NCBI RefSeq assembly: GCF_020150815.1
Contig: NZ_CP083723.1
Coordinates: forward strand, 930,001-994,000
Reading direction: 5' to 3'
Length of the DNA stretch: 64,000 nucleotides
Origin: Haloprofundus salilacus
GTDB taxonomy: Archaea > Halobacteriota > Halobacteria > Halobacteriales > Haloferacaceae
The stretch's first letter is position 1. Each line of letters opens with the position of its first letter. A model generated the notes under the pieces. That model saw only the letters and a list, made by a program, of their open reading frames with translations. It was not told where the DNA came from and made no database searches. The position numbers and the translations under genes were made by a program. Shown here one piece after another: positions 1-64,000 of this stretch.

Positions 1-719
1 TCGTCACCGTCGCGGGAATCGGCATCGTCAACTACGCTGTCGTCCGGAGTTACGGCAGTCGCGGCATCGCCGTCACCGGCTTCTTCGGCGGACTCGCCTC
101 TTCGACGGCCGTCGTCGGGACGATGCTCGACCACGTCAATCAGCGACCGGAGGCCGCCACCTACGGCGTCGCCGGGGTGTTACTCGCCAACGCCGCGATG
201 GCCGTGCGCAACCTCGCTATCGTCCTCGTCTTCACGCTCAACTCGTCGGGACCGGTGCTGACTGCCGCCATCGTTCCGCTCGGCGTTATCGTCGTCGGCA
301 GCGTCGCCATCGCCGCCGTCGTCGCCGACTGGGCGACGAGCGTCGAGATGGACCTCGAAAGCCCGTTCTCGCTCCAGAACGCGCTCTCGTTCGGGGTCGT
401 CTTCCTGCTCATCCTCGCGACGGGGACGCTCGCGCAGGCCGAGTTCGGTTCGACCGGACTGTTCATCAGCGCGTTCGCCTCGGGTCTCGTCTCCTCGGCG
501 GGCGCGACCACCTCCGCGGTGTTGCTGTACCGCAGCGGCACCATTTCCGGACCGGACGCCATCATCGCCGTGCTGCTGGCGACCGCCTCCAGTATCGTCG
601 TCAAGGCGGCGCTGTCGGCGGCGGGACCGAAGCCGTTCGCACGGCGGGTCGCGCTCTGGAGCGTCGTCGTCCTCGCGGTGTCGGGCGTGGCGACGTTCGT
701 TGTCGCGACGCTCGGGTGA
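1..719 (+). CDS. MgtC/SapB-family membrane protein, DUF4010 domain (5' end outside window)
   Basis: The frame is open from base 3, so the gene starts upstream of the window; about 238 C-terminal residues are visible. They form a very hydrophobic run of at least six membrane segments. The stretch GFFGGLASSTAVVG, followed by a later SGLVSSAGATTSAV, is the internal repeat I associate with DUF4010, which is usually fused to an N-terminal MgtC domain. Such proteins are inner-membrane proteins tied to magnesium stress or homeostasis, but DUF4010 has no proven transport activity. The protein ends with a short tail after the last hydrophobic segment. A GC-rich spacer of about 160 bp separates it from the aminotransferase, so co-transcription is uncertain. 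Confidence 0.75.
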   Translation, partial: VTVAGIGIVNYAVVRSYGSRGIAVTGFFGGLASSTAVVGTMLDHVNQRPEAATYGVAGVLLANAAMAVRNLAIVLVFTLNSSGPVLTAAIVPLGVIVVGSVAIAAVVADWATSVEMDLESPFSLQNALSFGVVFLLILATGTLAQAEFGSTGLFISAFASGLVSSAGATTSAVLLYRSGTISGPDAIIAVLLATASSIVVKAALSAAGPKPFARRVALWSVVVLAVSGVATFVVATLG

Positions 720-880
720 GCGCGACGCCTCGTGGGAGCAACGCTCGGTGGGTGCGACGCTGACGCTCGGGCGGGTAAGGGCGAGTACGAAGGCGGACGA
801 ACGTACGGTTCGTCCCGCGTCGCAATCATTGCCTGAAAGGTAACGAATCTCTTAACATATGTGTCTCCGTAGCGCGGTCT

Positions 881-2224
881 ATGGACCGCGAGACGGCTAC
901 CCCCGATGTTGAAGCGATGCCCGGTCAGCGCGCCCGCCAGTGGGCCGAACGGCACCGCGAGCACGCCGCGCCGAGTACGTACGTCTACGACTTCGTCTGG
1001 GACACCTCCGCCCCCGCGGAGGGACCGTTCTGCACCGACGTCGACGGCAACGTCCTCCTCGACTTCACGAGCCATGTCGCCGCCGCGCCGCTGGGTTACA
1101 ACAACCCCAAGATCATGGACCCATTGGCGGAGTTCGACCTCGTCGACCCGCTGAAAATCGCCGGGCAGGACTTCTACGTCTCCAGCGGTCACGACTACGA
1201 CGACGACCCGCTTCCGGGTCCCGCCGGACTGATGGAACGCCTCGTCGACGCGACCGACCACTACGGGATGGACACCGTCTTCCTCTCGAACTCCGGGGCC
1301 GAAGCCGTCGAGAATGCGCTCAAAATAAGCTACGACCACTCCGACGGCGGCAAGTACGGCGTCACCTTCGACGGCGCGTTCCACGGCCGGACGCTCGGCG
1401 CGCTCTCGCTGAACCGCTCGAAGGAAGTTTACCGCAGAAAGTTCCCCGAGATCTCGGGCATCCACGACATGCCGTACTGCGACGACCGAACCTGTTCGCC
1501 CGACTCCTGTTCGTGCGGCTTCTTCGTCGACGACACCTCCCGTCTCCGCGAGAAACTCCACCCCAAGCGCGGCCACATCAACCCCGAGGAGCTCTCCTAC
1601 ATCATCCTCGAACCGATTCAGGGCGAGGGCGGCTACCGAATCCCGAGCGACGCGTTCATGCGGGAGCTCGCGGACCTCGTCGACGAGTACGACATCACAC
1701 TCATCGCCGACGAAATTCAGTCGGGCGTCGGCCGGACCGGGAAGATGTGGGGCTCCGACCACTTCCCCATCGAACCCGACGTCATCACCGCCGCGAAGTC
1801 GCTGCGCGTCGGCGCGACCATCTCCCGGGAGGAGATCTTCCCCGCAGAGAAGAGCCGACTCTCCTCGACGTGGGGCGCGGGCGACATCGTCGCCTCGCTG
1901 CAGGGGGCGCTCACGCTCGACGCCATCGAGGAGTACGACCTCATGGACAACGCCGTCGTGCGCGGCGAGCAGTTCCTCGAGACGATGGCCGACGCCGACC
2001 TTCCGGGCGTCGAGGACCTCCGCGGGAAGGGCCTGATGCTCGCAGTCGAGTTCGAGACGAAAGAACACCGCGACGCGGTACAGGAGGCGGCGCTGAAGCG
2101 CGGTCTGCTCACCCTCGCCTGCGGCTACAGGGTGCTTCGAATCCTCCCGCCGCTGGACGTGACCGAGCGCGAGATCTCGCTCGGCTGCGACCTGCTCGGT
2201 GAGGCTATCGAAGCGGTGGCCTGA
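881..2224 (+). CDS. class III PLP-dependent aminotransferase
   Basis: A 447-residue cytoplasmic fold-type I aminotransferase of the ornithine/GABA class. Visible family motifs are NSGAEAVENALK (phosphate-binding region), FDGAFHGRTLGALS, ILEPIQGEGG and IADEIQSGVGRTG (the Asp contacting the PLP pyridine nitrogen). Lys306 in AAKSLRVGAT is the predicted Schiff-base lysine. The glycine-rich loop after the lysine is shorter than in acetylornithine or GABA aminotransferases. A small cysteine cluster (C200, C205, C210, C212) sits in the insertion after the HGRTLGALS strand and could bind metal. The substrate cannot be assigned; an omega-amino acid or glutamate-family substrate is likely. ATG 881 follows an AT-rich stretch (acatatgtgtc) and begins right where similarity starts. 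It appears monocistronic. Confidence 0.88.
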   Translation: MDRETATPDVEAMPGQRARQWAERHREHAAPSTYVYDFVWDTSAPAEGPFCTDVDGNVLLDFTSHVAAAPLGYNNPKIMDPLAEFDLVDPLKIAGQDFYVSSGHDYDDDPLPGPAGLMERLVDATDHYGMDTVFLSNSGAEAVENALKISYDHSDGGKYGVTFDGAFHGRTLGALSLNRSKEVYRRKFPEISGIHDMPYCDDRTCSPDSCSCGFFVDDTSRLREKLHPKRGHINPEELSYIILEPIQGEGGYRIPSDAFMRELADLVDEYDITLIADEIQSGVGRTGKMWGSDHFPIEPDVITAAKSLRVGATISREEIFPAEKSRLSSTWGAGDIVASLQGALTLDAIEEYDLMDNAVVRGEQFLETMADADLPGVEDLRGKGLMLAVEFETKEHRDAVQEAALKRGLLTLACGYRVLRILPPLDVTEREISLGCDLLGEAIEAVA

Positions 2225-2360
2225 GTCACCGGTGCCCGTTATCCGAGGACACGACCACCCCGTTTCGTGACCGATACCAGACAGCGGCCACGACAGTCGA
2301 TTTTTGACACACAACTGCCATTAGTTTCTGTCGTCTATCGCGTCTGACGAGGATGACGCC

Positions 2361-4631
2361 ATGGACGACCACTACAACTCGAAAAACGGCGAACGAACTA
2401 CCGAACACGCCGACCACGAGGGAGAACGGGACAGAGGGAGTGAGGAGACCAATGAGTCCGCGGACCCGCGCGTAGAACAGTCACTCCTCGAAGACGAAGC
2501 CGACGCCGACGAAGCCGAACGAGAGGTCGAGCATGGAGAAGGTGGTCACGGTCACGACGGTCACGGTGATTCCGACGGCCACGGCGGCCACGACGACCAC
2601 GACGACCACGGCGGAATGCACGCCGGCCACGAACAGATGTTTCGCCGGCGCTTCTTCGTCTCGACGCTGCTGTCGATTCCGGTGCTGCTCTACAGCGAGA
2701 CGCTCCAGCAGTGGCTCGGTTTCTCGGTGCCCGCGTTCCCCGGCAGCGAGTGGATAAATCCGGTTTTTGCGATAATCGTCTTCGCGTACGGGGGCGTCCC
2801 GTTCCTTCGAATGGCCGTTCCGGAGCTACGCGACCGTTCGCCGGGGATGATGACGCTCATCTCGATGGCCATCTCCGTCGCGTTCGTCTACAGCCTCGCG
2901 AGCGTCGTTTTTCCGACGACCACGGCGTTCTTCTGGGAACTCGTGACGCTCATCGACATCATGCTGCTCGGCCACTGGATAGAGATGCGGAGCGTCCGAC
3001 GCGCGTCGAGCGCGCTCAACGAACTCGCCAAACTGATTCCCGACACCGCCGAGCGGATCTCCGAAGACGGAGGGGTAGAGGAGGTTCCCGTGAGCGACCT
3101 CTCCAAAAACGATCTCGTCCTCGTGCGACCCGGCGCGAACGTCCCCGCCGACGGGGTCGTCGAGGAGGGCGACTCCGACGTGAACGAGGCGATGATTACG
3201 GGCGAGTCGCGTCCGGTCTCGAAGGAACCGGGCGACGAAGTCATCGGTGGCACCGTCAATGGCGACGGGAGCCTCCGAGTCCGAATCACCGCGACCGGCG
3301 AGGAGACGGCGCTCGCGGGCATCATGCGACTCGTCGAGGAGGCGCAGGGGAGCAAATCCAAAACGCAGGTGCTCGCGGACCGCGCGGCGGGATGGTTGTT
3401 CTACGTCGCGGTGGCGTCGGCCACCGTCACCGCCGTCGCGTGGACGGTCGCCACCTCGTTCGGCGGCCCGGTCATCGAGCGCGCGGTCACCGTGCTCGTC
3501 ATCGCCTGTCCGCACGCACTCGGCCTCGCGATTCCGCTCGTCGTCGCCATCAACACATCACTGGCGGCGCGAAACGGGATGCTCGTCCGCGACCGAATCG
3601 CCATGGAACGGGCGCGCGAACTCGACACCGTCGTCTTCGACAAGACCGGGACGCTCACGAAGGGCGAACAGGGCATCGTGGACGTCGAGACCGTCGACGA
3701 CCTCGCCGAGGACGAGGCGTTCGCGCTCGCCGCCGCCGTCGAGGGCGACTCCGAGCACATGATCGCGCAGGCTATCCGCGAAGCAGCGGATGAGCGCGGC
3801 GTCGAACCGCCGAACGCGACGAGGTTCGAGGCGCTCAAGGGTCGCGGTGTCCGCGCGACGGTCGACAGCGAGACGGTATACGTCGGCGGGCCGAACCTCC
3901 TCTCGCAACTCGACGGGGACGCGCCACCGGCGCTCACCAAGTTCGCCGAGCGCGCCGGAAGCAATGCACAGACCGTCGTCTATCTTGTCCGCGAGGACGA
4001 ACCGGTCGCCGCCTTCGCGCTCGCGGACGTCGTCCGCGAAGAGAGCTACCAAGTCGTCGAGGCGCTCCACGAACTCGGGGTCGAGGTGGCGATGCTGACC
4101 GGCGACTCCGAGGACGTGGCCCGCGCCGTCGCCGAGGAACTCGGTATCGACACCGTCTTCGCCGAGGTGCTTCCCGAGGACAAAGACGAGAAAATCGGCG
4201 AGCTTCAGAGCGGGGGCAACCTCGTCGCGATGGTCGGTGACGGCGTGAACGACGCGCCCGCGCTCACACGCGCCGACGTCGGCATCGCCATCGGGAGCGG
4301 AACGGACGTCGCCGTCCAGTCGGCGGATGTCATCCTCGTCCAGAACAACCCGCTCGACGTAGTTCGACTCGTCAAACTCAGCAGGGCGAGCTACCGGAAG
4401 ATGCAGCAGAACCTCGTCTGGGCTGCCGGATACAACGTGTTCGCCATCCCGCTGGCGGCGGGCGCTCTCGCGCCGTTCGGAATCCTCCTCTCGCCCGCGG
4501 TCGGTGCGCTCCTCATGTCGCTGAGCACGGTCATCGTCGCCATCAACGCGCAGTTCCTCCGGCGAGTGGACCTTGACCTCCCGTCTCTTCCAGGCGTCTC
4601 TCCGCCGGCGACTCCGCGTCTGGCGGACTGA
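2361..4631 (+). CDS. copB: CPH-type heavy-metal translocating P1B-ATPase (CopB-like)
   Basis: A 756-residue metal-export ATPase. The soluble N-terminus is acidic and then histidine-rich (about residues 65-90, repeated [12 protein letters not shown] patterns) in place of a CxxC heavy-metal domain. Eight membrane segments are expected. Diagnostic motifs are TGES at 280-283 (actuator), CPH at 383-385 in [22 protein letters not shown] with phosphorylated Asp427, and GDGVNDAP at 626-633. CPH instead of CPC marks the P1B-3 (CopB) subclass, generally linked to Cu(I), Cu(II) or silver export. The His-rich tail fits metal sensing or buffering. No metalloregulator or chaperone gene is adjacent, so the exact metal is inferred. 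Confidence 0.93.
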
Positions 4632-5003
4632 GCGAACGAACCTTTTTGAACGCAGCGGCCACCTCGCTCCGTGACCTGAAAACCGGCGCTGGAGCGGTCG
4701 AGGCAGGTGTACGGAGCGCCGTCCTGCGTGTCGAAGCGGAGAGCGATACTCCGTCTGTTAGCATCCGCTGTAGCCGCGAGAGCGACGCAACCAACCGGCG
4801 CGCGCCGGAGCGCTCCTGCGTGGGCGCGACTACTCGTGCGAGGGGCGAGTAGCGCAGGGAACGAAGCGACCGAGCAACGCAGTCGGCTGGGGAGGACGAA
4901 GCTCAACGCGTGTCGCGCCGTCGTGCGCGGCTCGCGCAATGCGGGCCTGGCGGACATGCTAAGGGCGAGGCGCGGACCACGCCGGGGCCGCGCCGAGGGC
5001 TTT
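4632..5003. other. 372-bp region without a recognisable gene
   Basis: Between the end of the P-type ATPase and the tail of the convergent 141-residue protein. It starts with a short T-run (cctttttg, near 4642) that may end the ATPase transcript. The rest is GC-rich with many gcgag/gaacg words and no frame showing acidic haloarchaeal protein composition. I looked for RNase P RNA, SRP RNA and tRNA hallmarks and saw none. It may be a decayed gene. Confidence 0.5.
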
Positions 5004-5429
5004 CTACATCTGATACCGGCGCACGTCGTCGCGCTCGGGGTACTGGTTCGCGCCCGTCATCTCGTCGTACGTCATGCCGGCGAGGTACTCGTCGTAGGTG
5101 GTGTCGTACGCCTGCCGGAGGTGGAAGTCGAGGTCGCCGCTGCCGACGGTCGACTGAAACAGCGTGTGGACCGCACGGCGAATCAACTCGCCCTCGTCGC
5201 CGTCGAAGACGGCCGACAGCATCGCCAACTCGTGTTTCGTCTCGCGGTCGAGGTCGAGGGAGATCGAGTCGTCGTACTCGCCGTACTGTGCGTCCACGTC
5301 GTCGCGGAGGTCGTCGAGGCTCACACCCGAGGGTCGGTCGGCCGGCCGATTACCGTTTTCGACTTCGTCGACTGTCGACTCAGGCGAGACCGGTCCCGCA
5401 GTCTCGGCAGATGGTGCGTCCGGTGACAT
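5004..5429 (-). CDS. haloarchaeal conserved hypothetical protein (141 aa)
   Basis: A soluble, acidic protein. The first 50 residues are Pro/Ser/Glu-rich and probably disordered. The core begins near SLDDLRDDVDAQYGEYDD, followed by SLDLDRETKHELAML and GELIRRAVHTLFQ, which resembles a ribbon-helix-helix or small helical segment; this similarity is weak. I do not recognise a named family. The chosen start, ATG 5429, lies inside the last 50 bp of the upstream zinc-ribbon gene in another frame. Longer versions would overlap it further, and a shorter version could start at an internal codon. Same strand and overlap with the upstream gene suggest co-expression. Confidence 0.65.
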   Translation of the reverse strand: MSPDAPSAETAGPVSPESTVDEVENGNRPADRPSGVSLDDLRDDVDAQYGEYDDSISLDLDRETKHELAMLSAVFDGDEGELIRRAVHTLFQSTVGSGDLDFHLRQAYDTTYDEYLAGMTYDEMTGANQYPERDDVRRYQM

Positions 5430-5637
5430 TGTGCGTCCCGCAGTCGGGGCAGTCGGTGAAGCTGCCACGTTGCCGCGAGGGTAGTCGGTGGCGTTCTTCG
5501 AGCCCGCCCGAGATGACGAGCGAGATGCCGACGAGCAACACGAGCCAACCGAGCGGCCCGGCCGCGAGGAGAACGAGCGTCGACGCCGGGAGAACGATGA
5601 CGGCGACGCCGAGTTGAATAGCGGTGCTTGACTCCAT
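5380..5637 (-). CDS. small two-helix membrane protein with C-terminal zinc ribbon
   Basis: An 85-residue protein. Two hydrophobic helices (about residues 7-25 and 29-46, with AAGPLGWLVLLVGISLVIS) are followed by a short basic linker. The C-terminal rubredoxin-like zinc ribbon has CPDCGTHNVTG and ICRDCGTG (two CxxC knuckles 12 residues apart). Such fusions anchor a zinc ribbon at the cytoplasmic face of the membrane; the partner is unknown. ATG 5637 is preferred over the upstream in-frame ATG at 5694 because the intervening 19 residues are not protein-like and the region 5650-5680 is AT-rich (tactatatact), looking like promoter DNA. Confidence 0.7.
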   Translation of the reverse strand: MESSTAIQLGVAVIVLPASTLVLLAAGPLGWLVLLVGISLVISGGLEERHRLPSRQRGSFTDCPDCGTHNVTGRTICRDCGTGLA

Positions 5638-5781
5638 ACCCGCCGATTCGACTCCTGTACTATATACTTTCACCCTGATTCGTGTTGGTGTCAACGAGTC
5701 TACGAGACCGGAGAACGTTCGTCGACCGGTCGCGGTCCGGAACCGTCACCGCTTAACGGCCGAGCGGCAGAACAGTCGACG

Positions 5782-6747
5782 ATGACTGACGTACCGGCCG
5801 ACGCCGACGACGCCGATCGTCGACTCCCGTCCGCACCGACGGATCTCGACGCCGTCCGCGACGCCCTCGTCGCGTGGTACGAAGCGGACCACCGCGACTA
5901 CCCGTGGCGGCGGACCGACGACCCGTACGCGATTCTCGTCTCGGAGGTGATGAGCCAGCAGACGCAACTCGACCGAGTCGTCCCCGCGTGGGAGGCGTTT
6001 CTCGACCGTTGGCCGTCCGCCGGCGATCTTGCGGCGGCCGACCGCGCCGACGTGGTCTCGTTCTGGTCGGGCCACAGCCTCGGCTACAACAACCGCGCGA
6101 AATACCTCCACGAGGCGGCGAATCAGGTCGAGACGGAGTACGACGGCGAGTTCCCGCGGACGCCCGGAGAGTTACAGGAACTAATGGGCGTCGGCCCCTA
6201 CACCGCCAACGCCGTCGCGAGTTTCGCGTTCAACGAGGGCGACGCCGTCGTCGACACTAACGTCAAGCGCGTGCTGCACCGCGCCTTCGACGTACCGGAC
6301 GACGACACGGCGTTCGAGGCGGCGGCGACCGAACTCATGCCCGACAGCGAGTCGCGCGTCTGGAACAACGCTATCATGGAACTGGGCGGAGTCGCCTGCA
6401 CGAAAACGCCGACCTGCGACGAGTCGGGGTGTCCGTGGCGACGCTGGTGTCGCGCCTACGAGACCGGCGACTTCACGGCTCCGGACGTACCGACGCAGCC
6501 GAGTTTCGAGGGGAGTCGGCGGCAGTTCCGTGGGCGGGTGATCCGGACGCTCGGCGAGTACGACGAACTCACGCTCGACGCGCTCGGCCCGCGGGTCCGC
6601 GTCGACTACGGCGACGAGACGGGTCGCGAGTGGTTGCAGGACCTCGTCGACGACCTGGCGAGCGACGGTCTCGTCGAAGTCGTCGACGGCGAGAGAGACG
6701 GCGAGAGCGACACGAACGGCGAACTCGTCGTCCGACTCCGTCGCTGA
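5782..6747 (+). CDS. mutY: A/G-specific adenine DNA glycosylase MutY
   Basis: A 321-residue base-excision repair enzyme that removes adenine opposite 8-oxoguanine. The N-terminal HhH-GPD glycosylase fold is clear: the catalytic Glu in VSEVMSQQTQLDRV, the SLGYNNRAKYL region, the helix-hairpin-helix LMGVGPYTANAVASFAF, and the catalytic Asp in VVDTNVKRVLHRAF. The iron-sulphur loop has four cysteines (C206, C212, C217, C223) spaced X5-X4-X5 instead of the usual X6-X2-X5. After it comes a segment of about 95 residues resembling a winged helix (GRVIRTLGEYDELTLDAL ... DLASDGLVEVVDG); I see no MutT-like 8-oxoG recognition domain. ATG 5782 is the natural start. The gene stands alone, divergent from the zinc-ribbon gene. 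Confidence 0.93.
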   Translation: MTDVPADADDADRRLPSAPTDLDAVRDALVAWYEADHRDYPWRRTDDPYAILVSEVMSQQTQLDRVVPAWEAFLDRWPSAGDLAAADRADVVSFWSGHSLGYNNRAKYLHEAANQVETEYDGEFPRTPGELQELMGVGPYTANAVASFAFNEGDAVVDTNVKRVLHRAFDVPDDDTAFEAAATELMPDSESRVWNNAIMELGGVACTKTPTCDESGCPWRRWCRAYETGDFTAPDVPTQPSFEGSRRQFRGRVIRTLGEYDELTLDALGPRVRVDYGDETGREWLQDLVDDLASDGLVEVVDGERDGESDTNGELVVRLRR

Positions 6748-6857
6748 ATCGCCGCCAACCCTGCCGCCAAATCCGCCCCGACGCCGCCGAGGACCGAACG
6801 CGGAGTCGACGGTCGTGGGGCCGTACAGTTTTGCCACGCGCCGCCCGAGAACACGTC

Positions 6858-7466
6858 ATGCCGACACCCGTCGTCGCGGTCTGCGGAAGTCTCCGGGAGC
6901 GAAGCTACACCCGACTGGCGCTGCAGCGCGCGCTCGAAGCCGTCGAGGACGCCGGTGGAACCGGCGAACTGGTCGACCTCCGGGAGTACGACCTTCCGGT
7001 GCTGAACGCGGACGAGCGTACCGCGGGCGACGCCGAGCGGCTGCGCCGAGCGGTACGCGAGGCGGACGCCGTGCTGCTCGGAACGCCGGTGTATCACGGG
7101 TCGTACTCGGGCGTGCTGAAGAACGCGCTCGACTACTGCCGGTTCGACGAACTGGAGGGGAAGACAGTCGGGTTACTCGCCGTCGCGGGGGGTGCGTTTC
7201 CGGTGACGGCGCTCGATCACCTCCGTTCGGTCTGTCGCGCGTTCAATGCCTGGGTACTGCCGCATCAGGTCGCGATCCCGCGGGCGAGCGGCGCGTTCGA
7301 CGAGGGGGAGTTCGTCGACGAGCGACTCGAGTCGCGCGTCGCGACGCTCGGGCAGCGAGTCGTCGAGTACGCGATCATCGAACCCGACCCGCCGACGTTC
7401 GAGAGCGACCAGAACGTCGGCGCGGGCGAGCGCTCGGCGGAGTCAGGCGGACAGTCGGCGGAGTGA
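6858..7466 (+). CDS. NADPH-dependent FMN reductase family flavoprotein
   Basis: A 202-residue flavodoxin-fold oxidoreductase. The N-terminal VVAVCGSLRERSYTRLAL is the FMN phosphate-binding loop (GSxRxxS/Y). LLGTPVYHGSYSGVLKNALDY is the second family signature (P-x-Y-x-xS-x-S-G-x-LKNalD). Proteins of this group reduce FMN, quinones or azo compounds with NAD(P)H. The last 30 residues are acidic and probably disordered. ATG 6858 places the GSLR loop at residues 9-12, as in the family, so the long in-frame upstream extension is discarded. It lies 110 bp after mutY on the same strand but with a plausible promoter (gtacagttttgcc) between them. Confidence 0.88.
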   Translation: MPTPVVAVCGSLRERSYTRLALQRALEAVEDAGGTGELVDLREYDLPVLNADERTAGDAERLRRAVREADAVLLGTPVYHGSYSGVLKNALDYCRFDELEGKTVGLLAVAGGAFPVTALDHLRSVCRAFNAWVLPHQVAIPRASGAFDEGEFVDERLESRVATLGQRVVEYAIIEPDPPTFESDQNVGAGERSAESGGQSAE

Positions 7467-7500
7467 GTCGGTCGTCGCTGCCGGACGCACCCGCGGCCGC

Positions 7501-8655
7501 TCAGTTCGTCTCCGCGCGGGTGAGGTCCGGCGGCAGCCACGACGGTTGTCGTTGCCGTTCCTCGAAATCTAGCGAGTCGTCACCCGCGAGCGCCCGCGCG
7601 TCGGCGGCAGAGTAGACCGAGCCGTCTCGGTGGAAGACGCCGTTGATTCGGCCCTTCTCGCGCTGGTCGGGCAGATACGCCGGTTTCAGCATGAGCGACC
7701 AGAAGAAGTCGCCGTCGACAGGACCGCTCCGAATCGTCTCCGCGAGCGACGCGTAGTTGGGGAGGAACCTGTTCGGCGGTTCCTCGCGCGTGCGCTGCCA
7801 CTCGGTGATCCAGACCGGTTTGTCGTGCTCGTCGGCGAATTCGCGGGCGTTCCGCATCCGCTCGTCCATCTTCTGCGCCGTCGGCGGGAGATTGAGGTGG
7901 AACTGGAACGCGTCGAGTTCGGGGTCGTCGTACAGCGTGTTGTACCGAAGTTCCTTACAGCCCATCGTCAGCGGGAGATCCCCTCGATTGTCGTCGGCGA
8001 CGCGCAGCATCCGGCGAGCGAACTTTAGCCGCTGGTCCCAGTCGCCGGGTTCGTTCATGATTTCGAGCGCGAGCAGCGCGTCGTCGTCGCCGTAGCGGTC
8101 GACGAACCACTCGACGTACTCGCGCGGACCGCCCGGTTTCCGGCCGAACCGGTCGCCGGCGTCGCGTCCTTCCTCGGTGTGTGCAGTGTCGTCGAGGCCG
8201 AGCGCCCGCTTCGCCTCCGAGAAGATACTACCGTCCCCGTCGTCGCTCCCACTGCTGTCGCCGCGACCGGTCCACCGGTTCTCGTCGTTGATGATCTCGT
8301 GAGAGGGCGAGCGGACGGCGCAGGCGGTGTGCGGGTCGCGGTCGCGGCAGCGCTCACGGGTCGGCTCTTCGCCCGCGCTCTCGAAGAGGATTGGGAGGAC
8401 GCGGATACCCTCCTCCTCGGCGGTCGACAGCAGGTTGTCGACGCTTCGCTCCATCGACTCGGGGGCGTCGAACCAGTACTCGTAGCTGAGAAAGAGGCGA
8501 ACCGCGTCGCGGTTCAGTCGCGCCGCGAGGCGAAAGTCCCGCTCGGTCTCGTCGGGGTCGTACTCCTCCCAGAACTGGTAGGCGTTGAACGCTCGCGCGG
8601 GGACGTACACTGCGCCGCGAACGTCCGAGAGCCGCCCGTCCGTGGTGGTCGACAT
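7501..8655 (-). CDS. cytoplasmic clan GH-A glycoside hydrolase (GH5/mannanase-like)
   Basis: A 384-residue (beta/alpha)8-barrel protein. LLALEIMNEPGDW carries the NEP motif with the acid/base Glu, and PVWITEWQRT carries the likely nucleophile Glu; together they mark clan GH-A retaining glycosidases. An N-terminal RGAVYVPARAFNAYQFWEEY followed by ARLNRDAVRLFLSYEYW resembles GH5 beta-mannanase/cellulase-like proteins. A charged insertion of about 60 residues lies before the NEP strand. There is no Sec or Tat signal, so it should act inside the cell, unlike most cellulases. ATG 8655 gives MSTTTDGRLSDVRG; earlier in-frame codons would overlap the tdk start. The substrate is unknown. Confidence 0.75.
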   Translation of the reverse strand: MSTTTDGRLSDVRGAVYVPARAFNAYQFWEEYDPDETERDFRLAARLNRDAVRLFLSYEYWFDAPESMERSVDNLLSTAEEEGIRVLPILFESAGEEPTRERCRDRDPHTACAVRSPSHEIINDENRWTGRGDSSGSDDGDGSIFSEAKRALGLDDTAHTEEGRDAGDRFGRKPGGPREYVEWFVDRYGDDDALLALEIMNEPGDWDQRLKFARRMLRVADDNRGDLPLTMGCKELRYNTLYDDPELDAFQFHLNLPPTAQKMDERMRNAREFADEHDKPVWITEWQRTREEPPNRFLPNYASLAETIRSGPVDGDFFWSLMLKPAYLPDQREKGRINGVFHRDGSVYSAADARALAGDDSLDFEERQRQPSWLPPDLTRAETN

Positions 8656-8761
8656 GGCGTGATTGGATGCCACGCGGAGTCGGTTATCGGTTCGGTGCGA
8701 GGCGACGACAGTCCGACGAAGAAGACAATCGTTTTGGTCTCGCTCGAACCGAGAACACCCA

Positions 8762-9349
8762 ATGCACGCCATCACCCGGAGCGGATGGGTCGAACTCATC
8801 ACCGGTTCGATGTTCTCCGGAAAGACCGAAGAACTGCTGCGACGCCTCCGCCGCGCCGAGATCGCGGGACAGGAGGTGGCTGTGTTCAAACCGGCTATCG
8901 ACGACCGCTACGGCGAGACGACCATCGGTTCGCACAACGGCCGCCAGTGGGAGGCGACCGTCGTCGACAACGAGGGCGAGGGCGTCTGGCAGATGCTCGA
9001 CGACTTGAACGGCGAACAGGTCGTCGCAGTCGACGAGGCGAACTTCTTCTCGGCGACACTCGTCGAGGTGTGCGAGGCGCTCGCCGCCGACGGCCGCCGC
9101 GTCATCGTCTCCGGGACCGACCAGACGTTCCGCGGCGAACCGTTCGACCCTGTCCCGCAACTGATGGCGCTCGCCGAGTACGTCGACAAGCTACAGGCCA
9201 TCTGCACGGTCTGTGGCGAACCGGCGACGCGGAACCAGCGACTCATTGACGGCGACCCCGCTCACGTCGACGACCCGACGATCATGGTCGGCGCCGAGGA
9301 GTCCTACGAGGCGCGCTGTCGGAACTGTCATACCCTCCGGAGCGACTAG
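8762..9349 (+). CDS. tdk: thymidine kinase (type II, TK1-like)
   Basis: A 195-residue nucleotide-salvage enzyme phosphorylating thymidine with ATP. Features are Walker A GSMFSGKTEELLRRL (residues about 15-29), the Walker B-like VVAVDEANFF (Asn where most homologues have Gln), and a lasso zinc domain with CTVCGEP and later CRNCHTL. Length and order fit the tetrameric TK1 family. ATG 8762 places the P-loop near residue 15, as in homologues. It is divergent from the glycosidase with about 105 bp between starts, and it is followed 7 bp later by the Yip1-family gene, which suggests translational coupling. Confidence 0.95.
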   Translation: MHAITRSGWVELITGSMFSGKTEELLRRLRRAEIAGQEVAVFKPAIDDRYGETTIGSHNGRQWEATVVDNEGEGVWQMLDDLNGEQVVAVDEANFFSATLVEVCEALAADGRRVIVSGTDQTFRGEPFDPVPQLMALAEYVDKLQAICTVCGEPATRNQRLIDGDPAHVDDPTIMVGAEESYEARCRNCHTLRSD

Positions 9350-9356
9350 TGAGACC

Positions 9357-9989
9357 GTGACTACGTGGGTGGAGAATCCTCGGAACGGGCGCGACCGCGG
9401 GCCGCGCGGACTGCTCCGCGCGTGGGTCGAGGTGCTGATTCGCCCGCGGCGGTTCTTCCGCAACGGCGTCGCCCCCGGCGACCAGGCTCCGGGTTTGGTG
9501 TTCGGCGTCCTCGTCGCGCTCTGCTTCGTCGGCGGCACGCTGGCGTTCTCCGGCGATACGGTGCTGGGAACCGAGTTCGTCCCGGTCGTCGCCGACAGTC
9601 GTGCACTGACGAGTCTCCTCCTGCTTCTGGCCGTCGCGCTGTTCGTCGCGCCAGCGACGCTCCATCTGACGGCGGCCCTGCAGACGGTGCTTCTCATCCT
9701 CGCCGTCAGGGACCGCGCGGGCGTCAGCGAGACGGTGCAGACAATCGCCTACGCCACCGCGCCATGCGTGCTCGCCGGAGTCCCGGTACCGGAACTTCGA
9801 GTCGTCTGCGCGCTCTACGGCACGGGGTTGCTCGCCGTCGGCATCAGTGAAATACACCGCACCTCCCTGCTCCGGGCGGCGCTCGTCTCGGCGATCCCGT
9901 CGGTTCTCATCTTCGGCTACGCGTTCGGCGGGGTGGAACCGCTCGCGGCGCTCGTCGAGAGTGCGCTTCGCTCGTGGACGCTCATCTGA
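9357..9989 (+). CDS. Yip1-family integral membrane protein
   Basis: A 210-residue protein starting at GTG 9357, seven bases after the tdk stop. The N-terminal VTTWVENPRNGRDRGPRG and LLRAWVEVLIRPRRFFRNGV (amphipathic, FxxPxxFF-like) lead into about five hydrophobic helices. This is the YIP1 domain arrangement common in haloarchaea. Yip1 proteins in eukaryotes act in membrane traffic; the archaeal role is unknown. ATG codons much further upstream in frame lie inside tdk and are rejected. It is probably an operon with tdk. Confidence 0.8.
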   Translation: MTTWVENPRNGRDRGPRGLLRAWVEVLIRPRRFFRNGVAPGDQAPGLVFGVLVALCFVGGTLAFSGDTVLGTEFVPVVADSRALTSLLLLLAVALFVAPATLHLTAALQTVLLILAVRDRAGVSETVQTIAYATAPCVLAGVPVPELRVVCALYGTGLLAVGISEIHRTSLLRAALVSAIPSVLIFGYAFGGVEPLAALVESALRSWTLI

Positions 9990-10280
9990 GCGTCGCGGGC
10001 GCTCGCGGAGACGAGCCACGAGCTCCGCCGAGGTGAAACTGAGAGCTTCGGAACCAAAATCGGAGTGTTACGGGACCGGAATCGGGTCGAAGGGGGGGGT
10101 GGAATACGGCTGGTCCGGAAACCGAATCGCGTGAAAATCGGCTGACACCGGCGGGTCGAGACCGATCGCGTCGACGCTGACGTGTGGTTGGTCACGAAGA
10201 GTTGTCGCGGTCGAGACCGGCGCTCGCTCGTAGAGGACTTTCGACAACCGTTTTAGGGCGGGGCCATTTTCTCCGAGCAA

Positions 10281-12374
10281 ATGGGTACGTGTATCATTTG
10301 CGGCACGCCCGTCGAGGGCCGAATTTGCGACAGCCACCAGGAAGACGTAGTGTTCGAATTCCGGGGTAACGACGAGTCACAACTCACGCCGGGCCGCTTC
10401 TACAGCGGCACCGTCGACGGCTACGCCGACTTCGGCGTCTTCGTCGACCTCGCGCCGAACGTCACCGGCCTGCTTCACCGCAGCGAACTCGACCGCCGAT
10501 TAGAGAGTCTCGACTGGGAACCGGGCGACACCGTCTTCGTCCAGGTCAAGAACGTCCGCGACAACGGCAACATCGACCTCGGCTGGTCGATTCGCCAGTC
10601 GGAGCGTGATTTCCGCGGCGCCCTCGTCCAGGACGCCGAGGGCGACCACGACCGCGAAGAAGACGAGAGCGGCGACGAGGCCGAGGCCGACGTACCGGAG
10701 ACGCCGACGGTTCGACACGGCAGCGCCTCGCGGGAGGACGAGAGCGACGACGAGACGGCGGAACCCGACGAGAACGAAGCGAGCGAGTCGACCGCCGACG
10801 CCGGTGAGAACCGAGCGGAGATCTCCGAATCCGCAGCCGACTACGAGCGCGTCGAAATCGGCACGCTGAGCGACCGCGTGGGCCAGACGGTCCGTATCGA
10901 GGGAGAAGTCGTCAGCACCCAGCAGACCGGCGGCCCGACCGTCTTCGAGATCCGCGACGAGACGGGCGTCGTCGACGCCGCCGCATTCGTCGAGGCGGGC
11001 GTCCGCGCCTACCCCGAAGTCGACGTTGGCTCCGTCATTCGTCTCGACGGCGAGGTCGAACTCCGCCGCAACGAGATTCAGGTCGAGACCGAGGCGCTCG
11101 TCTCGCTCGAGGACGACGACGCCGACGTCGTCCAGTCGCGTCTCGCCGACGCGCTCCGCGGCCGCGCGCGGCCCGAGAGCGTGACGCCGCTGGCCGACCA
11201 CGACGCCGTCTCGGCGGTCGAAGGTCAGTTGCAGGACGCCGCCGAGGAACTCCGCCGCGCCGTCTTCGAGTCCCGGCCAATCATCGTCCGCCACACCGCC
11301 ACCGCCGACGGCTACGTCGCCGGTGCCGCCGTCGAGCGCGCCGTCCTCCCGCTCATCCGCGAGGAGCACGCCAAATCCGACGCCGAGTACCACTACTTCG
11401 ACCGCCGCCCGCTCGAAGAGGCCGTCTACGGGATGGACGCCGCGACGAACGACGTGACGCGGATGCTGCAGGACCGCGACCGCCACGGTGAAAAACTGCC
11501 GCTCGTCCTCCTCGTCGGCACCGGCGCCACCGTCGAGTCGAGCGACGGACTCGACCTGCTCAGCATCTACGGCGCCAAGCGCGTCGTCGTCGACGCCGCC
11601 GCCGTCGACGCCGAAGTCGAGGAGTCCACCGACGTGCTCGTCTCGCCGGTGCTCGCCGACGCCGACGCGTCGGACCTCTCGACGGGCGCGCTCGTCGCCA
11701 ACCTCGCCGCCGCCGTCAACGAGGATGTGCGCGACGATCTGCGGCACCTCCCGGCGGTCAGTTACTGGGAGAACGCCCCCGAGTCGTACCTCGACGTCGC
11801 GAACGACGCGGGGTACGACGAGACGTACGTGCGCGAACTCCGCGAGGCCGTCGCGCTGGAGGCGTACTACCAGTCCTACGAGGATAAGCGCGAACTCATC
11901 ACCGACCTGCTGTTCGACAACGGCGTCACCCCCGACGGCGACGGCGAGGACGCGGGCAACCTCGCCAGCCACGTCTCCGAGCAGTTCCGTCTCAAACTCG
12001 ACGCCGAAGTCGAGACGGCGAAGGCGAACCTCGAATCCCGGGAGTCCGACGGCGTCGAGTTCGCCGTCCTCGACACGGACGCGTACACCCACCGCTTCGA
12101 CTTCCCGCCGACGGCGCTGCTGCTCGACGAACTCCACCGCCGCGAGCGCGAGGGTGACCAGTTCGTCACCATCGGCGTCGCGATGGACGAACTCTACCTC
12201 CGCAGCACTGTCGACGTGGACCTCCGCGCCGTCGCCGAGGCCGCGCGCGAACGCGCCCCCGAAGCCGGCATCACGGCCGTCGGCATCCGCGACGGTCGTA
12301 TCGAGTTCCTCTCGGGTCGGCGCGAACAGGTGAAAGAGGCCGTCGTCGAAGCCATCGCCGAGCAGCTGTCGTAA
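10281..12374 (+). CDS. RecJ-like (DHH-family) protein with zinc finger, S1 and OB domains; DHH motifs degenerate
   Basis: A 697-residue multidomain nucleic-acid-binding protein resembling the archaeal RecJ-like family COG1107. Order: N-terminal zinc knuckle (CIICGTPVEGRICDSH, 4-19); S1 domain (about 35-105, GRFYSGTVDGYADFGVFVDL); acidic linker (110-180); OB-fold (about 190-275, VRIEGEVVSTQQTGG); DHH-like domain (about 310-500); C-terminal nucleic-acid/DHHA1-like region. Expected catalytic motifs are altered: DxDG reads T-A-D-G (341-344), the second Asp motif reads LLVGTGAT, and DHH reads D438-A439-A440. It is therefore probably a non-nucleolytic scaffold, in the manner of Cdc45-like RecJ homologues. 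Active RecJ is the alternative if metal binding has been rebuilt. Confidence 0.82.
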   Translation: MGTCIICGTPVEGRICDSHQEDVVFEFRGNDESQLTPGRFYSGTVDGYADFGVFVDLAPNVTGLLHRSELDRRLESLDWEPGDTVFVQVKNVRDNGNIDLGWSIRQSERDFRGALVQDAEGDHDREEDESGDEAEADVPETPTVRHGSASREDESDDETAEPDENEASESTADAGENRAEISESAADYERVEIGTLSDRVGQTVRIEGEVVSTQQTGGPTVFEIRDETGVVDAAAFVEAGVRAYPEVDVGSVIRLDGEVELRRNEIQVETEALVSLEDDDADVVQSRLADALRGRARPESVTPLADHDAVSAVEGQLQDAAEELRRAVFESRPIIVRHTATADGYVAGAAVERAVLPLIREEHAKSDAEYHYFDRRPLEEAVYGMDAATNDVTRMLQDRDRHGEKLPLVLLVGTGATVESSDGLDLLSIYGAKRVVVDAAAVDAEVEESTDVLVSPVLADADASDLSTGALVANLAAAVNEDVRDDLRHLPAVSYWENAPESYLDVANDAGYDETYVRELREAVALEAYYQSYEDKRELITDLLFDNGVTPDGDGEDAGNLASHVSEQFRLKLDAEVETAKANLESRESDGVEFAVLDTDAYTHRFDFPPTALLLDELHRREREGDQFVTIGVAMDELYLRSTVDVDLRAVAEAARERAPEAGITAVGIRDGRIEFLSGRREQVKEAVVEAIAEQLS

Positions 12375-12506
12375 GCTGTCGCGAGGCGTTCTCCTTCTCT
12401 CCGTCTCTCCGTTTCTCTCGTTCCGCTCCCGATTCTCACGGCGACCGCTCTCGTTCGGCGGTGGACGTTCGCGAAAGCGAGGAGAGTGGCGTGAACGGGT
12501 GTGCCG

Positions 12507-13367
12507 TTACGCCCCGGCGGTCGATTCGAGCGGGACCGAGTGGTCGCGGTACGCCTCGAAGACGCGGCGCGCCCACTCGCGGGCGATGCCGTCGTCGGTG
12601 TCGACGAAGACGCGCATCGTCCCCGTCTCGTCGTCGTAACCGCCGACGGCGACGCGGTCGTCGAAGATGGCGAGTCCGTACGGGAGCGCCTCGCGCGTCC
12701 GGAGCGTCAGGTGACCGCGGTCGATGGCGTCAGCGAGTTGGTTCGGGTGCGTCGACCGGAGGTGGTCAACGACGCTGGGGAGGTAGATAATCTCGCTCTC
12801 GGTGTCGTCGAACAGCGAGGCGTAGAACCGCTCGACCCCCGGCGGAACCATGTGCGTCGTGTTGAAGCCGCGGAAGGTGTCGCTCGTCTCTAAGAGGCGC
12901 AGAAATCGCTCGACCGGTTTGTAGGGATTTTCGGGCGTGGCCGTCGTCACGACGGCGTCGGCGAACGGTTCGATGACGAAGTCCTTGTGGTCCGGACAGA
13001 TGCACTCCAACAGCGGTTCGAGTCGAGCGGCCGCACGGAGGTTCCGCTCGAAGCGAAGCACCTCCTCAGCGACCGTCTCGCCGCGTCCGGTGAGACACCA
13101 GCGGCCGTCGCGACGCTTGGCGAGTCTGTGCTGCTCGAGCCAGCGGGTGAAGCGATGGCTGGTCGCGCGGGAGATTCCTAATCGGGTCTGGATGTCGCTA
13201 CGGTCTAACGGTTCCTCGATGAGTAGTTCCAGCAGTTCCCGATGTCGGAGCACGTCCAGCAGGTCGTCCGTCTCCAGTCGCTGCCGGTCGGTCTCCGGTT
13301 CCCGAACGTCGCGTCGGAGCGCGTACGACTGCTGGAGTAACTCCTCGAATAGCGATGTTCTGTCCAT
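12507..13367 (-). CDS. winged-helix transcriptional regulator with FilR1-type sensor domain
   Basis: A 286-residue regulator. The N-terminal winged helix (about residues 30-100) has the recognition region RSDIQTRLGISRATSHRF and a wing RLAKRRDGRWCLTGRG. The remaining 180 residues (FVIEPFADAVVTTATPENP, GFNTTHMVPPGVERFYASL, YGLAIFDDRVAVGGYDDETG) match the methanogenesis regulator FilR1 middle-domain type (DUF1724) that is abundant in haloarchaea; the ligand is unknown. It is divergently transcribed from the methyltransferase-MFS pair across 144 bp that holds overlapping inverted repeats, so those genes are its most likely targets, together with itself. Confidence 0.88.
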   Translation of the reverse strand: MDRTSLFEELLQQSYALRRDVREPETDRQRLETDDLLDVLRHRELLELLIEEPLDRSDIQTRLGISRATSHRFTRWLEQHRLAKRRDGRWCLTGRGETVAEEVLRFERNLRAAARLEPLLECICPDHKDFVIEPFADAVVTTATPENPYKPVERFLRLLETSDTFRGFNTTHMVPPGVERFYASLFDDTESEIIYLPSVVDHLRSTHPNQLADAIDRGHLTLRTREALPYGLAIFDDRVAVGGYDDETGTMRVFVDTDDGIAREWARRVFEAYRDHSVPLESTAGA

Positions 13368-13413
13368 AGTTCTCTCCCCCCGTGAGGAACCCTTACAGAA
13401 TTGGAGGCCGTAT

Positions 13414-13445
13414 CACGGCTTAATCTTTGTCTCAGGCCGTGAGAC
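13414..13445. promoter_or_regulatory. overlapping inverted repeats, candidate operator
   Basis: Perfect repeat GTCTCA (13429-13434) / TGAGAC (13440-13445) with a 5-base spacer. It is interlocked with CACGGC (13414-13419) / GCCGTG (13436-13441). It lies between the divergent regulator and methyltransferase starts, about 30 bp upstream of the TATA-like element of the latter. The role as an operator is inferred from position and symmetry. Confidence 0.45.
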
Positions 13446-13472
13446 ACGTCTGATTGCGGGAAACGATTCTCG

Positions 13473-13485
13473 AAAATTAACTATA
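13473..13485 (+). promoter_or_regulatory. TATA-like promoter element for the methyltransferase-MFS operon
   Basis: An AT-rich aaaattaactata inside otherwise GC-rich sequence. It is centred about 32 bases upstream of ATG 13512, so the transcript would be leaderless or nearly so, as is common in haloarchaea. Confidence 0.5.
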
Positions 13486-13511
13486 GCCGGGTCGGTCGCC
13501 TCCCGACACCT

Positions 13512-14615
13512 ATGGCAGAAGTAACCGACACCACGACACCACCGGACCCGACCGAAGCGCTCGCCGGCGAGCTGTTCGCCGACGCGAACTCGACGCTGAC
13601 GCTGTTCAGCGTCTTCCTCGGTACTCGACTCGGGGTGTACGAGGTGCTCGCGGCGGCGGGGACGCAGACCGCAGGCGAGCTCGCGGCGCGAACTGAGACC
13701 GATGAGCGGTACGTCCGCGAGTGGCTCGAACACCAGACGGTCTCCGGTATCCTCGCCATCGACGACGAGCGCGCCGCGGCCGATGAACGGCGCTACTCGC
13801 TCCCCGAGGCGTACGAACCCCTTCTCGTCGACGCCGACAGCCTCTACTACCTCGCGCCGCTGGCGCGAGCGGCCGCCGGACTCGTCGGTCCGCTCGACGA
13901 TATCGTGGAGGCCTACCGAACCGGCGCGGGCGTCCCATTCGCCGACTACGGCGCGAACCTGCACGAGGGACTGGCGGCGATGAACCGGCCGTCGTTCCTC
14001 CACCTACTCGGTGAGGCGTGGCTGCCGAGCGTCCCGGACGTTCACGAGCGCCTCTCGTCGGCTACACCCACCCGCGTCGCCGATATCGGCTGCGGACACG
14101 GCTGGTCGAGCATCGGCATCGCGCGGGCGTACCCGAACGTCCGCGTCGACGGATACGACCTCGACGAGGCTTCGGTGGCGGCCGCGACGGAGAACGCCGA
14201 GGCGTACGGCGTTGCCGACCGGATCACCTTCGCGGTGCGCGACGCGAGTGACCCCGAATTGGAGGGAGCGTACGACCTCGTCACCGCCTTCGAGTGCGTC
14301 CACGACATGGCCGATCCGGTCGGCGCGCTGGCGACGATGCGCCGCCTCGCAAACGGCGATGGAATCGTCCTAGTGATGGACGAGCGCGTCGGCGACGAGT
14401 TCACCGCGGAGGCCGACGAGTTAGAGCAGTTCCTCTACGGCTGCAGCGTCTTTCACTGCCTCCCCGCCGGGCGCGTCGGCGAGCACTCCGCCGCCACAGG
14501 GACCGTAATGCGGACCGACACGCTCCGCGGCTACGCCGACGACGCGGGCTTCGGTACGTTCGAGGTGCTGCCCATCGAGAACGAATTCTGGCGGTTCTAC
14601 CGACTGGAGGCCTAA
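13512..14615 (+). CDS. SAM-dependent methyltransferase with N-terminal winged-helix dimerisation domain
   Basis: A 367-residue class I methyltransferase. The N-terminal part (about 15-90) resembles the helical/winged dimerisation domain of small-molecule O-methyltransferases: LGVYEVLAAAGTQTAGELAA, then DERYVREWLEHQTVSGIL. The Rossmann domain shows motif I VADIGCGHGWSSIGIA (about 191-206), an acidic motif II VDGYDLDEAS, and YDLVTAFECVHDMADPVGAL (motif IV). The methyl acceptor is unknown, and UbiE-like or rRNA substrates are less likely given the N-terminal domain. The MFS gene starts one base after its stop, so the two form an operon. Together with the divergent regulator this looks like a modify-and-export unit. 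Confidence 0.85.
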   Translation: MAEVTDTTTPPDPTEALAGELFADANSTLTLFSVFLGTRLGVYEVLAAAGTQTAGELAARTETDERYVREWLEHQTVSGILAIDDERAAADERRYSLPEAYEPLLVDADSLYYLAPLARAAAGLVGPLDDIVEAYRTGAGVPFADYGANLHEGLAAMNRPSFLHLLGEAWLPSVPDVHERLSSATPTRVADIGCGHGWSSIGIARAYPNVRVDGYDLDEASVAAATENAEAYGVADRITFAVRDASDPELEGAYDLVTAFECVHDMADPVGALATMRRLANGDGIVLVMDERVGDEFTAEADELEQFLYGCSVFHCLPAGRVGEHSAATGTVMRTDTLRGYADDAGFGTFEVLPIENEFWRFYRLEA

Positions 14616-14616
14616 G

Positions 14617-15885
14617 ATGAGCGCGACAGCTTCCACGGAAAAAGCGTCGGTCCCGTGGCGCTCGCCGGTCGTGCTGGTCGTGCTCGCGAGCACGCTGCTC
14701 GCTCCGCTGGGCGTCCCGCTGGTCAGTCCGGCGCTCCCGGTCATCCGCGACGTCTTCGGCGTGAGCGACGCGTCGGCGAGTTTGCTCATCACCGTCTACT
14801 TCCTGACCGGCATTGTCCTCTCGCCGTTCATCGGGATGCTCGCCGACCGCGTCGGGCGGCGGCGCGTGCTCGTCGTGAGCCTGTTCGTGTTCGGTCTCTC
14901 CGGCGGCGCGGTGTACGTCGCCGGCGACTTCGCGACGGTGCTCGCGCTCCGCCTCGTCGGCGGCACGGCGGCGGCGGGCGTGTTCATCACGACCGTCACC
15001 ATCATCGGCGACGCGTTCGACGGCGTCCAGCGCAACGCCGTCCTTGGCGCGAACACGGCGGTGCTGTCGGCGGGCGCGGCGGCGTTTCCCATCGTCGGCG
15101 GCGCGCTCGTCGCCTACGGCTGGAACGTCCCGTTCCTCGCCTACCTACTGGCGGTCCCGCTCGCCGTCGTCGCGTGGTACGCGCTCGCCGGCCTCGAACA
15201 CGACACCGAACCCGAGGAGGAGGGAACGGTCCGCTACCTCCGCGGCGTCGCAGGGTCGCTCGTCGCCTCCGGAACGGTCGTCTACTTCGGCGCGACGTTC
15301 GCCGCGGAGTTGCTGTTCTTCGGTGCTGTCCTGACGACGCTGCCGTTCCTCCTGACGGGGACGTTCGCGTTCTCGCCGCTTCTCGTCGGGCTCACGCTGA
15401 CCGCGGCGGAGGTGGTCGCCGTCGGCGTCGCGGCGTCGAACGGCCGCTTCGCCGAGCACGTCTCCAACGGGACGCTCGTCGTCGCCGGCTTCGTCTGTGC
15501 GGCCGTCGGTCTCGGCATCGCGTGGGCCGCCACCGGTCTCGGTGCCGGTTCGGCGGTGCCGGCCGTGCTCGTCGTCGGCGTTGGAGTGATGTTCGTCGGT
15601 GCGAGCGCGGGGTTCGTCCTCCCCTCCGTCGACGCCGAGGTGAGTCGCCTCGTCCCGACGCACTTCCGCGCCGGGGCGCTCAGCCTGCGCAACAGCGCGA
15701 CGTTCCTCGGCCGCGCCGCCGGACCCGTTATCTTCGCCGGAATCGCACTCGCGACGGGCTACGCGACGCTGCTGTTGTTCGCGGGCGTCGCGGCGCTCGT
15801 TTGCGCCGTCGTTCTCGCGTTCGCGACCGGCCGGGTCGTCGACGACGCAGTCGACGAGGCGATTGCAGCCTCGGAGGTGCGCTGA
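14617..15885 (+). CDS. MFS transporter (drug/metabolite efflux type)
   Basis: A 422-residue carrier with 12 predicted membrane helices. The major facilitator loop 2-3 motif appears as GMLADRVGRRRVLVVS (about 71-86). The N-terminal PLGVPLVSPALPVIRDVFGVS is typical of the DHA1-like efflux subfamily. A charged central loop (EHDTEPEEEGTVRYLRG) separates the two halves. It starts one base after the methyltransferase stop codon, so the pair is certainly co-transcribed. Substrate is not predictable; a hydrophobic small molecule related to the methyltransferase product is plausible. Confidence 0.88.
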   Translation: MSATASTEKASVPWRSPVVLVVLASTLLAPLGVPLVSPALPVIRDVFGVSDASASLLITVYFLTGIVLSPFIGMLADRVGRRRVLVVSLFVFGLSGGAVYVAGDFATVLALRLVGGTAAAGVFITTVTIIGDAFDGVQRNAVLGANTAVLSAGAAAFPIVGGALVAYGWNVPFLAYLLAVPLAVVAWYALAGLEHDTEPEEEGTVRYLRGVAGSLVASGTVVYFGATFAAELLFFGAVLTTLPFLLTGTFAFSPLLVGLTLTAAEVVAVGVAASNGRFAEHVSNGTLVVAGFVCAAVGLGIAWAATGLGAGSAVPAVLVVGVGVMFVGASAGFVLPSVDAEVSRLVPTHFRAGALSLRNSATFLGRAAGPVIFAGIALATGYATLLLFAGVAALVCAVVLAFATGRVVDDAVDEAIAASEVR

Positions 15886-16098
15886 GACGGCCGCCGGACG
15901 GTGCGACGTCGGCCGACGGATGCGAATCCGGAGCGAGCTCGGTCACGACGGCGAGGTGACGGCGACGGGGGCCATCGTAGCCATGCGCGTCGCGTAACCG
16001 CTGTCGCCGCCCCCGGGAGCGACACCCTTAACCCCGAAAACCGATGACACGCAGGTAATGAATCGACTCGTCGCCCGTACGGAGGTCTCACCCACGCG

Positions 16099-17862
16099 AT
16101 GAGTACCGACAGCCCCGACGCGGCCGAGGAGGAACCCGAAGCGTTCCGCGAAGCGTGTGCGGAACTCGCCCGGCGAATCGTCGACGGCGAGATCGACCGC
16201 GACGACCTCGAGTCCGAGAAGCTGAACGTCTGTTCGGAGTTCTCCTCGCCGAAAGTGCCGAAGAACACCGAGATTCTGCAGTACGCGCCCGACGAACACC
16301 GCGACGACGTGAAAGAGGTCGTCCGTCGCAAACCTGTCCGGACGGCGTCGGGCGTCTCGCCGGTCGCCATCATGACCTCCCCCGAGATGTGTCCGCACGG
16401 GAAGTGTCTCTACTGTCCCGGCGGTCCCGCCTCGGAGTTCTCCTCCTCGCAGAGCTACACCGGCCACGAACCCGCCGCCGCCCGCGGCGTGCAGAACGAC
16501 TACGACCCGTACGGACAGGTGACGCTGCGCCTCGAACAGCTCCGGCACATCGGCCACCCCGTCGACAAGGTCGAACTCATCCTGATGGGCGGAACGATGA
16601 CCGCCCGGAGCCACGACTACCAGGAGTGGTTCGTCAAGCGCGCGCTAGAGGCGATGAACGACTACGATCTGGACTCCGAGCCGCAACCGGCCGAGGACCA
16701 GTCGTTCAAGCCCGACCCCGAGAACGTCGAGTTCCGCTACCTGGAGGACGTCATCGCCGAGAACGAAACTGGACAGATTCGAAACATCGGGACAACGTTC
16801 GAGACCAAGCCCGACTGGTGCGACCCCGAGCAGATAGACCGAATGCTCGATCTGGGCGCGACCAAGGTGGAGGTGGGCGTCCAGACGACCTACGAGCGCA
16901 TCAACCGCGAGATGCACCGCGGCCACGGCAACCAGGCCTCCATCGACGCCAACCGACGCCTCCGCGACGCGGCGTTCAAGGTCGGCTTCCACATGATGCC
17001 GGGACAACCGGGGATGACGCGCGAGATGTGCGTCGAGGACTTCCGGCAGTTGTTCAAGAACCCCGATTGGCGGCCCGACTACCTCAAAATCTACCCGACG
17101 CTCGTCGTCCGCGGCACGCGCATCTACGACTGGTGGCGGCGCGACGACTACGACCCGCTGACGAACGAGGAGGCAGCCGACATCGTCGCCGAGGCGATGG
17201 GGATGATTCCGAAGTACACGCGCCTCCAGCGCGTTCAGCGCGACATCCCCGCCGACTTCATCGACGCCGGAGTGTGGAAGTCGAACCTCCGGCAACTCGC
17301 CGAGCAGCGCGCCGAGGAGCGAGGAATACGGCTCCGCGACATCCGCGCTCGCGAGGTGGGGATGAACGAGGCGAACCCCAACCCCGGGGACGTGGAACTT
17401 GACGTGATGACGTACGAGGCCGGCGGCGGAACGGAGAAGTTCATCAGCTTCGAGGATACGGAACAGGACCTGCTCGTCGGCTTCTGTCGCCTCCGCTTTC
17501 CGTCGTACTCGCACGCCGCGCCCGAGGGCGGCGCGGAACTCTCCGCACGGGACCCGGTACGCCGCGAACTCGAAGACGCGGCGCTCGTCCGCGAACTCCA
17601 CGTCTACGGGAGCGAGGCAGGTATCGGAAGCGAAGGGGGTAGCGAGGCGCAACGTGCCTCGAAAAAGTCGAGCGGCGGGACGCCGCGAGACCAGTGGCAG
17701 CACAAGGGCTACGGGAAGAGACTCCTCAGGAAGGCCGAGGACATCGCCGCGGACGCCGGATTCGAGAAGATCTCGGTCATCTCCGGCATCGGAGTGCGGC
17801 AGTACTACCGCGAGAAGATGGGCTACCATCAGGACGGCCCGTACGTCAGTAAGCGACTCTGA
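16099..17862 (+). CDS. elp3: Elp3: tRNA U34 carboxymethylation radical SAM/GNAT enzyme
   Basis: A 587-residue enzyme that makes the cm5U family of modifications at tRNA position 34, improving codon reading. The radical SAM domain carries C98, C103 and C106 (CPHGKCLYC, the archaeal CX4CX2C spacing) followed by PGGPASEF. Other family blocks are SYTGHEPAAARG, LILMGGTMTARS, VEVGVQTTYERI, HMMPGQPGMTREM and LKIYPTLVVRGTRIYD. The C-terminal acetyltransferase domain (about 440-587) ends with GYGKRLLRKAEDIA and SGIGVRQYYREKMGY. A Ser/Gly-rich insertion (about 510-532) interrupts the GNAT domain before HKGYGKR. ATG 16099 is preferred. No other Elongator subunit is nearby, as is usual for archaeal stand-alone Elp3. 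Confidence 0.96.
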   Translation: MSTDSPDAAEEEPEAFREACAELARRIVDGEIDRDDLESEKLNVCSEFSSPKVPKNTEILQYAPDEHRDDVKEVVRRKPVRTASGVSPVAIMTSPEMCPHGKCLYCPGGPASEFSSSQSYTGHEPAAARGVQNDYDPYGQVTLRLEQLRHIGHPVDKVELILMGGTMTARSHDYQEWFVKRALEAMNDYDLDSEPQPAEDQSFKPDPENVEFRYLEDVIAENETGQIRNIGTTFETKPDWCDPEQIDRMLDLGATKVEVGVQTTYERINREMHRGHGNQASIDANRRLRDAAFKVGFHMMPGQPGMTREMCVEDFRQLFKNPDWRPDYLKIYPTLVVRGTRIYDWWRRDDYDPLTNEEAADIVAEAMGMIPKYTRLQRVQRDIPADFIDAGVWKSNLRQLAEQRAEERGIRLRDIRAREVGMNEANPNPGDVELDVMTYEAGGGTEKFISFEDTEQDLLVGFCRLRFPSYSHAAPEGGAELSARDPVRRELEDAALVRELHVYGSEAGIGSEGGSEAQRASKKSSGGTPRDQWQHKGYGKRLLRKAEDIAADAGFEKISVISGIGVRQYYREKMGYHQDGPYVSKRL

Positions 17863-18084
17863 CCGCGAAGAGAGCGGTTTCAGGGCACCCGAGCGAAAGC
17901 AAGAGAGCGAAGCGAAATTGCTCGTCGTAGCATCGACCAAGTCGTCTGCTTTCGGGAGACATACTGCCGGAGTAGTCTGTACGTTGACACAGAAAACCGT
18001 TACAATAAACCACTCTAACGCTCACAATTTCCAAAATTTTTGAAAGAGTAGAGCTTTTTGATGGATGAAGACCAGATACTGCAT

Positions 18085-18090
18085 GGAGGA
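18085..18090 (+). promoter_or_regulatory. strong Shine-Dalgarno site
   Basis: GGAGGA lies 8 bases before ATG 18099, in an AT-rich leader (about 18000-18098). It is one of the few clear SD sequences in the window and supports this start and a leadered transcript. The upstream cacaatttccaaaatttttg could hold the TATA element. Confidence 0.6.
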
Positions 18091-18098
18091 AAATTGAA

Positions 18099-18920
18099 AT
18101 GATAAACACGTCACGTCGAACGGCGTTGAAAGTTCTCGGCGGCGGTGCGCTGGCGGTCGGTGCAGGGACACAGACCGTCGCGGCCCAACAGCAGTCAGCA
18201 CGCGTTAGAGCGGTTCACGCCGTGCCAGACGCACCGCCCGTCGATGTCTATCTCGACGGTGAGGTAGTGATCGAAGGGTTGGAGTTCCAGCAGGTCAGTC
18301 CGTACCTATCCGGTCCGCCGGGCAGCTACCAGGTAGCGGTCACCCCGACGGGTGCGGGCCAAGGCCAGGCGGTCATCGACACGGAGGTGACCCTCGAGAG
18401 GGGTAACTACTCGCTTGCCGCCATCGGCGAGTTGAGCGACGGGAGCATCCAGCCGCTCGTGACGCAGAGTCCGATCCTGACCGGACAGGGCTCTCAGGCG
18501 CTGTCGACGGTGCAGGCAGTTCACGCTGCGCCCGACGCGCCGCCAGTCGACGTGACCGCAGTCGTCGAGTCCGAGCAACTCAACCAACGTCTGCGGTCGC
18601 TCCCGCAGCAAGTGTTGATGGGTCTCCCGATGCGGGTAGTGCGATTCAACGACGATGGGAAGGCCGTTCTCACGCTGATAGACGGCCTCAGCTTCGGCAA
18701 CGCGAGCGAGCCGTTGCCGGTCCCGGCGACGAACTACACGATCCAGGTTCGTGCGGCGACTCCCGGAAACGACGGCGACATCGTTGCGAGCGTTCCGGCC
18801 TCGCTCGAGGCGGGCGTCAGTTACACCGCCTACGCTTCCGGCTACCTCGAACCGCCGCAGGGAGTCGTCGACGAACTCGGCAACCGCGACTTCGGGCTGT
18901 TCTTCGCGACGACCGAGTAG
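18099..18920 (+). CDS. Tat-exported DUF4397-domain protein
   Basis: A 273-residue extracellular protein. The N-terminus MINTSRRTALKVLGGGAL is a twin-arginine signal (SRRTALK) with predicted cleavage after AAQQ or nearby (about residue 30). Two DUF4397 units follow, recognisable by the repeated phrase RAVHAVPDAPPVDVYLDG (34-51) and QAVHAAPDAPPVDVTAV (about 138-154). These beta-rich domains are common in surface or secreted proteins of haloarchaea and bacteria; no biochemical function is established. There is no lipobox cysteine and no C-terminal membrane anchor, so it is likely released or loosely wall-bound. Its leader is unusually AT-rich for the region. Confidence 0.88.
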   Translation: MINTSRRTALKVLGGGALAVGAGTQTVAAQQQSARVRAVHAVPDAPPVDVYLDGEVVIEGLEFQQVSPYLSGPPGSYQVAVTPTGAGQGQAVIDTEVTLERGNYSLAAIGELSDGSIQPLVTQSPILTGQGSQALSTVQAVHAAPDAPPVDVTAVVESEQLNQRLRSLPQQVLMGLPMRVVRFNDDGKAVLTLIDGLSFGNASEPLPVPATNYTIQVRAATPGNDGDIVASVPASLEAGVSYTAYASGYLEPPQGVVDELGNRDFGLFFATTE

Positions 18921-18982
18921 AGATCGAACCGTCGGGTCGTCGGAACGACACTCCTTTTTTGCCGCCACGGGAATCGAACGGT

Positions 18983-21097
18983 ATGGACCCAAAGCGGGAG
19001 CTTTCGAGCATCGACCTTGCCGCGCTCGTGACGGAGCTTCGCCGGTACGAGGGCGCGAAGGTCGACAAGGCCTATCTGTACGGCGACGACCTCCTGCGCC
19101 TCAAGATGCGGGATTTCGACCGCGGACGCGTCGAACTCCTCGTGGAAGTGGGCGACGTCAAGCGCGCGCACGTCGCCGACGCCGAGCACGTTCCGGACGC
19201 ACCCGGTCGACCGCCGAACTTCGCGAAGATGCTCCGAAACCGACTGTCGGGCGCGGACTTCGCGGGCGTCGAACAGTTCGAGTTCGACCGGATTCTCGTC
19301 TTCAAATTCGAGCGACCCGACGCCGACACGGAGATCGTCGCCGAACTGTTCGGGCAAGGAAACATCGCCGTTTTGGACGAGAATCGGGAGGTGGTGAGCA
19401 GCCTCTCGACCGTTCGCCTGAAGTCGCGGACCGTCGCGCCGGGTAGTCAGTACGAGTTCCCGAGTTCGCGGCTGAATCCGCTTGACGTGCGCTACGAGGC
19501 GTTTGCGCACAAGATGGACGACTCCGACACCGACGTCGTACGAACGCTCGCGACTCAACTGAATCTGGGCGGACTCTACGCCGAAGAAGTGTGCAGTCGC
19601 GCGGGCGTCGAGAAGACGCTCGACATCGCCGACGCAGGCGACGAGCAGTACGAGAGACTGTACGACGCGCTCGGACGGATTCGCGAACAGCTCTCGCGCG
19701 GCGAGTTCGACCCCCGCGTCTACCTCGAAGACGACGCCGTCGTCGACGTGACGCCGTTCCCGCTCGAAGAACACGAACGAGAGGGTCTCGACGCCGAGGC
19801 GTACGACTCGTTCAACGGCGCGCTCGACGAGTACTTCCACCGCCTCGACCGGAGCGGCGACGACGGCGGCGCCGAGGCTGCCGCCGACTCCGGCGGCCCG
19901 AACTTCGAGGAGGAGATAGCGAAGAAGAAGCGCATCATCGAGCAGCAGGAAGGCGCTATCAGCGGGTTCGACGAGCAAGCCCGAGAGGAGCGAGAGCGCG
20001 CCGAACAGGTGTACGCGCGCTACGATCTCGTGAACGAGATTCTGACGACGATCCGGGGCGCGCGCGAGCAGGGCGTTCCGTGGGACGAGATCGGCCAGAA
20101 GTTCGAGGAGGGAAGAGAGCAGGGAATCGAGGCGGCCGAGGCCGTCCGCGGCGTCGACGGTGCGAACGGAACCGTCTCCGTGGCGCTCGACGACACGACG
20201 GTCACCCTCGACGTGTCGATAGGCGTAGAGAAGAACGCCGACCGACTGTACAAAGAAGCCAAGCGCATCGAGGAGAAGAAGGAGGGCGCACTCGAAGCCA
20301 TCGAAAACACCCGCGAACAGCTCGAAGCGCTCGAAAAACGCCGCGAGGAGTGGGAGGCCGACGACGAGGAAGCGGTCGAGGAAGACGACGACGAGGAGCA
20401 CGAGGAGATAGACTGGCTCTCGCGGCAGTCGGTGCCGATTCGGCAACAGGAGCACTGGTTCGAGCGGTTCCGCTGGTTCCGGACCAGCGACGACTTCCTC
20501 GTCATCGGCGGCCGCAACGCCGACCAGAACGAGGAACTGGTGAAAAAGTACCTCGGGAAAGGCGACCTGTTCTTCCACACGCAGGCCCGCGGCGGTCCGG
20601 TGACGATTCTGAAAGCGACCGGACCGAGCGAACCCGCCCGCGACGTAGAGATTCCGGAGCAGAGCAGACAGGAGGCGGCGCAGTTTGCCGTCTCCTACGC
20701 CTCCGTCTGGAAGGAGGGGCGCTTCGCTGGGGACGCGTACATGGTGAGCCACGACCAGGTGTCGAAAACGCCCGAGAGCGGCGAGTACGTCGAGAAAGGG
20801 TCGTTCGTGATTCGCGGCAACCGGACGTACTTCCGCGACGTGAAAGCCGAAGTCGCCGTCGGCATCGCCTGCGAACCGGAGACGCGCGTCGTCGGCGGAC
20901 CGCCGTCGGCGGTCGAACCGCAGGCCGAGACGTCGATTCGACTTCAGCCAGGTCGCTACGCCCAGAACGACATGGCGCAGATGTGCTACCGCGAACTCCG
21001 CAAGCGGTTCGCCGACCAGTCGTTCGTGAGAAAGGTGGCGAGCGCCGACAAGATACAGGAGTTCCTGCCGCCGGGCGGGAGCGAGATAGTCGATTAA
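18983..21097 (+). CDS. rqcH: RqcH (NFACT-family ribosome quality control protein, Rqc2 homologue)
   Basis: A 712-residue protein that binds stalled large ribosomal subunits still carrying peptidyl-tRNA and, in bacteria, adds C-terminal alanine tails. The NFACT-N domain (1 to about 180) includes RPPNFAKMLRNRLSG and the conserved D102-R103 pair in FEFDRILVF, needed for tailing in studied homologues. Helical coiled-coil segments (about 300-380 and 420-475, with KEAKRIEEKKEGALEAI) form the M domains. NFACT-R (about 490-600) has WFERFRWFRTSDDFLVIGGR and LFFHTQARGGPVTILKATG. ATG 18983 fits the family start. Pelota lies 3 kb downstream on the same strand, with only three DUF4013 genes between. Confidence 0.95.
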   Translation: MDPKRELSSIDLAALVTELRRYEGAKVDKAYLYGDDLLRLKMRDFDRGRVELLVEVGDVKRAHVADAEHVPDAPGRPPNFAKMLRNRLSGADFAGVEQFEFDRILVFKFERPDADTEIVAELFGQGNIAVLDENREVVSSLSTVRLKSRTVAPGSQYEFPSSRLNPLDVRYEAFAHKMDDSDTDVVRTLATQLNLGGLYAEEVCSRAGVEKTLDIADAGDEQYERLYDALGRIREQLSRGEFDPRVYLEDDAVVDVTPFPLEEHEREGLDAEAYDSFNGALDEYFHRLDRSGDDGGAEAAADSGGPNFEEEIAKKKRIIEQQEGAISGFDEQAREERERAEQVYARYDLVNEILTTIRGAREQGVPWDEIGQKFEEGREQGIEAAEAVRGVDGANGTVSVALDDTTVTLDVSIGVEKNADRLYKEAKRIEEKKEGALEAIENTREQLEALEKRREEWEADDEEAVEEDDDEEHEEIDWLSRQSVPIRQQEHWFERFRWFRTSDDFLVIGGRNADQNEELVKKYLGKGDLFFHTQARGGPVTILKATGPSEPARDVEIPEQSRQEAAQFAVSYASVWKEGRFAGDAYMVSHDQVSKTPESGEYVEKGSFVIRGNRTYFRDVKAEVAVGIACEPETRVVGGPPSAVEPQAETSIRLQPGRYAQNDMAQMCYRELRKRFADQSFVRKVASADKIQEFLPPGGSEIVD

Positions 21098-21252
21098 TCG
21101 GGCGTCTGAACCGCTGCATCGCCTGAACATCCCGTTTTCACGAAGAAAAGGATATATCCACAGACGTAGTATCTGCGTAGCGAGAACTACACGGGGAGCG
21201 TCGCGTTCGCCACGAACGTTTGAGCGACTCGCGGGAGTTCTCGGAGAACATC

Positions 21253-21948
21253 ATGCTTACCGAATCACTCTCGTACGTGCGAAACAGCGACGACTGGGTC
21301 AAGAACGTCCTCATCGGGGGAATCCTCAGCCTGCTCGGCTTCCTCATCGTCCCGACGTTCCTCGTCATCGGCTACCTGCTCCGCGTCGTCCGCGGGTCGA
21401 TGCGCGGCGACGAACGACCGCCCGCGTTCGACGACTGGGGCGAGATGGCCGTCGACGGCCTGAAAGGCTTCGCCATCGGACTCGCCTACGGTCTCGTTCC
21501 GCTTACCTTGGCTGTCGTCTTCGCGGTGCTGACCGGCCTCGCGAGCGGCGGCGGCGACATCGGCGTCGTCGGTGGCCTATTCGGCCTCGTCGGCGCGCTG
21601 CTTGTCTTCGTGACGGGTCTCGCCGTCGTCTACGCGTTGCCCGCCGGCTTGGCGAACTACGCCGAGACCGACCGGATGGGCGCCGCGTTCAACACCGGAA
21701 TGCTCCGCTCGACGCTGACCTCGGGTACCTACGCGACCGCGTGGCTGACGGCGTTCGCCGTCTTCCTCGTGGCCGGTGTCGTCGCGGGCGCGCTGAACGT
21801 CGTCCCGCTGCTCGGCACCGTCGTCGGCGTATTCGTCACGTTCTATGCCGCCGTCGCCGGCTACCACATTATCGGCCGCGCGTGGGGCGAGCTGCACCCC
21901 GTCGCGATGCGCGACGACGAGATGCCCGCCGAACGCGCCGCCATCTGA
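21253..21948 (+). CDS. DUF4013 membrane protein, first of three consecutive paralogues
   Basis: A 231-residue protein with five or six hydrophobic helices. The start LTESLSYVRNSDDWVKNVLIGGIL and the IGYLLRVVRGSMRGDERPPAFDDWG segment after the first helix pair define DUF4013. A second hallmark is PAGLANYAETDRMGAAF before the last helices. The function of DUF4013 is unknown; a bacterial/archaeal membrane role is implied only by topology. ATG 21253 is preferred to TTG 21220 because family members begin with this peptide. It is followed by a closely related gene on the same strand. Confidence 0.8.
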   Translation: MLTESLSYVRNSDDWVKNVLIGGILSLLGFLIVPTFLVIGYLLRVVRGSMRGDERPPAFDDWGEMAVDGLKGFAIGLAYGLVPLTLAVVFAVLTGLASGGGDIGVVGGLFGLVGALLVFVTGLAVVYALPAGLANYAETDRMGAAFNTGMLRSTLTSGTYATAWLTAFAVFLVAGVVAGALNVVPLLGTVVGVFVTFYAAVAGYHIIGRAWGELHPVAMRDDEMPAERAAI

Positions 21949-22032
21949 CGGCCGGCGTCGGTCGAATCGTCTTTTGAAGATATCGAATTTTGGAGGTACG
22001 GTTATGTGTCGACAGTCCGACTGTGTGAGTAG

Positions 22033-23007
22033 ATGTTTCGCGACGCGCTGAACGCTCCGGCCCGCACCGCCGACGCCGTTCAGACGCTGTTTCTGGGCGG
22101 TTTTCTGTCGCTTCTCGCGCTGCTGGTACCGATTGGGTGGCTGGCGACGGTGGGGACCGTTCCGTTCTTCGTTCTCGCGTTGCCGTTCGTGTTGCTCCCG
22201 CCGCTGTTGCTGCGTGGGTACTACGTCCGAGTGATGCAGGCGGGACTCCGCGGCGAGGAGGCCGCGCCGTCGTTCGTACGGTGGAATCGACTGGTGGCCG
22301 ACGGTCTCCGGTCGTACGCCGTCGCGTTCGTCTATCTGCTCCCGGTCGTCACGCTGTGGGTACTCGTCGCCGTGGTCGCAATAGCGGTCGAACTGCGCAC
22401 TCTCGGCGGACCGACCAGTTCGGTGTTCGTCACGCTCTCGACGGCGCTAGCGGCGGTCGTCAGCGGTCTCTATCTGCCGGTTTTCGCGTACCTCGTCCCC
22501 GCCGCGCTCGTGACGTACGCCGCGACGGGACGCCTCGCCGCGGCGTTCTCCCCGCGGACCGTCGGCCGCGTTCTCGTCGACGGCGAGTACGCGAAAGGCT
22601 GGGCGGTGGCGAGCCTCCTCCTGTTCGGCGCGCTGACGGTCGCCGTTCCGCTGTCGCTGTTTCTCGTCGGCGTGTTCGTCCTCTTCTACCTCCAGACCGT
22701 CGTCCACTCGCTGTACGGCCGGACAGCACGGAAGGCGCTCGCTGTCGAACTCGGCGACGACGATCGGGCGCGCGCCGAACGCGGACAGCGCCGACCGGAG
22801 GTCGAAGCGGCGGTTCAGGTGGGACGGAGCGTCGGCCTCGCCGAAGGCCGCGGCGAGGCGGTGTCGCCGACGGACGGCGATTTCTCGTCCGGCAGCGAGT
22901 GCGGCGACGACCGGGTCGGCGGGACGAGGCGCGACGACGACCGACCCCGCGACGACCGACCCCGTGACGGAACCCGCGGCCGCACTTTCGAAGGTGGTGA
23001 CCGGTGA
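22033..23007 (+). CDS. DUF4013 membrane protein with long charged C-terminal tail, second paralogue
   Basis: A 324-residue protein. Residues 1-240 follow the same plan as the preceding gene: DALNAPARTADAVQTLFLGG, then LRGYYVRVMQAGLRGEEAAP, and VPAALVTYAATGRLAAAF. The last 80 residues are an added hydrophilic tail rich in Arg, Asp and Glu (RRPEVEAAVQVG ... RDDDRPRDDRPRDG), probably cytoplasmic and disordered. Two near-identical 15-bp units (22936-22950 and 22951-22965) encode the repeated DDRPR, pointing to slippage. Overall identity to its neighbours looks low except in the DUF4013 hallmarks, so the duplication is old. Confidence 0.78.
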   Translation: MFRDALNAPARTADAVQTLFLGGFLSLLALLVPIGWLATVGTVPFFVLALPFVLLPPLLLRGYYVRVMQAGLRGEEAAPSFVRWNRLVADGLRSYAVAFVYLLPVVTLWVLVAVVAIAVELRTLGGPTSSVFVTLSTALAAVVSGLYLPVFAYLVPAALVTYAATGRLAAAFSPRTVGRVLVDGEYAKGWAVASLLLFGALTVAVPLSLFLVGVFVLFYLQTVVHSLYGRTARKALAVELGDDDRARAERGQRRPEVEAAVQVGRSVGLAEGRGEAVSPTDGDFSSGSECGDDRVGGTRRDDDRPRDDRPRDGTRGRTFEGGDR

Positions 23008-23074
23008 CCCGTAGCGTGTCCACTACGGACGCGTAACGACACGATGAAACGACTCGCCCCGAAACGACGAGCGC

Positions 23075-23770
23075 ATGCTACGGGAGTCGCTTCGCTACCC
23101 GCTCCGCGGTGACGACGCGACGGAGACGCTGCTGATCGGCGGCGGTCTCCACGTCGTCACCGTCTTCGTCCCGTTCGTTCCACTGATTTTGGTTCTCGGC
23201 TACCTTGTCCGCGTGCTCGACGAGGGGAGCGACGGTCCGACGGCGCTCAGAGACGGGACACCTCCGGGGTTCGGCGATCTACGCGGCCTCGTCGTCGATG
23301 GGCTGAAAGCGACGCTGGTGGTCGGTCTCTACGTGGTCGGTCCGATCGTCGTACTCCTAGTGACGCTCGGTGGTGCGAGCGAGCTCTCGCCCGAGGCGCT
23401 GGCCGGAACGGCGAGCGTCGCCGTCCTCATTGGGTCGACGGCGGCACTGCTCGCGGCGCTCGGCGTCGCGTATCTCCTCCCGGCGGCGCTCGTCGGCTAC
23501 GCGCGCTCGCGTCGCCTTCGAGCGGCGTTCGACCGAGCGACGCTTCGGACGACGGCGACGGATGCGCGGTACTTCGTCGCCGTCGTCACCGCCGCCGGCG
23601 TCCTGAGCGCCGCCGCCGTGGTGTCGGTACTGGGCGCACCCCGGTCGCTACCGCGCTTCGTTGGTTTCTTCGTGCTGTTCTACACGGAAGTCGCGGCGGC
23701 GGCGCTCGTCGGCCGCGTCTACGGCGAGAGCGTCCCGGCGGAGCGGACGGAGTCGGCAAGTTCGGAATGA
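23075..23770 (+). CDS. DUF4013 membrane protein, third paralogue
   Basis: A 231-residue protein that again opens with the family signature (LRESLRYPLRGDDATETLLIGG), continues with GYLVRVLDEGSDGPTAL, and has LLPAALVGYARSRRLRAAF near the C-terminal helix pair. It lacks the long tail of its neighbour. The three genes share strand and spacing (84 bp and 67 bp gaps) and probably form one unit. Their conserved soluble loop (RVxxxGxxG...P) may be the functional site, and the different loop charges suggest that each paralogue contacts a different partner. Confidence 0.78.
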   Translation: MLRESLRYPLRGDDATETLLIGGGLHVVTVFVPFVPLILVLGYLVRVLDEGSDGPTALRDGTPPGFGDLRGLVVDGLKATLVVGLYVVGPIVVLLVTLGGASELSPEALAGTASVAVLIGSTAALLAALGVAYLLPAALVGYARSRRLRAAFDRATLRTTATDARYFVAVVTAAGVLSAAAVVSVLGAPRSLPRFVGFFVLFYTEVAAAALVGRVYGESVPAERTESASSE

Positions 23771-24074
23771 CGCGTCACTGAAGCGGCGGTGTGGCGAACA
23801 GGCAGTCTTCGTCTCGGTCTGCGGGCGGCGACCACGCGACGGCCTCGACCACGCTCCGACGGTCTGTCGGAGCGACCCGCAGTGAGCTCTCAGCTCACGG
23901 ACGGGAGTGGTTCCCTCATCCGGGATAAGGGTTCGTCGCCGTCGCGGGGTGACGGTCCCGAGTTGACGGCCGCGAATCGACGGTCGCGGATCGTCTCGGA
24001 TGGTCGTCAAGGAGTTCACCGCCGCGGCTGCGCTGATGCAAAGCCACCTTAACCCCCGAGGGCGAGTTTCGAAC
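23771..24074. other. 304-bp intergenic region with two tandem hairpins
   Basis: No convincing gene. Two perfect inverted repeats lie 8 bases apart: GCTCCGAC-ggtct-GTCGGAGC (23853-23873) and GTGAGCT-ctc-AGCTCAC (23882-23898). They could end the DUF4013 transcript or be a small structured RNA. The last 75 bp should contain the pelA promoter, but no strong TATA box is visible (ccttaaccccc near 24050 is the best candidate). Confidence 0.5.
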
Positions 24075-25142
24075 ATGCGAATCGCAGGCCGTGGTCGCGG
24101 CGAAGAGGGGCGCGAGCGCATCACGCTCGTCCCCGAGAACGTCGACGACCTCTGGCATCTCTCGTACGTACTCGAACCCGGCGACCACGTCTCGGGCGAT
24201 ACGACCCGGCGCATCCAGCGCGCCGACGACCAGATGCGCGACACCGGCGGCGAGCGTGAACACCTCCACGTCACCATCGAAGTCGACGACGTGGAGTTCG
24301 CCCGTTTCGCCAATCGGCTTCGCGTCGGCGGCGTCATCGTCGGCTGTTCCCGCGAGGACCAACTCGGCCACCACCACACGCTCAACGTCGAGGAACGCGG
24401 CGAGATAACCATCGAGAAGCACTTCAAGCCGGACCAGATCGACCGCATCGAGGAGGCCGAACGCGCCACCGAGAACCCCGATGTCGTCATCGCCACCGTC
24501 GAGGAGGGCGAGGCCTACATCCACACCGTCGCCCAGTACGGCACCGAGGAGTACGCATCGTTCACCGCACCGACCGGGAAGGGCGAGTACGCGCGTCCGC
24601 GAAGCGAACTGTTCGACGAACTCGGGTCGGCGCTGTCGCACGCCGACGCCGACACGGTGATTCTGGCCGGGCCGGGCTTTACGAAGCAGGACGCCCGCGA
24701 CTACATCGCCGACAACTACCCCGAGGTAGCCGAGAAACTGACCACCGTCGACACCGCGAGCGTCGGCGACCGGGGCGTCCACGAGGTGCTGAAGCGCGGG
24801 GCAGTCGACGACGTCCAGAAGGAGACCCGCATCGCCCGCGAGGCCGAGCGCATCGACGATCTGATGGAACGCATCGCCGAGGGCGCGAAAGCCGCCTACG
24901 GCGTCGATGAGGTGGCGCAAGCCGCCGAGTTCGGCGCGATAGAGGAACTGCTGATTCTGGACTCCCGGCTGCGGGACGAAAGACAGGGCCGCGGCGACTG
25001 GATGCGGGACGTAAACGAGATAATCGAAACCGTCGAGCAGAAAGGCGGCGAGGTGACCGTCTTCTCCGTGGAGTTCCAGCCTGGTCAGCAACTGAAGAAT
25101 CTCGGTGGCATCGCGGCGCTACTGCGCTACCGACTCAAGTAG
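24075..25142 (+). CDS. pelA: Pelota, mRNA surveillance and ribosome rescue factor
   Basis: A 355-residue eRF1-like protein that, with an aEF1A/ABCE1 partner, dissociates ribosomes stalled on truncated or aberrant mRNA. The N-terminal Sm-like domain spans about 1-130 ([22 protein letters not shown] is diagnostic; [17 protein letters not shown] follows). The central domain (about 135-265) contains [13 protein letters not shown] and [17 protein letters not shown]. The C-terminal L30e-like domain (about 266-355) ends with [19 protein letters not shown]. No GGQ motif is present, as expected for Pelota versus aRF1. ATG 24075 matches family starts (MRI...). The proximity to rqcH joins the two steps of ribosome-associated quality control. 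Confidence 0.97.
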
Positions 25143-25281
25143 CACCGGCCGTCAGGGGTATCTGGCCGTCGCAAAGTGGCCCGGCCGTCAGAGGTAAAAC
25201 GAGAAAACGGCCGGTCACATACGGAAGAGACCGTCACGTCGCGGGGATGACGCTTTTGCGTCTCGAACCCTACAGGTTCCC

Positions 25282-25725
25282 GTGGCCCGCCGTGGACGGG
25301 ACGGAGAGCCGTTTTCGAACCGGTTCGAGCGGTGGCTCGACTTCATCTTCTTCGCGGCGATGGAGGTGTCGTTTCTCGTACTGCCGGTGCTTGTACTGCT
25401 ACTCGGCGTTCGTCCCGCCGGACCGGCGTCGGCGGCGGCGATGACGTCGCTTTCGACCACCGTCGTCGCCGTCGGAAGTTTCAGGGGACGGTACCTCGAC
25501 GTCGGCGCGTGGCCGCGCGTCGGACAGTTTCGGACGATGCCGATTCGGTCAGCGTACTACGGCAGCGTCGTCGGTGTCGGGACGTATCTCGGAACCGCCG
25601 TCTACCTGCGAACCGGCGTCGGATGGACCGTCGTTGTCGTCCCCGCCGCCCTCTCGCTTCTCGCGCTGGCGGCGTTGCCTCGGTTCCTCGACACCCTGTT
25701 TCGCGTCGCCCGCGCGAGTTTCTGA
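25282..25725 (+). CDS. hypothetical four-helix membrane protein
   Basis: A 147-residue protein from GTG 25282. The N-terminus ARRGRDGEPFSNRFERW is basic, followed by about four hydrophobic helices: AAMEVSFLVLPVLVLLLGV, ASAAAMTSLSTTVVAVG, SAYYGSVVGVGTYLGTAVYL and WTVVVVPAALSLLALAAL. The positive N-terminus predicts a cytoplasmic start. I do not recognise a family. It lies 140 bp after pelA on the same strand. Codon composition is typical of the region, which supports it being real. Confidence 0.6.
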   Translation: MARRGRDGEPFSNRFERWLDFIFFAAMEVSFLVLPVLVLLLGVRPAGPASAAAMTSLSTTVVAVGSFRGRYLDVGAWPRVGQFRTMPIRSAYYGSVVGVGTYLGTAVYLRTGVGWTVVVVPAALSLLALAALPRFLDTLFRVARASF

Positions 25726-25820
25726 CGGCGGTTCGAGGGCGAACCGTCGTCCCCCTCACGTTTCGGTGAGCGCCCTGTTACACGCCGGTCGTGTTCCGTC
25801 ACACGCCGGTTGGTGTTCGG

Positions 25821-26819
25821 TCACTCGCCGGTGAGCGCTTCGCTGGCGGGCGCCAGGTCGAGCGTCGTGCCGAGACCCTCCTCGCGCGCCTTCTCGTACA
25901 ACATGTGCGCCGCCGCGACCGTCTCGATACCGGTACCGCCGCTGTCGAACAGCGTAATCTCCTCGTCGTCTTCGCGGCCCGGCACCTCGCCCGCGACCAC
26001 CTCGCCGAGTTCGGCGTAGACGTGGTCCTCGGTGACGACGCCCTCCTCGACCGCGTGGAGGAACGACCCGGCGTCCTGCGTCGCGCGCGCCCGGAGGTCC
26101 AGGACGTACTTCGAGCGCTCGACAGTCGTCGCGTCGACCTCCCGCTTGTTAGGGCTGTACTGACCCATCGCGGTGACGTGAGTTCCCGGTTCGAGCAAAT
26201 CACCGTCGAAGACGGGTTCGGACGCGTTCGTCGCCGTGACGACGACGTCCGCGCCTTCGACAGCGGCAGCGCTGGAGGCGACGGCGGCGACACTGGCGTC
26301 GAGCAGTCGGTCCATCTCCCCGGCGAACGACTCGCGGTTCTCCTTCGTCGGCGAGTAGACCCAGACGGTGTCAAGGTCACGGACGGCGGCCACTGCGCGC
26401 AATTGCCCGCGCGCCTGCGCGCCGCTGCCGATGATCGCCACCGATTCGGCGTCCTCGCGGGCGAGCGCGTCGACGGCGACGCCGCCGGCCGCCCCCGTCT
26501 TGAATGGGTTCATGCTCGCACCGTCGAGCAGCGCGAGCGGTTCGCCCGACTCGGCGTCGAAAAGCGGCGTCATGAACCAGGCATCGCTCTCGCCGAATCC
26601 GGCGGTGTACATGTAGCCGCCCATCGCTCCTGTCTCGGGGAGGACGGCGGCGTAGGTGGTGAGCATCCCTCGCGGGTCGTCGTTGACGAGTTTCGTCCGC
26701 GGTTCGGCGGGCGCGCCGTCGCCGCGTTGTCGATAGCCTTCGCGAACCGCGTCGACGTACTCGGCGGGCGTCGCGAGTCCCGCAACGTCGTCGCTCGTGA
26801 GAAACAGCGCGTCTGTCAT
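25821..26819 (-). CDS. ornithine cyclodeaminase / mu-crystallin family dehydrogenase
   Basis: A 332-residue NAD(P)-binding enzyme. Family landmarks are PRTKLVNDDPRGMLTTYAA and MGGYMYTAGF in the catalytic half, ALLDGASMNPFKTGAAGGVA, the Rossmann loop VAIIGSGAQARGQLRAVAAV, VVVTATNASEPVFDGD, and GTHVTAMGQYSPNKREVD. The Lys in RTKL and the Asp near the C-terminus (LFDSGGTGIETVAA) correspond to active-site residues. Members act as ornithine cyclodeaminase, alanine dehydrogenase or ketimine reductase, and sequence alone does not decide. The archaeal alanine dehydrogenase group is a fair alternative. ATG 26819 is chosen; a longer version would only add 16 atypical residues. Confidence 0.88.
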   Translation of the reverse strand: MTDALFLTSDDVAGLATPAEYVDAVREGYRQRGDGAPAEPRTKLVNDDPRGMLTTYAAVLPETGAMGGYMYTAGFGESDAWFMTPLFDAESGEPLALLDGASMNPFKTGAAGGVAVDALAREDAESVAIIGSGAQARGQLRAVAAVRDLDTVWVYSPTKENRESFAGEMDRLLDASVAAVASSAAAVEGADVVVTATNASEPVFDGDLLEPGTHVTAMGQYSPNKREVDATTVERSKYVLDLRARATQDAGSFLHAVEEGVVTEDHVYAELGEVVAGEVPGREDDEEITLFDSGGTGIETVAAAHMLYEKAREEGLGTTLDLAPASEALTGE

Positions 26820-26953
26820 ACCCGTCGAAACGGACGCGACGCCTAAAACCGTGCGGGCGTCGGCCAAGTGAAACAGAAGGTCGAAGGCGAGAAACGAACC
26901 GAAACCCCCGAAAAGATGAGAAGCGGGAGAGACGGGAGAGGGAGAAAGAGAAC

Positions 26954-27178
26954 TCAGTCGGCGTTGACTGGCTGGGTGTTGGTGCTCTGAGAGGTCGAGA
27001 CCGGTTGGGTATCGACGGGACCGTTGACGAACAGCGCGTGACCCATGATTCCCACTGAGCCCATCGCTGCGATGGGGACGGCGGTGGTGAGACCGACGCC
27101 CGCGATGGTGAGTATTGCAGTAACACCGAACAACACGAGTGGAATGAGGCCGAGCACGTAGTCGTAGTATCCCGTCAT
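26954..27178 (-). CDS. small haloarchaeal two-helix membrane protein
   Basis: A 74-residue protein. The start TGYYDYVLGLIPLVLFGV leads into two hydrophobic helices (about 8-24 and 28-48, GLTTAVPIAAMGSVGIMGHA). A short polar tail rich in Thr, Gln and Ser (PVSTSQSTNTQPVNAD) follows. The first 50 residues look familiar from many haloarchaeal genomes, but I know no function. ATG 27178 has a clear TATA element 31 bases upstream, implying a near-leaderless transcript. It is encoded alone, behind the cyclodeaminase-type gene. Confidence 0.75.
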   Translation of the reverse strand: MTGYYDYVLGLIPLVLFGVTAILTIAGVGLTTAVPIAAMGSVGIMGHALFVNGPVDTQPVSTSQSTNTQPVNAD

Positions 27179-27525
27179 AATGTATTACAAAGTATGCATG
27201 GGGGATATATAATTCTTTCCTGTGACTAAGTTACAACCACTGTAGAATCAGCGGGTGGGATTTCTATAAGTTATTCAAATACATGGTCGCTTCGCCTCGG
27301 AGACGACCGGAAGCGCCGCTCTCGCGAAAACCAGGTTTCAGGGCATCACACGCCCGGAATCGAGGGGCATCGACGTTTCCTAGCGTGTGTATCGATGTCA
27401 CTGATAGGTCGCATCAGCCGTGTGACGACTACGCTATTCTCTCCCTCCTCGCCGTTTCGGACCGATTTTTCGTCCGGCTTGCCCCCATCGGAGAGTTAAA
27501 CCCTTCCGTCGTTAGAATCACCACC
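27179..27525. other. 347-bp intergenic region between divergent genes
   Basis: The left 100 bp are AT-rich and hold the TATA box of the small membrane protein gene, plus a second AT-rich stretch (ttctataagttattcaaatac, about 27262-27282) that could serve a rightward promoter. From 27290 to 27525 the frame upstream of the MFS gene is open, but its translation has no acidic bias, so I read it as a leader rather than coding. A weak stem CGGAC/GTCCG brackets gattttt near 27460. Confidence 0.5.
27205..27214 (-). promoter_or_regulatory. TATA box of the 74-residue membrane protein gene
   Basis: atatataatt (plus-strand reading), centred 31 bases from ATG 27178. It is the most canonical TATA element in the window and implies transcription starting within a few bases of the start codon. 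Confidence 0.65.
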
Positions 27526-28848
27526 GTGAACCGTAACGACCGTTCGATTGTGGCACTCGTGATGCTCGCCCACGGGATGGTCCATACCTACGAATTGTCC
27601 GTTCCGATATTCGTCACTATCTGGTTGCTCGAGTTCAATGTCATCGACCTCGGCATCGCACAGTTCCCGGTGAATCCGGCGACGCTCGGTCTCGTAGTCA
27701 CCGCCGGATACGGGCTGTTCGGCCTCGGCGCGCTACCTGGCGGCGTGCTCGTCGACCGGCTCGGCTCGCGGCGTCTCATCACGCTCTGTCTGCTCGGCAT
27801 GTCGGCGTCCTTCTTCGTTCTCGGTGTCGCGCCGGGCGTTCTCGCCATCGCCTTCGCGCTGTTGATGTGGGGGGCGGCGGCGAGCGTCTACCACCCGGCT
27901 GGACTAGCGCTCATCAGTAAAGGCGTCGAAGAGCGCGGAACCGGCTTCGCCTACCACGGCATCGCCGGAAACATTGGTATCGGCCTCGGTCCGCTCGTCG
28001 CCGCCATCATGCTGCTGTTCGTCGACTGGCGCGTCGTCGCGATCGTTCTCGCCGTTCCGGCGCTGCTGGCGGCGCTATTCGCCTACCGCGCCGAGTTCGA
28101 CGAGACCGCTGCCGTCACCGCTTCGGCAGCGGAGACCGATGGCGGCGACTCGAAGGCGGACGCCAGCGTTGAATCGTGGTCCGAGTTCGTCGGCGAGTCG
28201 AAGCGGCTGTTCGCCGGAAGCTTCGTCTTCGTGTTCGTTGTCGTGATGTGCTCGGGGCTGTACTACCGCGGGGTCCTCACGTTCCTCCCGCAGTTACTCG
28301 CCGGATTACCGGGTGTAGACCCGGTCTCGCTCTCGGCGTTCATCCCCGGCGACCTCCTCGCGTCGATAGGGCTGGAAGCGTCCGGCGACAGCCAGCTCAA
28401 CCCCGAGCGCTACATCTACTCCGGCCTGCTCATCATCGGCGTTCTCGGCCAGTACGCGGGCGGGAAACTGACCGACAGCGTCGCTCCCGAGAAAGGCATC
28501 GCGGGCGCGTTCGGCGCACTCGCCGTGCTCGCGCTCGTCTTCCTCCCAGTGGCTAACCTCGGCATCGGACCGCTGCTCGTCGTCGCCGCGATTCTCGGCT
28601 TCGCACTGTTCGTCGTCCAACCGTTGTACCAGGCGACTGTCGCGGAGTATACGCCCGCAGGGACACGCGGCCTCTCGTACGGCTACACCTACCTCGGCGT
28701 CTTCGGCGTCGGCGCGCTCGGCGGCGCAATCGCGGGCGGGATTCTCGAATACGCCTCGCCCGGCGTGCTGTTCGTCACGCTCGCCGGATTCGCCGCCGTC
28801 GCGTCGCTGGTCGGCGTCTACCTCTCTCGAAATGCGTCGACGGTCTGA
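27526..28848 (+). CDS. MFS transporter
   Basis: A 440-residue carrier with 12 predicted helices. GTG 27526 gives VNRNDRSIVALVMLAHGMVHTYEL, which fits a cytoplasmic N-terminus directly before helix 1; longer in-frame versions start in non-coding-looking DNA. Helix 2 to loop 2-3 reads GLFGLGALPGGVLVDRLGSRRLI, a good major facilitator motif. AAASVYHPAGLALISKGVEERG followed by FAYHGIAGNIGIGLGPL is reminiscent of the fosmidomycin-resistance/Fsr-like subfamily. A central charged loop and a long extracellular loop (PQLLAGLPGVDPVSLSAF) follow. Substrate unknown. Confidence 0.82.
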   Translation: MNRNDRSIVALVMLAHGMVHTYELSVPIFVTIWLLEFNVIDLGIAQFPVNPATLGLVVTAGYGLFGLGALPGGVLVDRLGSRRLITLCLLGMSASFFVLGVAPGVLAIAFALLMWGAAASVYHPAGLALISKGVEERGTGFAYHGIAGNIGIGLGPLVAAIMLLFVDWRVVAIVLAVPALLAALFAYRAEFDETAAVTASAAETDGGDSKADASVESWSEFVGESKRLFAGSFVFVFVVVMCSGLYYRGVLTFLPQLLAGLPGVDPVSLSAFIPGDLLASIGLEASGDSQLNPERYIYSGLLIIGVLGQYAGGKLTDSVAPEKGIAGAFGALAVLALVFLPVANLGIGPLLVVAAILGFALFVVQPLYQATVAEYTPAGTRGLSYGYTYLGVFGVGALGGAIAGGILEYASPGVLFVTLAGFAAVASLVGVYLSRNASTV

Positions 28849-28885
28849 GCGTCCGAGTCGACCGTCGGAAGGAAAGTTCGGTTTT

Positions 28886-29308
28886 TCAGCGGAGTTTGAA
28901 CGCGAGCCACCGCCAGACACCGAGCGCGAAGCCGACGGTGACCAGCGTGACGACGATGAACACGGGGTCCGCGCCGCCTTCGAAAAAGGGCGAGGCGCGG
29001 ATGCCGAGTCCGACGATGTCCGCGGGCACCCACGATCGGACGGCGAGCGGAATCGACGCCTTCGCCGACTCGCCCGCCCCGGCGGAGTACGCGCCGACCA
29101 GCGGCGCGCAGACGAGCCAGCCGACGAAGAACGGCACGAGCGTCAGCAACCAGCCCGTGGTGTCGCTTGTGAGGTACGAGACGCCGCCGTTGTGCATCAT
29201 GACGCCGAGCGTCAGCACGAGGCCGATGACGAGCACGTCGCCGACGGCTAACGGGAGCGTCCCCCGGTCGATTCGTTGGTCCCAGAACGATTCCGATTGG
29301 GTGGCCAT
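28886..29308 (-). CDS. DUF3054 family membrane protein
   Basis: A 140-residue protein with four helices. AVGDVLVIGLVLTLGVMMHN and LLTLVPFFVGWLVCAPLVGAY match the DUF3054 pattern (GD at the start of helix 1, PFxxGW in helix 2), followed by VRSWVPADIVGLGIRA and VTLVTVGFALGVWRWL. DUF3054 is found in actinobacteria and haloarchaea; its function is not known. ATG 29308 is preceded by little AT-rich DNA. It converges with the MFS gene, with 37 bp between the stops. Confidence 0.82.
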   Translation of the reverse strand: MATQSESFWDQRIDRGTLPLAVGDVLVIGLVLTLGVMMHNGGVSYLTSDTTGWLLTLVPFFVGWLVCAPLVGAYSAGAGESAKASIPLAVRSWVPADIVGLGIRASPFFEGGADPVFIVVTLVTVGFALGVWRWLAFKLR

Positions 29309-29516
29309 ATCGGGTGATTCGTACGGGGCCTAATGATTGTCAGGTTTGCGTTTTCGCGCGTGAGACGGTAGCACGCGGATTCGTCCCGGACGGGAGCACG
29401 TAGACTCGTCCCGAACGGGAGTACGTAGACTCGCCAGAGGCGGCAGCACTCGGTCTCCTCGCGGACGGCCGTCGGCGGACCGCACGGCCTTTGCCACGGC
29501 GTACGAATCGAATAGT

Positions 29517-30146
29517 ATGGAGTTCCTCGTGCTCGGATGGCCGGAGGGGGGCGGCGGTCCGACGCTCCGCCTCGACTACCGGGAGTTCAGCTACGCCGGG
29601 AAGTTCGTCATGTCGAACACGGGGAAGGCAGTCGTCCGCGTCGAGGACGAAGAACCGGCGGACGAAGCGCAAGGAGAAGCCGACGAGTTCGACCGCGACG
29701 TGCTCGCCGCCGTCGCGTTCAACGAGGACCGAACCGACGCCTCTACTCTCTGGATTCGCTACGTCACCGTCCACGAAGACCGCCGCGGCGACGGAGTCGG
29801 ACCGAAACTGGCCGCGTTTCTCGCGGTGCGCGCGCGGGAACGCGGGTACGACCGTCTTCGAATCGCGGTCAACAACCCGTTCGCCTACGAAGCGCTCTAC
29901 AAAGCGGGGTTCGCGTACACCGGCCGGCAGACCGGGTTGGCGGAGTTGGTGTTGGAGCGGCAGTTGGGCGACGAGGACGACGGAAGCGACAGGAGACGAG
30001 AGTGCCGGGACCGCGAGACGTACCAGTCCGGGTTGGACGTGTACCGCGAACGCGGCCTCGGCGAGGCGGAGCGGGCGTTTCTCGAATCGAGAGCCGACGC
30101 TGAACCGCCCCGGCGGATTCCCGCGCCGGAAAGTGCGGACGTTTAA
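29517..30146 (+). CDS. GNAT-family N-acetyltransferase
   Basis: A 209-residue protein. The acetyl-CoA-binding core lies in the middle: LWIRYVTVHEDRRGDGVGPKL is beta4 with the R/Q-x-x-G-x-G loop (RRGDGVG, about residues 94-100), and LRIAVNNPFAYEALYKAGF is the N-x-x-A-x-x-x-Y/L-x-x-x-GF motif B. The N-terminus and the C-terminal 60 residues are charged additions not found in minimal GNATs. The target, which could be a protein N-terminus or a small molecule, cannot be told. It ends 25 bp before fen and may be co-transcribed. Confidence 0.82.
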   Translation: MEFLVLGWPEGGGGPTLRLDYREFSYAGKFVMSNTGKAVVRVEDEEPADEAQGEADEFDRDVLAAVAFNEDRTDASTLWIRYVTVHEDRRGDGVGPKLAAFLAVRARERGYDRLRIAVNNPFAYEALYKAGFAYTGRQTGLAELVLERQLGDEDDGSDRRRECRDRETYQSGLDVYRERGLGEAERAFLESRADAEPPRRIPAPESADV

Positions 30147-30171
30147 CTCCGAGACGGTCTAACGTGGGCCG

Positions 30172-31152
30172 ATGGGAAACGCAGCGTTGCGCCAGTTGGC
30201 GGCGCTCTCCGAGGTGTCGTTCAACGATTTGAACGGGAGAATCGTCGCCGTCGACGCCCACAACTGGCTCTACCGGTATCTGACGACGACGGTGAAGTGG
30301 ACTCGCGACGAGGTGTACACGACCAGCGAGGGCGAGGAAGTCGCCAACCTCGTGGGTATCGTGCAGGGTCTCCCGAAGTTCTTCGAGAACGACCTCGTCC
30401 CGGTGTTCGTCTTCGATGGCGGCGTGACGGAGTTGAAAGACGACGAGGTTGAGTCGCGCCGCGAGCAGCGCAGGCAGGCCGAGGAACTGCTCGAAGACGC
30501 CCGCGAGCGCGGCGACTACATCGAGGCCGCGCGACTCGAAGCCCGCACACAGCGACTGACGAGCGTCATCCAAGAGACCAGCCGCGAGTTGCTCGACCTG
30601 CTCGACGTGCCCTACGTCGAAGCGCCAGCCGAAGGCGAGGCGCAGGCGTCGTACATGGCGCGCCGCGGCGACGCCGACTACGTCGGCAGCGAAGACTACG
30701 ACACGTTGCTGTTCGGCGCGCCGCTGACGCTCCGACAACTGACGAGTTCCGGGAATCCCGAACTGATGGACCTCGACGCGACGCTCGCCGAACACGACCT
30801 CACCTACGAGCAACTCGTCGACGTCGGCATCCTCTGCGGGACCGACTTCAACCCCGGCGTCGACGGCATCGGCCCGAAGACGGCGCTGAAACTCGTCAAG
30901 GAGCACGGCGACCTCTTCGCCGCGCTGGAGGCCCGCGGCGAGCACGTCGAGTTCGCCGACCGCATCCGCGACCTCTTCTTGGACCCGCCGGTCACCGACG
31001 AGTACGAGTTCGACACCGACGTCGACCCCGACGTCTCGGCGGCGCGTACCTACGTCACCGAGGAGTGGGAGGTCGACGCCGACGAGGTCGGACGCGGGTT
31101 CGAGCGCATCGACGACGCACTCAGTCAGACAGGACTGGACCGCTGGACCTGA
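30172..31152 (+). CDS. fen: flap endonuclease 1 (FEN1)
   Basis: A 326-residue structure-specific nuclease that removes 5' flaps in Okazaki fragment maturation and base excision repair. Metal-binding acidic residues are in the family blocks [62 protein letters not shown] and [19 protein letters not shown] (with the helix-hairpin-helix). The extreme C-terminus, QTGLDRWT, is a PCNA-interacting PIP box. Gly2 (after Met1, MGNAAL) is right for the family, where the N-terminal Gly reaches the active site, and this fixes the start at 30172. Confidence 0.97.
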
Positions 31153-31647
31153 TTATCTGAGTTCGACGCAGACGAGTTCTTCCGGCGTCTCGCCCCGACG
31201 ACGGTACCTCGGTTCGCCGGAGCGATCACCGCCGGTTTCGCCGTCACCGTCGCTACGGCCAATTTCGACGCTTCCGTCGTCACGGCAGTCGTCGCCGCGT
31301 TCGACCTCGAAGACGCGGAGCGAAATCACGAGTCGACTGGGGTCGAGCGTCGCCCGGAGCACCGGACCCGTCGCCGTGACGACGACGTACGGCGGGGCGG
31401 CGACCGGGGGCGCCGCGAGTTCGAATCCCGCGGCGTCGACGCAGCGGGCGAGCAGGCCCGGCAACTGGTCAGTGATGCCTGCGCGGGCGAGGACTGCCTT
31501 GAGCGGAGGGACGACCTTCGCGCGTTCGGTCGTCGACTCCCCGGCCCACCCTGAGGCGACGGCGTCCGCACAGTCAGCGATTCCGTCGAGGAGCGCGGAC
31601 TCCTCGGCGAGCAGGTGCGTTCGAACGCGGTCGGCGACAGAAGACAC
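31153..31647 (-). CDS. haloarchaeal conserved hypothetical protein (164 aa)
   Basis: A soluble protein from GTG 31647. The N-terminus SSVADRVRTHLLAEESALLDGIADCAD looks helical. The middle is alanine/proline-rich (FELAAPPVAAPPYVVVTATG) and followed by a beta-rich stretch (LRATLDPSRLVISLRVFEVE). A variable charged loop (about 118-150) precedes a C-terminal GETPEELVCVELR. I do not recognise a family with certainty. Its stop codon abuts the fen stop codon exactly, so the two genes converge with no gap. Amino acid composition and GC3 support a real gene. Confidence 0.7.
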   Translation of the reverse strand: MSSVADRVRTHLLAEESALLDGIADCADAVASGWAGESTTERAKVVPPLKAVLARAGITDQLPGLLARCVDAAGFELAAPPVAAPPYVVVTATGPVLRATLDPSRLVISLRVFEVERGDDCRDDGSVEIGRSDGDGETGGDRSGEPRYRRRGETPEELVCVELR

Positions 31648-31677
31648 GGGCGTTCGTCACTCCGCGCGTACAAACGG

Positions 31678-31863
31678 GTGTCGGAGCTCGTCGGCGTCGC
31701 CGCTCTGCTGTTCGTCGGATTCCCGAGCACCGCGACCTGGGCAGTCGACCTGCTGTTCGACGGGACCCGTCTCGTCTCGGGTCTCTCGATGGTGATGGTC
31801 GCGATGGACGGCCGAAACCACGCCCGCGAGGAGGCCGACTCCTTGACGGTCGGAAGCGCCTGA
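31678..31863 (+). CDS. small membrane protein (61 aa), tentative
   Basis: Read from GTG 31678: VSELVGVAALLFVGFPSTAT, a membrane helix, then WAVDLLFDGTRLVSGLSMVMVAM, a second helix, and a charged end DGRNHAREEADSLTVGSA. The clear two-helix plan with a polar tail argues for a real gene, but it is short and its start lies only 30 bp from the divergent GTG at 31647. I do not recognise a family. A longer version from ATG 31615 would overlap the neighbour and is less likely. Confidence 0.45.
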   Translation: MSELVGVAALLFVGFPSTATWAVDLLFDGTRLVSGLSMVMVAMDGRNHAREEADSLTVGSA

Positions 31864-31920
31864 GATGTGCGACGCTTCGGAACCGACGCTCGACTCCCGA
31901 ACCCGTCAACGGAACATCCA

Positions 31921-31930
31921 CTTTATTTTT
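31921..31930 (+). promoter_or_regulatory. TATA-like element for the BolA-family gene
   Basis: ctttattttt, 26-35 bases before ATG 31956 in otherwise GC-rich sequence. The spacing implies a leaderless or near-leaderless mRNA. Confidence 0.5.
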
Positions 31931-31955
31931 GGGCGTTGCGCGCGCCGCATCGGAC

Positions 31956-32210
31956 ATGGACCTCAACGAGATAGAGCAACTCATCGAAGCCGGCATCGAC
32001 GACGCCGACGCGACAGTGTCGCGACCCCGAAGTCCCGACGAGAACCACGAGGACGCACACTTCGCGGCGGTAGTCGTCTCGCCGGCGTTCGAAGGAAAGT
32101 CGCTCGTCCAACAGCATCAGATGGTGTACGACGCGCTCGGCGAGCACATGACGACGGACATCCACGCGATGGAGATAAAGACGTACACGCCCGAGGAGTA
32201 CGAACCGTAG
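31956..32210 (+). CDS. BolA-family protein
   Basis: An 84-residue protein covering the whole BolA domain. MDLNEIEQLIEAGIDDADATVS is the first helix; DAHFAAVVVSPAFEGKSLVQ contains the strand and the F-x-G-K/L-S-L-V-x-x-H/Q turn; HQMVYDALGEHMTTDIHAME is the second helix; IKTYTPEEYEP ends it. BolA proteins work with monothiol glutaredoxins in iron-sulphur trafficking. The His in QQHQMVYD is at the usual cluster-ligand position. ATG 31956 fits both the domain boundary and the promoter spacing. No glutaredoxin is adjacent. Confidence 0.92.
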   Translation: MDLNEIEQLIEAGIDDADATVSRPRSPDENHEDAHFAAVVVSPAFEGKSLVQQHQMVYDALGEHMTTDIHAMEIKTYTPEEYEP

Positions 32211-32262
32211 TTTCCGGTCCCGATACGCCAACCCCACACTTTTCGGTTGCAGGCGCGTTCTG

Positions 32263-33465
32263 ATGCGTACGATGACGGGACACTCTACCGCCCGCGACGC
32301 GTCGTGGGTATCCAAGCAGATCCGCGACGTTCTGCAGTTTTACTACCCGGCGTGCATCGACGACGAGTACGGCGGTTTCGTCGCGCAGTTGGACGAGCGG
32401 GACGGCCACGTCTACGACGCCGACTCGAAGCATCTCGTCGCCACTGCTCGGTTCGTCGTGAACTTCAGTCGCGGAGCGCGTCTCAACGTCTCCGACTGGT
32501 GCGAACCCGCGGCGGAGCGCGGCGTCTCCTTTCTCGTAGACCACCATCGAGACGCCGAGACGGGCGGCTATCGGTGGCTTCTCTCTGGCACCGACCCCGT
32601 CGACGAGCGACGCTCCTGCTACGGTCACGCGTTCGTGTTGCTCGCGTACGCGGATGCCGCCGAAATCGGCGTCAGCGGCGCCGAGGCGCGCATCGCCGAG
32701 ACGTTCGAGCTCATCGACGACCGGTTCTGGGAGGAGGCGCACGGACTCTGCCGGAGCGAACTCGACGCCGACTGGAACCCCGTCGAGTCCTACCGCGGAC
32801 AGAACGCGAACATGCACATGTGCGAGGCGATGCTCGGCGCGTACGAAGCGACCGGCGAACAGCGGTATCTCTACCGAGCGCTCGCCATCGCGCAGCGAAT
32901 GACCGTCGACCTCGCCGAGGAGACGGGCGGTCGTATCTGGGAGCACTACACCGAGTCGTGGGAGCACGACTTTGACTACAACCGCGACAAACCCGACGAC
33001 CAGTTCCGGCCGTGGGGGTATCAACCGGGTCACCACGCGGAGTGGGCGAAGCTGACCGCGATGCTCTCGCGACACAGCGACGAACCGTGGCTCCGGCGCC
33101 GAGGAATCGAACTGTTCGACGCCGCGCTCGACGGCTGGGACGACGAGTACGGCGGTTTCTACTACACGCTGGACCGTGACGGCGAACCGGTCGTCGACGA
33201 CAAGTACGGCTGGCCGGTCGCCGAGGCCATCGGCGCGGCGACGGCGCTGTCGGACGTGGTCGACGAAAGCGACGAGGAGCGCTATCTGGAGTGGTACGAC
33301 CGGCTCTGGGCGTACGCGGAAGCGAACCTCGTCGCGCCCGGCGGTAACTGGTACGCGAAACTCACCCGAGAGAACGAGTACGTCGACGCGAACGAGGGAC
33401 CGGCGGTCGAACCGGGTTACCACCCGATCGGGGCGTGCTGGGAGGCGCTGCGGAGTTTCGACTGA
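32263..33465 (+). CDS. N-acylglucosamine 2-epimerase (AGE) family sugar epimerase/isomerase
   Basis: A 400-residue cytoplasmic (alpha/alpha)6-barrel enzyme. Family blocks include EYGGFVAQLDERDGHVYD, SKHLVATARFVVNFS, SCYGHAFVLLAYADAAEIG, RGQNANMHMCEAMLGAY and WGYQPGHHAEWAKL, which contain the histidines used for proton transfer in AGE, cellobiose 2-epimerase and YihS. A second DEYGGFYYTLDRDGEPV echoes the first repeat. Substrates in the family are mannose/glucose, GlcNAc/ManNAc or cellobiose; none can be assigned here. It ends 6 bp from the end of the convergent sugar ABC transporter operon, so the transported sugar may be its substrate. The start is ATG 32263 or 32272. Confidence 0.88.
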   Translation: MRTMTGHSTARDASWVSKQIRDVLQFYYPACIDDEYGGFVAQLDERDGHVYDADSKHLVATARFVVNFSRGARLNVSDWCEPAAERGVSFLVDHHRDAETGGYRWLLSGTDPVDERRSCYGHAFVLLAYADAAEIGVSGAEARIAETFELIDDRFWEEAHGLCRSELDADWNPVESYRGQNANMHMCEAMLGAYEATGEQRYLYRALAIAQRMTVDLAEETGGRIWEHYTESWEHDFDYNRDKPDDQFRPWGYQPGHHAEWAKLTAMLSRHSDEPWLRRRGIELFDAALDGWDDEYGGFYYTLDRDGEPVVDDKYGWPVAEAIGAATALSDVVDESDEERYLEWYDRLWAYAEANLVAPGGNWYAKLTRENEYVDANEGPAVEPGYHPIGACWEALRSFD

Positions 33466-33471
33466 CGCTCC

Positions 33472-34611
33472 TTACAGCCGCGGTTCGGCGTCTTCGAGTT
33501 CGTCCAGCGAGCGGTTCTTGAGCGCCTCGCCGCTCTCTGCGTCGAAGAGGTGAATCGCCGACTCGGGAATGTGCGCGACAACCGGTTGGCCGCCCTCGAC
33601 GGAGCGCATCCCACCGATGGTCGCAACGAACGTCGTCTCGCTGTCGGCGGTGAAGCTCAGGTAGACGTTGTTCTCGTTGCCCATCGGTTCGACGACGTCG
33701 ACGACCGTCTCGTAGTCGTGGTCGCCGGTGGCGTCGGAGACGAGCTCGATGTCCTCGGGACGGATGCCGAGGACGACGCGTGTCGAGCCGCCGAGGTGTC
33801 CGCGGGTCTGCTGCGAGATGGGGTAGGCGAACTCGTCGCCGACGAGTCTGTCGCCCTGCAGTTCCATCTCGAAGAAGTTCATCGACGGGTCGCCGATGAA
33901 GCCCGCGACGAACTGGTTGGCTGGTTGGTGGTACGCCTCCAGCGGCGTCGCCACCTGCTGGAGCTTGCCGTCGTCGAGGATGGCGATGCGGTCGCCCATC
34001 GTCATCGCCTCGGTTTGGTCGTGCGTGACGTACATCGTCGTCACGCCGAGATCCTCCTGGAGTCGCTGCAGTTCCGTCCGCATCCCCGACCGGAGTTTGG
34101 CGTCGAGGTTCGACAGCGGCTCGTCCATCAGGAACACTTTCGGGTCGCGGACGATTGCGCGGCCGAGCGCGACGCGCTGGCGTTGACCGCCGGAGAGTTC
34201 TTTGGGCTTTCGGTCGAGCAGTTCGCCGATGTCGAGCATCTCCGCCGTTTCGGTCACTTTCCGCGAGATCTCGTCGTCGGAGAGCTCCGTCGACTCTTCG
34301 AGACCGAACGCCATGTTCTCGCGGACCGTCATGTGCGGGTATAGCGCGTAGGACTGAAACACCATCGCGATGTCTCGGTCGCGCGGCGAACTGTCGTTGA
34401 TGACGCGGTCGCCGAGGCGAATCTCGCCGCTCGTGATGGTCTCAAGTCCGGCAACCATCCGCAGCGTGGTCGACTTTCCGCAGCCCGAGGGGCCGACGAG
34501 TACGAGGAACTCGCCGTCGGCGAGGTCGATGTTCACGTCGTCGACGGCGACGATGTCGCTTCCGTTGTCGTCGAACACTTTCGTAACGTGGTCGAGTGTG
34601 AGTTGTGCCAT
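33472..34611 (-). CDS. sugar ABC transporter ATP-binding subunit (MalK/UgpC type)
   Basis: A 379-residue ATPase powering the importer encoded upstream. Walker A is VGPSGCGKSTTLRMVAG (about 37-53), the Q-loop lies in AMVFQSYALYPHMTV, the signature is LSGGQRQRVALGRA (about 137-150), Walker B is KVFLMDEPLSNLDAKL, and the switch His is in MYVTHDQTEA. The C-terminal 140 residues form the OB-like MOI domain typical of CUT1 carbohydrate importers (GIRPEDIELVSD). The gene is last in the four-gene operon; its start is one base after the stop of the second permease. Confidence 0.95.
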   Translation of the reverse strand: MAQLTLDHVTKVFDDNGSDIVAVDDVNIDLADGEFLVLVGPSGCGKSTTLRMVAGLETITSGEIRLGDRVINDSSPRDRDIAMVFQSYALYPHMTVRENMAFGLEESTELSDDEISRKVTETAEMLDIGELLDRKPKELSGGQRQRVALGRAIVRDPKVFLMDEPLSNLDAKLRSGMRTELQRLQEDLGVTTMYVTHDQTEAMTMGDRIAILDDGKLQQVATPLEAYHQPANQFVAGFIGDPSMNFFEMELQGDRLVGDEFAYPISQQTRGHLGGSTRVVLGIRPEDIELVSDATGDHDYETVVDVVEPMGNENNVYLSFTADSETTFVATIGGMRSVEGGQPVVAHIPESAIHLFDAESGEALKNRSLDELEDAEPRL

Positions 34612-34612
34612 G

Positions 34613-35497
34613 TTAGGTTTCTCCCGCGACGCCTTCCGCGAACTGTTCGCCGAACAGCACGTAGACGACGAGCGTGGGAAGCGCCGCGACGAACGCGCCC
34701 GCCATCTGTAAGTTGTACTGTTGGACCATTGAGCCTTGCAACTGGTTCAGAGAAAGGGTGACGACCTGATTGCCCGGGTTGGTGACGAGCACTAGCGCGA
34801 ACAGCAGGTCGTTCCAGATCTGGGTGAACTGGTAGATGAGCGTCACCGCGAAGATGGGCACCGACAGCGGCAGGATGATCTTCCAGTAGACGCGCGCTAC
34901 CGTCGCGCCGTCGAGTCGGGCCGCCTCCAGCATCGCCGGATCGATGGTCGCGTAGTACGACCGAAAGAGAATCGTGCAGATAGGGATGCCGTAGGCGGTG
35001 TGGGTGACGATGAGTTCGATGAGTCCCGAGCGCTGCGCGAGCGCCGGAACGCCGGCCAATAGGTCCGGCAGGCCGACCATCGTCCAGAACTGCGTCAGCG
35101 GCACCAGCACCGACTGGTACGGGACGAAGATGCCGGCGACGAACAGCATGATGACCGCGACCTGCCCGCGCCAGTTCACGTTCGTCAGCCCGTAAGCCGC
35201 GAGCGAGCCGAGGACGGCGGAGAGCGCGGTCGCCGGAATCGCCAACAGCAGGCTGTTGAACACGCCCAACTGGAGGCGACTCCACGCCTCGAACCAGGGG
35301 TCGATGGTGAACCCCGACGGCGGCGGCGGGACGAACGGCGTCGATCCGAAGAACGCTTCTTGAGTCTTGAACGCTGTCATCAGGCCGCTTTCGAGCGGCG
35401 AGAGGTAGAACGCAGCCATCACGAGGAGGACCGCGTACAGCGCGACGCGTTGGAAGTCGAATCCGCTCGCCGATTCGTTCGCTGTCTGTGAACTCAT
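34613..35497 (-). CDS. sugar ABC transporter permease, MalG type
   Basis: A 294-residue permease with six helices. The EAA loop, EAARLDGATVARVYWKIILP, lies at about 193-212 and contacts the ATPase. The N-terminal helix YAVLLVMAAFYLSPLESGLMTAF precedes a periplasm-type loop (GSTPFVPPPPSGF). The C-terminus FGEQFAEGVAGET is usual for MalG-like proteins. Its start codon overlaps the stop of the preceding permease gene by four bases (34 of 35.5 kb junction at 35494-35497), which implies translational coupling of the two permeases that together form the channel. Confidence 0.94.
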   Translation of the reverse strand: MSSQTANESASGFDFQRVALYAVLLVMAAFYLSPLESGLMTAFKTQEAFFGSTPFVPPPPSGFTIDPWFEAWSRLQLGVFNSLLLAIPATALSAVLGSLAAYGLTNVNWRGQVAVIMLFVAGIFVPYQSVLVPLTQFWTMVGLPDLLAGVPALAQRSGLIELIVTHTAYGIPICTILFRSYYATIDPAMLEAARLDGATVARVYWKIILPLSVPIFAVTLIYQFTQIWNDLLFALVLVTNPGNQVVTLSLNQLQGSMVQQYNLQMAGAFVAALPTLVVYVLFGEQFAEGVAGET

Positions 35498-36525
35498 AGC
35501 TCACCTCGGCTGTACTGCAGGTAGAGGTACGGGCCGATGACGCCGAGCGCCATCACGAAGAGGACGGTGGCGATAGCCGACCCGTACGCCCAGTTCGTCG
35601 AACGGAACGCCTCGCGGAACATCATCACCGAGAGGATGTCCGTCGAGGGACCGGGCGTCGGCCCGAAGAGGACGAACAGGAAGTCGAACGCTTTCAACGC
35701 GAACACCATCAGCACGACCGCCGCGCTCGTTGTCGACGCGCGCAGTTGCGGGATGATGACGCGGCGATACATGCGGAACGTGCTCGCGCCGTCGATCCGG
35801 GCCGCCTCGTACTGGTCGGTCGGAATCGCGCGCAACCCCGCGAGGTAGACAACCATGCAGTACCCGGAGAACTGCCACATCAGCGCGAAGATGACCGCCC
35901 CGAGCGAAAACTGTGGGTCCGACAGCCACGCGTTGGCGAGGAAGCCGAGACCGAGCGATCGGAGCACGACGTTTATCATCCCGATTTCGGGGTTGTACAT
36001 CCACGACCAGAAGATGGCCGTCACGACGAACGAGAGGCTCATCGGCAGCAGGTAGATGGTCCGGAACGTGTTCTCGAACCGTATCTTCTGGTCGACGAGA
36101 ATCGCCATCAGGAGGCCCAAAAGCAGCGTGACGGCGGTGAAGACGATGAGCAGGACGAACGTGTTCTGCGTCGCCATCCAGAACGTCGGGTCCGACAGCA
36201 TCTCCTCGTACATCGCGAAACTCAGCGACCCGTAGTCGGGTTGGCCGAGTCCGCTCCAGTCGGTCAGCGAGATGAGGACGTTCCAGCCGATGGCGCCGTA
36301 GACGAACAGCCCCATCAGGAGCGCTGGCGGAAGCCAGAACGGCATCGACCCGACGAAGTCGCTTTCGAGCACGTTTCGGAGACGCGAGTGTCCGGCGGTC
36401 CGTTCTTTCGTCACCGTGCCGCCGTCGGTGTGGAGCGAACGCTGTGAGTCGTCTGCGCGCGCGGTGGCGTCGCTGTCGCGGGGACGACCGCCGCTTCGGA
36501 ACAGTCGAAGAATGAAATCGCGCAT
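35494..36525 (-). CDS. sugar ABC transporter permease, MalF type
   Basis: A 343-residue permease with six helices after a hydrophilic N-terminal region of about 60 residues (RDSDATARADDSQRS and so on) that is longer than in most homologues. The true start could be internal, for example at a codon before SRLRNVLESDFVG. First helix: FWLPPALLMGLFVYGAIG. The EAA loop is YEAARIDGASTFRMYRRVII. AIFWSWMYNPEIGMINVVL and MWQFSGYCMVVYLAGLRAI are characteristic of CUT1 permeases. It pairs with the MalG-type permease encoded immediately downstream. Confidence 0.93.
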   Translation of the reverse strand: MRDFILRLFRSGGRPRDSDATARADDSQRSLHTDGGTVTKERTAGHSRLRNVLESDFVGSMPFWLPPALLMGLFVYGAIGWNVLISLTDWSGLGQPDYGSLSFAMYEEMLSDPTFWMATQNTFVLLIVFTAVTLLLGLLMAILVDQKIRFENTFRTIYLLPMSLSFVVTAIFWSWMYNPEIGMINVVLRSLGLGFLANAWLSDPQFSLGAVIFALMWQFSGYCMVVYLAGLRAIPTDQYEAARIDGASTFRMYRRVIIPQLRASTTSAAVVLMVFALKAFDFLFVLFGPTPGPSTDILSVMMFREAFRSTNWAYGSAIATVLFVMALGVIGPYLYLQYSRGEL

Positions 36526-36537
36526 CGGTCTCTGCGA

Positions 36538-37890
36538 TTAGAACGAGCTCGCGATGCGGTCGTACGCGCCGTTGACGTTCCAGTTCTCGTTGAACGCCGC
36601 GAACGCCTCTTCGAGGCTGCTCTTGACGTCCGGCGTGACGGCGGTCCCGTGCGCGATGGTCGGCGGCTGCGAGTCGGAGTTCTCGAAATCCTGGCGCTGC
36701 TGTTTGAGGAACGGGCCGAACGGCTCGTTCGGCACGTCGGTTCGCGGCGGAATCGACCCCTTGATGGGGTTGAAACGCTCCTGGGCGTCGACGGAGCCGC
36801 AGTAGCTCAGGAACTGTTGCGTGGTCTCCGGCGACGGGTTGTTCGTCGGCATGACGAACGAGTCGGTGACGACGGCGTAGAGGCCGCTCGTCCCGGGGAA
36901 CGGGACGTGCTCCCACTGCTCGCCGTAGTTGAAGTTGTCGGCGCCTTCGTACTGGCCGGCCGCCCAGTCACCTTGGTGAATCATCGCCGCCTCGCCGTTG
37001 ATGACTTTGCTGTTACCCTGGTCCCACGTGATGGAACCGGCGTCCTCGTTGAAGTGCTCGCTGTACGACTTGAGTCGAGAGAGCGCGTCTTTGACGCCCT
37101 GTTCATGATTAGAGACGTTGCCTTTCGTGAAGTCCATGTAGGCGTCGATGCCCTGTTCGGCCTGGAAGATTGCCTCCCAGAGCTGAAGCGAAGACCACGG
37201 CGACTGCGTCTGGTGGGCCATCGGCACCGCGTCGGTGCTGTCCGCGATGGTCTGCATCGCCTGGAGCAATTTCTGCGGCGTGTCGACGCTCTGCATGTCG
37301 ACGCCCGCCTCCTCGACGACCGAAACGTTGTAGAACAGGTTGTTCAGTCGGTGGATGTTGATGGGGACGGCGACGTAGCTGCCGTCGAACTGCGCCGCGT
37401 TCCGAACGCCCTCGAGATAGGCGTTCTCCATATCGCTCGACCAAACACTGTCGCTGATGTCTTCAAGCATGTCGCTCTCGGTGTACGGCGTCAGCGCTTG
37501 ACCGGGCCAAATCTGGAACGTGCTCGGCGGGTTCTCGTTGAGCACTCGGTTCTTGATGACCGTGTCGAGCGCACTCCCCGCGCCGCCGGGCGCGGGGTTG
37601 TTGTTCACGCTCGCGTCGGGGTACTCCTCCTGGAACCCTTCGAGGAGCGCGTTCAACGCGTCCTGTTCGCCGCCGGCGGTCCACCAGTGGACGATTTCGA
37701 GTTCTTCGCTGCTGGAACCGCTGTCTCCGCCACCGCTTTGGTTCCCGCTGCCACCGCTGCCGTTGCCGCCTTCGTTCTCGCCATCGGACCCCTGCGAACA
37801 GCCGGCCAGCGCCGTCACGCCTGCGGTACCGGCGAGACCAGTCAGTTTCAGATACGAGCGTCGGGAAACGGGCGTTTCATTGTCTGTCAT
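36538..37890 (-). CDS. sugar ABC transporter substrate-binding lipoprotein (Tat-exported)
   Basis: A 450-residue extracellular solute-binding protein, family 1. The N-terminus VSRRSYLKLTGLAGTAGVTA is a twin-arginine signal and ends in the lipobox LAGC with lipidated Cys31; a Gly/Ser/Asn-rich linker (about 34-62) then tethers it to the membrane. The binding fold starts at LEIVHWWTAGGEQDALNALL. EAAMIHQGDWAAGQYEG and PFPGTSGLYAVVTDSFVMP are typical of carbohydrate binders. It is first in the four-gene operon, 12 bp before the MalF-type permease. Aromatic residues in the cleft suggest a sugar ligand; which one is not decidable. Confidence 0.94.
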   Translation of the reverse strand: MTDNETPVSRRSYLKLTGLAGTAGVTALAGCSQGSDGENEGGNGSGGSGNQSGGGDSGSSSEELEIVHWWTAGGEQDALNALLEGFQEEYPDASVNNNPAPGGAGSALDTVIKNRVLNENPPSTFQIWPGQALTPYTESDMLEDISDSVWSSDMENAYLEGVRNAAQFDGSYVAVPINIHRLNNLFYNVSVVEEAGVDMQSVDTPQKLLQAMQTIADSTDAVPMAHQTQSPWSSLQLWEAIFQAEQGIDAYMDFTKGNVSNHEQGVKDALSRLKSYSEHFNEDAGSITWDQGNSKVINGEAAMIHQGDWAAGQYEGADNFNYGEQWEHVPFPGTSGLYAVVTDSFVMPTNNPSPETTQQFLSYCGSVDAQERFNPIKGSIPPRTDVPNEPFGPFLKQQRQDFENSDSQPPTIAHGTAVTPDVKSSLEEAFAAFNENWNVNGAYDRIASSF

Positions 37891-37936
37891 GATGTATCCT
37901 CAACGATATACGCAGAGATATGTCCTCCATCGATAG

Positions 37937-37947
37937 TTAAGTATTGT
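37937..37947 (-). promoter_or_regulatory. TATA-like element of the sugar ABC operon
   Basis: AT-rich tagttaagtat (plus-strand reading) about 50 bases before ATG 37890, giving a leader of roughly 25 bases. A gaggat sequence about 7 bases before the ATG may be a weak ribosome binding site. The position is inferred, since several AT-rich words occur in 37891-37990. Confidence 0.4.
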
Positions 37948-38156
37948 CCCGGCTTTCTTCGGTTTCGAGTGAATTGTTATCATATATCGAAACAGACTCG
38001 GAAAACTACCCGACAGCGTCGCACACCTCTCGGAGCGTGTGAGCGGGCTGTCAGGGTATGCGAGTCCACAAGGCGGGCCGAAAGTCCGTCGCTCGTTTCG
38101 GGTGCGAGTCGGCCGGTATCGGTGGCTTTTACGCGCCACTCCACGTGAGGGCGACC

Positions 38157-39563
38157 ATGAGCGACGAGTACCGAACGGAGCGGGACAGCCTCGGCGAGAT
38201 GCAGGTACCGGCCGACGCGTACTGGGGCGCACAGACCCAGCGCGCCGTCGAGAACTTCCCCATCTCGGGCATCACTTTCGGGCGACGGTTCGTCCGCGCG
38301 CTCGGCGTCGTGAAGAAGGCCGCCGCGCAGGCCAACCGCGATCTCGGCCTGATTCCCGAAGAGAAAGCCGACGCCATCGTTGAGGCGGCCGACGAGGTCA
38401 TCGCGGGCGACCACGACGACCAGTTCCCCGTCGACGTGTTCCAGACCGGCAGTGGCACGTCGTCGAACATGAACGCCAACGAGGTCATCGCCAACCGCGC
38501 CGCCGAGCTCGTCGGCGCCGAGATCGGATCCCGCGAGGTCCACCCGAACGACCACGTCAACTTCGGGCAGTCCTCGAACGACGTGATTCCGACGGCGATG
38601 CACGTTGCGGCGCTCGAAGCCGTCGAGAAGGATCTCATTCCGGCTCTGGACGAACTCGCCGAGGCGCTCGGCGAGAAGGAAGACGAGTTCGACGACGTCG
38701 TCAAGACGGGTCGGACGCATCTGCAGGACGCGACGCCCGTCCGCCTCGGGCAAGAGTTCGGCGGTTATCGGACGCAGATAGAGAAGGGCATCCGCCGCGT
38801 CGAGCACACCCGCGAACACCTCTCGGAGCTGGCGCTCGGCGGCACGGCGGTCGGAACGGGTCTCAACACCCACCCCGAGTTCCCCGAAAAGGCGGCGTCG
38901 TACATCTCCGAGGAGACGGGCATCGAGTTCCGCGAGGCCGACGACCACTTCGAGGCGCAGTCCGCCCACGACGCGATGGGCGAGGCTCACGGCGCGCTGC
39001 GAACGGTCGCGGGGTCGATGAACAAGATAGCGAACGACCTGCGACTTCTCGCATCGGGTCCGCGGAACGGTCTCGGCGAGATAGAGCAACCCGAGAATCA
39101 GCCCGGTAGCAGCATCATGCCCGGCAAAATCAACCCCGTGGTCGCTGAGGCGGTCAACCAGGTCCACAAGCAGGTCGTCGGCAACGACGCCGCCGTCGCC
39201 GCCGGGGCGGCGGAGGGACAGATCGACCTCAACCTCTACAAACCGGTGTTGGCGCACAACTTCCTCGAGTCGTCAGAACTGCTCTCGAACTCCGCGGAGG
39301 TGTTCGCCGACCGCTTCGTCCGCAAACTCGAAGCCAACGAGGAGTACACCGCCGAACAGGTCGAGCGCAGCATGGCACTGGCGACGGCGCTCAACCCCGC
39401 CATCGGCTACGACAAGGCGTCGAAGGTGGCCAAGAAAGCGCTCGCCGAGAACAAGACGGTCCGCGAAGTCGCCGTCGACGAGGGCTACCTAACAGAGGAG
39501 GAGGCCGACGAGGTGCTCGACCCCGAGAAGATGACCCACCGCGGCATCCTCGGCGACGACTGA
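38157..39563 (+). CDS. fumC: class II fumarate hydratase
   Basis: A 468-residue TCA-cycle enzyme interconverting fumarate and malate, iron-independent. Signature blocks are DAYWGAQTQRAVENFPISG, QTGSGTSSNMNANEVIANRA, HPNDHVNFGQSSNDVIPTAMH, VKTGRTHLQDATPVRLGQEF, and the catalytic loop GSSIMPGKINPVVAEAVNQV (the active Ser near residue 318). TGLNTHPEFPEKAASYIS supports fumarase rather than aspartase or argininosuccinate lyase. ATG 38157 gives MSDEYRTERDSLGEM, the usual family start; the 33 upstream in-frame residues overlap probable promoter DNA. It is divergent from the sugar ABC operon. Confidence 0.95.
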   Translation: MSDEYRTERDSLGEMQVPADAYWGAQTQRAVENFPISGITFGRRFVRALGVVKKAAAQANRDLGLIPEEKADAIVEAADEVIAGDHDDQFPVDVFQTGSGTSSNMNANEVIANRAAELVGAEIGSREVHPNDHVNFGQSSNDVIPTAMHVAALEAVEKDLIPALDELAEALGEKEDEFDDVVKTGRTHLQDATPVRLGQEFGGYRTQIEKGIRRVEHTREHLSELALGGTAVGTGLNTHPEFPEKAASYISEETGIEFREADDHFEAQSAHDAMGEAHGALRTVAGSMNKIANDLRLLASGPRNGLGEIEQPENQPGSSIMPGKINPVVAEAVNQVHKQVVGNDAAVAAGAAEGQIDLNLYKPVLAHNFLESSELLSNSAEVFADRFVRKLEANEEYTAEQVERSMALATALNPAIGYDKASKVAKKALAENKTVREVAVDEGYLTEEEADEVLDPEKMTHRGILGDD

Positions 39564-39725
39564 GCGAACGAAACTGGGGCCCGTTCCCGTCGGCGAGCGA
39601 CACCTGACCGCACGCAACACAGTGTCGAGGAGACGAAACCGACAGACGGCGACACGACGTGCGAACAGTTCACGAAACGGGCGAAAAGCGACATCTTGAT
39701 GGGGTGTGCGGGTGATTTTCCCGCC

Positions 39726-39896
39726 ATGGTCGGGATGAACGTTCTACGCGAGTCGAAGGGTCGCGACGTATTGCTGTGCCGAAAGTGCGGAGCGGAGTTT
39801 CCTGAGGGCCAAGCGACCCGAGACGGCTGGCACTATCGATGCCCCGAAGACGACTGCGACGCCGAGGGACTCGGCGAAGGACTTCGGCGCGCCTGA
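39726..39896 (+). CDS. small zinc-finger protein (56 aa)
   Basis: A short protein with one zinc ribbon: LLCRKCGAEFPEGQAT, then DGWHYRCPEDDCDAEGLG. Four cysteines in two pairs (CxxC and CxxxxC) bind one zinc, with GLGEGLRRA at the end. It resembles the small zinc-finger proteins numerous in haloarchaea (of the HVO_2901 kind, tentatively), whose functions include regulation of adhesion and biofilm in a few studied cases. ATG 39726 or 39735 is the start; longer in-frame versions are unlikely. It is probably monocistronic. Confidence 0.72.
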   Translation: MVGMNVLRESKGRDVLLCRKCGAEFPEGQATRDGWHYRCPEDDCDAEGLGEGLRRA

Positions 39897-40160
39897 GCGC
39901 CCGTAGATAGACGCTGTATCGACGCAAAAACGGACCGCTGCGGCAAATCGATGTCGGATGGATATCGACCCGTGTTGGACGCTATCATCCCTCTTCCTCC
40001 TTCATCCCCGCGCCGCGAACTCCTCGCGAGGGGTCGCGCCGTAATCGCGACGTGAGTTCGAGGTAACTCCGATACGTACTCGCGACGAAATCGTCGAGGC
40101 CGAGCGTCAGCGAGCGGGAGACTGAACCATTTTTACGCCCCCCGCGCACAGGGAGAGACA

Positions 40161-42029
40161 ATGACCGAGTACGATTACGAGGAGCTGGGCCTCGTCGCGG
40201 GGCTGGAGATTCACCAGCAGCTCGACACCGCGACGAAGCTGTTCTGCGACTCGCCGACGGTGCGCCGCGAACCCGAGGAGGCGGCGCGAACATTCACGCG
40301 CTACCTCCACCCCACGCGGAGCGAACTCGGCGAAATCGACGAAGCGGCGCTCGAAGAGAGTCGCGTCGACCGCGAGTTCGAGTATCTCGCCTACGACACC
40401 ACCTGCCTCGTCGAAGAGGACGACGAACCCCCGGCGGAACTTGACGCCGAAGCGCTCGACGTGGCGATGCAGATAGCCGAACTGATGGAGATGTCGGTCG
40501 TCAACCAGGCACACGTGATGCGGAAAATCGTCGTCGACGGGTCGAACACCTCGGGCTTCCAGCGCTCGTCGCTCGTCGCCCAGGACGGCGAGATCGAGAC
40601 GAGCGAAGGTGCAGTGGGAATCGAGGATCTCCTGCTCGAAGAGGAGTCCGCCCAGCGCATCGAAGAGCGCGACGACGGCGTCCTCTATAGCCTCGACCGA
40701 CTCGGCATCCCACTGGTCGAAATCGGCACGAAGCCGGACATCTCTTCGCCCGAACAGGCTCGCGAGGCCGCCGAAACCATCGGGATGCTGCTCCGGTCGA
40801 CGGGGAAGGTCAAGCGCGGTCTCGGTACGATTCGACAGGACGTGAACGTCTCGATCGCCGACGGCGCGCGCGTGGAGATGAAAGGCGTCCAGAGCCTCGA
40901 CGACATCGACGACATTGTCCGCAACGAGGTCGGCCGACAAGTCGAACTACTGGCCATCCGCGACGAGTTGCGGGACAGAGACGCCCACGTCGGCGACCCA
41001 CAGGACGTGACCGACGTGTTCGCCGACAGCGATTCCGGTGTTATTCACGGCGCGCTCGACGCCGGCGGGAAAGTCACCGGCGTCCGCCTCGCCGGCTTCG
41101 ACGGCCTCGTCGGTCGCGAACTCCAACCCGACCACCGCCTCGGAACCGAACTGTCGGACCACGCCAAGCGCCACGGCGCGGGCGGCATCTTCCACACCGA
41201 CGAACTGCCCGCCTACGGCGTCACCGAGGAGGAGGTCGCGGCGCTGCGCGAGGCGGTCGGCGCGGAGTCCGAAGACGCGGTGGCCATCGTCGCTGCCGAC
41301 GCCGAGACGGCGGACCTCGCCATCGACGCGGCGGCGGCGCGGGCCGAGGCCGCCATCGAGGGCGTCCCCGAGGAAACGCGCGGCGCGAACGACGGCGGAA
41401 CGACGCGCTACCTCCGGCCGCTGCCGGGCGCAGCGCGGATGTACCCCGAGACGGACGTGCCGCCGGTCGAACCCGACCCCTCGGAGGTCGAGGTGCCGGA
41501 ACTGCTCACCGAGAAAGTCGAACGCTACCAAGAGGTGTTCGGTCTCGACGCGGGACTAGCCGAGCAAGTGGCGTACGGCCGCCGGATGCCGCTGTTCGAG
41601 CGGGCCGTCCACGACGGCGCGGACCCGACGTTCGTCGCCGGGTTGGTCGAGAGCACCGTGACCGAACTGCGGCGCGACGACGTGGCGGTCGAGAACCTCG
41701 ACGACGAGCACTTCCTGGCCGTCGTCGAACTCGTCACCGACGGTGACCTCGCCAAGGAGGGCGTCAACGAGGTGCTGACGCTTCTGGCGGAGAACCCACA
41801 GCTATCCGCCGAGGCGGCCGTCGAGGAGGCGGGGCTCTCCGGCGTGAGCGAAGACGAGGTTCGCGACGCCGTCGTCGACGTGGTCGAGCGCAACGAGGAA
41901 CAGGTCGAAACGGAGGGGATGGCCGCGTTCTCCGGGCTCATGGGCGAGGCGATGGGTGCGCTCCGCGGCCGCGCCGACGGCGAAGTCGTCAGTAGCGTCC
42001 TCCGAGAAGAGATTCAAAAGCGCACCTGA
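40161..42029 (+). CDS. gatE: Glu-tRNA(Gln) amidotransferase subunit E
   Basis: A 622-residue archaeal GatE, which with GatD converts Glu-tRNA(Gln) to Gln-tRNA(Gln). The cradle domain starts with LGLVAGLEIHQQLDTATKLFC. EFEYLAYDTTCLVEEDDEPP and NQAHVMRKIVVDGSNTSGFQ follow; LGIPLVEIGTKPDISSPEQA and RQDVNVSIADGARVEMKGVQ carry the kinase-type active site. An AspRS-like insertion (GAD domain, about 275-400) is specific to GatE versus GatB. The C-terminal YqeY-like tail (about 540-622) grips tRNA. The partner gatD is not in this window. ATG 40161 is in the short gap after gagagaca. Confidence 0.96.
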   Translation: MTEYDYEELGLVAGLEIHQQLDTATKLFCDSPTVRREPEEAARTFTRYLHPTRSELGEIDEAALEESRVDREFEYLAYDTTCLVEEDDEPPAELDAEALDVAMQIAELMEMSVVNQAHVMRKIVVDGSNTSGFQRSSLVAQDGEIETSEGAVGIEDLLLEEESAQRIEERDDGVLYSLDRLGIPLVEIGTKPDISSPEQAREAAETIGMLLRSTGKVKRGLGTIRQDVNVSIADGARVEMKGVQSLDDIDDIVRNEVGRQVELLAIRDELRDRDAHVGDPQDVTDVFADSDSGVIHGALDAGGKVTGVRLAGFDGLVGRELQPDHRLGTELSDHAKRHGAGGIFHTDELPAYGVTEEEVAALREAVGAESEDAVAIVAADAETADLAIDAAAARAEAAIEGVPEETRGANDGGTTRYLRPLPGAARMYPETDVPPVEPDPSEVEVPELLTEKVERYQEVFGLDAGLAEQVAYGRRMPLFERAVHDGADPTFVAGLVESTVTELRRDDVAVENLDDEHFLAVVELVTDGDLAKEGVNEVLTLLAENPQLSAEAAVEEAGLSGVSEDEVRDAVVDVVERNEEQVETEGMAAFSGLMGEAMGALRGRADGEVVSSVLREEIQKRT

Positions 42030-42140
42030 GTCGAAAGTCGGGGGTCTCCGAGGTCGATTTCGACTCGCAGCGGATCGGGCTTCGGGGACCGTCGAGGACT
42101 CGTCTCTCCAACGTTTGCTCACTGTCTCTTCGACGTTTGC

Positions 42141-42446
42141 TCACGCCGTGTCGACGGGAACGAGCCTCATGCAACCGTTACTTCGGATCGTCACCTCGAA
42201 CCCCTCGTAGTCGAACGTGACGACGCGACTGCCCGTCCAGTTCGAAGCGTTCGGCTCTCCGAACAGCGTTTCGAGGGCGTCCGGGTCGACGGTGGGGTAG
42301 AGGGGCGAAATTTCGAACGGCGGAGCGCCGCGAAGCGCCGAGACCGTCTCGACGAGCTCTTCGACGACGGAGTCGACGTGTGGGTTGAAGAGGGCGCAGT
42401 AACCGCTCGGGACCGAAGTGTCGCTCACTTGATTCTGTGTCGACAT
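42141..42446 (-). CDS. stand-alone HalOD1 output-domain protein
   Basis: A 101-residue protein consisting almost wholly of the HalOD1 domain: SVVEELVETVSALRGAPPFEISPLYPTVD is its first half, and SRVVTFDYEGFEVTIRSNGCMRL the end strands. HalOD1 was described by domain analysis as an output domain in haloarchaeal signal transduction, either alone or joined to response regulators. No partner kinase or receiver is adjacent. ATG 42446 is used because the TATA box at 42471-42477 leaves no room for a longer start. Confidence 0.85.
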   Translation of the reverse strand: MSTQNQVSDTSVPSGYCALFNPHVDSVVEELVETVSALRGAPPFEISPLYPTVDPDALETLFGEPNASNWTGSRVVTFDYEGFEVTIRSNGCMRLVPVDTA

Positions 42447-42470
42447 CGATCGCCTTACGATAGTGAGGTG

Positions 42471-42477
42471 TATAATA
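42471..42477 (-). promoter_or_regulatory. TATA box of the HalOD1 gene
   Basis: tataata (plus strand), 25-31 bases from ATG 42446, inside the AT-rich gtgtataatacagcgtattt. The spacing predicts a leaderless transcript. Confidence 0.6.
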
Positions 42478-42627
42478 CAGCGTATTTCCTCAAATTTGGC
42501 TGCTTCCACTCCCGCGAGAAATTCGCCCCTGACAGACTGACACGACGAGTCGACGGCGATACCTCGAACCGAGACAGCGGGCTAGCCGCGATGCACCGAA
42601 CCGATATGGCGGACCTCGAACTCGGGA

Positions 42628-43113
42628 TTACTCCTCGGCGAGTTCCTCGATGAGCGTCTCGACGCTGTAGCTCTGCAGCACGCGTTGGCTGTCGCGTAGC
42701 GTCGAGATGACGTACGTCGAGTTCGTCCGGTCGACTTCCTCGACGGCCTCGAACTCCGAGATGAGCCGTTCGACCATCTCGCTGCCGGTAAGTCGCGCGA
42801 TGACGATAAAATCCGTCTCACCCATCGTGAAGTACGCCTGCGTCACCCCCTCTATCTCCATCAGTTTCTCGCCGACGTCCTCGTACGAGCCACTGTAGTC
42901 GGCCAGCACCTCGACGATGACCGTGACGCCGAGACCGAACTCCTCTAAATCGACGTCGTAGAGGTCGTTCTCGATGATACCGTCCTCCTTCAGGTTGTTC
43001 AGCCGGTAGTGAATCGTCGACACCGGGATACCCGTCGCTTCGTGGAGGCGTTCGGGACTGCCGGTCCCGAGGTCGGAGATGGCCTTCAGAAGCGTGATGT
43101 CGCGTTCGTCCAT
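42628..43113 (-). CDS. Lrp/AsnC-family transcriptional regulator
   Basis: A 161-residue feast/famine regulator. The N-terminal winged helix (about 1-60) is RDITLLKAISDLGTGSPERLHE with the recognition helix TGIPVSTIHYRLNNLKEDGII. The RAM ligand-binding domain (about 68-150) has GLGVTVIVEVLADYSGSYED and YFTMGETDFIVIARL, with the G-x-x-D turn that binds effector amino acids. The last 12 residues are charged. It is divergent from the EamA exporter across 191 bp holding a strong dyad, so it probably controls that gene and itself. Confidence 0.93.
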   Translation of the reverse strand: MDERDITLLKAISDLGTGSPERLHEATGIPVSTIHYRLNNLKEDGIIENDLYDVDLEEFGLGVTVIVEVLADYSGSYEDVGEKLMEIEGVTQAYFTMGETDFIVIARLTGSEMVERLISEFEAVEEVDRTNSTYVISTLRDSQRVLQSYSVETLIEELAEE

Positions 43114-43153
43114 GGCCTGTCGGTTCGGACGACGCCCCTATGTAGTCACCGGC

Positions 43154-43188
43154 GATTGAAAGTTGAACGTTTCTCTAACTTTGCAATC
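43154..43188. promoter_or_regulatory. 35-bp dyad, candidate Lrp operator
   Basis: Left arm GATTGAAAGTT (43154-43164) mirrors right arm AACTTTGCAATC (43177-43188), with one unmatched G and a 12-base AT-rich centre. It lies about 41 bases upstream of the Lrp start, overlapping its probable promoter. Size and AT-rich centre suit an Lrp-type dimer site. Confidence 0.5.
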
Positions 43189-43265
43189 ATACAATCGAGG
43201 ATTCTCTAACGTCGACTCCTCGATATCCGTCACGTTCTATCTTAAACGATTCTGTTGTAGACAAG

Positions 43266-43273
43266 TTTAACAA
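43266..43273 (+). promoter_or_regulatory. TATA-like element of the EamA transporter gene
   Basis: tttaacaa, 32-39 bases before ATG 43305 in gacaagtttaacaactaggg. It implies a short or absent leader. Confidence 0.5.
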
Positions 43274-43304
43274 CTAGGGCTAATTACGAACGTGGTACGA
43301 ACCA

Positions 43305-44261
43305 ATGTCTCTCCGTCGTCTCTATCACCAACATTCGACCACAGTGTTGTTTACCCTCCTCGCGGCGTTCTGGGGAACCTCCTTCGTCGCCATCGAGGTC
43401 GGGCTTCACTACGTCCCGCCGCTGTACTTCGCGGGCGCGCGCTACGCCGTCGCAGGTGCAGTCGTCTTCGTGTACGCTGTCGCGACGAGCGACCGGTGGC
43501 TCCCCTCGGGCCGCGACGAGTGGCTCGTCGTGAGTATCGCCGGCCTGTTTCTCATCGGCGCGTACCACGGACTGCTGTACCTCGGCGAATTATGGGTATC
43601 GGGTCCCGTCGCTGCCGTCGTCATCAGCCTCACGCCCATCCTGACGGCCGCGTTCGCGAGCGCGCTCCTCCCGTCGAAGGGACTCGGTCTCGGCGAGATC
43701 ATCGGTCTCGCCTTCGGCCTCGTCGGCGTCGTCGTCCTCGTCGCTCCCGACCCGACAACGCTCGAACTGGGGTCGGTTCTCGGCGTCGCGCTCGTGTTCC
43801 TCAGCGCCGTCTCGTTCGCGCTCGGCTCCGTCCTGACGCGACCGCTCGAGTCCGACCTCTCGCTGATATCGATGGAGGCGTGGGCGATGCTGCTCGGCGC
43901 GGGGTCGCTGTTCGTCGTCGGCGCGCTGCGCGGCGAGTCGCTCGCGGCGGTCCACGTGACGCCCGTCGCCGTCGCGTCGTTCCTCTACCTGACGTTCGTC
44001 TCCGGCGTCGTCGGATTTCTCCTGTACTTCGAGTTGCTCGACCGAACCGGACCGACCGAGATCAACCTCGTCGGCTACGCCGAACCGGTGGTCGCGACGT
44101 TGGTGAGTGCGGCGTTCGTCGGTCACGTAGTCGAAGCGAACGCGCTCGTCGGGTTCGTCGCCATCTTCGTCGGCTTCGGCGTGCTGAAGCGCGACGCGCT
44201 CCGCGAGTTCGTCGTCGGCGACGCGCCGGTCGCGACCGACGCGTACCCGGACGCGGACTGA
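43305..44261 (+). CDS. EamA/DMT-superfamily transporter
   Basis: A 318-residue transporter with ten predicted helices arranged as two EamA repeats. Repeat one opens with LFTLLAAFWGTSFVAIEVGL and has LGELWVSGPVAAVVISLTPIL. Repeat two opens near VLGVALVFLSAVSFALGSVL and closes with ELLDRTGPTEINLVGYAEPV. EamA proteins mostly export amino acids or other metabolites. With the divergent Lrp-family regulator, amino-acid export is the natural hypothesis. ATG 43305 gives a short basic N-terminus before helix 1. Confidence 0.9.
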   Translation: MSLRRLYHQHSTTVLFTLLAAFWGTSFVAIEVGLHYVPPLYFAGARYAVAGAVVFVYAVATSDRWLPSGRDEWLVVSIAGLFLIGAYHGLLYLGELWVSGPVAAVVISLTPILTAAFASALLPSKGLGLGEIIGLAFGLVGVVVLVAPDPTTLELGSVLGVALVFLSAVSFALGSVLTRPLESDLSLISMEAWAMLLGAGSLFVVGALRGESLAAVHVTPVAVASFLYLTFVSGVVGFLLYFELLDRTGPTEINLVGYAEPVVATLVSAAFVGHVVEANALVGFVAIFVGFGVLKRDALREFVVGDAPVATDAYPDAD

Positions 44262-44305
44262 TCGCGTAGCAAAGAATCGAGACCACTCCCTCCCGCGATT
44301 CGCGG

Positions 44306-45598
44306 TCAGTCGGCCGAGAACAGCGAGCGACGCGGCGTCATGGCCTCTTCGACCTGCGTCCAGACCAGCACAACTCCGAGCGCCGCCAGCGACGCGCCGA
44401 AGGCGAACGGGACGACGAAGCCGAACGAGACCAGAAAGCCGGCGGCCAGGGGACCGAAGGCGACGCCGAAGCCGAACGCCATCGTCAGCACCGAGAGCGT
44501 TGACCCTGACTTCCCGTCGGGTGCGAGGTCACCCGCCAGCGCGAGCGCGGGCGCGAACACCATCGCCCCGGCCACGCCCTGCGCGAACCGGGCGGCGAAC
44601 ATCAGCCACGGGTCGTAGATGACTCCCTGCACCAGCGTCGTCGGGACCAGAAGGACCGTGCCGGCCACGATGAACACCTTCCGGCCGTAGAAGTCCGTCG
44701 CCCGGCCGATGGGAACCTGCAGGAATATCTGAGCCAGGACGAACGCCGCGAACTGGAGACCGAACAGCGTCGGTCCCTGGTCGAGTCGCGTGTTGATGAT
44801 GTCGCCCAGCGTGGCGAACAGCGCGATGCCGACCGCCATGAAAAAGGAGACGACGCCGAGCGTGAACACGGGGTCGAGAAAGCCCCGTCCGCTCCGGTCG
44901 AGAACGGAGAATCCGTCGAGAGCGCCCGCGTCCGCCTCGTCCGCCGCCGCGTCGGTCTCGATTTTATCGGGGTCGCGAATCAGCGAGAGGATGAGAAAGA
45001 AACTGACGCTCGCGGTGAGCGTGGCGAAGTAGAACGCCGCGTCGAAGCCGCTGAACTGGATTTGCGTTCCCCTCAGACCGACCGTGTACGGTCCGGCTGA
45101 GACGACGGCCCCCGCCGCGATGGGACCGACGCCGAAGCCGACGAGTCTGAACGTGTTGTACGTCCCCATGTTGCCGCCGCGGTTCGACTCCGACGCCAAG
45201 TCGTTGACTAGCGCGACGGTCGTCGGGATGATCAGCGCCCCGGCGACCCCCTGCAGCACGCGCAGTCCGACGAGGTGCCAGTACGCCGACGCCAGCGAAT
45301 ACGAAAAACTCGCCACGCCGATGAGCAGCAGTCCGGCCAGGACGAATATCTTTCGCCGACCCGTCCGGTCCGACAGTCGCCCGGTGAACGGCTGGAGCGG
45401 GCTGTTGACGAAGCCGAAAAGCGAGAGCACGACGCCGGTGACGGCGACCTCCGTCAATCCGAAGGTGTTCCCCGAGACGAGTTCGCTGCCGATGAAAAGC
45501 GGGAGAACGACGATGAGAAACGAGTTGCCCACCGACTCGGTCATCCGGGCCAACGCCAGCGCGAGCACCTGCGAGTTGACGCCCAGTCGGTTCGACAT
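44306..45598 (-). CDS. MFS transporter (multidrug efflux type)
   Basis: A 430-residue carrier with 12 predicted helices. Loop 2-3 reads GRLSDRTGRRKIFVLAGLL, a classical major facilitator motif; PTTVALVNDLASESNRGGNMG and GVGPIAAGAVVSAG fit DHA1-type efflux pumps (motif C-like glycines in helix 5). A central acidic loop (about 210-235) and a second RATDFYGRKVFIVAG repeat the motif in the C-terminal half. The substrate is unknown. It converges with the EamA gene, whose stop is 45 bp away. Confidence 0.9.
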   Translation of the reverse strand: MSNRLGVNSQVLALALARMTESVGNSFLIVVLPLFIGSELVSGNTFGLTEVAVTGVVLSLFGFVNSPLQPFTGRLSDRTGRRKIFVLAGLLLIGVASFSYSLASAYWHLVGLRVLQGVAGALIIPTTVALVNDLASESNRGGNMGTYNTFRLVGFGVGPIAAGAVVSAGPYTVGLRGTQIQFSGFDAAFYFATLTASVSFFLILSLIRDPDKIETDAAADEADAGALDGFSVLDRSGRGFLDPVFTLGVVSFFMAVGIALFATLGDIINTRLDQGPTLFGLQFAAFVLAQIFLQVPIGRATDFYGRKVFIVAGTVLLVPTTLVQGVIYDPWLMFAARFAQGVAGAMVFAPALALAGDLAPDGKSGSTLSVLTMAFGFGVAFGPLAAGFLVSFGFVVPFAFGASLAALGVVLVWTQVEEAMTPRRSLFSAD

Positions 45599-45777
45599 CA
45601 GTCCGAACTCACCGTACTTGACCGCGTCATACCCCCGGTTCGAAGTCTCGACGCAATACCGTTGTGGAAGCGGCGGCCGAGGAGCAAAAATCTCGTCGAG
45701 TTCCGCAACCGACCGGGACAGTTCGCTCGACCGCCGCGCTGCAAAACTATTTGCGCCGCTCGCGTGTCTGGACGGAC

Positions 45778-46212
45778 ATGCCGATTTACTTCGAAGACCT
45801 CACGGTCGGCGAGACGACCGAGTTCGGCAAGTACGAAGTGACGCAAGAGGAGATAGTCGAGTTCGCCGAGCGCTACGACCCGCAGTTCTTCCACGTCGAC
45901 CCCGAAAAGGCTGAAGAGACGATGTACGGCGGTCTCATCGCCTCGGGCTGGCACACGGCGTCGATGACGATGCGGATGCTCGTCGACGGGTTTCTCTCCG
46001 ACGCGGCCTCGCTGGGTGCGAAGGGCGTCGACGAACTCCGCTGGTACCGGCCGGTTCGCCCGGGCGACGTGCTGACCCTGCGCAACGAGGTACTGGAGAA
46101 GGAGGTCGAGAGCGACGAGCGCGGCCTCGCGCACGTCCAGACGACGACGCTCAATCAATCGGGTGAGGCGGTGTTCTCGATGGTCGGGGTGGTGATGTTC
46201 GGTCGCGAGTAG
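45778..46212 (+). CDS. MaoC-family (R)-specific enoyl-CoA hydratase/dehydratase
   Basis: A 144-residue single hot-dog protein. The hydratase-2 motif is present: FAERYDPQFFHVDPEKA with the catalytic Asp and His, then MYGGLIASGWHTASM. The C-terminal LRNEVLEKEVESDERGLA strand segment completes the hot-dog fold. Substrates may include crotonyl-CoA or other short acyl-CoAs, as in PHA synthesis or isoprenoid/fatty acid oxidation; context does not decide. ATG 45778 (MPIYFEDLTVGE) is the usual family start. The gene lies between an MFS gene and trmJ and is convergent with the latter. Confidence 0.9.
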   Translation: MPIYFEDLTVGETTEFGKYEVTQEEIVEFAERYDPQFFHVDPEKAEETMYGGLIASGWHTASMTMRMLVDGFLSDAASLGAKGVDELRWYRPVRPGDVLTLRNEVLEKEVESDERGLAHVQTTTLNQSGEAVFSMVGVVMFGRE

Positions 46213-46227
46213 CGGTGATTCGAGGGA

Positions 46228-46998
46228 CTACCGCCAGCGGTCGGGTTCGTCGTACTTCTCCAGCAGGTCGCGTCGGTGCCGGAGTTGTCGGTTCGTCCGC
46301 CGAAAGAGACCCAGAAGCGTCGAGATCTCGCGGTCGGTCGGGTGCGACCGGCCGACGAGACGGCGCATCAAGCGCGTCGTCTTCTGACGCTTGTGGTCGT
46401 CGTAACCGGTCGCGTTGAGCAGGTCGCCGAACAGGTCGTAGAAGCGCTCGATGTCCTCCTCGGGCGCGCGCGACCGTTCCACGTCGGGCAACTGTCTCTC
46501 CTCGACGGTCAACTCGCGGAGTTCGTACATGAGCACGGTCGCCGCCTGTCCGAGGTTGAGCACGGGGTACTCCTCGCTGGCGGGGATCGAGCAGATCTCG
46601 TCCATCCGCTCCAGTTCCTCGTTGTTCAGCCCCGTCCCCTCGCGGCCGAAGACGAGCGCTGTGCGCGTCTCGACCGATTTTAGGGTCTCACGGAGTTCGA
46701 CGGGGGTCTTGAACGGGTAGCGGATGTGCCGACGGCTGTCCTCGTTCGTGATGGCCGTGGTGGCGACGGTGTGGTAGTTCTCGATTATCTCGTCTAACTC
46801 GACCGTCTCCGCGTTCGGGAGCACGTCCTCACGGGCGTGTCCGGCGAAGCCGTAGGCGTCGCCGTCGCGGTGCAGTTCCGGCGGGTCGACGAGTTTCAGT
46901 TCGGAGAGACCGAAGTTCTTCATCGCCCGCGCGATGGTACCGATGTTGCCGGGCGTCTTCGGTTCGACGACGACGACGACGGGTTTCTGCCTGCTCAT
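46228..46998 (-). CDS. trmJ: TrmJ-like tRNA 2'-O-methyltransferase (SPOUT family)
   Basis: A 256-residue RNA methyltransferase. The SPOUT fold contains PKTPGNIGTIARAMKNFG (motif 1), ALVFGREGTGLNNEEL (motif 2) and LNLGQAATVLMYELRE (motif 3, the knot). The archaeal TrmJ methylates the ribose of position 32 of several tRNAs. The C-terminal 100 residues are helical and charged (DLFGDLLNATGYDDHKRQKT ... RRLVGRS), as in TrmJ proteins, and should help tRNA binding. ATG 46998 overlaps the stop of the upstream gene (ATGA), so the two are translationally coupled. Confidence 0.92.
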   Translation of the reverse strand: MSRQKPVVVVVEPKTPGNIGTIARAMKNFGLSELKLVDPPELHRDGDAYGFAGHAREDVLPNAETVELDEIIENYHTVATTAITNEDSRRHIRYPFKTPVELRETLKSVETRTALVFGREGTGLNNEELERMDEICSIPASEEYPVLNLGQAATVLMYELRELTVEERQLPDVERSRAPEEDIERFYDLFGDLLNATGYDDHKRQKTTRLMRRLVGRSHPTDREISTLLGLFRRTNRQLRHRRDLLEKYDEPDRWR

Positions 46999-47624
46999 TT
47001 CCGCGGATACTCTCGGCCGAGGTCGACGCCGTCGAGGTCCAGCTCCTCCGGTTCGTCCTCGTCGTCTGCGTCCGCTTCGGTCTCGGCGTCGCCGTCGCCG
47101 CCGACATCTGCCTCGTCCGCGTCGGGGCCGTACGCGCGCAGGTCGATGCGCTCGCCCTCGAACTCCTCGTTGAGGCGGTCCTGTAGTTCCTGGGCGTCGG
47201 GGGGACTCGGCATGTTCTCGGGGTCGGTCTCGACGTGTTCCATCCCGCCGTAGCCGTCGGGGGCGCGGCCACCGTCGGCGAACCACTCCTGAAACTCGTC
47301 GCGGAACAGTTCGTCGCCGACGAACTCGCGGCCGCCCGCCTCGCGGAACCAGTAGAGGAAGTCCGCCTCGTGCTGGTCGCAGAGGACGACTTCGTTGAGC
47401 GGTTCGCCGTAGACGATGGTCGCCTGTCGGCAGCGCTCGATGTTCTCGTCGCCGTGCACGAGGTAGCAGGCCTGACACGGCTTCTCTACGAGCAGGCTCA
47501 GGCGGAGGAGTCGCTGGCGGGGGTCCTCCGGAATCTCGTCAAGGGGTTTGAACTCACCCTCGTCGGTGAAGATTTCGGACTCCTCGAACCGCCATCCGCG
47601 GAGTCCGACGCTGACTTTCGCCAT
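46995..47624 (-). CDS. haloarchaeal conserved hypothetical protein with cysteine motifs
   Basis: A 209-residue soluble protein. Conserved-looking parts are VSVGLRGWRFEESEIF, RLLRLSLLVEKPCQACYLVHGD (CxxC), IERCRQATIVYGEPLNEVVLCDQH (further Cys and His) and ADFLYWFREAGG. The four Cys/His positions may form a zinc site. The C-terminal 60 residues are almost wholly acidic. I do not know a function. Its ATGA overlap with trmJ suggests an RNA-related role, but this is inference only. ATG 47624 is near the family-like opening MAKVSVGLRG. Confidence 0.72.
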   Translation of the reverse strand: MAKVSVGLRGWRFEESEIFTDEGEFKPLDEIPEDPRQRLLRLSLLVEKPCQACYLVHGDENIERCRQATIVYGEPLNEVVLCDQHEADFLYWFREAGGREFVGDELFRDEFQEWFADGGRAPDGYGGMEHVETDPENMPSPPDAQELQDRLNEEFEGERIDLRAYGPDADEADVGGDGDAETEADADDEDEPEELDLDGVDLGREYPRK

Positions 47625-47679
47625 TAGGCGGTGGTAGCCGGCGGTCGGATAAAAAGCACGTGACTTCGACGATGCTGAG

Positions 47680-48276
47680 TTACTGCGCCACTTCGACCGC
47701 CAGCCTGCGCTCGACGTACTTCGCCAGCACGTCCGCTTCGAGGTGAACCGGGTCGCTGACGTCCTTCTCCGAGAACGTCGTCAGCTGAAGCGTCTCGGGA
47801 ATCGCGGCGACGGTAAAGCTCCGGTCGCCATAGTCGGCGACGGTCAGCGACGCGCCGTCGACGGCGACGGCCCCCTTCTCTACGAGGTAGCCCGCAAACG
47901 AGTTGGGAACGTCGAAGACGAACTCGACGCCCTCGGCCTGCTCGCGGATTCCCGCGACGGTGCCCGTGGCGTCGACGGTTCCTTTGACGACGTGGCCGTC
48001 GAAGCGGCCGTCGGCGGGCATCGGTCGTTCGAGGTTCACCGCGTCGCCAACGCGGAGGTCCGAGAGGTAGGTGCGCCCCAGCGTCTCCTCGGTGGCGAAC
48101 GCCTCGAACCAGTCGTCGCTCCGGCGTTCGACGGTGAGACAGACCCCGCTGACGGCGACGCTTTTGCCGACGGCGAGGTCGGTCGCGAAAGCGGTTTCGA
48201 CGCGGAGACGGCGGCCTTCCGCGGCGGATTCGGTCTTCGAGATGGTACCGGTCGTTTCGACCAAGCCAGTGAACAT
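47680..48276 (-). CDS. ribE: riboflavin synthase (bacterial-type alpha chain)
   Basis: A 198-residue enzyme that dismutates two 6,7-dimethyl-8-ribityllumazine molecules to riboflavin. It shows the expected internal duplication of two beta-barrel lumazine domains: MFTGLVETTGTISKTESAAE starts the first, and GHVVKGTVDATGTVAGIREQ the second. SVAVSGVCLTVERRSDDWF and VAVDGASLTVADYGDRSFTV are the two matching SGxCLTV-type motifs. The C-terminal VLAKYVERRL is a family hallmark. This is the lumazine-family enzyme found in bacteria and haloarchaea, not the archaeal RibC type of methanogens. It is alone, with no rib cluster nearby. Confidence 0.95.
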   Translation of the reverse strand: MFTGLVETTGTISKTESAAEGRRLRVETAFATDLAVGKSVAVSGVCLTVERRSDDWFEAFATEETLGRTYLSDLRVGDAVNLERPMPADGRFDGHVVKGTVDATGTVAGIREQAEGVEFVFDVPNSFAGYLVEKGAVAVDGASLTVADYGDRSFTVAAIPETLQLTTFSEKDVSDPVHLEADVLAKYVERRLAVEVAQ

Positions 48277-48326
48277 GTGCTGACAGATGTGCGACCGTAT
48301 GAAATTCGTTATGGTTCTCAGAACTG

Positions 48327-49328
48327 TTATTGTTTACTCCCGGTCTGCACCTCGCGCTCCGCCTCGCGGAGTCGGGAGACCCGGTCGCTCACCGACGGAT
48401 GCGTCCGCAGGAACGTCCGGTAGACGAACGCCTCGTAGCGGTCCGAGTAGTAGGTCATCGTCGCCGGTCGGTCGCCCTCCGCGCCGAGCATGATCGGCTC
48501 GTCGGGTTCGACCTGTTCGGGCGAGACGACGGTGAACGCGGCGACGCTCCGGGCGCTCCGGAGGTCTTTGACCGGGTGTTTTCGGAGTTCCATATCGATG
48601 GACCCGAGCGCGCTCGCCAGCGACGCCGGGTCGCCGGTGATGGCGACGGCCCCGCGGTCGGCGGCGAGTTCGCGCACGCGGGAGAACGATGCGATGAGCG
48701 AGCGCCCAACGAACGAGAACAGACCGGCGACGAGGGCGACGACCAGCCCCGCAACTCCGATGACTCCGCTTTTACCTTCTCCGAGTTTCTCGGCGATGTC
48801 GTGCAATCGGCTCGCCGTCGCCGTTGGGAGCGAGAGCGCGGTCATCAGCGCCACGTCGCGGTTCTTCACGTGTGCGAGTTCGTGGGCGACGACGGCCCGT
48901 AGCTCCGCGTCGTCGAGCGCGCTGAGCATCCCGAGCGAGACGACGAGCGTCGCGCTGCCCGCCGTGTAGCCCGTGACGAACGCTTCGGGCGTGTCGTCAC
49001 CGGACACCGCGATGGCGGGCATCGGAAGGTGGGCTTGCTGGGCGACGCTGCTAGCGATGCGGTGAAGTCGCGGCAACGTATCGGCGTCCACCTCGTAAGC
49101 GTCCACCTCACCGACGACACGCGCGCCCTGCGTGAGCTCGAGCGCGGCGAGCGCGAGCAACACGATGCCGACGGGGACGAGCGAAACGTGCCACGGGAAG
49201 CCGAGAGACATCGCGGCGGCGCCGAATCCAGCGACGAAGGCGACGACGAACGCGACGGCGACGACGAGGAGGACGACGGCGAGCGCCATTCGAGTCAGGA
49301 GGGACCTGTCGATACGTTGAACTCTCAT
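48327..49328 (-). CDS. htpX: HtpX-like M48 membrane metalloprotease
   Basis: A 333-residue zinc protease of the membrane that degrades damaged membrane proteins. Two N-terminal helices (about 13-35 and 46-65) come first; HELAH (149-153) provides the two zinc His and the catalytic Glu. A second hairpin of helices (ALVAGLFSFVGRSLI) follows. The third zinc ligand is the Glu in RELAADRGAV. The C-terminal RTHPSVSDRVSRLRE is also an M48B hallmark. ATG 49328 is used; the AT-rich cgttgaactctcattcaaattctat just upstream could be the promoter. It is divergent from folP. Confidence 0.93.
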   Translation of the reverse strand: MRVQRIDRSLLTRMALAVVLLVVAVAFVVAFVAGFGAAAMSLGFPWHVSLVPVGIVLLALAALELTQGARVVGEVDAYEVDADTLPRLHRIASSVAQQAHLPMPAIAVSGDDTPEAFVTGYTAGSATLVVSLGMLSALDDAELRAVVAHELAHVKNRDVALMTALSLPTATASRLHDIAEKLGEGKSGVIGVAGLVVALVAGLFSFVGRSLIASFSRVRELAADRGAVAITGDPASLASALGSIDMELRKHPVKDLRSARSVAAFTVVSPEQVEPDEPIMLGAEGDRPATMTYYSDRYEAFVYRTFLRTHPSVSDRVSRLREAEREVQTGSKQ

Positions 49329-49506
49329 TCAAATTCTATAGCTCCGTCGCTCGTCGAGAATCGTCGTTACGCACTCTGGCGTCCATCGATCTTGTTTCGG
49401 ACAGCCCGTTGATAGTTATGGACGCCATTCCGCTCGGAAAACCCGACTGAATCCCCGAACTACCGACACCGCACGGCCTATCACGGATGCGTCCTACCGG
49501 AGATAC

Positions 49507-50685
49507 ATGCGAAACGTGGACGCCGCCGGTCTCGGCATCGGCGACGACTATCCGCCCCGTATCATGGGCGTACTCAACGTCTCGAAGGAGTCGCCGTACG
49601 AACCAAGCGTCTTCAACGACGTCGCCGAGGCGGCCGACTACGTCGACACCGCGCTCATCGACGAGGGCGCAGACATCGTCGACGTGGGTCTCGAATCGGC
49701 GAACAAGCGGTTCGAGGTACTCTCCGCGGAGGACGAACTCGAACGCCTCGACACCGCAATCGAGGTGCTGGAACACGTCTCCGGCGACGCGGTGTTCTCC
49801 ATCGAGACGCGGTACCACGAAGTCGCCGACGAGGCGCTCTCGCGCGGCTTCGACATGGTCAACGACATCTGCGGCTTCGCGGACCCGAAGATGCCCGCTG
49901 TGTGCGAGGCTCACGACGTCGCCATCGCCAAGATGGCAAGTCCGCCGGACCTCAAACGACCGGGAGCGGTCGAGGACGTCGACGACATATACGAGGCACT
50001 GAAGCGCAACGGCCTGACGGACAAGACCATCGTCGACCCGGCGTTCGGCGGGTGGTCCGAGGAGAAGACGCTCGAAGACGACCGCGAGACGTTCCGTCGC
50101 CTCCGGGAATTTCGCGGGCTCGGTCAGCCGATTCTCGTCTCCATCAACCGGAAGAACTTCCTCCGCGAACTCGCCGGCCGCTCCACCGAGGCGGCGCTGC
50201 CGGTCAGCCTCGCCGCCACCTCCATGGCGGTCGAGCGCGGTGCCCACGTCGTTCGCACCCACGACGTGACGGAGACGCGCGATGCGGCGCTCGTCGGCGC
50301 AGCGTTCGCGCGAGCGCGCGTCCGCGAGGACGGCGACGAGAGCGACGTTCGGGTCGAGGAACTCGACGTGACGACGCCGCACGAGGCGGCCCGGCACATC
50401 GAACGCGTCGGCGGCGACGAACGGGCCGCACCCGAGTTCGTCTCGAACGTGTTCGAGTTCTCGTCGCTGTCGCCCGAAGAGCGCGGAGCGCTCGTCGCCG
50501 CGACGAAGGAGTCAGGAGCGATGCTCGTCGGCGGCGACACGGGACGGGCGCTGCTCGTCGGTACCTCGGGTGCGATCACCCGAACTACGACCGCCGCATC
50601 GGGTGTCTCAGATGCCTTCGACGACGTTCTGGAGGAAGTCGCGGAAACATTCACGTACGAGAAAACTTATGGCGAACGGGCCTGA
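49507..50685 (+). CDS. folP: dihydropteroate synthase
   Basis: A 392-residue protein. The first 270 residues form the pterin-binding TIM barrel: MGVLNVSKESPYEPSVFND is the MGxLNVTPDSF motif variant, EGADIVDVGLESANKR takes the place of the GxSTRP loop, DMVNDICGFADPKMPAVCE is the DINS region, and IVDPAFGGW and LVSINRKNFLRELAG follow. The C-terminal 100 residues are an extra domain not present in bacterial DHPS. The altered motif residues make p-aminobenzoate condensation likely but not certain, and a methanopterin-pathway role is possible. Downstream mptE supports a pterin assignment. ATG 49507 is used. Confidence 0.88.
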   Translation: MRNVDAAGLGIGDDYPPRIMGVLNVSKESPYEPSVFNDVAEAADYVDTALIDEGADIVDVGLESANKRFEVLSAEDELERLDTAIEVLEHVSGDAVFSIETRYHEVADEALSRGFDMVNDICGFADPKMPAVCEAHDVAIAKMASPPDLKRPGAVEDVDDIYEALKRNGLTDKTIVDPAFGGWSEEKTLEDDRETFRRLREFRGLGQPILVSINRKNFLRELAGRSTEAALPVSLAATSMAVERGAHVVRTHDVTETRDAALVGAAFARARVREDGDESDVRVEELDVTTPHEAARHIERVGGDERAAPEFVSNVFEFSSLSPEERGALVAATKESGAMLVGGDTGRALLVGTSGAITRTTTAASGVSDAFDDVLEEVAETFTYEKTYGERA

Positions 50686-50868
50686 ACCGAGCAAGTGGAC
50701 GCCGGAACGGCACGCGGGTAGGGGTACTTGGTGCCACTCCGGCCCATACCGTAATATTATCGCCGAGCGTTCGCCCCGCGAACACCGGCGACGCGATTCG
50801 ACGTGCGTAGCGACGCGAACCCTCACGAACCGCGAGCGACTGCCCTCTCGGCCGAGGGGGTCCGCGGC

Positions 50869-51585
50869 GTGAACTTCGAGACGTGGGAACCCGTCTACGA
50901 GCGGCTACTCGCGGAGTTCGGGTTCGACCGCGAGGCGGACGAACGCGCTCGCGACGAACTGGCGGAACTCAGCGAGCCGTTCGACGAATCGCGTCTGCGC
51001 GTCGTCGACGGCGCGAGCGTCGCCGTCGTCGGTGCAGCACCGTCGCTCGCCGACGAAGTCGACCGCGCCGCCGCCGCGGACTACGTTTTCGCCGCGTCGA
51101 CGGCCGTCGACGTGCTGTGCGACCGCGGCGTCTCGGTCGACCTGATGGTGACGGACCTCGACAAAAACCCCGAGACGGCCCGCGAGTTGACCCGGCGAGG
51201 CGTCCCGGTAGCGGCGCACGCCCACGGCGACAACCGCTCGGCGATTCGCGAGTGGGTCCCGCGGTTCCGGTCGGAGAACGTGCTGGCGACGACGCAGGCA
51301 GCCCCCGTAGGAGCCGTCGTCGACTACGGCGGGTTCACCGACGGCGACAGAGCGGCGTTTCTGGCCGACGAGTTCGGGGCCCGGGAGCTGAAATTCGCCG
51401 GATGGCAGTTCGACGACCCGACGGTCGACGAGACGAAAGCGAGAAAACTCGCGTGGGCCGAGCGTCTCCTCGGGTGGCTGGAACGACGCCGAGGCGAGCA
51501 GTTCTCGGTGCTCGACGGACGGCGGTCGGCCCCCGAACCGCTCGACGAAGAGGGACGAGATTTCGGCGACGAGACGCGGGAGTGA
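50869..51585 (+). CDS. mptE: 6-hydroxymethyl-7,8-dihydropterin pyrophosphokinase, MptE type
   Basis: A 238-residue archaeal replacement for FolK that transfers pyrophosphate to hydroxymethyldihydropterin, the substrate of DHPS. The N-terminus NFETWEPVYERLLAEFGFDR and the core VAVVGAAPSLADEVDRAA, VSVDLMVTDLDKNPETAREL (the acidic DLD cluster is the likely metal site) and PVAAHAHGDNRSAI are typical. GTG 50869 is chosen because homologues begin with this N-terminus; the open frame continues upstream to 50803, but those residues are not family-like. It lies 183 bp behind folP on the same strand, so the pair covers two sequential steps. Confidence 0.9.
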   Translation: MNFETWEPVYERLLAEFGFDREADERARDELAELSEPFDESRLRVVDGASVAVVGAAPSLADEVDRAAAADYVFAASTAVDVLCDRGVSVDLMVTDLDKNPETARELTRRGVPVAAHAHGDNRSAIREWVPRFRSENVLATTQAAPVGAVVDYGGFTDGDRAAFLADEFGARELKFAGWQFDDPTVDETKARKLAWAERLLGWLERRRGEQFSVLDGRRSAPEPLDEEGRDFGDETRE

Positions 51586-51828
51586 GTGGAACAGGGGTCA
51601 GCGAGCCTCGTTTCGTAAGTTTCGTTAGTAAGTGCGTATCAAAATAGTTATGACCGACGGCTATTTATCGTGAATCGATTGTCGATGCTGACGGTTTGAG
51701 CAACCGATACAGTACACGTGAAGGTGGTGGAACCGCTCTGTGGTTTCACGCGCATCGGCAATCTCTCATCTCTTGTTTCGACGCCGATCAGCGACGCGAC
51801 CGTCGGACTCGGTCGGTGGTGACCGCCG

Positions 51829-52719
51829 TCAGTCGACGAACGCACCGTCGACGGCGTCGTACTCTGCCTCGAAGTAGCGAACGTCGCAGTGCGTACAGGT
51901 CGCCGCGATGACATCGTAGTTCCGGCAGCACGATTCGACGGTGCGCTCGCCGAGTTCGACCGAACCACCGCAGGCCGGACAGCGCTCGACGCAGGCGCGA
52001 AGCCCGCTAAGAACCTGCCCGCGAACGTCGACGGAGAGTCGGCGCCACACGTCGGAGCGATCGGCGAGTTCGGCGCTCGCCGCCATGTCCGCCGCGAACG
52101 CCTCCCGCGACTCCCACTGGCCCAGCCAGTCGTCGTCGAACCACGCGGCCACGGCGTTTCCGTGGTCGCTCAGCGACACCCGTTCGGCGTCGACGCCGAG
52201 CGTTTTGGCGAGCTGGCCGACGCCTCCGTCGCCCTCGCGTATGACGTCGATACGGCGGTACCACGCCCGCTCGAACGACGCGTCGAGGAGCACGTCGTCG
52301 TCGCCGTAGCGGAGCGCGTTCACCTCGAAGAGGAACGCCTCCGCGTCGAACGTCGCAGGGTCGAACGCCGCGGAGTCGGGCGGGGAGTGGCTGTTCGGTG
52401 AGGACTCGTTCGAAGAGAGGTCGTTCGGTGGGTTGTCGACTGACGACGTGCGTGCGCGCGGAGGCTTGTCGAAGCGCCGCAGGAACCAGTCGGGGAGGTA
52501 CCGCTTCGTCAGCGCGGGCGTTCCCGGTACGAGATAGCCGCGGAGGTAGACGAGCGTCAGCGAGACGCCGAGCGCGAGCGCTGCGACCGGCGGCGAGACG
52601 ACGACGAGCGCGAGCGCCGCGGCACCCGCGAGAGCGACGTTGACCGCCGTACAGGGGATGCAGCGATTCTCGCCGGTGTACTCCGGCGTTCTCGCGCGTT
52701 CGAGTAGTGTTCGAATCAT
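51829..52719 (-). CDS. haloarchaeal membrane protein with C-terminal zinc finger
   Basis: A 296-residue protein. Residues 1-70 hold CIPCTAVNVALAGAA and two membrane helices (ALALVVVSPPVAALALGV). A hydrophilic disordered segment (about 105-140, Ser/Asn/Pro-rich) follows. The soluble C-terminal domain contains DVRGQVLSGLRACVERCPAC and then ESCCRNYDVIAATCTHC, with two or more zinc-binding cysteine pairs. I have no name for the family. ATG 52719 is in an AT-rich context (atcgaatttggg). The 243 bp between mptE and its end hold no recognisable feature. Confidence 0.7.
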   Translation of the reverse strand: MIRTLLERARTPEYTGENRCIPCTAVNVALAGAAALALVVVSPPVAALALGVSLTLVYLRGYLVPGTPALTKRYLPDWFLRRFDKPPRARTSSVDNPPNDLSSNESSPNSHSPPDSAAFDPATFDAEAFLFEVNALRYGDDDVLLDASFERAWYRRIDVIREGDGGVGQLAKTLGVDAERVSLSDHGNAVAAWFDDDWLGQWESREAFAADMAASAELADRSDVWRRLSVDVRGQVLSGLRACVERCPACGGSVELGERTVESCCRNYDVIAATCTHCDVRYFEAEYDAVDGAFVD

Positions 52720-52858
52720 CGAATTTGGGTTTCCGTCAGCCACGTCGACGCTACCGGCTAATTCGCCTCGGGTGCTATAGGTATGTGGGGCGTAACCGGC
52801 CACCGGACGGACATTTCCGAAAGGGGAGCGCCGCGTTTTCCGTCTCCGTCGGCGGCGC

Positions 52859-53830
52859 TTACGGTTCGAGCACGACTTTCCCGGTCGACCGTCGGTTCTC
52901 GATGTACTCGTGGGCGGCGGCGGCCTCCGAGAGCGGGAACCGCTCCCCGACGACGACTTCGAGGTCGCTGGCGGCGAGCAACTCCGTCAGTTCGGGCACT
53001 GCCTTCAACACCGACTGCGGGTCGTGCTGCATCGCCCGTCCGAGGTGGAATCCGACGACCGATTTGTTCTCGAAGAGGAGGCGCGTCGTGTCCGCCTGCG
53101 CGGGGTCGCCACTGGCGACGCCGTAGGTGACGAGTCGGCCGCGGTAGTTCAGCGCGTCGAGACTCGCGTCGAACACGTCGCCGCCGACGCCGTCGAGGAC
53201 GAGGTCGACCCCTTCACCGTCGGTCTCGGCTTCGATTACCTTCTCGAACGCCTCCTCGGTGTAGTCGATCGGGTGGTCGAGACCGAGACGCTCCGCGAGG
53301 TCGAGTTTCTCCCGGCTGCTGGCGGTGCCGAACGACTCTGCGCCCGCGGCGTCGGCTAACTGCACCGCCGCCGTCCCGACGCCGCCGGCGGCAGCGTGAA
53401 TCAGCACGCGCTCGTCGGGGTCGAGACTGCCCCACTCGTGGAGACAGCAGTGCGCCGTGAGAAACTGCACCGGAAAGCCGGCGGCCTCAGCGTACTCCCT
53501 CCCCTGCGGAACGTCGAACAGGCCGTTCGCCGGCGTGACGACCTTCTCGGCGTACGCCCCGCCGCCGGTCATGGCGACGACCCGGTCGCCGACCTCCTGG
53601 TCGACTCCTTCCCCGACGGCGTCGACGGTTCCGGCGGCCTCCATCCCCGGCACGTACGGCGGTTCCGGGCCGCCGCGGTAGTGACCGCGCCGCTGCATGA
53701 TGTCGGCGAAGTTGACGCCGGCGGCCTTCACGTCGATTCGAATTTCGCCCGGTCCTGGGTTCGGTTCCTCGACGTCGACGGGTTCGAGCGCGTCAGTTCC
53801 ACCGAACTCGGTCACACGAATCGCGCGCAT
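52859..53830 (-). CDS. zinc-free NADPH:quinone oxidoreductase (MDR superfamily)
   Basis: A 323-residue medium-chain dehydrogenase/reductase. The GroES-like half shows MRAIRVTEFGGTDALEPVDV and VNFADIMQRRGHYRGG, without the catalytic zinc Cys/His. The Rossmann half contains VLIHAAAGGVGTAAVQLADA (AxxGGVG) and IDYTEEAFEKVIEAETDGEG, then VDLVLDGVGGDVFDASLDAL, the QOR signature. It should reduce quinones or enones with NADPH. ATG 53830 is used (MRAIRV is the usual start). It is divergent from the proteasome-type gene. Confidence 0.92.
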   Translation of the reverse strand: MRAIRVTEFGGTDALEPVDVEEPNPGPGEIRIDVKAAGVNFADIMQRRGHYRGGPEPPYVPGMEAAGTVDAVGEGVDQEVGDRVVAMTGGGAYAEKVVTPANGLFDVPQGREYAEAAGFPVQFLTAHCCLHEWGSLDPDERVLIHAAAGGVGTAAVQLADAAGAESFGTASSREKLDLAERLGLDHPIDYTEEAFEKVIEAETDGEGVDLVLDGVGGDVFDASLDALNYRGRLVTYGVASGDPAQADTTRLLFENKSVVGFHLGRAMQHDPQSVLKAVPELTELLAASDLEVVVGERFPLSEAAAAHEYIENRRSTGKVVLEP

Positions 53831-53951
53831 GGGGTCGCATAGGGGGCGGTCGCCGATAAGTTTCGGTGAACGGAAACCCCGTTGTACGCTGTTTGTGACG
53901 CGCCGCGTCTGCCCCGCTCGCAGTCGATCTCGAAGTTTTCTCACGGCCGAG

Positions 53952-53971
53952 CGCTAAAGTACCTTTTAGCG
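53952..53971. promoter_or_regulatory. inverted repeat upstream of the proteasome-type gene
   Basis: CGCTAAA (53952-53958) and TTTAGCG (53965-53971) with a 6-base spacer, around an AT-rich ccttttag. It sits 38-57 bases before ATG 54009, so it may overlap the promoter of that gene or be an operator. Confidence 0.4.
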
Positions 53972-54008
53972 AGCTGTTTTCCGAACTGATCGCCGATTCC
54001 CGAGCGCG

Positions 54009-54662
54009 ATGCCAACCGAACACGAGACGGACGCGGGCGAATCGAGCGCGGGAGATAGTGAGTTCTCGACGGGGACGACCATCGTCGGACTCGCGGCGGC
54101 GGACGCCGTCGTGTTGGCGACGGACCGCCGCGTCAGCCTCGGCGGGATGGTGTCGAGCAAGTCGACGCCGAAGGCGCTTCCCGTCGGCGACCGCGCGGCG
54201 GTGGCGTTCTCGGGGACGCTCTCGGGCGCGCAGGCGCTCGCCGACGAACTGGCGACGGAGGCACGGTTGTACGAACTTCGCCGCGGCGACCCGATATCGA
54301 CGACCGCGCTGGCGTCGTACACGAGCAACCTTCTGCGCGAGAACCCGATGGGGGTGATGCCGCTCCTCGGCGGTGTCGACGGCGTCACCGACGCGGCGCT
54401 GTACCAGTTCGACGGCGGCGGCGGCCTTACCGAGCACGACGCCGTCGCCGCCGGGAGCGGCGGCCCGTACGCCTACGGACTGCTCGAATCGGTCGACACC
54501 GGGGACTTGGATGCCGACGAGGCGCGGATCCTCGGAGCGCGAGCGGTCGCCGCCGCGAGCGAACGCGACCTCGCCAGCGGGAACGGTCTCTGTCTGGCGA
54601 CGGTGACGGAATCGGGCGTCGAAATCGAACAGTTCGACGACACCTCGGCGGTCGGCAGTTAG
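54009..54662 (+). CDS. psmB: proteasome beta-type subunit (N-terminal nucleophile hydrolase)
   Basis: A 217-residue beta subunit of the 20S proteasome. A hydrophilic propeptide of 22 residues precedes G-T-T at 22-24, so cleavage would expose Thr23 as the catalytic N-terminus. Counting from this Thr, Asp17 (ATDRRVS) and Lys33 (STPKAL) are in place, as are the SxxxSG-type residues [14 protein letters not shown] and [10 protein letters not shown]. The propeptide is shorter than in the well-studied haloarchaeal beta subunit (about 49 residues), and the body is only moderately similar, so this may be a second, accessory beta. No alpha subunit or PAN is nearby. Confidence 0.88.
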
Positions 54663-54676
54663 TCGAAAGCGACCGG

Positions 54677-54964
54677 TCAGTTCGCCGATTCGGCCGCCTC
54701 GACCGCTTTGGCCGCTTCGGTAGTCTCGCTCTCTTTGGGAGTGGTGGCGGAGTCGCCCGCGTCGGGGGCGTCCAGCGGGTCGACCGATCGGCGTTCGGCG
54801 TCGACGACGGTCGGGCCGTCGCCGACGAGCAACTGGAGTTCCTCGTCGCCGAGTCGCGTCGTCACGCGGACGCACCACGGGTCTTCGGAGAGGACCGCCT
54901 CGCGCCACTCCGACCCGAGGTTCCACAGCGGTCGGTCGGCGAGGCGTTCGCCGTGGTCGGCGTA
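54677..54964 (-). pseudogene. 5'-truncated remnant of a haloarchaeal gene of unknown function
   Basis: Reading leftwards from about 54964, the frame has clear haloarchaeal coding character: [20 protein letters not shown], then [20 protein letters not shown], and a disordered Ala/Glu-rich end. It reaches a normal stop at 54677. No ATG, GTG or TTG start exists at the right place; upstream in this frame it runs antisense through the alcohol dehydrogenase remnant. The 5' part is therefore missing. I do not recognise the family. If a non-standard start exists, it may still be a small functional protein. Confidence 0.55.
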
Positions 54965-55535
54965 GAAGGCGACGACGTCGGCGCCGGCGACTGGGTGGCC
55001 GTCCACGGCTGCGGGGGCGTCGGTCTCTCGGCGGTCCACATCGCCGATGTGCTCGGCGCGAACGTCGTCGCCGTCGACCTGCAGGAGGAGAAACTGGAGA
55101 AGGCGAAAATCGCCCGGAGCGGTGGATACCGTCGACGCCTCCGACACAGAGGACGTTCCGGGTGCCGTGAAGGCGCTTGCCGGCGGCGGCGCGCAGGTGT
55201 CCGTCGACGCGCTCGGCATCGAGACGACGTGTCAGAGCTCGGTGCTGAGCCTCGGAAACCGCGGTCAACACGTCCAAATCGGGCTGACGACGCAGGACGA
55301 ACAGGGGATGGTGTCGCTGCCGACGGACGCGATGGTGATGCAGGAGATCGAGTTCATCGGGTCGCTCGGCATGCCGCCGACGCGCTACGACGAGATATTT
55401 CGCCTCGTCGCCAGCGGGAAACTCGACCCGAGCGCCGTCGTCTCCGAGACGGTGGGTCTCGACGACGTCCCGGAGAAACTCGACGCGATGACCGACTTCG
55501 AGACGGTCGGCATCCCAGTCATCGACGAGTTCTGA
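54965..55535 (+). pseudogene. zinc-type alcohol dehydrogenase remnant (5' half lost, one frameshift)
   Basis: Only the second half of an MDR alcohol dehydrogenase is left. It begins at [18 protein letters not shown] (the Rossmann GxGxxG region) and continues to KLEKAKIA in one frame. A single extra base in the CCC at 55113-55115 then moves the frame; the other frame continues [18 protein letters not shown] and runs on to [15 protein letters not shown] and the C-terminus. The whole zinc-binding GroES domain (about 160 residues) is absent. The two 5' ends of this and the leftward neighbour meet at the same point near 54965, which suggests a single deletion. Confidence 0.8.
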
Positions 55536-55590
55536 ACCGAGACGGCTTTCTCGCCGGTAGCTTAACGGAAACTGCGTCCTTTCGCACCGT

Positions 55591-57009
55591 ATGCAACTAC
55601 ACTGGCACCGCCGCGACCTGCGGGTGTCGGACAACCGCGCGCTCGCGGCGGCGGCCGAGGACGCCGAGCGTCGCGGCGAGGTCGTTCCGGTGTTCGTCTT
55701 CGACGACCTCGTTTTGGAGCACGCGGCCGCCTCTCGCGTACGGTACATGCTCGACGCGCTCGCGGAACTCCGAGAGCGATATCGCGGCCGCGGCAGCGAC
55801 CTCGTCGCCGTCCGCGGCGACCCCTCGACGCTGCTCGTCGACCTCGCCGAGGAGTTCGACGCCGAGCGAGTCGTCTGGAACGACGACTACTCCGGACTCG
55901 CCGAGGAGCGCGACGAAGCGGTTCGAGACGCGCTCTCGGAGGCGGGAATCGAGTACGAGTCGTTCTGTGATCAAGTTCACCACGAACCCGGTGAGATTCG
56001 GACGAACGCGGGCGACCCCTACTCGGTGTTCACTTACTTCTGGAAGAAGTGGCGCGACCGCGACAAGGACGAGCCGTATCCGGAACCCGGCGCGGAGCAA
56101 CTGGCGTCGATAGACGAGGACGAGGAGCTTCCGATTATCGAGGAGTTGGGCTTCGAGGAACCCGAAGCGACGATCCAGAGCGCCGGGACCGACGTGGCGC
56201 GCGAGCGACTCGCGACGTTCTGCGACGACGCCATCTTCCGCTACGCGGCCGACCGTGACTACCCGGCGCGCGGGGCGACCTCTCGGCTGTCGGCGGACCT
56301 CAAGTGGGGCACTATCGGCATCCGCGAGGTGTACGAAGCGACCGAACGGGCGAAGTCCGAGACCGACAGCGACGAGGCGGCGTCCGTCGAGGAGTTTCGT
56401 TCGCAGTTGGCGTGGCGCGAGTTCTACACGCAGGTCCTCTACTTCAACCAGCGCGTCGTCTCTGAGAACTACAAATCGTACGAGAACGACGTCGAGTGGC
56501 GCGACGACGAGGAGGGGTTGCAGGCGTGGAAAGACGGGAAGACGGGCTACCCCATCGTCGACGCCGGGATGCGCCAACTGCGGGAGGAGGCGTTCATGCA
56601 CAACCGCCTGCGGATGGTCGTCGCCTCGTTTCTGACGAAGGACTTGCTCGTCGACTGGCGCGAGGGGTACGACCACTTTCGGACGCTGCTCGCCGACCAC
56701 GACACTGGGAACGACAACGGGGGGTGGCAGTGGGCCGCCTCGACGGGTACCGACGCCCAGCCGTACTTCCGCGTGTTCAACCCGATGACACAGGGCGAAC
56801 GCTACGACCCCGACGCCGAGTATATCAGACGGTACGTCCCCGAGTTGGCGGGCGTCGACGCAGACACGATTCACTCGTGGCACGAACTGTTGGACGAAGA
56901 GCGCGGAGACGCCGCTCCCGACTACCCCGACCCCATCGTCGACCACGCCGAGCGACGCGAGGAAGCGATCTCGATGTTCGAGCGGGCGCGCGGCGGAGCG
57001 GAGGAATGA
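55591..57009 (+). CDS. phr: deoxyribodipyrimidine photolyase (class I)
   Basis: A 472-residue light-dependent repair enzyme for cyclobutane pyrimidine dimers. The N-terminal antenna-type domain starts with [19 protein letters not shown] (the WxRRDLRxxDN motif). The FAD-binding helical domain (about 215-465) has [57 protein letters not shown], and the FAD/electron-transfer block [20 protein letters not shown]. These are diagnostic of CPD photolyase rather than cryptochrome-DASH. The neighbouring SOD genes fit a sunlight/oxygen stress theme. ATG 55591 is used. Confidence 0.95.
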
Positions 57010-57142
57010 ACTCCGGCTCGTAGACGGGCGAACTGTTGACCACCAATCCGTCCTCATGCGGTGCCAGAAATCCTGCAATGACGTTCAGAACGCCTCCGGT
57101 TCGGTTCTCGGTGTCGAAGATTCATCGTTCTTGGGGAAGTAA

Positions 57143-57150
57143 TTATAAAC
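57143..57150 (+). promoter_or_regulatory. TATA box of the UbiA-family gene
   Basis: attataaa in gtaattataaaccttact, about 75 bases before ATG 57222. It predicts a start site near 57173 and a leader of about 50 bases, and rules out the in-frame ATG at 57036. Confidence 0.55.
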
Positions 57151-57221
57151 CTTACTCACGTCGCGAACAACGACAGGGTGGGCCGACACCGCGTGGAGGC
57201 CATCCCACCGAACAGGTACAC

Positions 57222-58166
57222 ATGGAACACGAGAGTTCACAGCAGACGGTAGATGCGGAGCGTACGGCACCGTGGGGAGAGCAGATCGTCGAGGGATTGA
57301 CGACGTACGGCGAACGGGCAGGCGACGCCCTGCTGTACAGTTCGGGGTACCTCGCGGTCATCGCGATGGTGGAACTCGCCATCGTGATGACGATTCTCGG
57401 CATCGAAGCGAACCCCGCGCCGCTGGTCGTGGCACTCGTCACCTTCGCCGTCTACTCGTACGACCGACTCGTCGATGTCGATGCCGACGAGATGTCGAAT
57501 CCGCGTCAGTCGGCCTTTATCAGGCGACACCGCGACGTACTGTATCTGCTGGCGTCGGTCTCCTACGGGTTCGCCGTCGCGCTGTCGGTGCTCGGCGGGC
57601 CGTTCGCGCTGGCCATCACGCTACTGCCGGGAATGTTCGGCGTGTTGTACGCCTCCGACTGGATTCCGAGCGTCGGCGTCCAAGTCGCTCGGTTCAAAGA
57701 TATTCTGGTCGTCAACACGGCCGTTGTGGCGTTCGCGTGGGCGGTCACGCTGACCTTCCTGCCGCTGACGTTCGCCGGACGGATGTTCACCCCCGCCGCA
57801 GGCGTCGTCTTCTGCTACTTCTTCCTGCGTTCTTTCGTCGACACCGAACTGCCCAACGTCGGGGACATCGAGAGCGACCGCGCGTCCGGCGTCTCGACGC
57901 TCCCCATCGTCCTCGGCGTCCGAGGAGCGCGCTACGCGCTGTACGGCGTCGACCTCCTCTCGCTCGGTCTGGTCGTCTTCGCGATCGGCACCGATCTCGT
58001 CTCGTCCGGCGTCGCTGCGGCGATGGGCGTCGGAATCCTCTACTCGCTGGTGCTCGTCTCCCGAATCGGACGGACTGACGACTACGAACTGCTCAACCTG
58101 GTCTCGGAGTGCGAGTATCTCCTAGTCGGTGGCGTGATGGCCGCAGTCGTCGTCTTGGGCGTCTGA
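57222..58166 (+). CDS. UbiA-family prenyltransferase (membrane)
   Basis: A 314-residue integral membrane protein with about eight or nine helices. UbiA metal-binding motifs are visible as SYDRLVDVDADEMSNP (the N/DxxDxxxD site) and LPNVGDIESDRASGVSTLP (the second DxxxD-type site). ILGIEANPAPLVVALVTFAVY and LLPGMFGVLYASDWIP are membrane segments. Archaeal members make archaeol ether lipids (GGGP geranylgeranyltransferase), menaquinone or other prenyl products; this divergent sequence cannot be assigned. ATG 57222 is preferred since the TATA element lies at 57143-57150. Confidence 0.82.
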   Translation: MEHESSQQTVDAERTAPWGEQIVEGLTTYGERAGDALLYSSGYLAVIAMVELAIVMTILGIEANPAPLVVALVTFAVYSYDRLVDVDADEMSNPRQSAFIRRHRDVLYLLASVSYGFAVALSVLGGPFALAITLLPGMFGVLYASDWIPSVGVQVARFKDILVVNTAVVAFAWAVTLTFLPLTFAGRMFTPAAGVVFCYFFLRSFVDTELPNVGDIESDRASGVSTLPIVLGVRGARYALYGVDLLSLGLVVFAIGTDLVSSGVAAAMGVGILYSLVLVSRIGRTDDYELLNLVSECEYLLVGGVMAAVVVLGV

Positions 58167-58267
58167 GCGGGGCGCAGCTCGACCGGTCCGGGTCGAGCGG
58201 AACCGTCACCGAGGCACCGTTCCGTCGGTTTCTTAATATGTGAGCGGTCACATCGGACAGTACACCG

Positions 58268-60022
58268 GTGAGCGCACTCAGCCAACTGTACGTCGTCGTA
58301 CTCGCCACCGTCGGTATCGGGTTGACCGCGGCGCTACTCGCGTGGCGCGAGCGGCCCGAACCGGGAGCGACGCCGCTGGTCGCTATGTTGGCTGGGCAGA
58401 GTTGGTGGTCGGTGTTCTTCGCGTTCGAACTGCAGGCGACGACGCTCGCCGCCAAGGCGTTCTGGTCCGACGTTCAGTGGCTCGGCGTCGTCGTCATCCC
58501 CGTCGCGTGGGTGTTGTTCGCGATGGAGTACACCGGCCGCGACCAGTACGTGCGACCGAAGTACGTCGCGCTTCTCTCCGTCGTTCCCGTTCTCACCGTC
58601 GTTCTGGCGATGACCGGCGCCTATCACGACTTACTCTATACGGGGTCGGAGCTCGTCGAGCGGGGCAACGTTGACGTACTGCGGCGAATCGGCGGCCCGT
58701 GGTACTGGGTGGCCGCCAGCTACACTTACCTCCTCGGGGCCGTCGGGTCTGTTCCGTTGGTCGGCTACGTACGGAGTGAAACCGCACAGTTCCGCGGTCA
58801 GAGCGTCGCACTCTTGGTCGGCACTGCCGCGCCGTGGGCGAGCAACGTCCTCTTTCTGTACGGGGCGGTGCCGATTCCGGGACTCGACCCGACGCCGGTC
58901 GCGTTCGCCGTCTCCGGCGTCGCCTACCTCGGTGCGCTCACCAGATTTCGGCTGCTTGGGACCAGTCCCGCACCCAACCGCCGGGCGCGACGGCTCGTCT
59001 TCGAGCGCATGCAGGACGCCGCCATCGTCGTCGACAGTCACGACTACGTCGTCGACATGAACGAGAGTGCGACGGAGATGCTCGGGACAACGCCCGGAGA
59101 GGCGCTCGGTCGACCCGCTCGGGAGGTCCTCCCGAGGAACGGCAACGTTCCCGACATCGGCACGACGTCGGAGTACGTCTCCGTCAACGAACGGAACGGA
59201 CAACGACATTACGACGTCGCCGTGACGCAAGTCAGCGACTTCCACGGCCGGAACGTCGGCCGTGTCATCTCCTATCACAACGTCGACGAACACCTGCGTC
59301 ACCAACAGCGCCTCGAAGTGCTCAACCGCGTCCTCCGACACAACATCCGCAACGAGACGAACGTCATCTACGGCTACGCAGACCTTCTCGCGGACGAAGG
59401 CGGCGCCGAGAGTGACCGCGCCGAGATAATCAAAGAACGCGCGATAACCATAGCCGACATGGGCGAGAAAGCCAGACAGATCGTCGATATCTTCGAGCAG
59501 GTTCGTCAGGAACCGCGGGCAGTTCCGTTCGACGACCTCGCGTCCAAACACGTCGCCGACGCCGACGAGCGCTTTCCGGAGGTCGACCTTCGGGTCGGGC
59601 CGCTCCCCGCCGGCGTCCGCGTGAACGCGGTTCTCGGCCCGGCGCTCTCGAATCTCGTCGAGAACGCTGCTGAACACAACACCGAACCCGGCGCGCGCGT
59701 CGAGGTGGACGCGACCGCTTCGGACGGATGGCTTCACGTCGTCGTCGCCGACAACGGACCTGGCATCGACGACCACGAGCGGGCCGTGCTCGAACGCGGA
59801 ACCGAAACGGCACTCGAACACGGCAGCGGTCTCGGTCTCTGGCTGGTCACGTGGGCGGTCGGCATCGCCGGCGGGACCGTCGAGTTCGAGGAGAACGATC
59901 CGACGGGATCGGTCGTCACCGTCGAGGTGCCGGTCGTCTCGTCGGCGGGCAAGTCGGACATCGACTCGAGCAGCAACGAGACGCGTGCGGAACCGAGCGA
60001 ACCCACGACGGTCGACGACTGA
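58268..60022 (+). CDS. 7TM-PAS sensor histidine kinase
   Basis: A 584-residue membrane sensor. Residues 1 to about 225 form seven helices of the 7TM histidine-kinase N-terminal type (ALLAWRERPEPGATPLVAML, WVLFAMEYTGRDQYV). A PAS domain (about 243-350) follows, with MQDAAIVVDSHDYVVDMNES. The HisKA-like helix carries phospho-His358 in VLNRVLRHNIRNETNVIYGY, a pattern common in haloarchaeal kinases. The HATPase domain (about 430-560) has LVENAAEHN (N box), VVADNGPGIDDHE (G1) and HGSGLGLWLVTW (G2). GTG 58268 starts it; ttaatatg near 58235 is a likely TATA element. No receiver gene is adjacent. Confidence 0.9.
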   Translation: MSALSQLYVVVLATVGIGLTAALLAWRERPEPGATPLVAMLAGQSWWSVFFAFELQATTLAAKAFWSDVQWLGVVVIPVAWVLFAMEYTGRDQYVRPKYVALLSVVPVLTVVLAMTGAYHDLLYTGSELVERGNVDVLRRIGGPWYWVAASYTYLLGAVGSVPLVGYVRSETAQFRGQSVALLVGTAAPWASNVLFLYGAVPIPGLDPTPVAFAVSGVAYLGALTRFRLLGTSPAPNRRARRLVFERMQDAAIVVDSHDYVVDMNESATEMLGTTPGEALGRPAREVLPRNGNVPDIGTTSEYVSVNERNGQRHYDVAVTQVSDFHGRNVGRVISYHNVDEHLRHQQRLEVLNRVLRHNIRNETNVIYGYADLLADEGGAESDRAEIIKERAITIADMGEKARQIVDIFEQVRQEPRAVPFDDLASKHVADADERFPEVDLRVGPLPAGVRVNAVLGPALSNLVENAAEHNTEPGARVEVDATASDGWLHVVVADNGPGIDDHERAVLERGTETALEHGSGLGLWLVTWAVGIAGGTVEFEENDPTGSVVTVEVPVVSSAGKSDIDSSSNETRAEPSEPTTVDD

Positions 60023-60066
60023 CCCGCTCGGGTAACGGCTTTCTCCTCGGCGGGCGCACAGCCACC

Positions 60067-60678
60067 ATGCGCGTAGACATCGTCCTCTACGACGGCTTCG
60101 ACGAACTCGACGCCGTCGGCCCGTACGAAGTGTTCTCGACCGCAGCGACGTTCGGCGCCGAGTTCGACGTTCGACTCGTGACGCTCGACGACCGCGACTC
60201 GGTGACTGCGAGTCACGGTCTCCGCGTCGGCGTCCACGGCGTCCTCCCCGAGGCGGACGCGGACGACCGGCCGGACCTCGTCGTCGTCCCCGGCGGCGGG
60301 TGGAATGACCGAAGCGAGGCAGGGGCGAGAGCGGAGGCCGAACGCGGCGCGATTCCCGAAGCCGTCGCCGACCTGCACGGTGCGGGAGCGACTGTCGCGT
60401 CCGTCTGCACCGGCGGGATGCTGCTGGCGACCGCCGGACTCACCGACGGGCGGCCCGCGGTGACCCACGGCGGCGCGCTCGACGATCTCCGGGAGTCGGG
60501 CGCGGAGGTCGTCGACGCCCGGTTCGTCGACGACGGCGACCTGCTCACCGCGGGCGGCGTCACCTCGGGCATCGACCTCTCGCTGCATCTGGTCGAACGC
60601 GAGGCGGGGGCGGAGATCGCAGACCGCGTCGCCACCGAACTGGAGTACGAGCGTCGAGAGACGCCGTACCAGGGGTGA
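60067..60678 (+). CDS. DJ-1/PfpI-family protein
   Basis: A 203-residue class I glutamine amidotransferase-like protein. It shows VDIVLYDGFDELDAVGPYEV (with a conserved Glu/Asp near the N-terminus), the DLVVVPGGGW strand, and the nucleophile elbow VASVCTGGMLLATAGL with Cys114. VTHGGALDDL and LLTAGGVTSGIDLSLHLVE follow; this last block resembles transcriptional-regulator (AraC-type) DJ-1 domains and isonitrile hydratase-like members. The reaction is unknown; deglycase, protease and hydratase activities exist in the superfamily. It starts 44 bp after the kinase gene and could share its transcript. Confidence 0.87.
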   Translation: MRVDIVLYDGFDELDAVGPYEVFSTAATFGAEFDVRLVTLDDRDSVTASHGLRVGVHGVLPEADADDRPDLVVVPGGGWNDRSEAGARAEAERGAIPEAVADLHGAGATVASVCTGGMLLATAGLTDGRPAVTHGGALDDLRESGAEVVDARFVDDGDLLTAGGVTSGIDLSLHLVEREAGAEIADRVATELEYERRETPYQG

Positions 60679-60754
60679 TCGACGCCCGGAGAATCAGTCT
60701 GTCGACGGGAGAGACACCTCTCGAAGAGAGTCTCCGCTAGTGTCAAAAGACGGT

Positions 60755-60762
60755 ACGTTTAA
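60755..60762 (+). promoter_or_regulatory. TATA-like element of the first SOD gene
   Basis: cgtttaat, about 30-36 bases before ATG 60791 in ggtacgtttaatcgcc. It predicts a leaderless or nearly leaderless mRNA and supports ATG 60791 over the in-frame codon at 60740. Confidence 0.5.
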
Positions 60763-60790
60763 TCGCCTCTTCGTTGAGCATTCCCACGGA

Positions 60791-61417
60791 ATGGCAACTT
60801 ACGAACTTCCCGACCTCCCGTACGACTACGACGCGCTCGAACCGTCTATCGACGCGCGAATCATGGAACTGCACCACGACAAGCACCACCAGGGCTACGT
60901 CGACGGCGCGAACGCGGCGCTCGACAAACTGGAGCAGATGCGCGAGAACGGCGACTACGGCGACATCAAGGGCGTCGAGCGCAACCTCGCGTTCAACCTC
61001 TCGGGCCACGTCAACCACACCGTCTTCTGGGAGAACATGTCGCCCGACGGCGGCGGCGAACCCAGCGGCGAGCTCGCCGACGCGCTGGACGAGCACTTCG
61101 GCGGCTTCGACCAGTTCAAACAGCACTTCTCGGAGGCCGCCAAGGGCGTTGAAGGCTCCGGGTGGGCGTTCCTCGCCTACGACCACGTCGCGGACAAGCC
61201 CATCGTGACGATGGCCGAGAACCACCAGAACCAGACGCCACAGGGTGTGACGCCGCTTTTGGTGCTCGACGTCTGGGAGCACGCCTACTACCTGCAGTAC
61301 GAGAACGGCCGCGGCGACTACGTCGACAACTTCTGGGACGTCATCAACTGGGACGATGTCGCCGAACGCTACGAGCAGGCGCAGAACGCCGACCTGCTCG
61401 GCCAGCACACCCACTAA
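60791..61417 (+). CDS. sod: superoxide dismutase (Mn/Fe family), first copy
   Basis: A 208-residue enzyme converting superoxide to hydrogen peroxide and oxygen. Metal ligands are in the standard blocks: His in ELHHDKHHQGYVDGANAAL, His in LSGHVNHTVFWENM, and Asp plus His in LLVLDVWEHAYYLQY. QNQTPQGVTPLLVLD and QYENGRGDYVDNFW agree with archaeal Mn-type SOD. WENMSPDGGGEP is highly typical. ATG 60791 fits the family (MATYELPDLPYDYDALEP). The second SOD follows 185 bp later. A short T-run (ctatttttctgg, about 61455) after the stop may end the transcript. Confidence 0.96.
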   Translation: MATYELPDLPYDYDALEPSIDARIMELHHDKHHQGYVDGANAALDKLEQMRENGDYGDIKGVERNLAFNLSGHVNHTVFWENMSPDGGGEPSGELADALDEHFGGFDQFKQHFSEAAKGVEGSGWAFLAYDHVADKPIVTMAENHQNQTPQGVTPLLVLDVWEHAYYLQYENGRGDYVDNFWDVINWDDVAERYEQAQNADLLGQHTH

Positions 61418-61591
61418 AGCCGTCCGCTCGCGTCATCGGCGGCTGCACTCCTCCTATTTTTCTGGCCCGACAAGGGTAGTTCGCGAACCCGGAGCGGCCG
61501 GAGAGCGCGCCTGAGCGGGCCGCGTCGGGTGTCGCGTGTTATCGTATCACTCCTCAAACTTTAACACCGTTCCGGAGTATCTGATAGACTG

Positions 61592-61596
61592 GAGGT
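61592..61596 (+). promoter_or_regulatory. Shine-Dalgarno of the second SOD gene
   Basis: GGAGG sits 6 bases before ATG 61603 (tggaggtatcattatg). The TATA-like aaactttaacac (about 61556-61567) lies 36-47 bases upstream of the ATG. The first SOD lacks such a site, so the two genes are initiated differently. Confidence 0.55.
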
Positions 61597-61602
61597 ATCA
61601 TT

Positions 61603-62202
61603 ATGAGCTACGAACTCGACCCACTCCCGTACGATTACGACGCGCTCGAACCGCACATCTCCGAGCAGGTGCTCACGTGGCACCACGACACCCACCACCA
61701 GGGTTACGTCAACGGTTGGAACTCGGCGGAAGAGACACTCGCAGAGAACCGCGAGTCCGGCGACTTCGGGTCGTCGGGCAGCGCGCTGCGCAACGTGACC
61801 CACAACGGCTGCGGGCACATCCTTCACGACCTGTTTTGGCAGAACATGTCGCCGGAGGGCGGCTCTGAGCCGTCGGGCGAGCTCGCTGAACGCATCGAGA
61901 CCGACTTCGGCTCCTACGACGCGTGGAAGGGCGAGTTCGAGGCCGCCGCGAAGAACGCCTCGGGCTGGGCACTTCTGGTGTACGACTCGTTCTCGAACCA
62001 GCTGCGCAACGTCGTCGTCGACAAGCACGACCAGGGCGCACTCTGGGGGTCACACCCCATCGTCGCGCTCGACGTGTGGGAGCACTCGTACTACTACGAC
62101 TACGGACCGGCGCGCGGCGACTTCATCGACGCGTTCTTCGAGGTCGTCGACTGGGACGAACCCAGCGCACGCTACGAGCAGGCACTCAAACTGTTCGAGT
62201 AA
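61603..62202 (+). CDS. sod: superoxide dismutase (Mn/Fe family), second, divergent copy
   Basis: A 199-residue paralogue of the preceding gene. All metal ligands are kept: LTWHHDTHHQGYVNGWNSA, NGCGHILHDLFWQNM (where the first copy has LSGHVNHTVFW), and VALDVWEHSYYYDYGPARGD. The Gly/Gln-rich active-site helpers differ: QGALWGSHPIVALDV instead of QTPQGVTPLLVLDV. The sequence between the first two ligands is also diverged (ENRESGDFGSSGSALRNVTH), so this is an old duplication rather than a recent one. Own promoter and SD site mean separate control. An eight-T run ends the gene at 62220-62227. Confidence 0.93.
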   Translation: MSYELDPLPYDYDALEPHISEQVLTWHHDTHHQGYVNGWNSAEETLAENRESGDFGSSGSALRNVTHNGCGHILHDLFWQNMSPEGGSEPSGELAERIETDFGSYDAWKGEFEAAAKNASGWALLVYDSFSNQLRNVVVDKHDQGALWGSHPIVALDVWEHSYYYDYGPARGDFIDAFFEVVDWDEPSARYEQALKLFE

Positions 62203-62219
62203 GCCGACAACCCCGACAA

Positions 62220-62227
62220 TTTTTTTT
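62220..62227 (+). terminator. T-run terminator after the second SOD gene
   Basis: Eight consecutive T residues, 18 bases after the stop codon of the second SOD. Archaeal terminators are commonly simple U-tracts, and this is the clearest one in the window. Confidence 0.65.
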
Positions 62228-62308
62228 CGACGCGACCCGTGACCGACCAGGGAGAGACGTCGCAATCCGTGCCGGGAGCGGAGACGCCGGGTCGGTCGCC
62301 GTCGACGG

Positions 62309-62725
62309 TCAGTCACACGTGCTCGGCATGAACTCCTCGACGGGCGTCTGCTCGACGGCGGCGACGATCTCGTCGTGGAGTCGCGCGAAGTCGTGACCGC
62401 CGTTCGGACGGTCGAAGCCGGCGAAGACGCCGACGCGGTGGTCGCAGTCGGCGAGAAAGGTTCGGAACTGTTCGGTGTGCTCGAAGCCGCGAACCGTGTA
62501 GGCGTACTCGTCGGCGAACAGCGACTCGTACGTGTCCCGGGTGACGTAGCCGTAGCGCTCGTTGTCGACGAGCGCGTCGACGTCGAGCGTCGAGCGGTCG
62601 TCCGCGACGTCCGAACGAACGTACAGCTGTTCGTGCGTCCACTGGTCGAACAACCACACGTCGCGAAGCGACTCGCCGCCGAACTGCCGAATCGCCGCGA
62701 GGAGTCGCTCTGTCGCGTCGCTCAT
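62309..62725 (-). CDS. haloarchaeal conserved hypothetical protein (138 aa)
   Basis: A soluble acidic protein. SDATERLLAAIRQFGGESLRDV is the N-terminal helix; VWLFDQWTHEQLYVRSDV and LDVDALVDNERYGYVTRDTY form a beta-rich centre; FADCDHRVGVFAGFDRPN and EIVAAVEQTPVEEFMPSTC close it. The arrangement resembles haloarchaeal DUF7522-type proteins (tentative); no function is known. ATG 62725 is preferred because the in-frame extension upstream passes through AT-rich DNA (gataatcatttttgtg) that looks like a promoter. Confidence 0.72.
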   Translation of the reverse strand: MSDATERLLAAIRQFGGESLRDVWLFDQWTHEQLYVRSDVADDRSTLDVDALVDNERYGYVTRDTYESLFADEYAYTVRGFEHTEQFRTFLADCDHRVGVFAGFDRPNGGHDFARLHDEIVAAVEQTPVEEFMPSTCD

Positions 62726-62932
62726 ACGACCTCCATTCGTCGATGAGTGATAATCATTTTTGTGATAGATTGGACAGTTGTCAGACGTTTGTCGCACGTG
62801 GTACCGTACTCAAGATGGTTTCTCCTCTATTATATAATCAACACGTAGTACACAATAAAATCGTGTGCCGGTCGGATTGTACGTCGCTGCGCGACCGCAG
62901 GAGTTTACGACGGGGCGGGCGTATCTGGATCC

Positions 62933-63211
62933 ATGCCACGACCGAAATCGGAGTTCGAAGAACTGTTCCCGTGTGACTTCTACACGCCCGAGGAACTGTT
63001 GGACGCCGACCAAATGTACACCGTCTACGAGATCGCCCGCCTCCTTCAGGGACTAGACGCCGACGCCGAAATCGACGAGGGAGTCGAGGATATCCTCCTC
63101 GACTGGGCGATTCCGTGGATAATGCGGAACTCCGACGAGATGGTCGTCGCCGAACCGCCCAGCGACGAGGAACCCGGCTACTACGGGTTGCGAGACGACG
63201 GGGACGACTGA
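62933..63211 (+). CDS. haloarchaeal small protein, DUF5827-like
   Basis: A 92-residue acidic protein: PKSEFEELFPCDFYTPEELL, MYTVYEIARLLQGLDADAE, then VEDILLDWAIPWIMRNSDEM and VVAEPPSDEEPGYYGLRD. It resembles the DUF5827 family of haloarchaea (recollection, moderate certainty). No function is known. It ends 3 bp before the start of the downstream ATPase gene, so the pair should be co-translated. The upstream 120 bp are AT-rich (tattatataatcaacacg) and contain a likely promoter. Confidence 0.8.
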   Translation: MPRPKSEFEELFPCDFYTPEELLDADQMYTVYEIARLLQGLDADAEIDEGVEDILLDWAIPWIMRNSDEMVVAEPPSDEEPGYYGLRDDGDD

Positions 63212-63214
63212 CGG

Positions 63215-64000
63215 ATGCGACTGCTCGTCGCCGGCGGTGACCGCGTCAACGCCGGAAAGACGACGTTCTCGGTCGGGTTGCTCGCCTCGCTTCGGCGCAA
63301 CGGCCGCGCGCCGGTCGGCTTCAAACCCCGTGCGGGCAATGACTACTGGTTCGACCACGACGACTACCGTGTTGCCGTCGACGCCGGGCGACTGTACGGG
63401 AAGGACGCCCGGAAACTCGCGGCGGCGAGCGTGGGCGACGTCGACCCCGAAACGATAAACCCGGTTCACCGCCTCTGGCGGCCGACGCCTGGCCGAACCG
63501 GCCTGCTCGGCGAGAGCGGCCGAACGTTTCTAGTCGACCGGGTGACCGGCGAGAGCGGCCCCGAGTTCGTCGTCAATGCGGTGGCGGAGGCCGAGGGACT
63601 ACTCCCGGAGTCGATGAGCGATTCGCTGCCGCTCAGTGGCGCCGTTCGCGTCGAGTCTGTCCCCGAGTTCAACGAGGTGATGCGCGAGCGGTACGTACCC
63701 GCGGCCGAGCGTCTCGCACGGCGCGTCACGGCGACGGAGACGAGCGTCGCCGAGTCGTACGCGGACATCGCAGTCCCGCTCTCGGACGTGACGTTCGACG
63801 CAGTCGCCGTCGTCGACCCGGGCCGAGCGCGCATCTACGATGGCGAGCGATACCTAAAGGCCCGCGACGTCGCCAGCGGCGGGCCGCACGAGGGTCAACT
63901 CGAAGAGTACGTCGATAGTATCGTCGAGATGATAGATCCGCTGGCGACGGTCGACTTACGGGCGCTCGGGAGCGCTGTCCGCGGGGACCCCGACCGGGTC
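63215..64000 (+). CDS. P-loop ATPase (DTBS/MinD-like fold), 3' end outside window
   Basis: 262 residues visible; the frame is still open at the window edge. The N-terminal strand and loop LLVAGGDRVNAGKTTFSVGL is a modified Walker A of the SIMIBI class (as in dethiobiotin synthetase and MobB). PVGFKPRAGNDYWFDHDDYR, GRLYGKDARKLAAASVGDVD, and AVAVVDPGRARIYDGERYLK follow. It belongs to a group of haloarchaeal ATPases I recall next to DUF5827 genes, with unknown substrate. It starts 3 bp after that gene. The missing C-terminus prevents a firmer call. Confidence 0.75.
   Translation, partial: MRLLVAGGDRVNAGKTTFSVGLLASLRRNGRAPVGFKPRAGNDYWFDHDDYRVAVDAGRLYGKDARKLAAASVGDVDPETINPVHRLWRPTPGRTGLLGESGRTFLVDRVTGESGPEFVVNAVAEAEGLLPESMSDSLPLSGAVRVESVPEFNEVMRERYVPAAERLARRVTATETSVAESYADIAVPLSDVTFDAVAVVDPGRARIYDGERYLKARDVASGGPHEGQLEEYVDSIVEMIDPLATVDLRALGSAVRGDPDRV

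Follow-up and report, generated by a model that had tools for sequence, protein, structure and literature searches.

The window, by which we mean the whole stretch of 64,000 nucleotides of Haloprofundus salilacus DNA under analysis, holds rqcH, three DUF4013 genes and pelA in series, all on the forward strand (Table 1). This five-gene same-strand block, as described in the initial annotation, is present, and all profile scores lie above their cut-offs. The RqcH protein scored 838 bits against NF041120 (cut-off 400), covering model positions 1 to 645, contains the NFACT-N and NFACT-R domains and is 90% identical to that of Haloprofundus marisrubri, the nearest named relative. A DR pair is required for tRNA recruitment in bacterial RqcH, and residues D102-R103 of the window's protein align with this pair in the Bacillus subtilis RqcH and human NEMF structures (7aqc and 9gy4). 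Pelota scored 301 bits against TIGR00111 (cut-off 177.65) and possesses three eRF1-like domains (PF03463, PF03464 and PF03465); the closest solved structure is the archaeal pelota 3oby (E 1e-79). We dropped the ATG at 24000 in favor of the ATG at 24075 as the pelA start, since the TIGR00111 match to the longer open reading frame begins only at residue 36 and a genus-conserved promoter-like element lies 27 nt upstream of the second ATG.

Table 1. Features of the rqcH-pelA block, with positions counted from the first letter of the window
Feature	Positions	Strand	Description and basis
rqcH	18983-21097	+	Archaeal RqcH / NEMF / Rqc2 orthologue, 704 aa; NF041120, PF05833 + PF05670
TATA-like element of B1 gene	21150-21159	+	GGATATATCC; followed by conserved 5' leader (about 21180-21252)
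DUF4013 gene, subfamily B1	21253-21948	+	Membrane protein, 231 aa; PF13197, start by comparison, tree, model
Promoter-like element before B2 gene	21992-22007	+	GGAGGTACGGTTATG; about 30 nt before the gene, invariant in four Haloprofundus members
DUF4013 gene, subfamily B2	22033-23007	+	Membrane domain plus acidic disordered tail, 324 aa; PF13197, tree
Motif in B2 tail	22813-22833	+	VQVGRSV; general form VQxGRxV
DUF4013 gene, subfamily B3	23075-23770	+	Membrane protein, 231 aa; PF13197 (89 bits), tree
Palindromic non-coding element	23819-23882	.	64 nt; stems CTGCGGG/CCCGCAG (outer) and GCTCCGA/TCGGAGC (inner hairpin), variable loop
Promoter-like element of pelA	24044-24059	+	CCACCTTAACCCCCGA
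pelA	24075-25142	+	Archaeal Pelota/Dom34, 355 aa; TIGR00111, structure 3oby

The proteins encoded by B1, B2 and B3 match the full PF13197 domain at about 136, 86 and 89 bits, respectively (gathering cut-off 26.9). For the first of these genes, a TTG start at 21220 was ruled out, since between-species indels break that frame, and the ATG at 21253 was used. The AlphaFold2 model of B1 is that of a helical membrane protein (mean pLDDT 91.9, pTM 0.86); a Foldseek search of this model against the PDB returned no match at E up to 0.001, and comparison of the DUF4013 sequence with solved structures gave no convincing match, so that the fold gives no functional lead. The window's RqcH shares NFACT-N, NFACT-R and the DR pair with the proteins of the bacterial RqcH/RqcP and eukaryotic NEMF/Listerin systems, and neither system is known to have a DUF4013-like polytopic membrane partner. 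A search of the open-access literature returned no paper that treats archaeal DUF4013 or an rqcH-DUF4013-pelA cluster.

Spacing and regulatory signals

The intergenic gaps of the block measure, from rqcH to pelA, 155, 84, 67 and 304 bp. In the element ahead of B1, three of four Haloprofundus sequences share ATATATCC, H. marisrubri having GGTTAAATCC instead, and the flanks diverge; the element ahead of pelA falls within 24 consecutive bases that four genus members share without a difference, and its position would be consistent with a leaderless pelA transcript. Since conserved promoter-like elements precede B1, B2 and pelA, the window's block probably does not form one simple operon, with read-through being possible. 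The spacing is operon-like, at -1 to 35 bp, in several other lineages: one genome has gaps of 1, 10 and 35 bp in the order rqcH-DUF-DUF-pelA (L056), rqcH and DUF4013 overlap by 1 nt in a second (L064) and are separated by 2 bp in a third (L063), and the gap from DUF4013 to pelA is 24 to 25 bp in six Halorubrum-like genomes. These arrangements suggest that rqcH, DUF4013 and pelA may be co-transcribed. The leader of the B1 gene, between the TATA-like element and the ATG, contains short inverted repeats (CGTTCG..CGAACG and GTTCTCGGAGAAC), and B1 genes in other genera also carry a GGTGA/GGAG-type ribosome-binding site.

A likely terminator had been suggested ahead of pelA; a consensus scan of the gap between B3 and pelA found no T-run terminator there, and what occupies the gap instead is a conserved imperfect palindrome without a T-run. 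The palindrome is conserved upstream of pelA in all sampled Haloprofundus members, none was found at the rqcH/pelA locus outside this genus, and it could serve as an RNA structure or as a DNA operator. Rfam and tRNA searches of the intergenic regions, palindrome included, returned nothing above a gathering cut-off.

Linkage of DUF4013 to rqcH and pelA in Halobacteria

A survey of gene order across Halobacteria had been set beforehand as the refuting test for the association. All 59 genomes of the first survey carry both rqcH and pelA. At E up to 0.001 they contain 109 copies of DUF4013, of which 40, spread over 30 genomes, are linked, meaning that rqcH or pelA is no more than 5 kb away, far above a chance expectation of about 0.7% per copy, or less than 1 copy in 109. 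A second draw of 141 genomes from 57 genera, which included the first 59, gave 88 linked copies among the 150 matches listed; these were ranked by a profile of the B2 type, making this a biased fraction and 40/109 the fairer one. Among the same matches, 86 of the 88 linked copies lie on the strand of the rqcH or pelA gene that they adjoin. The two surveys thus reject chance neighborhood, which the initial annotation had taken as its null hypothesis.

Many Halobacteria carry one to four DUF4013 genes between or beside rqcH and pelA, the linked copies fall into seven family codes (f1, f2, f3, f6, f7, f8 and f24), and all 38 aligned linked proteins match PF13197. The Natrialbaceae-like family f4 is nearly without linkage, with unrelated genes between rqcH and pelA or the two genes apart. 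The neighbors of unlinked haloarchaeal DUF4013 genes were varied, with no common functional theme and no consistent stress-gene neighborhood; in Halorubrum-like genomes (L140 to L146), an unlinked copy is convergent to a gene that resembles, by eye, ribosomal protein uL11. In Haladaptatus (L004, L008 and L043), one DUF4013 copy lies between rqcH and pelA on the opposite strand; in the tree it clusters with haloarchaeal copies that are unlinked, which suggests a separate arrival.

Beyond Halobacteria, the same two genes (NF041120 and TIGR00111) occur in the same order and on the same strand, and 49 of 81 Halobacteriota genomes have under 500 bp between them (median gap 33 bp); the window differs from this abutting pair in that roughly 3 kb, holding three DUF4013 genes, separates rqcH from pelA. 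None of the 77 DUF4013 copies in the 81 genomes, methanogens included, lies within 10 kb of rqcH or pelA. Bare pairs are found inside Halobacteria too, with a 1-bp overlap at two loci (L067 and L068). These three observations establish that DUF4013 was inserted within Halobacteria into an rqcH-pelA adjacency that is ancestral in the phylum Halobacteriota.

A tree built from 131 DUF4013 domains places the window's copies in three separate groups, and the first to join each are copies that other genera carry at this locus, with orthologues of B1, B2 and B3 each occupying the same slot. The tree rejects a recent tandem duplication and shows that B1, B2 and B3 are distinct subfamilies of old standing. 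Halobium salinum has four DUF4013 types side by side, and subsets are kept by lineage, with two types in Halobellus and only the B2 type in Halorubrum-like genomes. The linked label requires 12 changes on this tree, whose midpoint root and weak deep branches make any count of insertions provisional, and well-supported branches force at least four.

The B2 type is the most tightly tied subfamily. Among the matches listed for the 141 genomes, 30 of 30 B2-type copies adjoin pelA or rqcH; the copy remains at pelA in many genomes in which rqcH lies 0.1 to 2.4 Mb away, and it remains at rqcH in one genome with pelA elsewhere (G149). Within the acidic tail, which we infer to be cytoplasmic, the Q, G, R and last V of VQxGRxV are invariant in 16 of 16 B2 proteins, the rest being unconserved, and a second motif, F[ED]WG, forms the end of many B2 proteins. 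The window's three proteins belong to the same PF13197 family as those of methanogens, a family with no assigned function; the methanogen members, on the other hand, lack a disordered acidic tail with the invariant VQxGRxV of linked B2. A recurring C terminus is also seen in B1-type proteins ([DE]-x-R-A-A-I, E-S-P-A-V or E-Q-P-A-V; 21919-21945 in the window) and is common to some unlinked relatives.

A possible role for membrane proteins in ribosome quality control, and its alternatives

Ribosome quality control is poorly characterized in archaea, and how ribosomes stalled on membrane-protein messages are cleared is largely open outside eukaryotes. The initial annotation proposed that, should the block be kept in other genomes, the DUF4013 proteins might link ribosome quality control to stalled membrane-protein synthesis. 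The conserved linkage speaks for that proposal, while the absence of linkage outside Halobacteria, its near absence in f4, the separate promoter-like signals and the equal persistence of some other neighbors speak against it. The linkage itself is firmly supported; that DUF4013 proteins act at the membrane in ribosome quality control is plausible, but only slightly likelier than an inherited gene order.

The reading that we tentatively prefer, with rather less than even confidence, is that the DUF4013 genes are a lineage-specific expansion of the ancestral rqcH-pelA operon, kept by selection, and that their products assist ribosome quality control as accessory partners in the membrane. The sequence of events would be as follows: (i) one to four DUF4013 genes entered the rqcH-pelA locus of Halobacteria, either between the two genes or next to them, and would then have been retained by selection; (ii) Pelota, with ABCE1, would split stalled ribosomes; (iii) RqcH would bind the resulting 50S-peptidyl-tRNA; (iv) the cytoplasmic parts of DUF4013 proteins, in B2 the tail with VQxGRxV, would hold or recruit the 50S-RqcH complex at the membrane, where stalled chains bound for the membrane or for secretion could be handled. 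Any physical contact, like the membrane role itself and the direction in which recruitment would run, is a proposal on our part. The association is dispensable for ribosome quality control as such, since f4 is almost without it and several lineages have a bare abutting rqcH-pelA pair. The opposite-strand copy of Haladaptatus, the varied surroundings of unlinked haloarchaeal copies and the lack of a PDB match for the fold also weigh against the preferred reading.

A narrower form of the preferred reading, which we regard as unlikely, makes B2-type DUF4013 a dedicated haloarchaeal receptor of a previously undescribed fold, whose VQxGRxV tail would dock the Pelota-split 50S-RqcH complex at the membrane. 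If true, archaeal ribosome quality control would have a branch specific to the membrane. DUF4013 in any case gains its first consistent genomic context, with one short motif to mutate in B2, and the linkage hints at a possible membrane partner for ribosome rescue in many salt-loving archaea.

The strongest alternative, and a quite possible one, is inherited gene order: DUF4013 would have been inserted once or a few times in early Halobacteria, been duplicated and stayed in place through slow rearrangement, while doing an unrelated membrane job. Shared ancestry inflates all of the linkage counts and could by itself still explain the association. Other neighbors are comparably persistent. Within Haloferacaceae, the downstream genes, OCD and MFS included, are kept at 9 of 11 loci and DUF4013 at 10 of 11; across 26 loci of other families, Elp3 is kept at 10, an MBL-fold hydrolase beside pelA at 9 and DUF4013 at 6, in a set that is rich in Natrialbaceae, which have no DUF4013 at the locus, and is therefore not a fair test of DUF4013. 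Because Elp3 and the hydrolase are retained at least as well, retention alone cannot be claimed as proof of selection. The rqcH-pelA interval holds unrelated inserts too (an AIR-synthase-like gene, a histidine kinase, an MFS gene and transposase-like genes), and retention at pelA alone is weak evidence, since after a single break the inserted gene must stay with one partner. Slow rearrangement accounts less readily for the near-uniform co-direction (86/88) and the unfailing linkage of the B2 type (30/30), both among the matches listed, for the tight spacing in several lineages and for the loss of most other neighbors outside Haloferacaceae, where OCD, MFS and DUF4397 are found at 0 of the 26 loci.

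A second alternative is co-expression without contact, in which DUF4013 proteins would belong to a general stress response of the membrane or envelope, needed when ribosome rescue is needed too, and proximity would reflect shared regulation only. The mixed architecture, a tight operon in some lineages and separate promoter-like elements in others, would suit it, as would the conserved 5' leader of the B1 gene within the genus and the multi-copy nature of DUF4013, which is unlinked in methanogens. The tail motif, conserved and exclusive to the linked B2 type, points on the contrary to a specific partner, and the unlinked copies have no consistent stress-gene neighborhood; we judge co-expression alone to be improbable.

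Other genes near rqcH vary in how well they are kept. A DUF4397 gene for a secreted-type protein (signal-like start, by eye) lies directly before rqcH at 18099-18920 and is retained in this genus only. In a few genera, rqcH has beside it a gene for a small membrane protein with a C-terminal domain of the SHOCT type (L038:9514-9951, L058:7478-7903, L088:7871-8281 and L089:4555-5220, with the Pfam match tested for L038, L058 and L089); we rejected these proteins as a regular partner upstream of rqcH, where they occur within 3 kb at only 5 of 106 loci. The gene for Elp3, a tRNA modification protein, lies upstream of rqcH at 16099-17862 in the window, and the 10 loci that keep it outside Haloferacaceae have it within 6 kb; its retention suggests that the neighborhood may be a wider translation-stress region.
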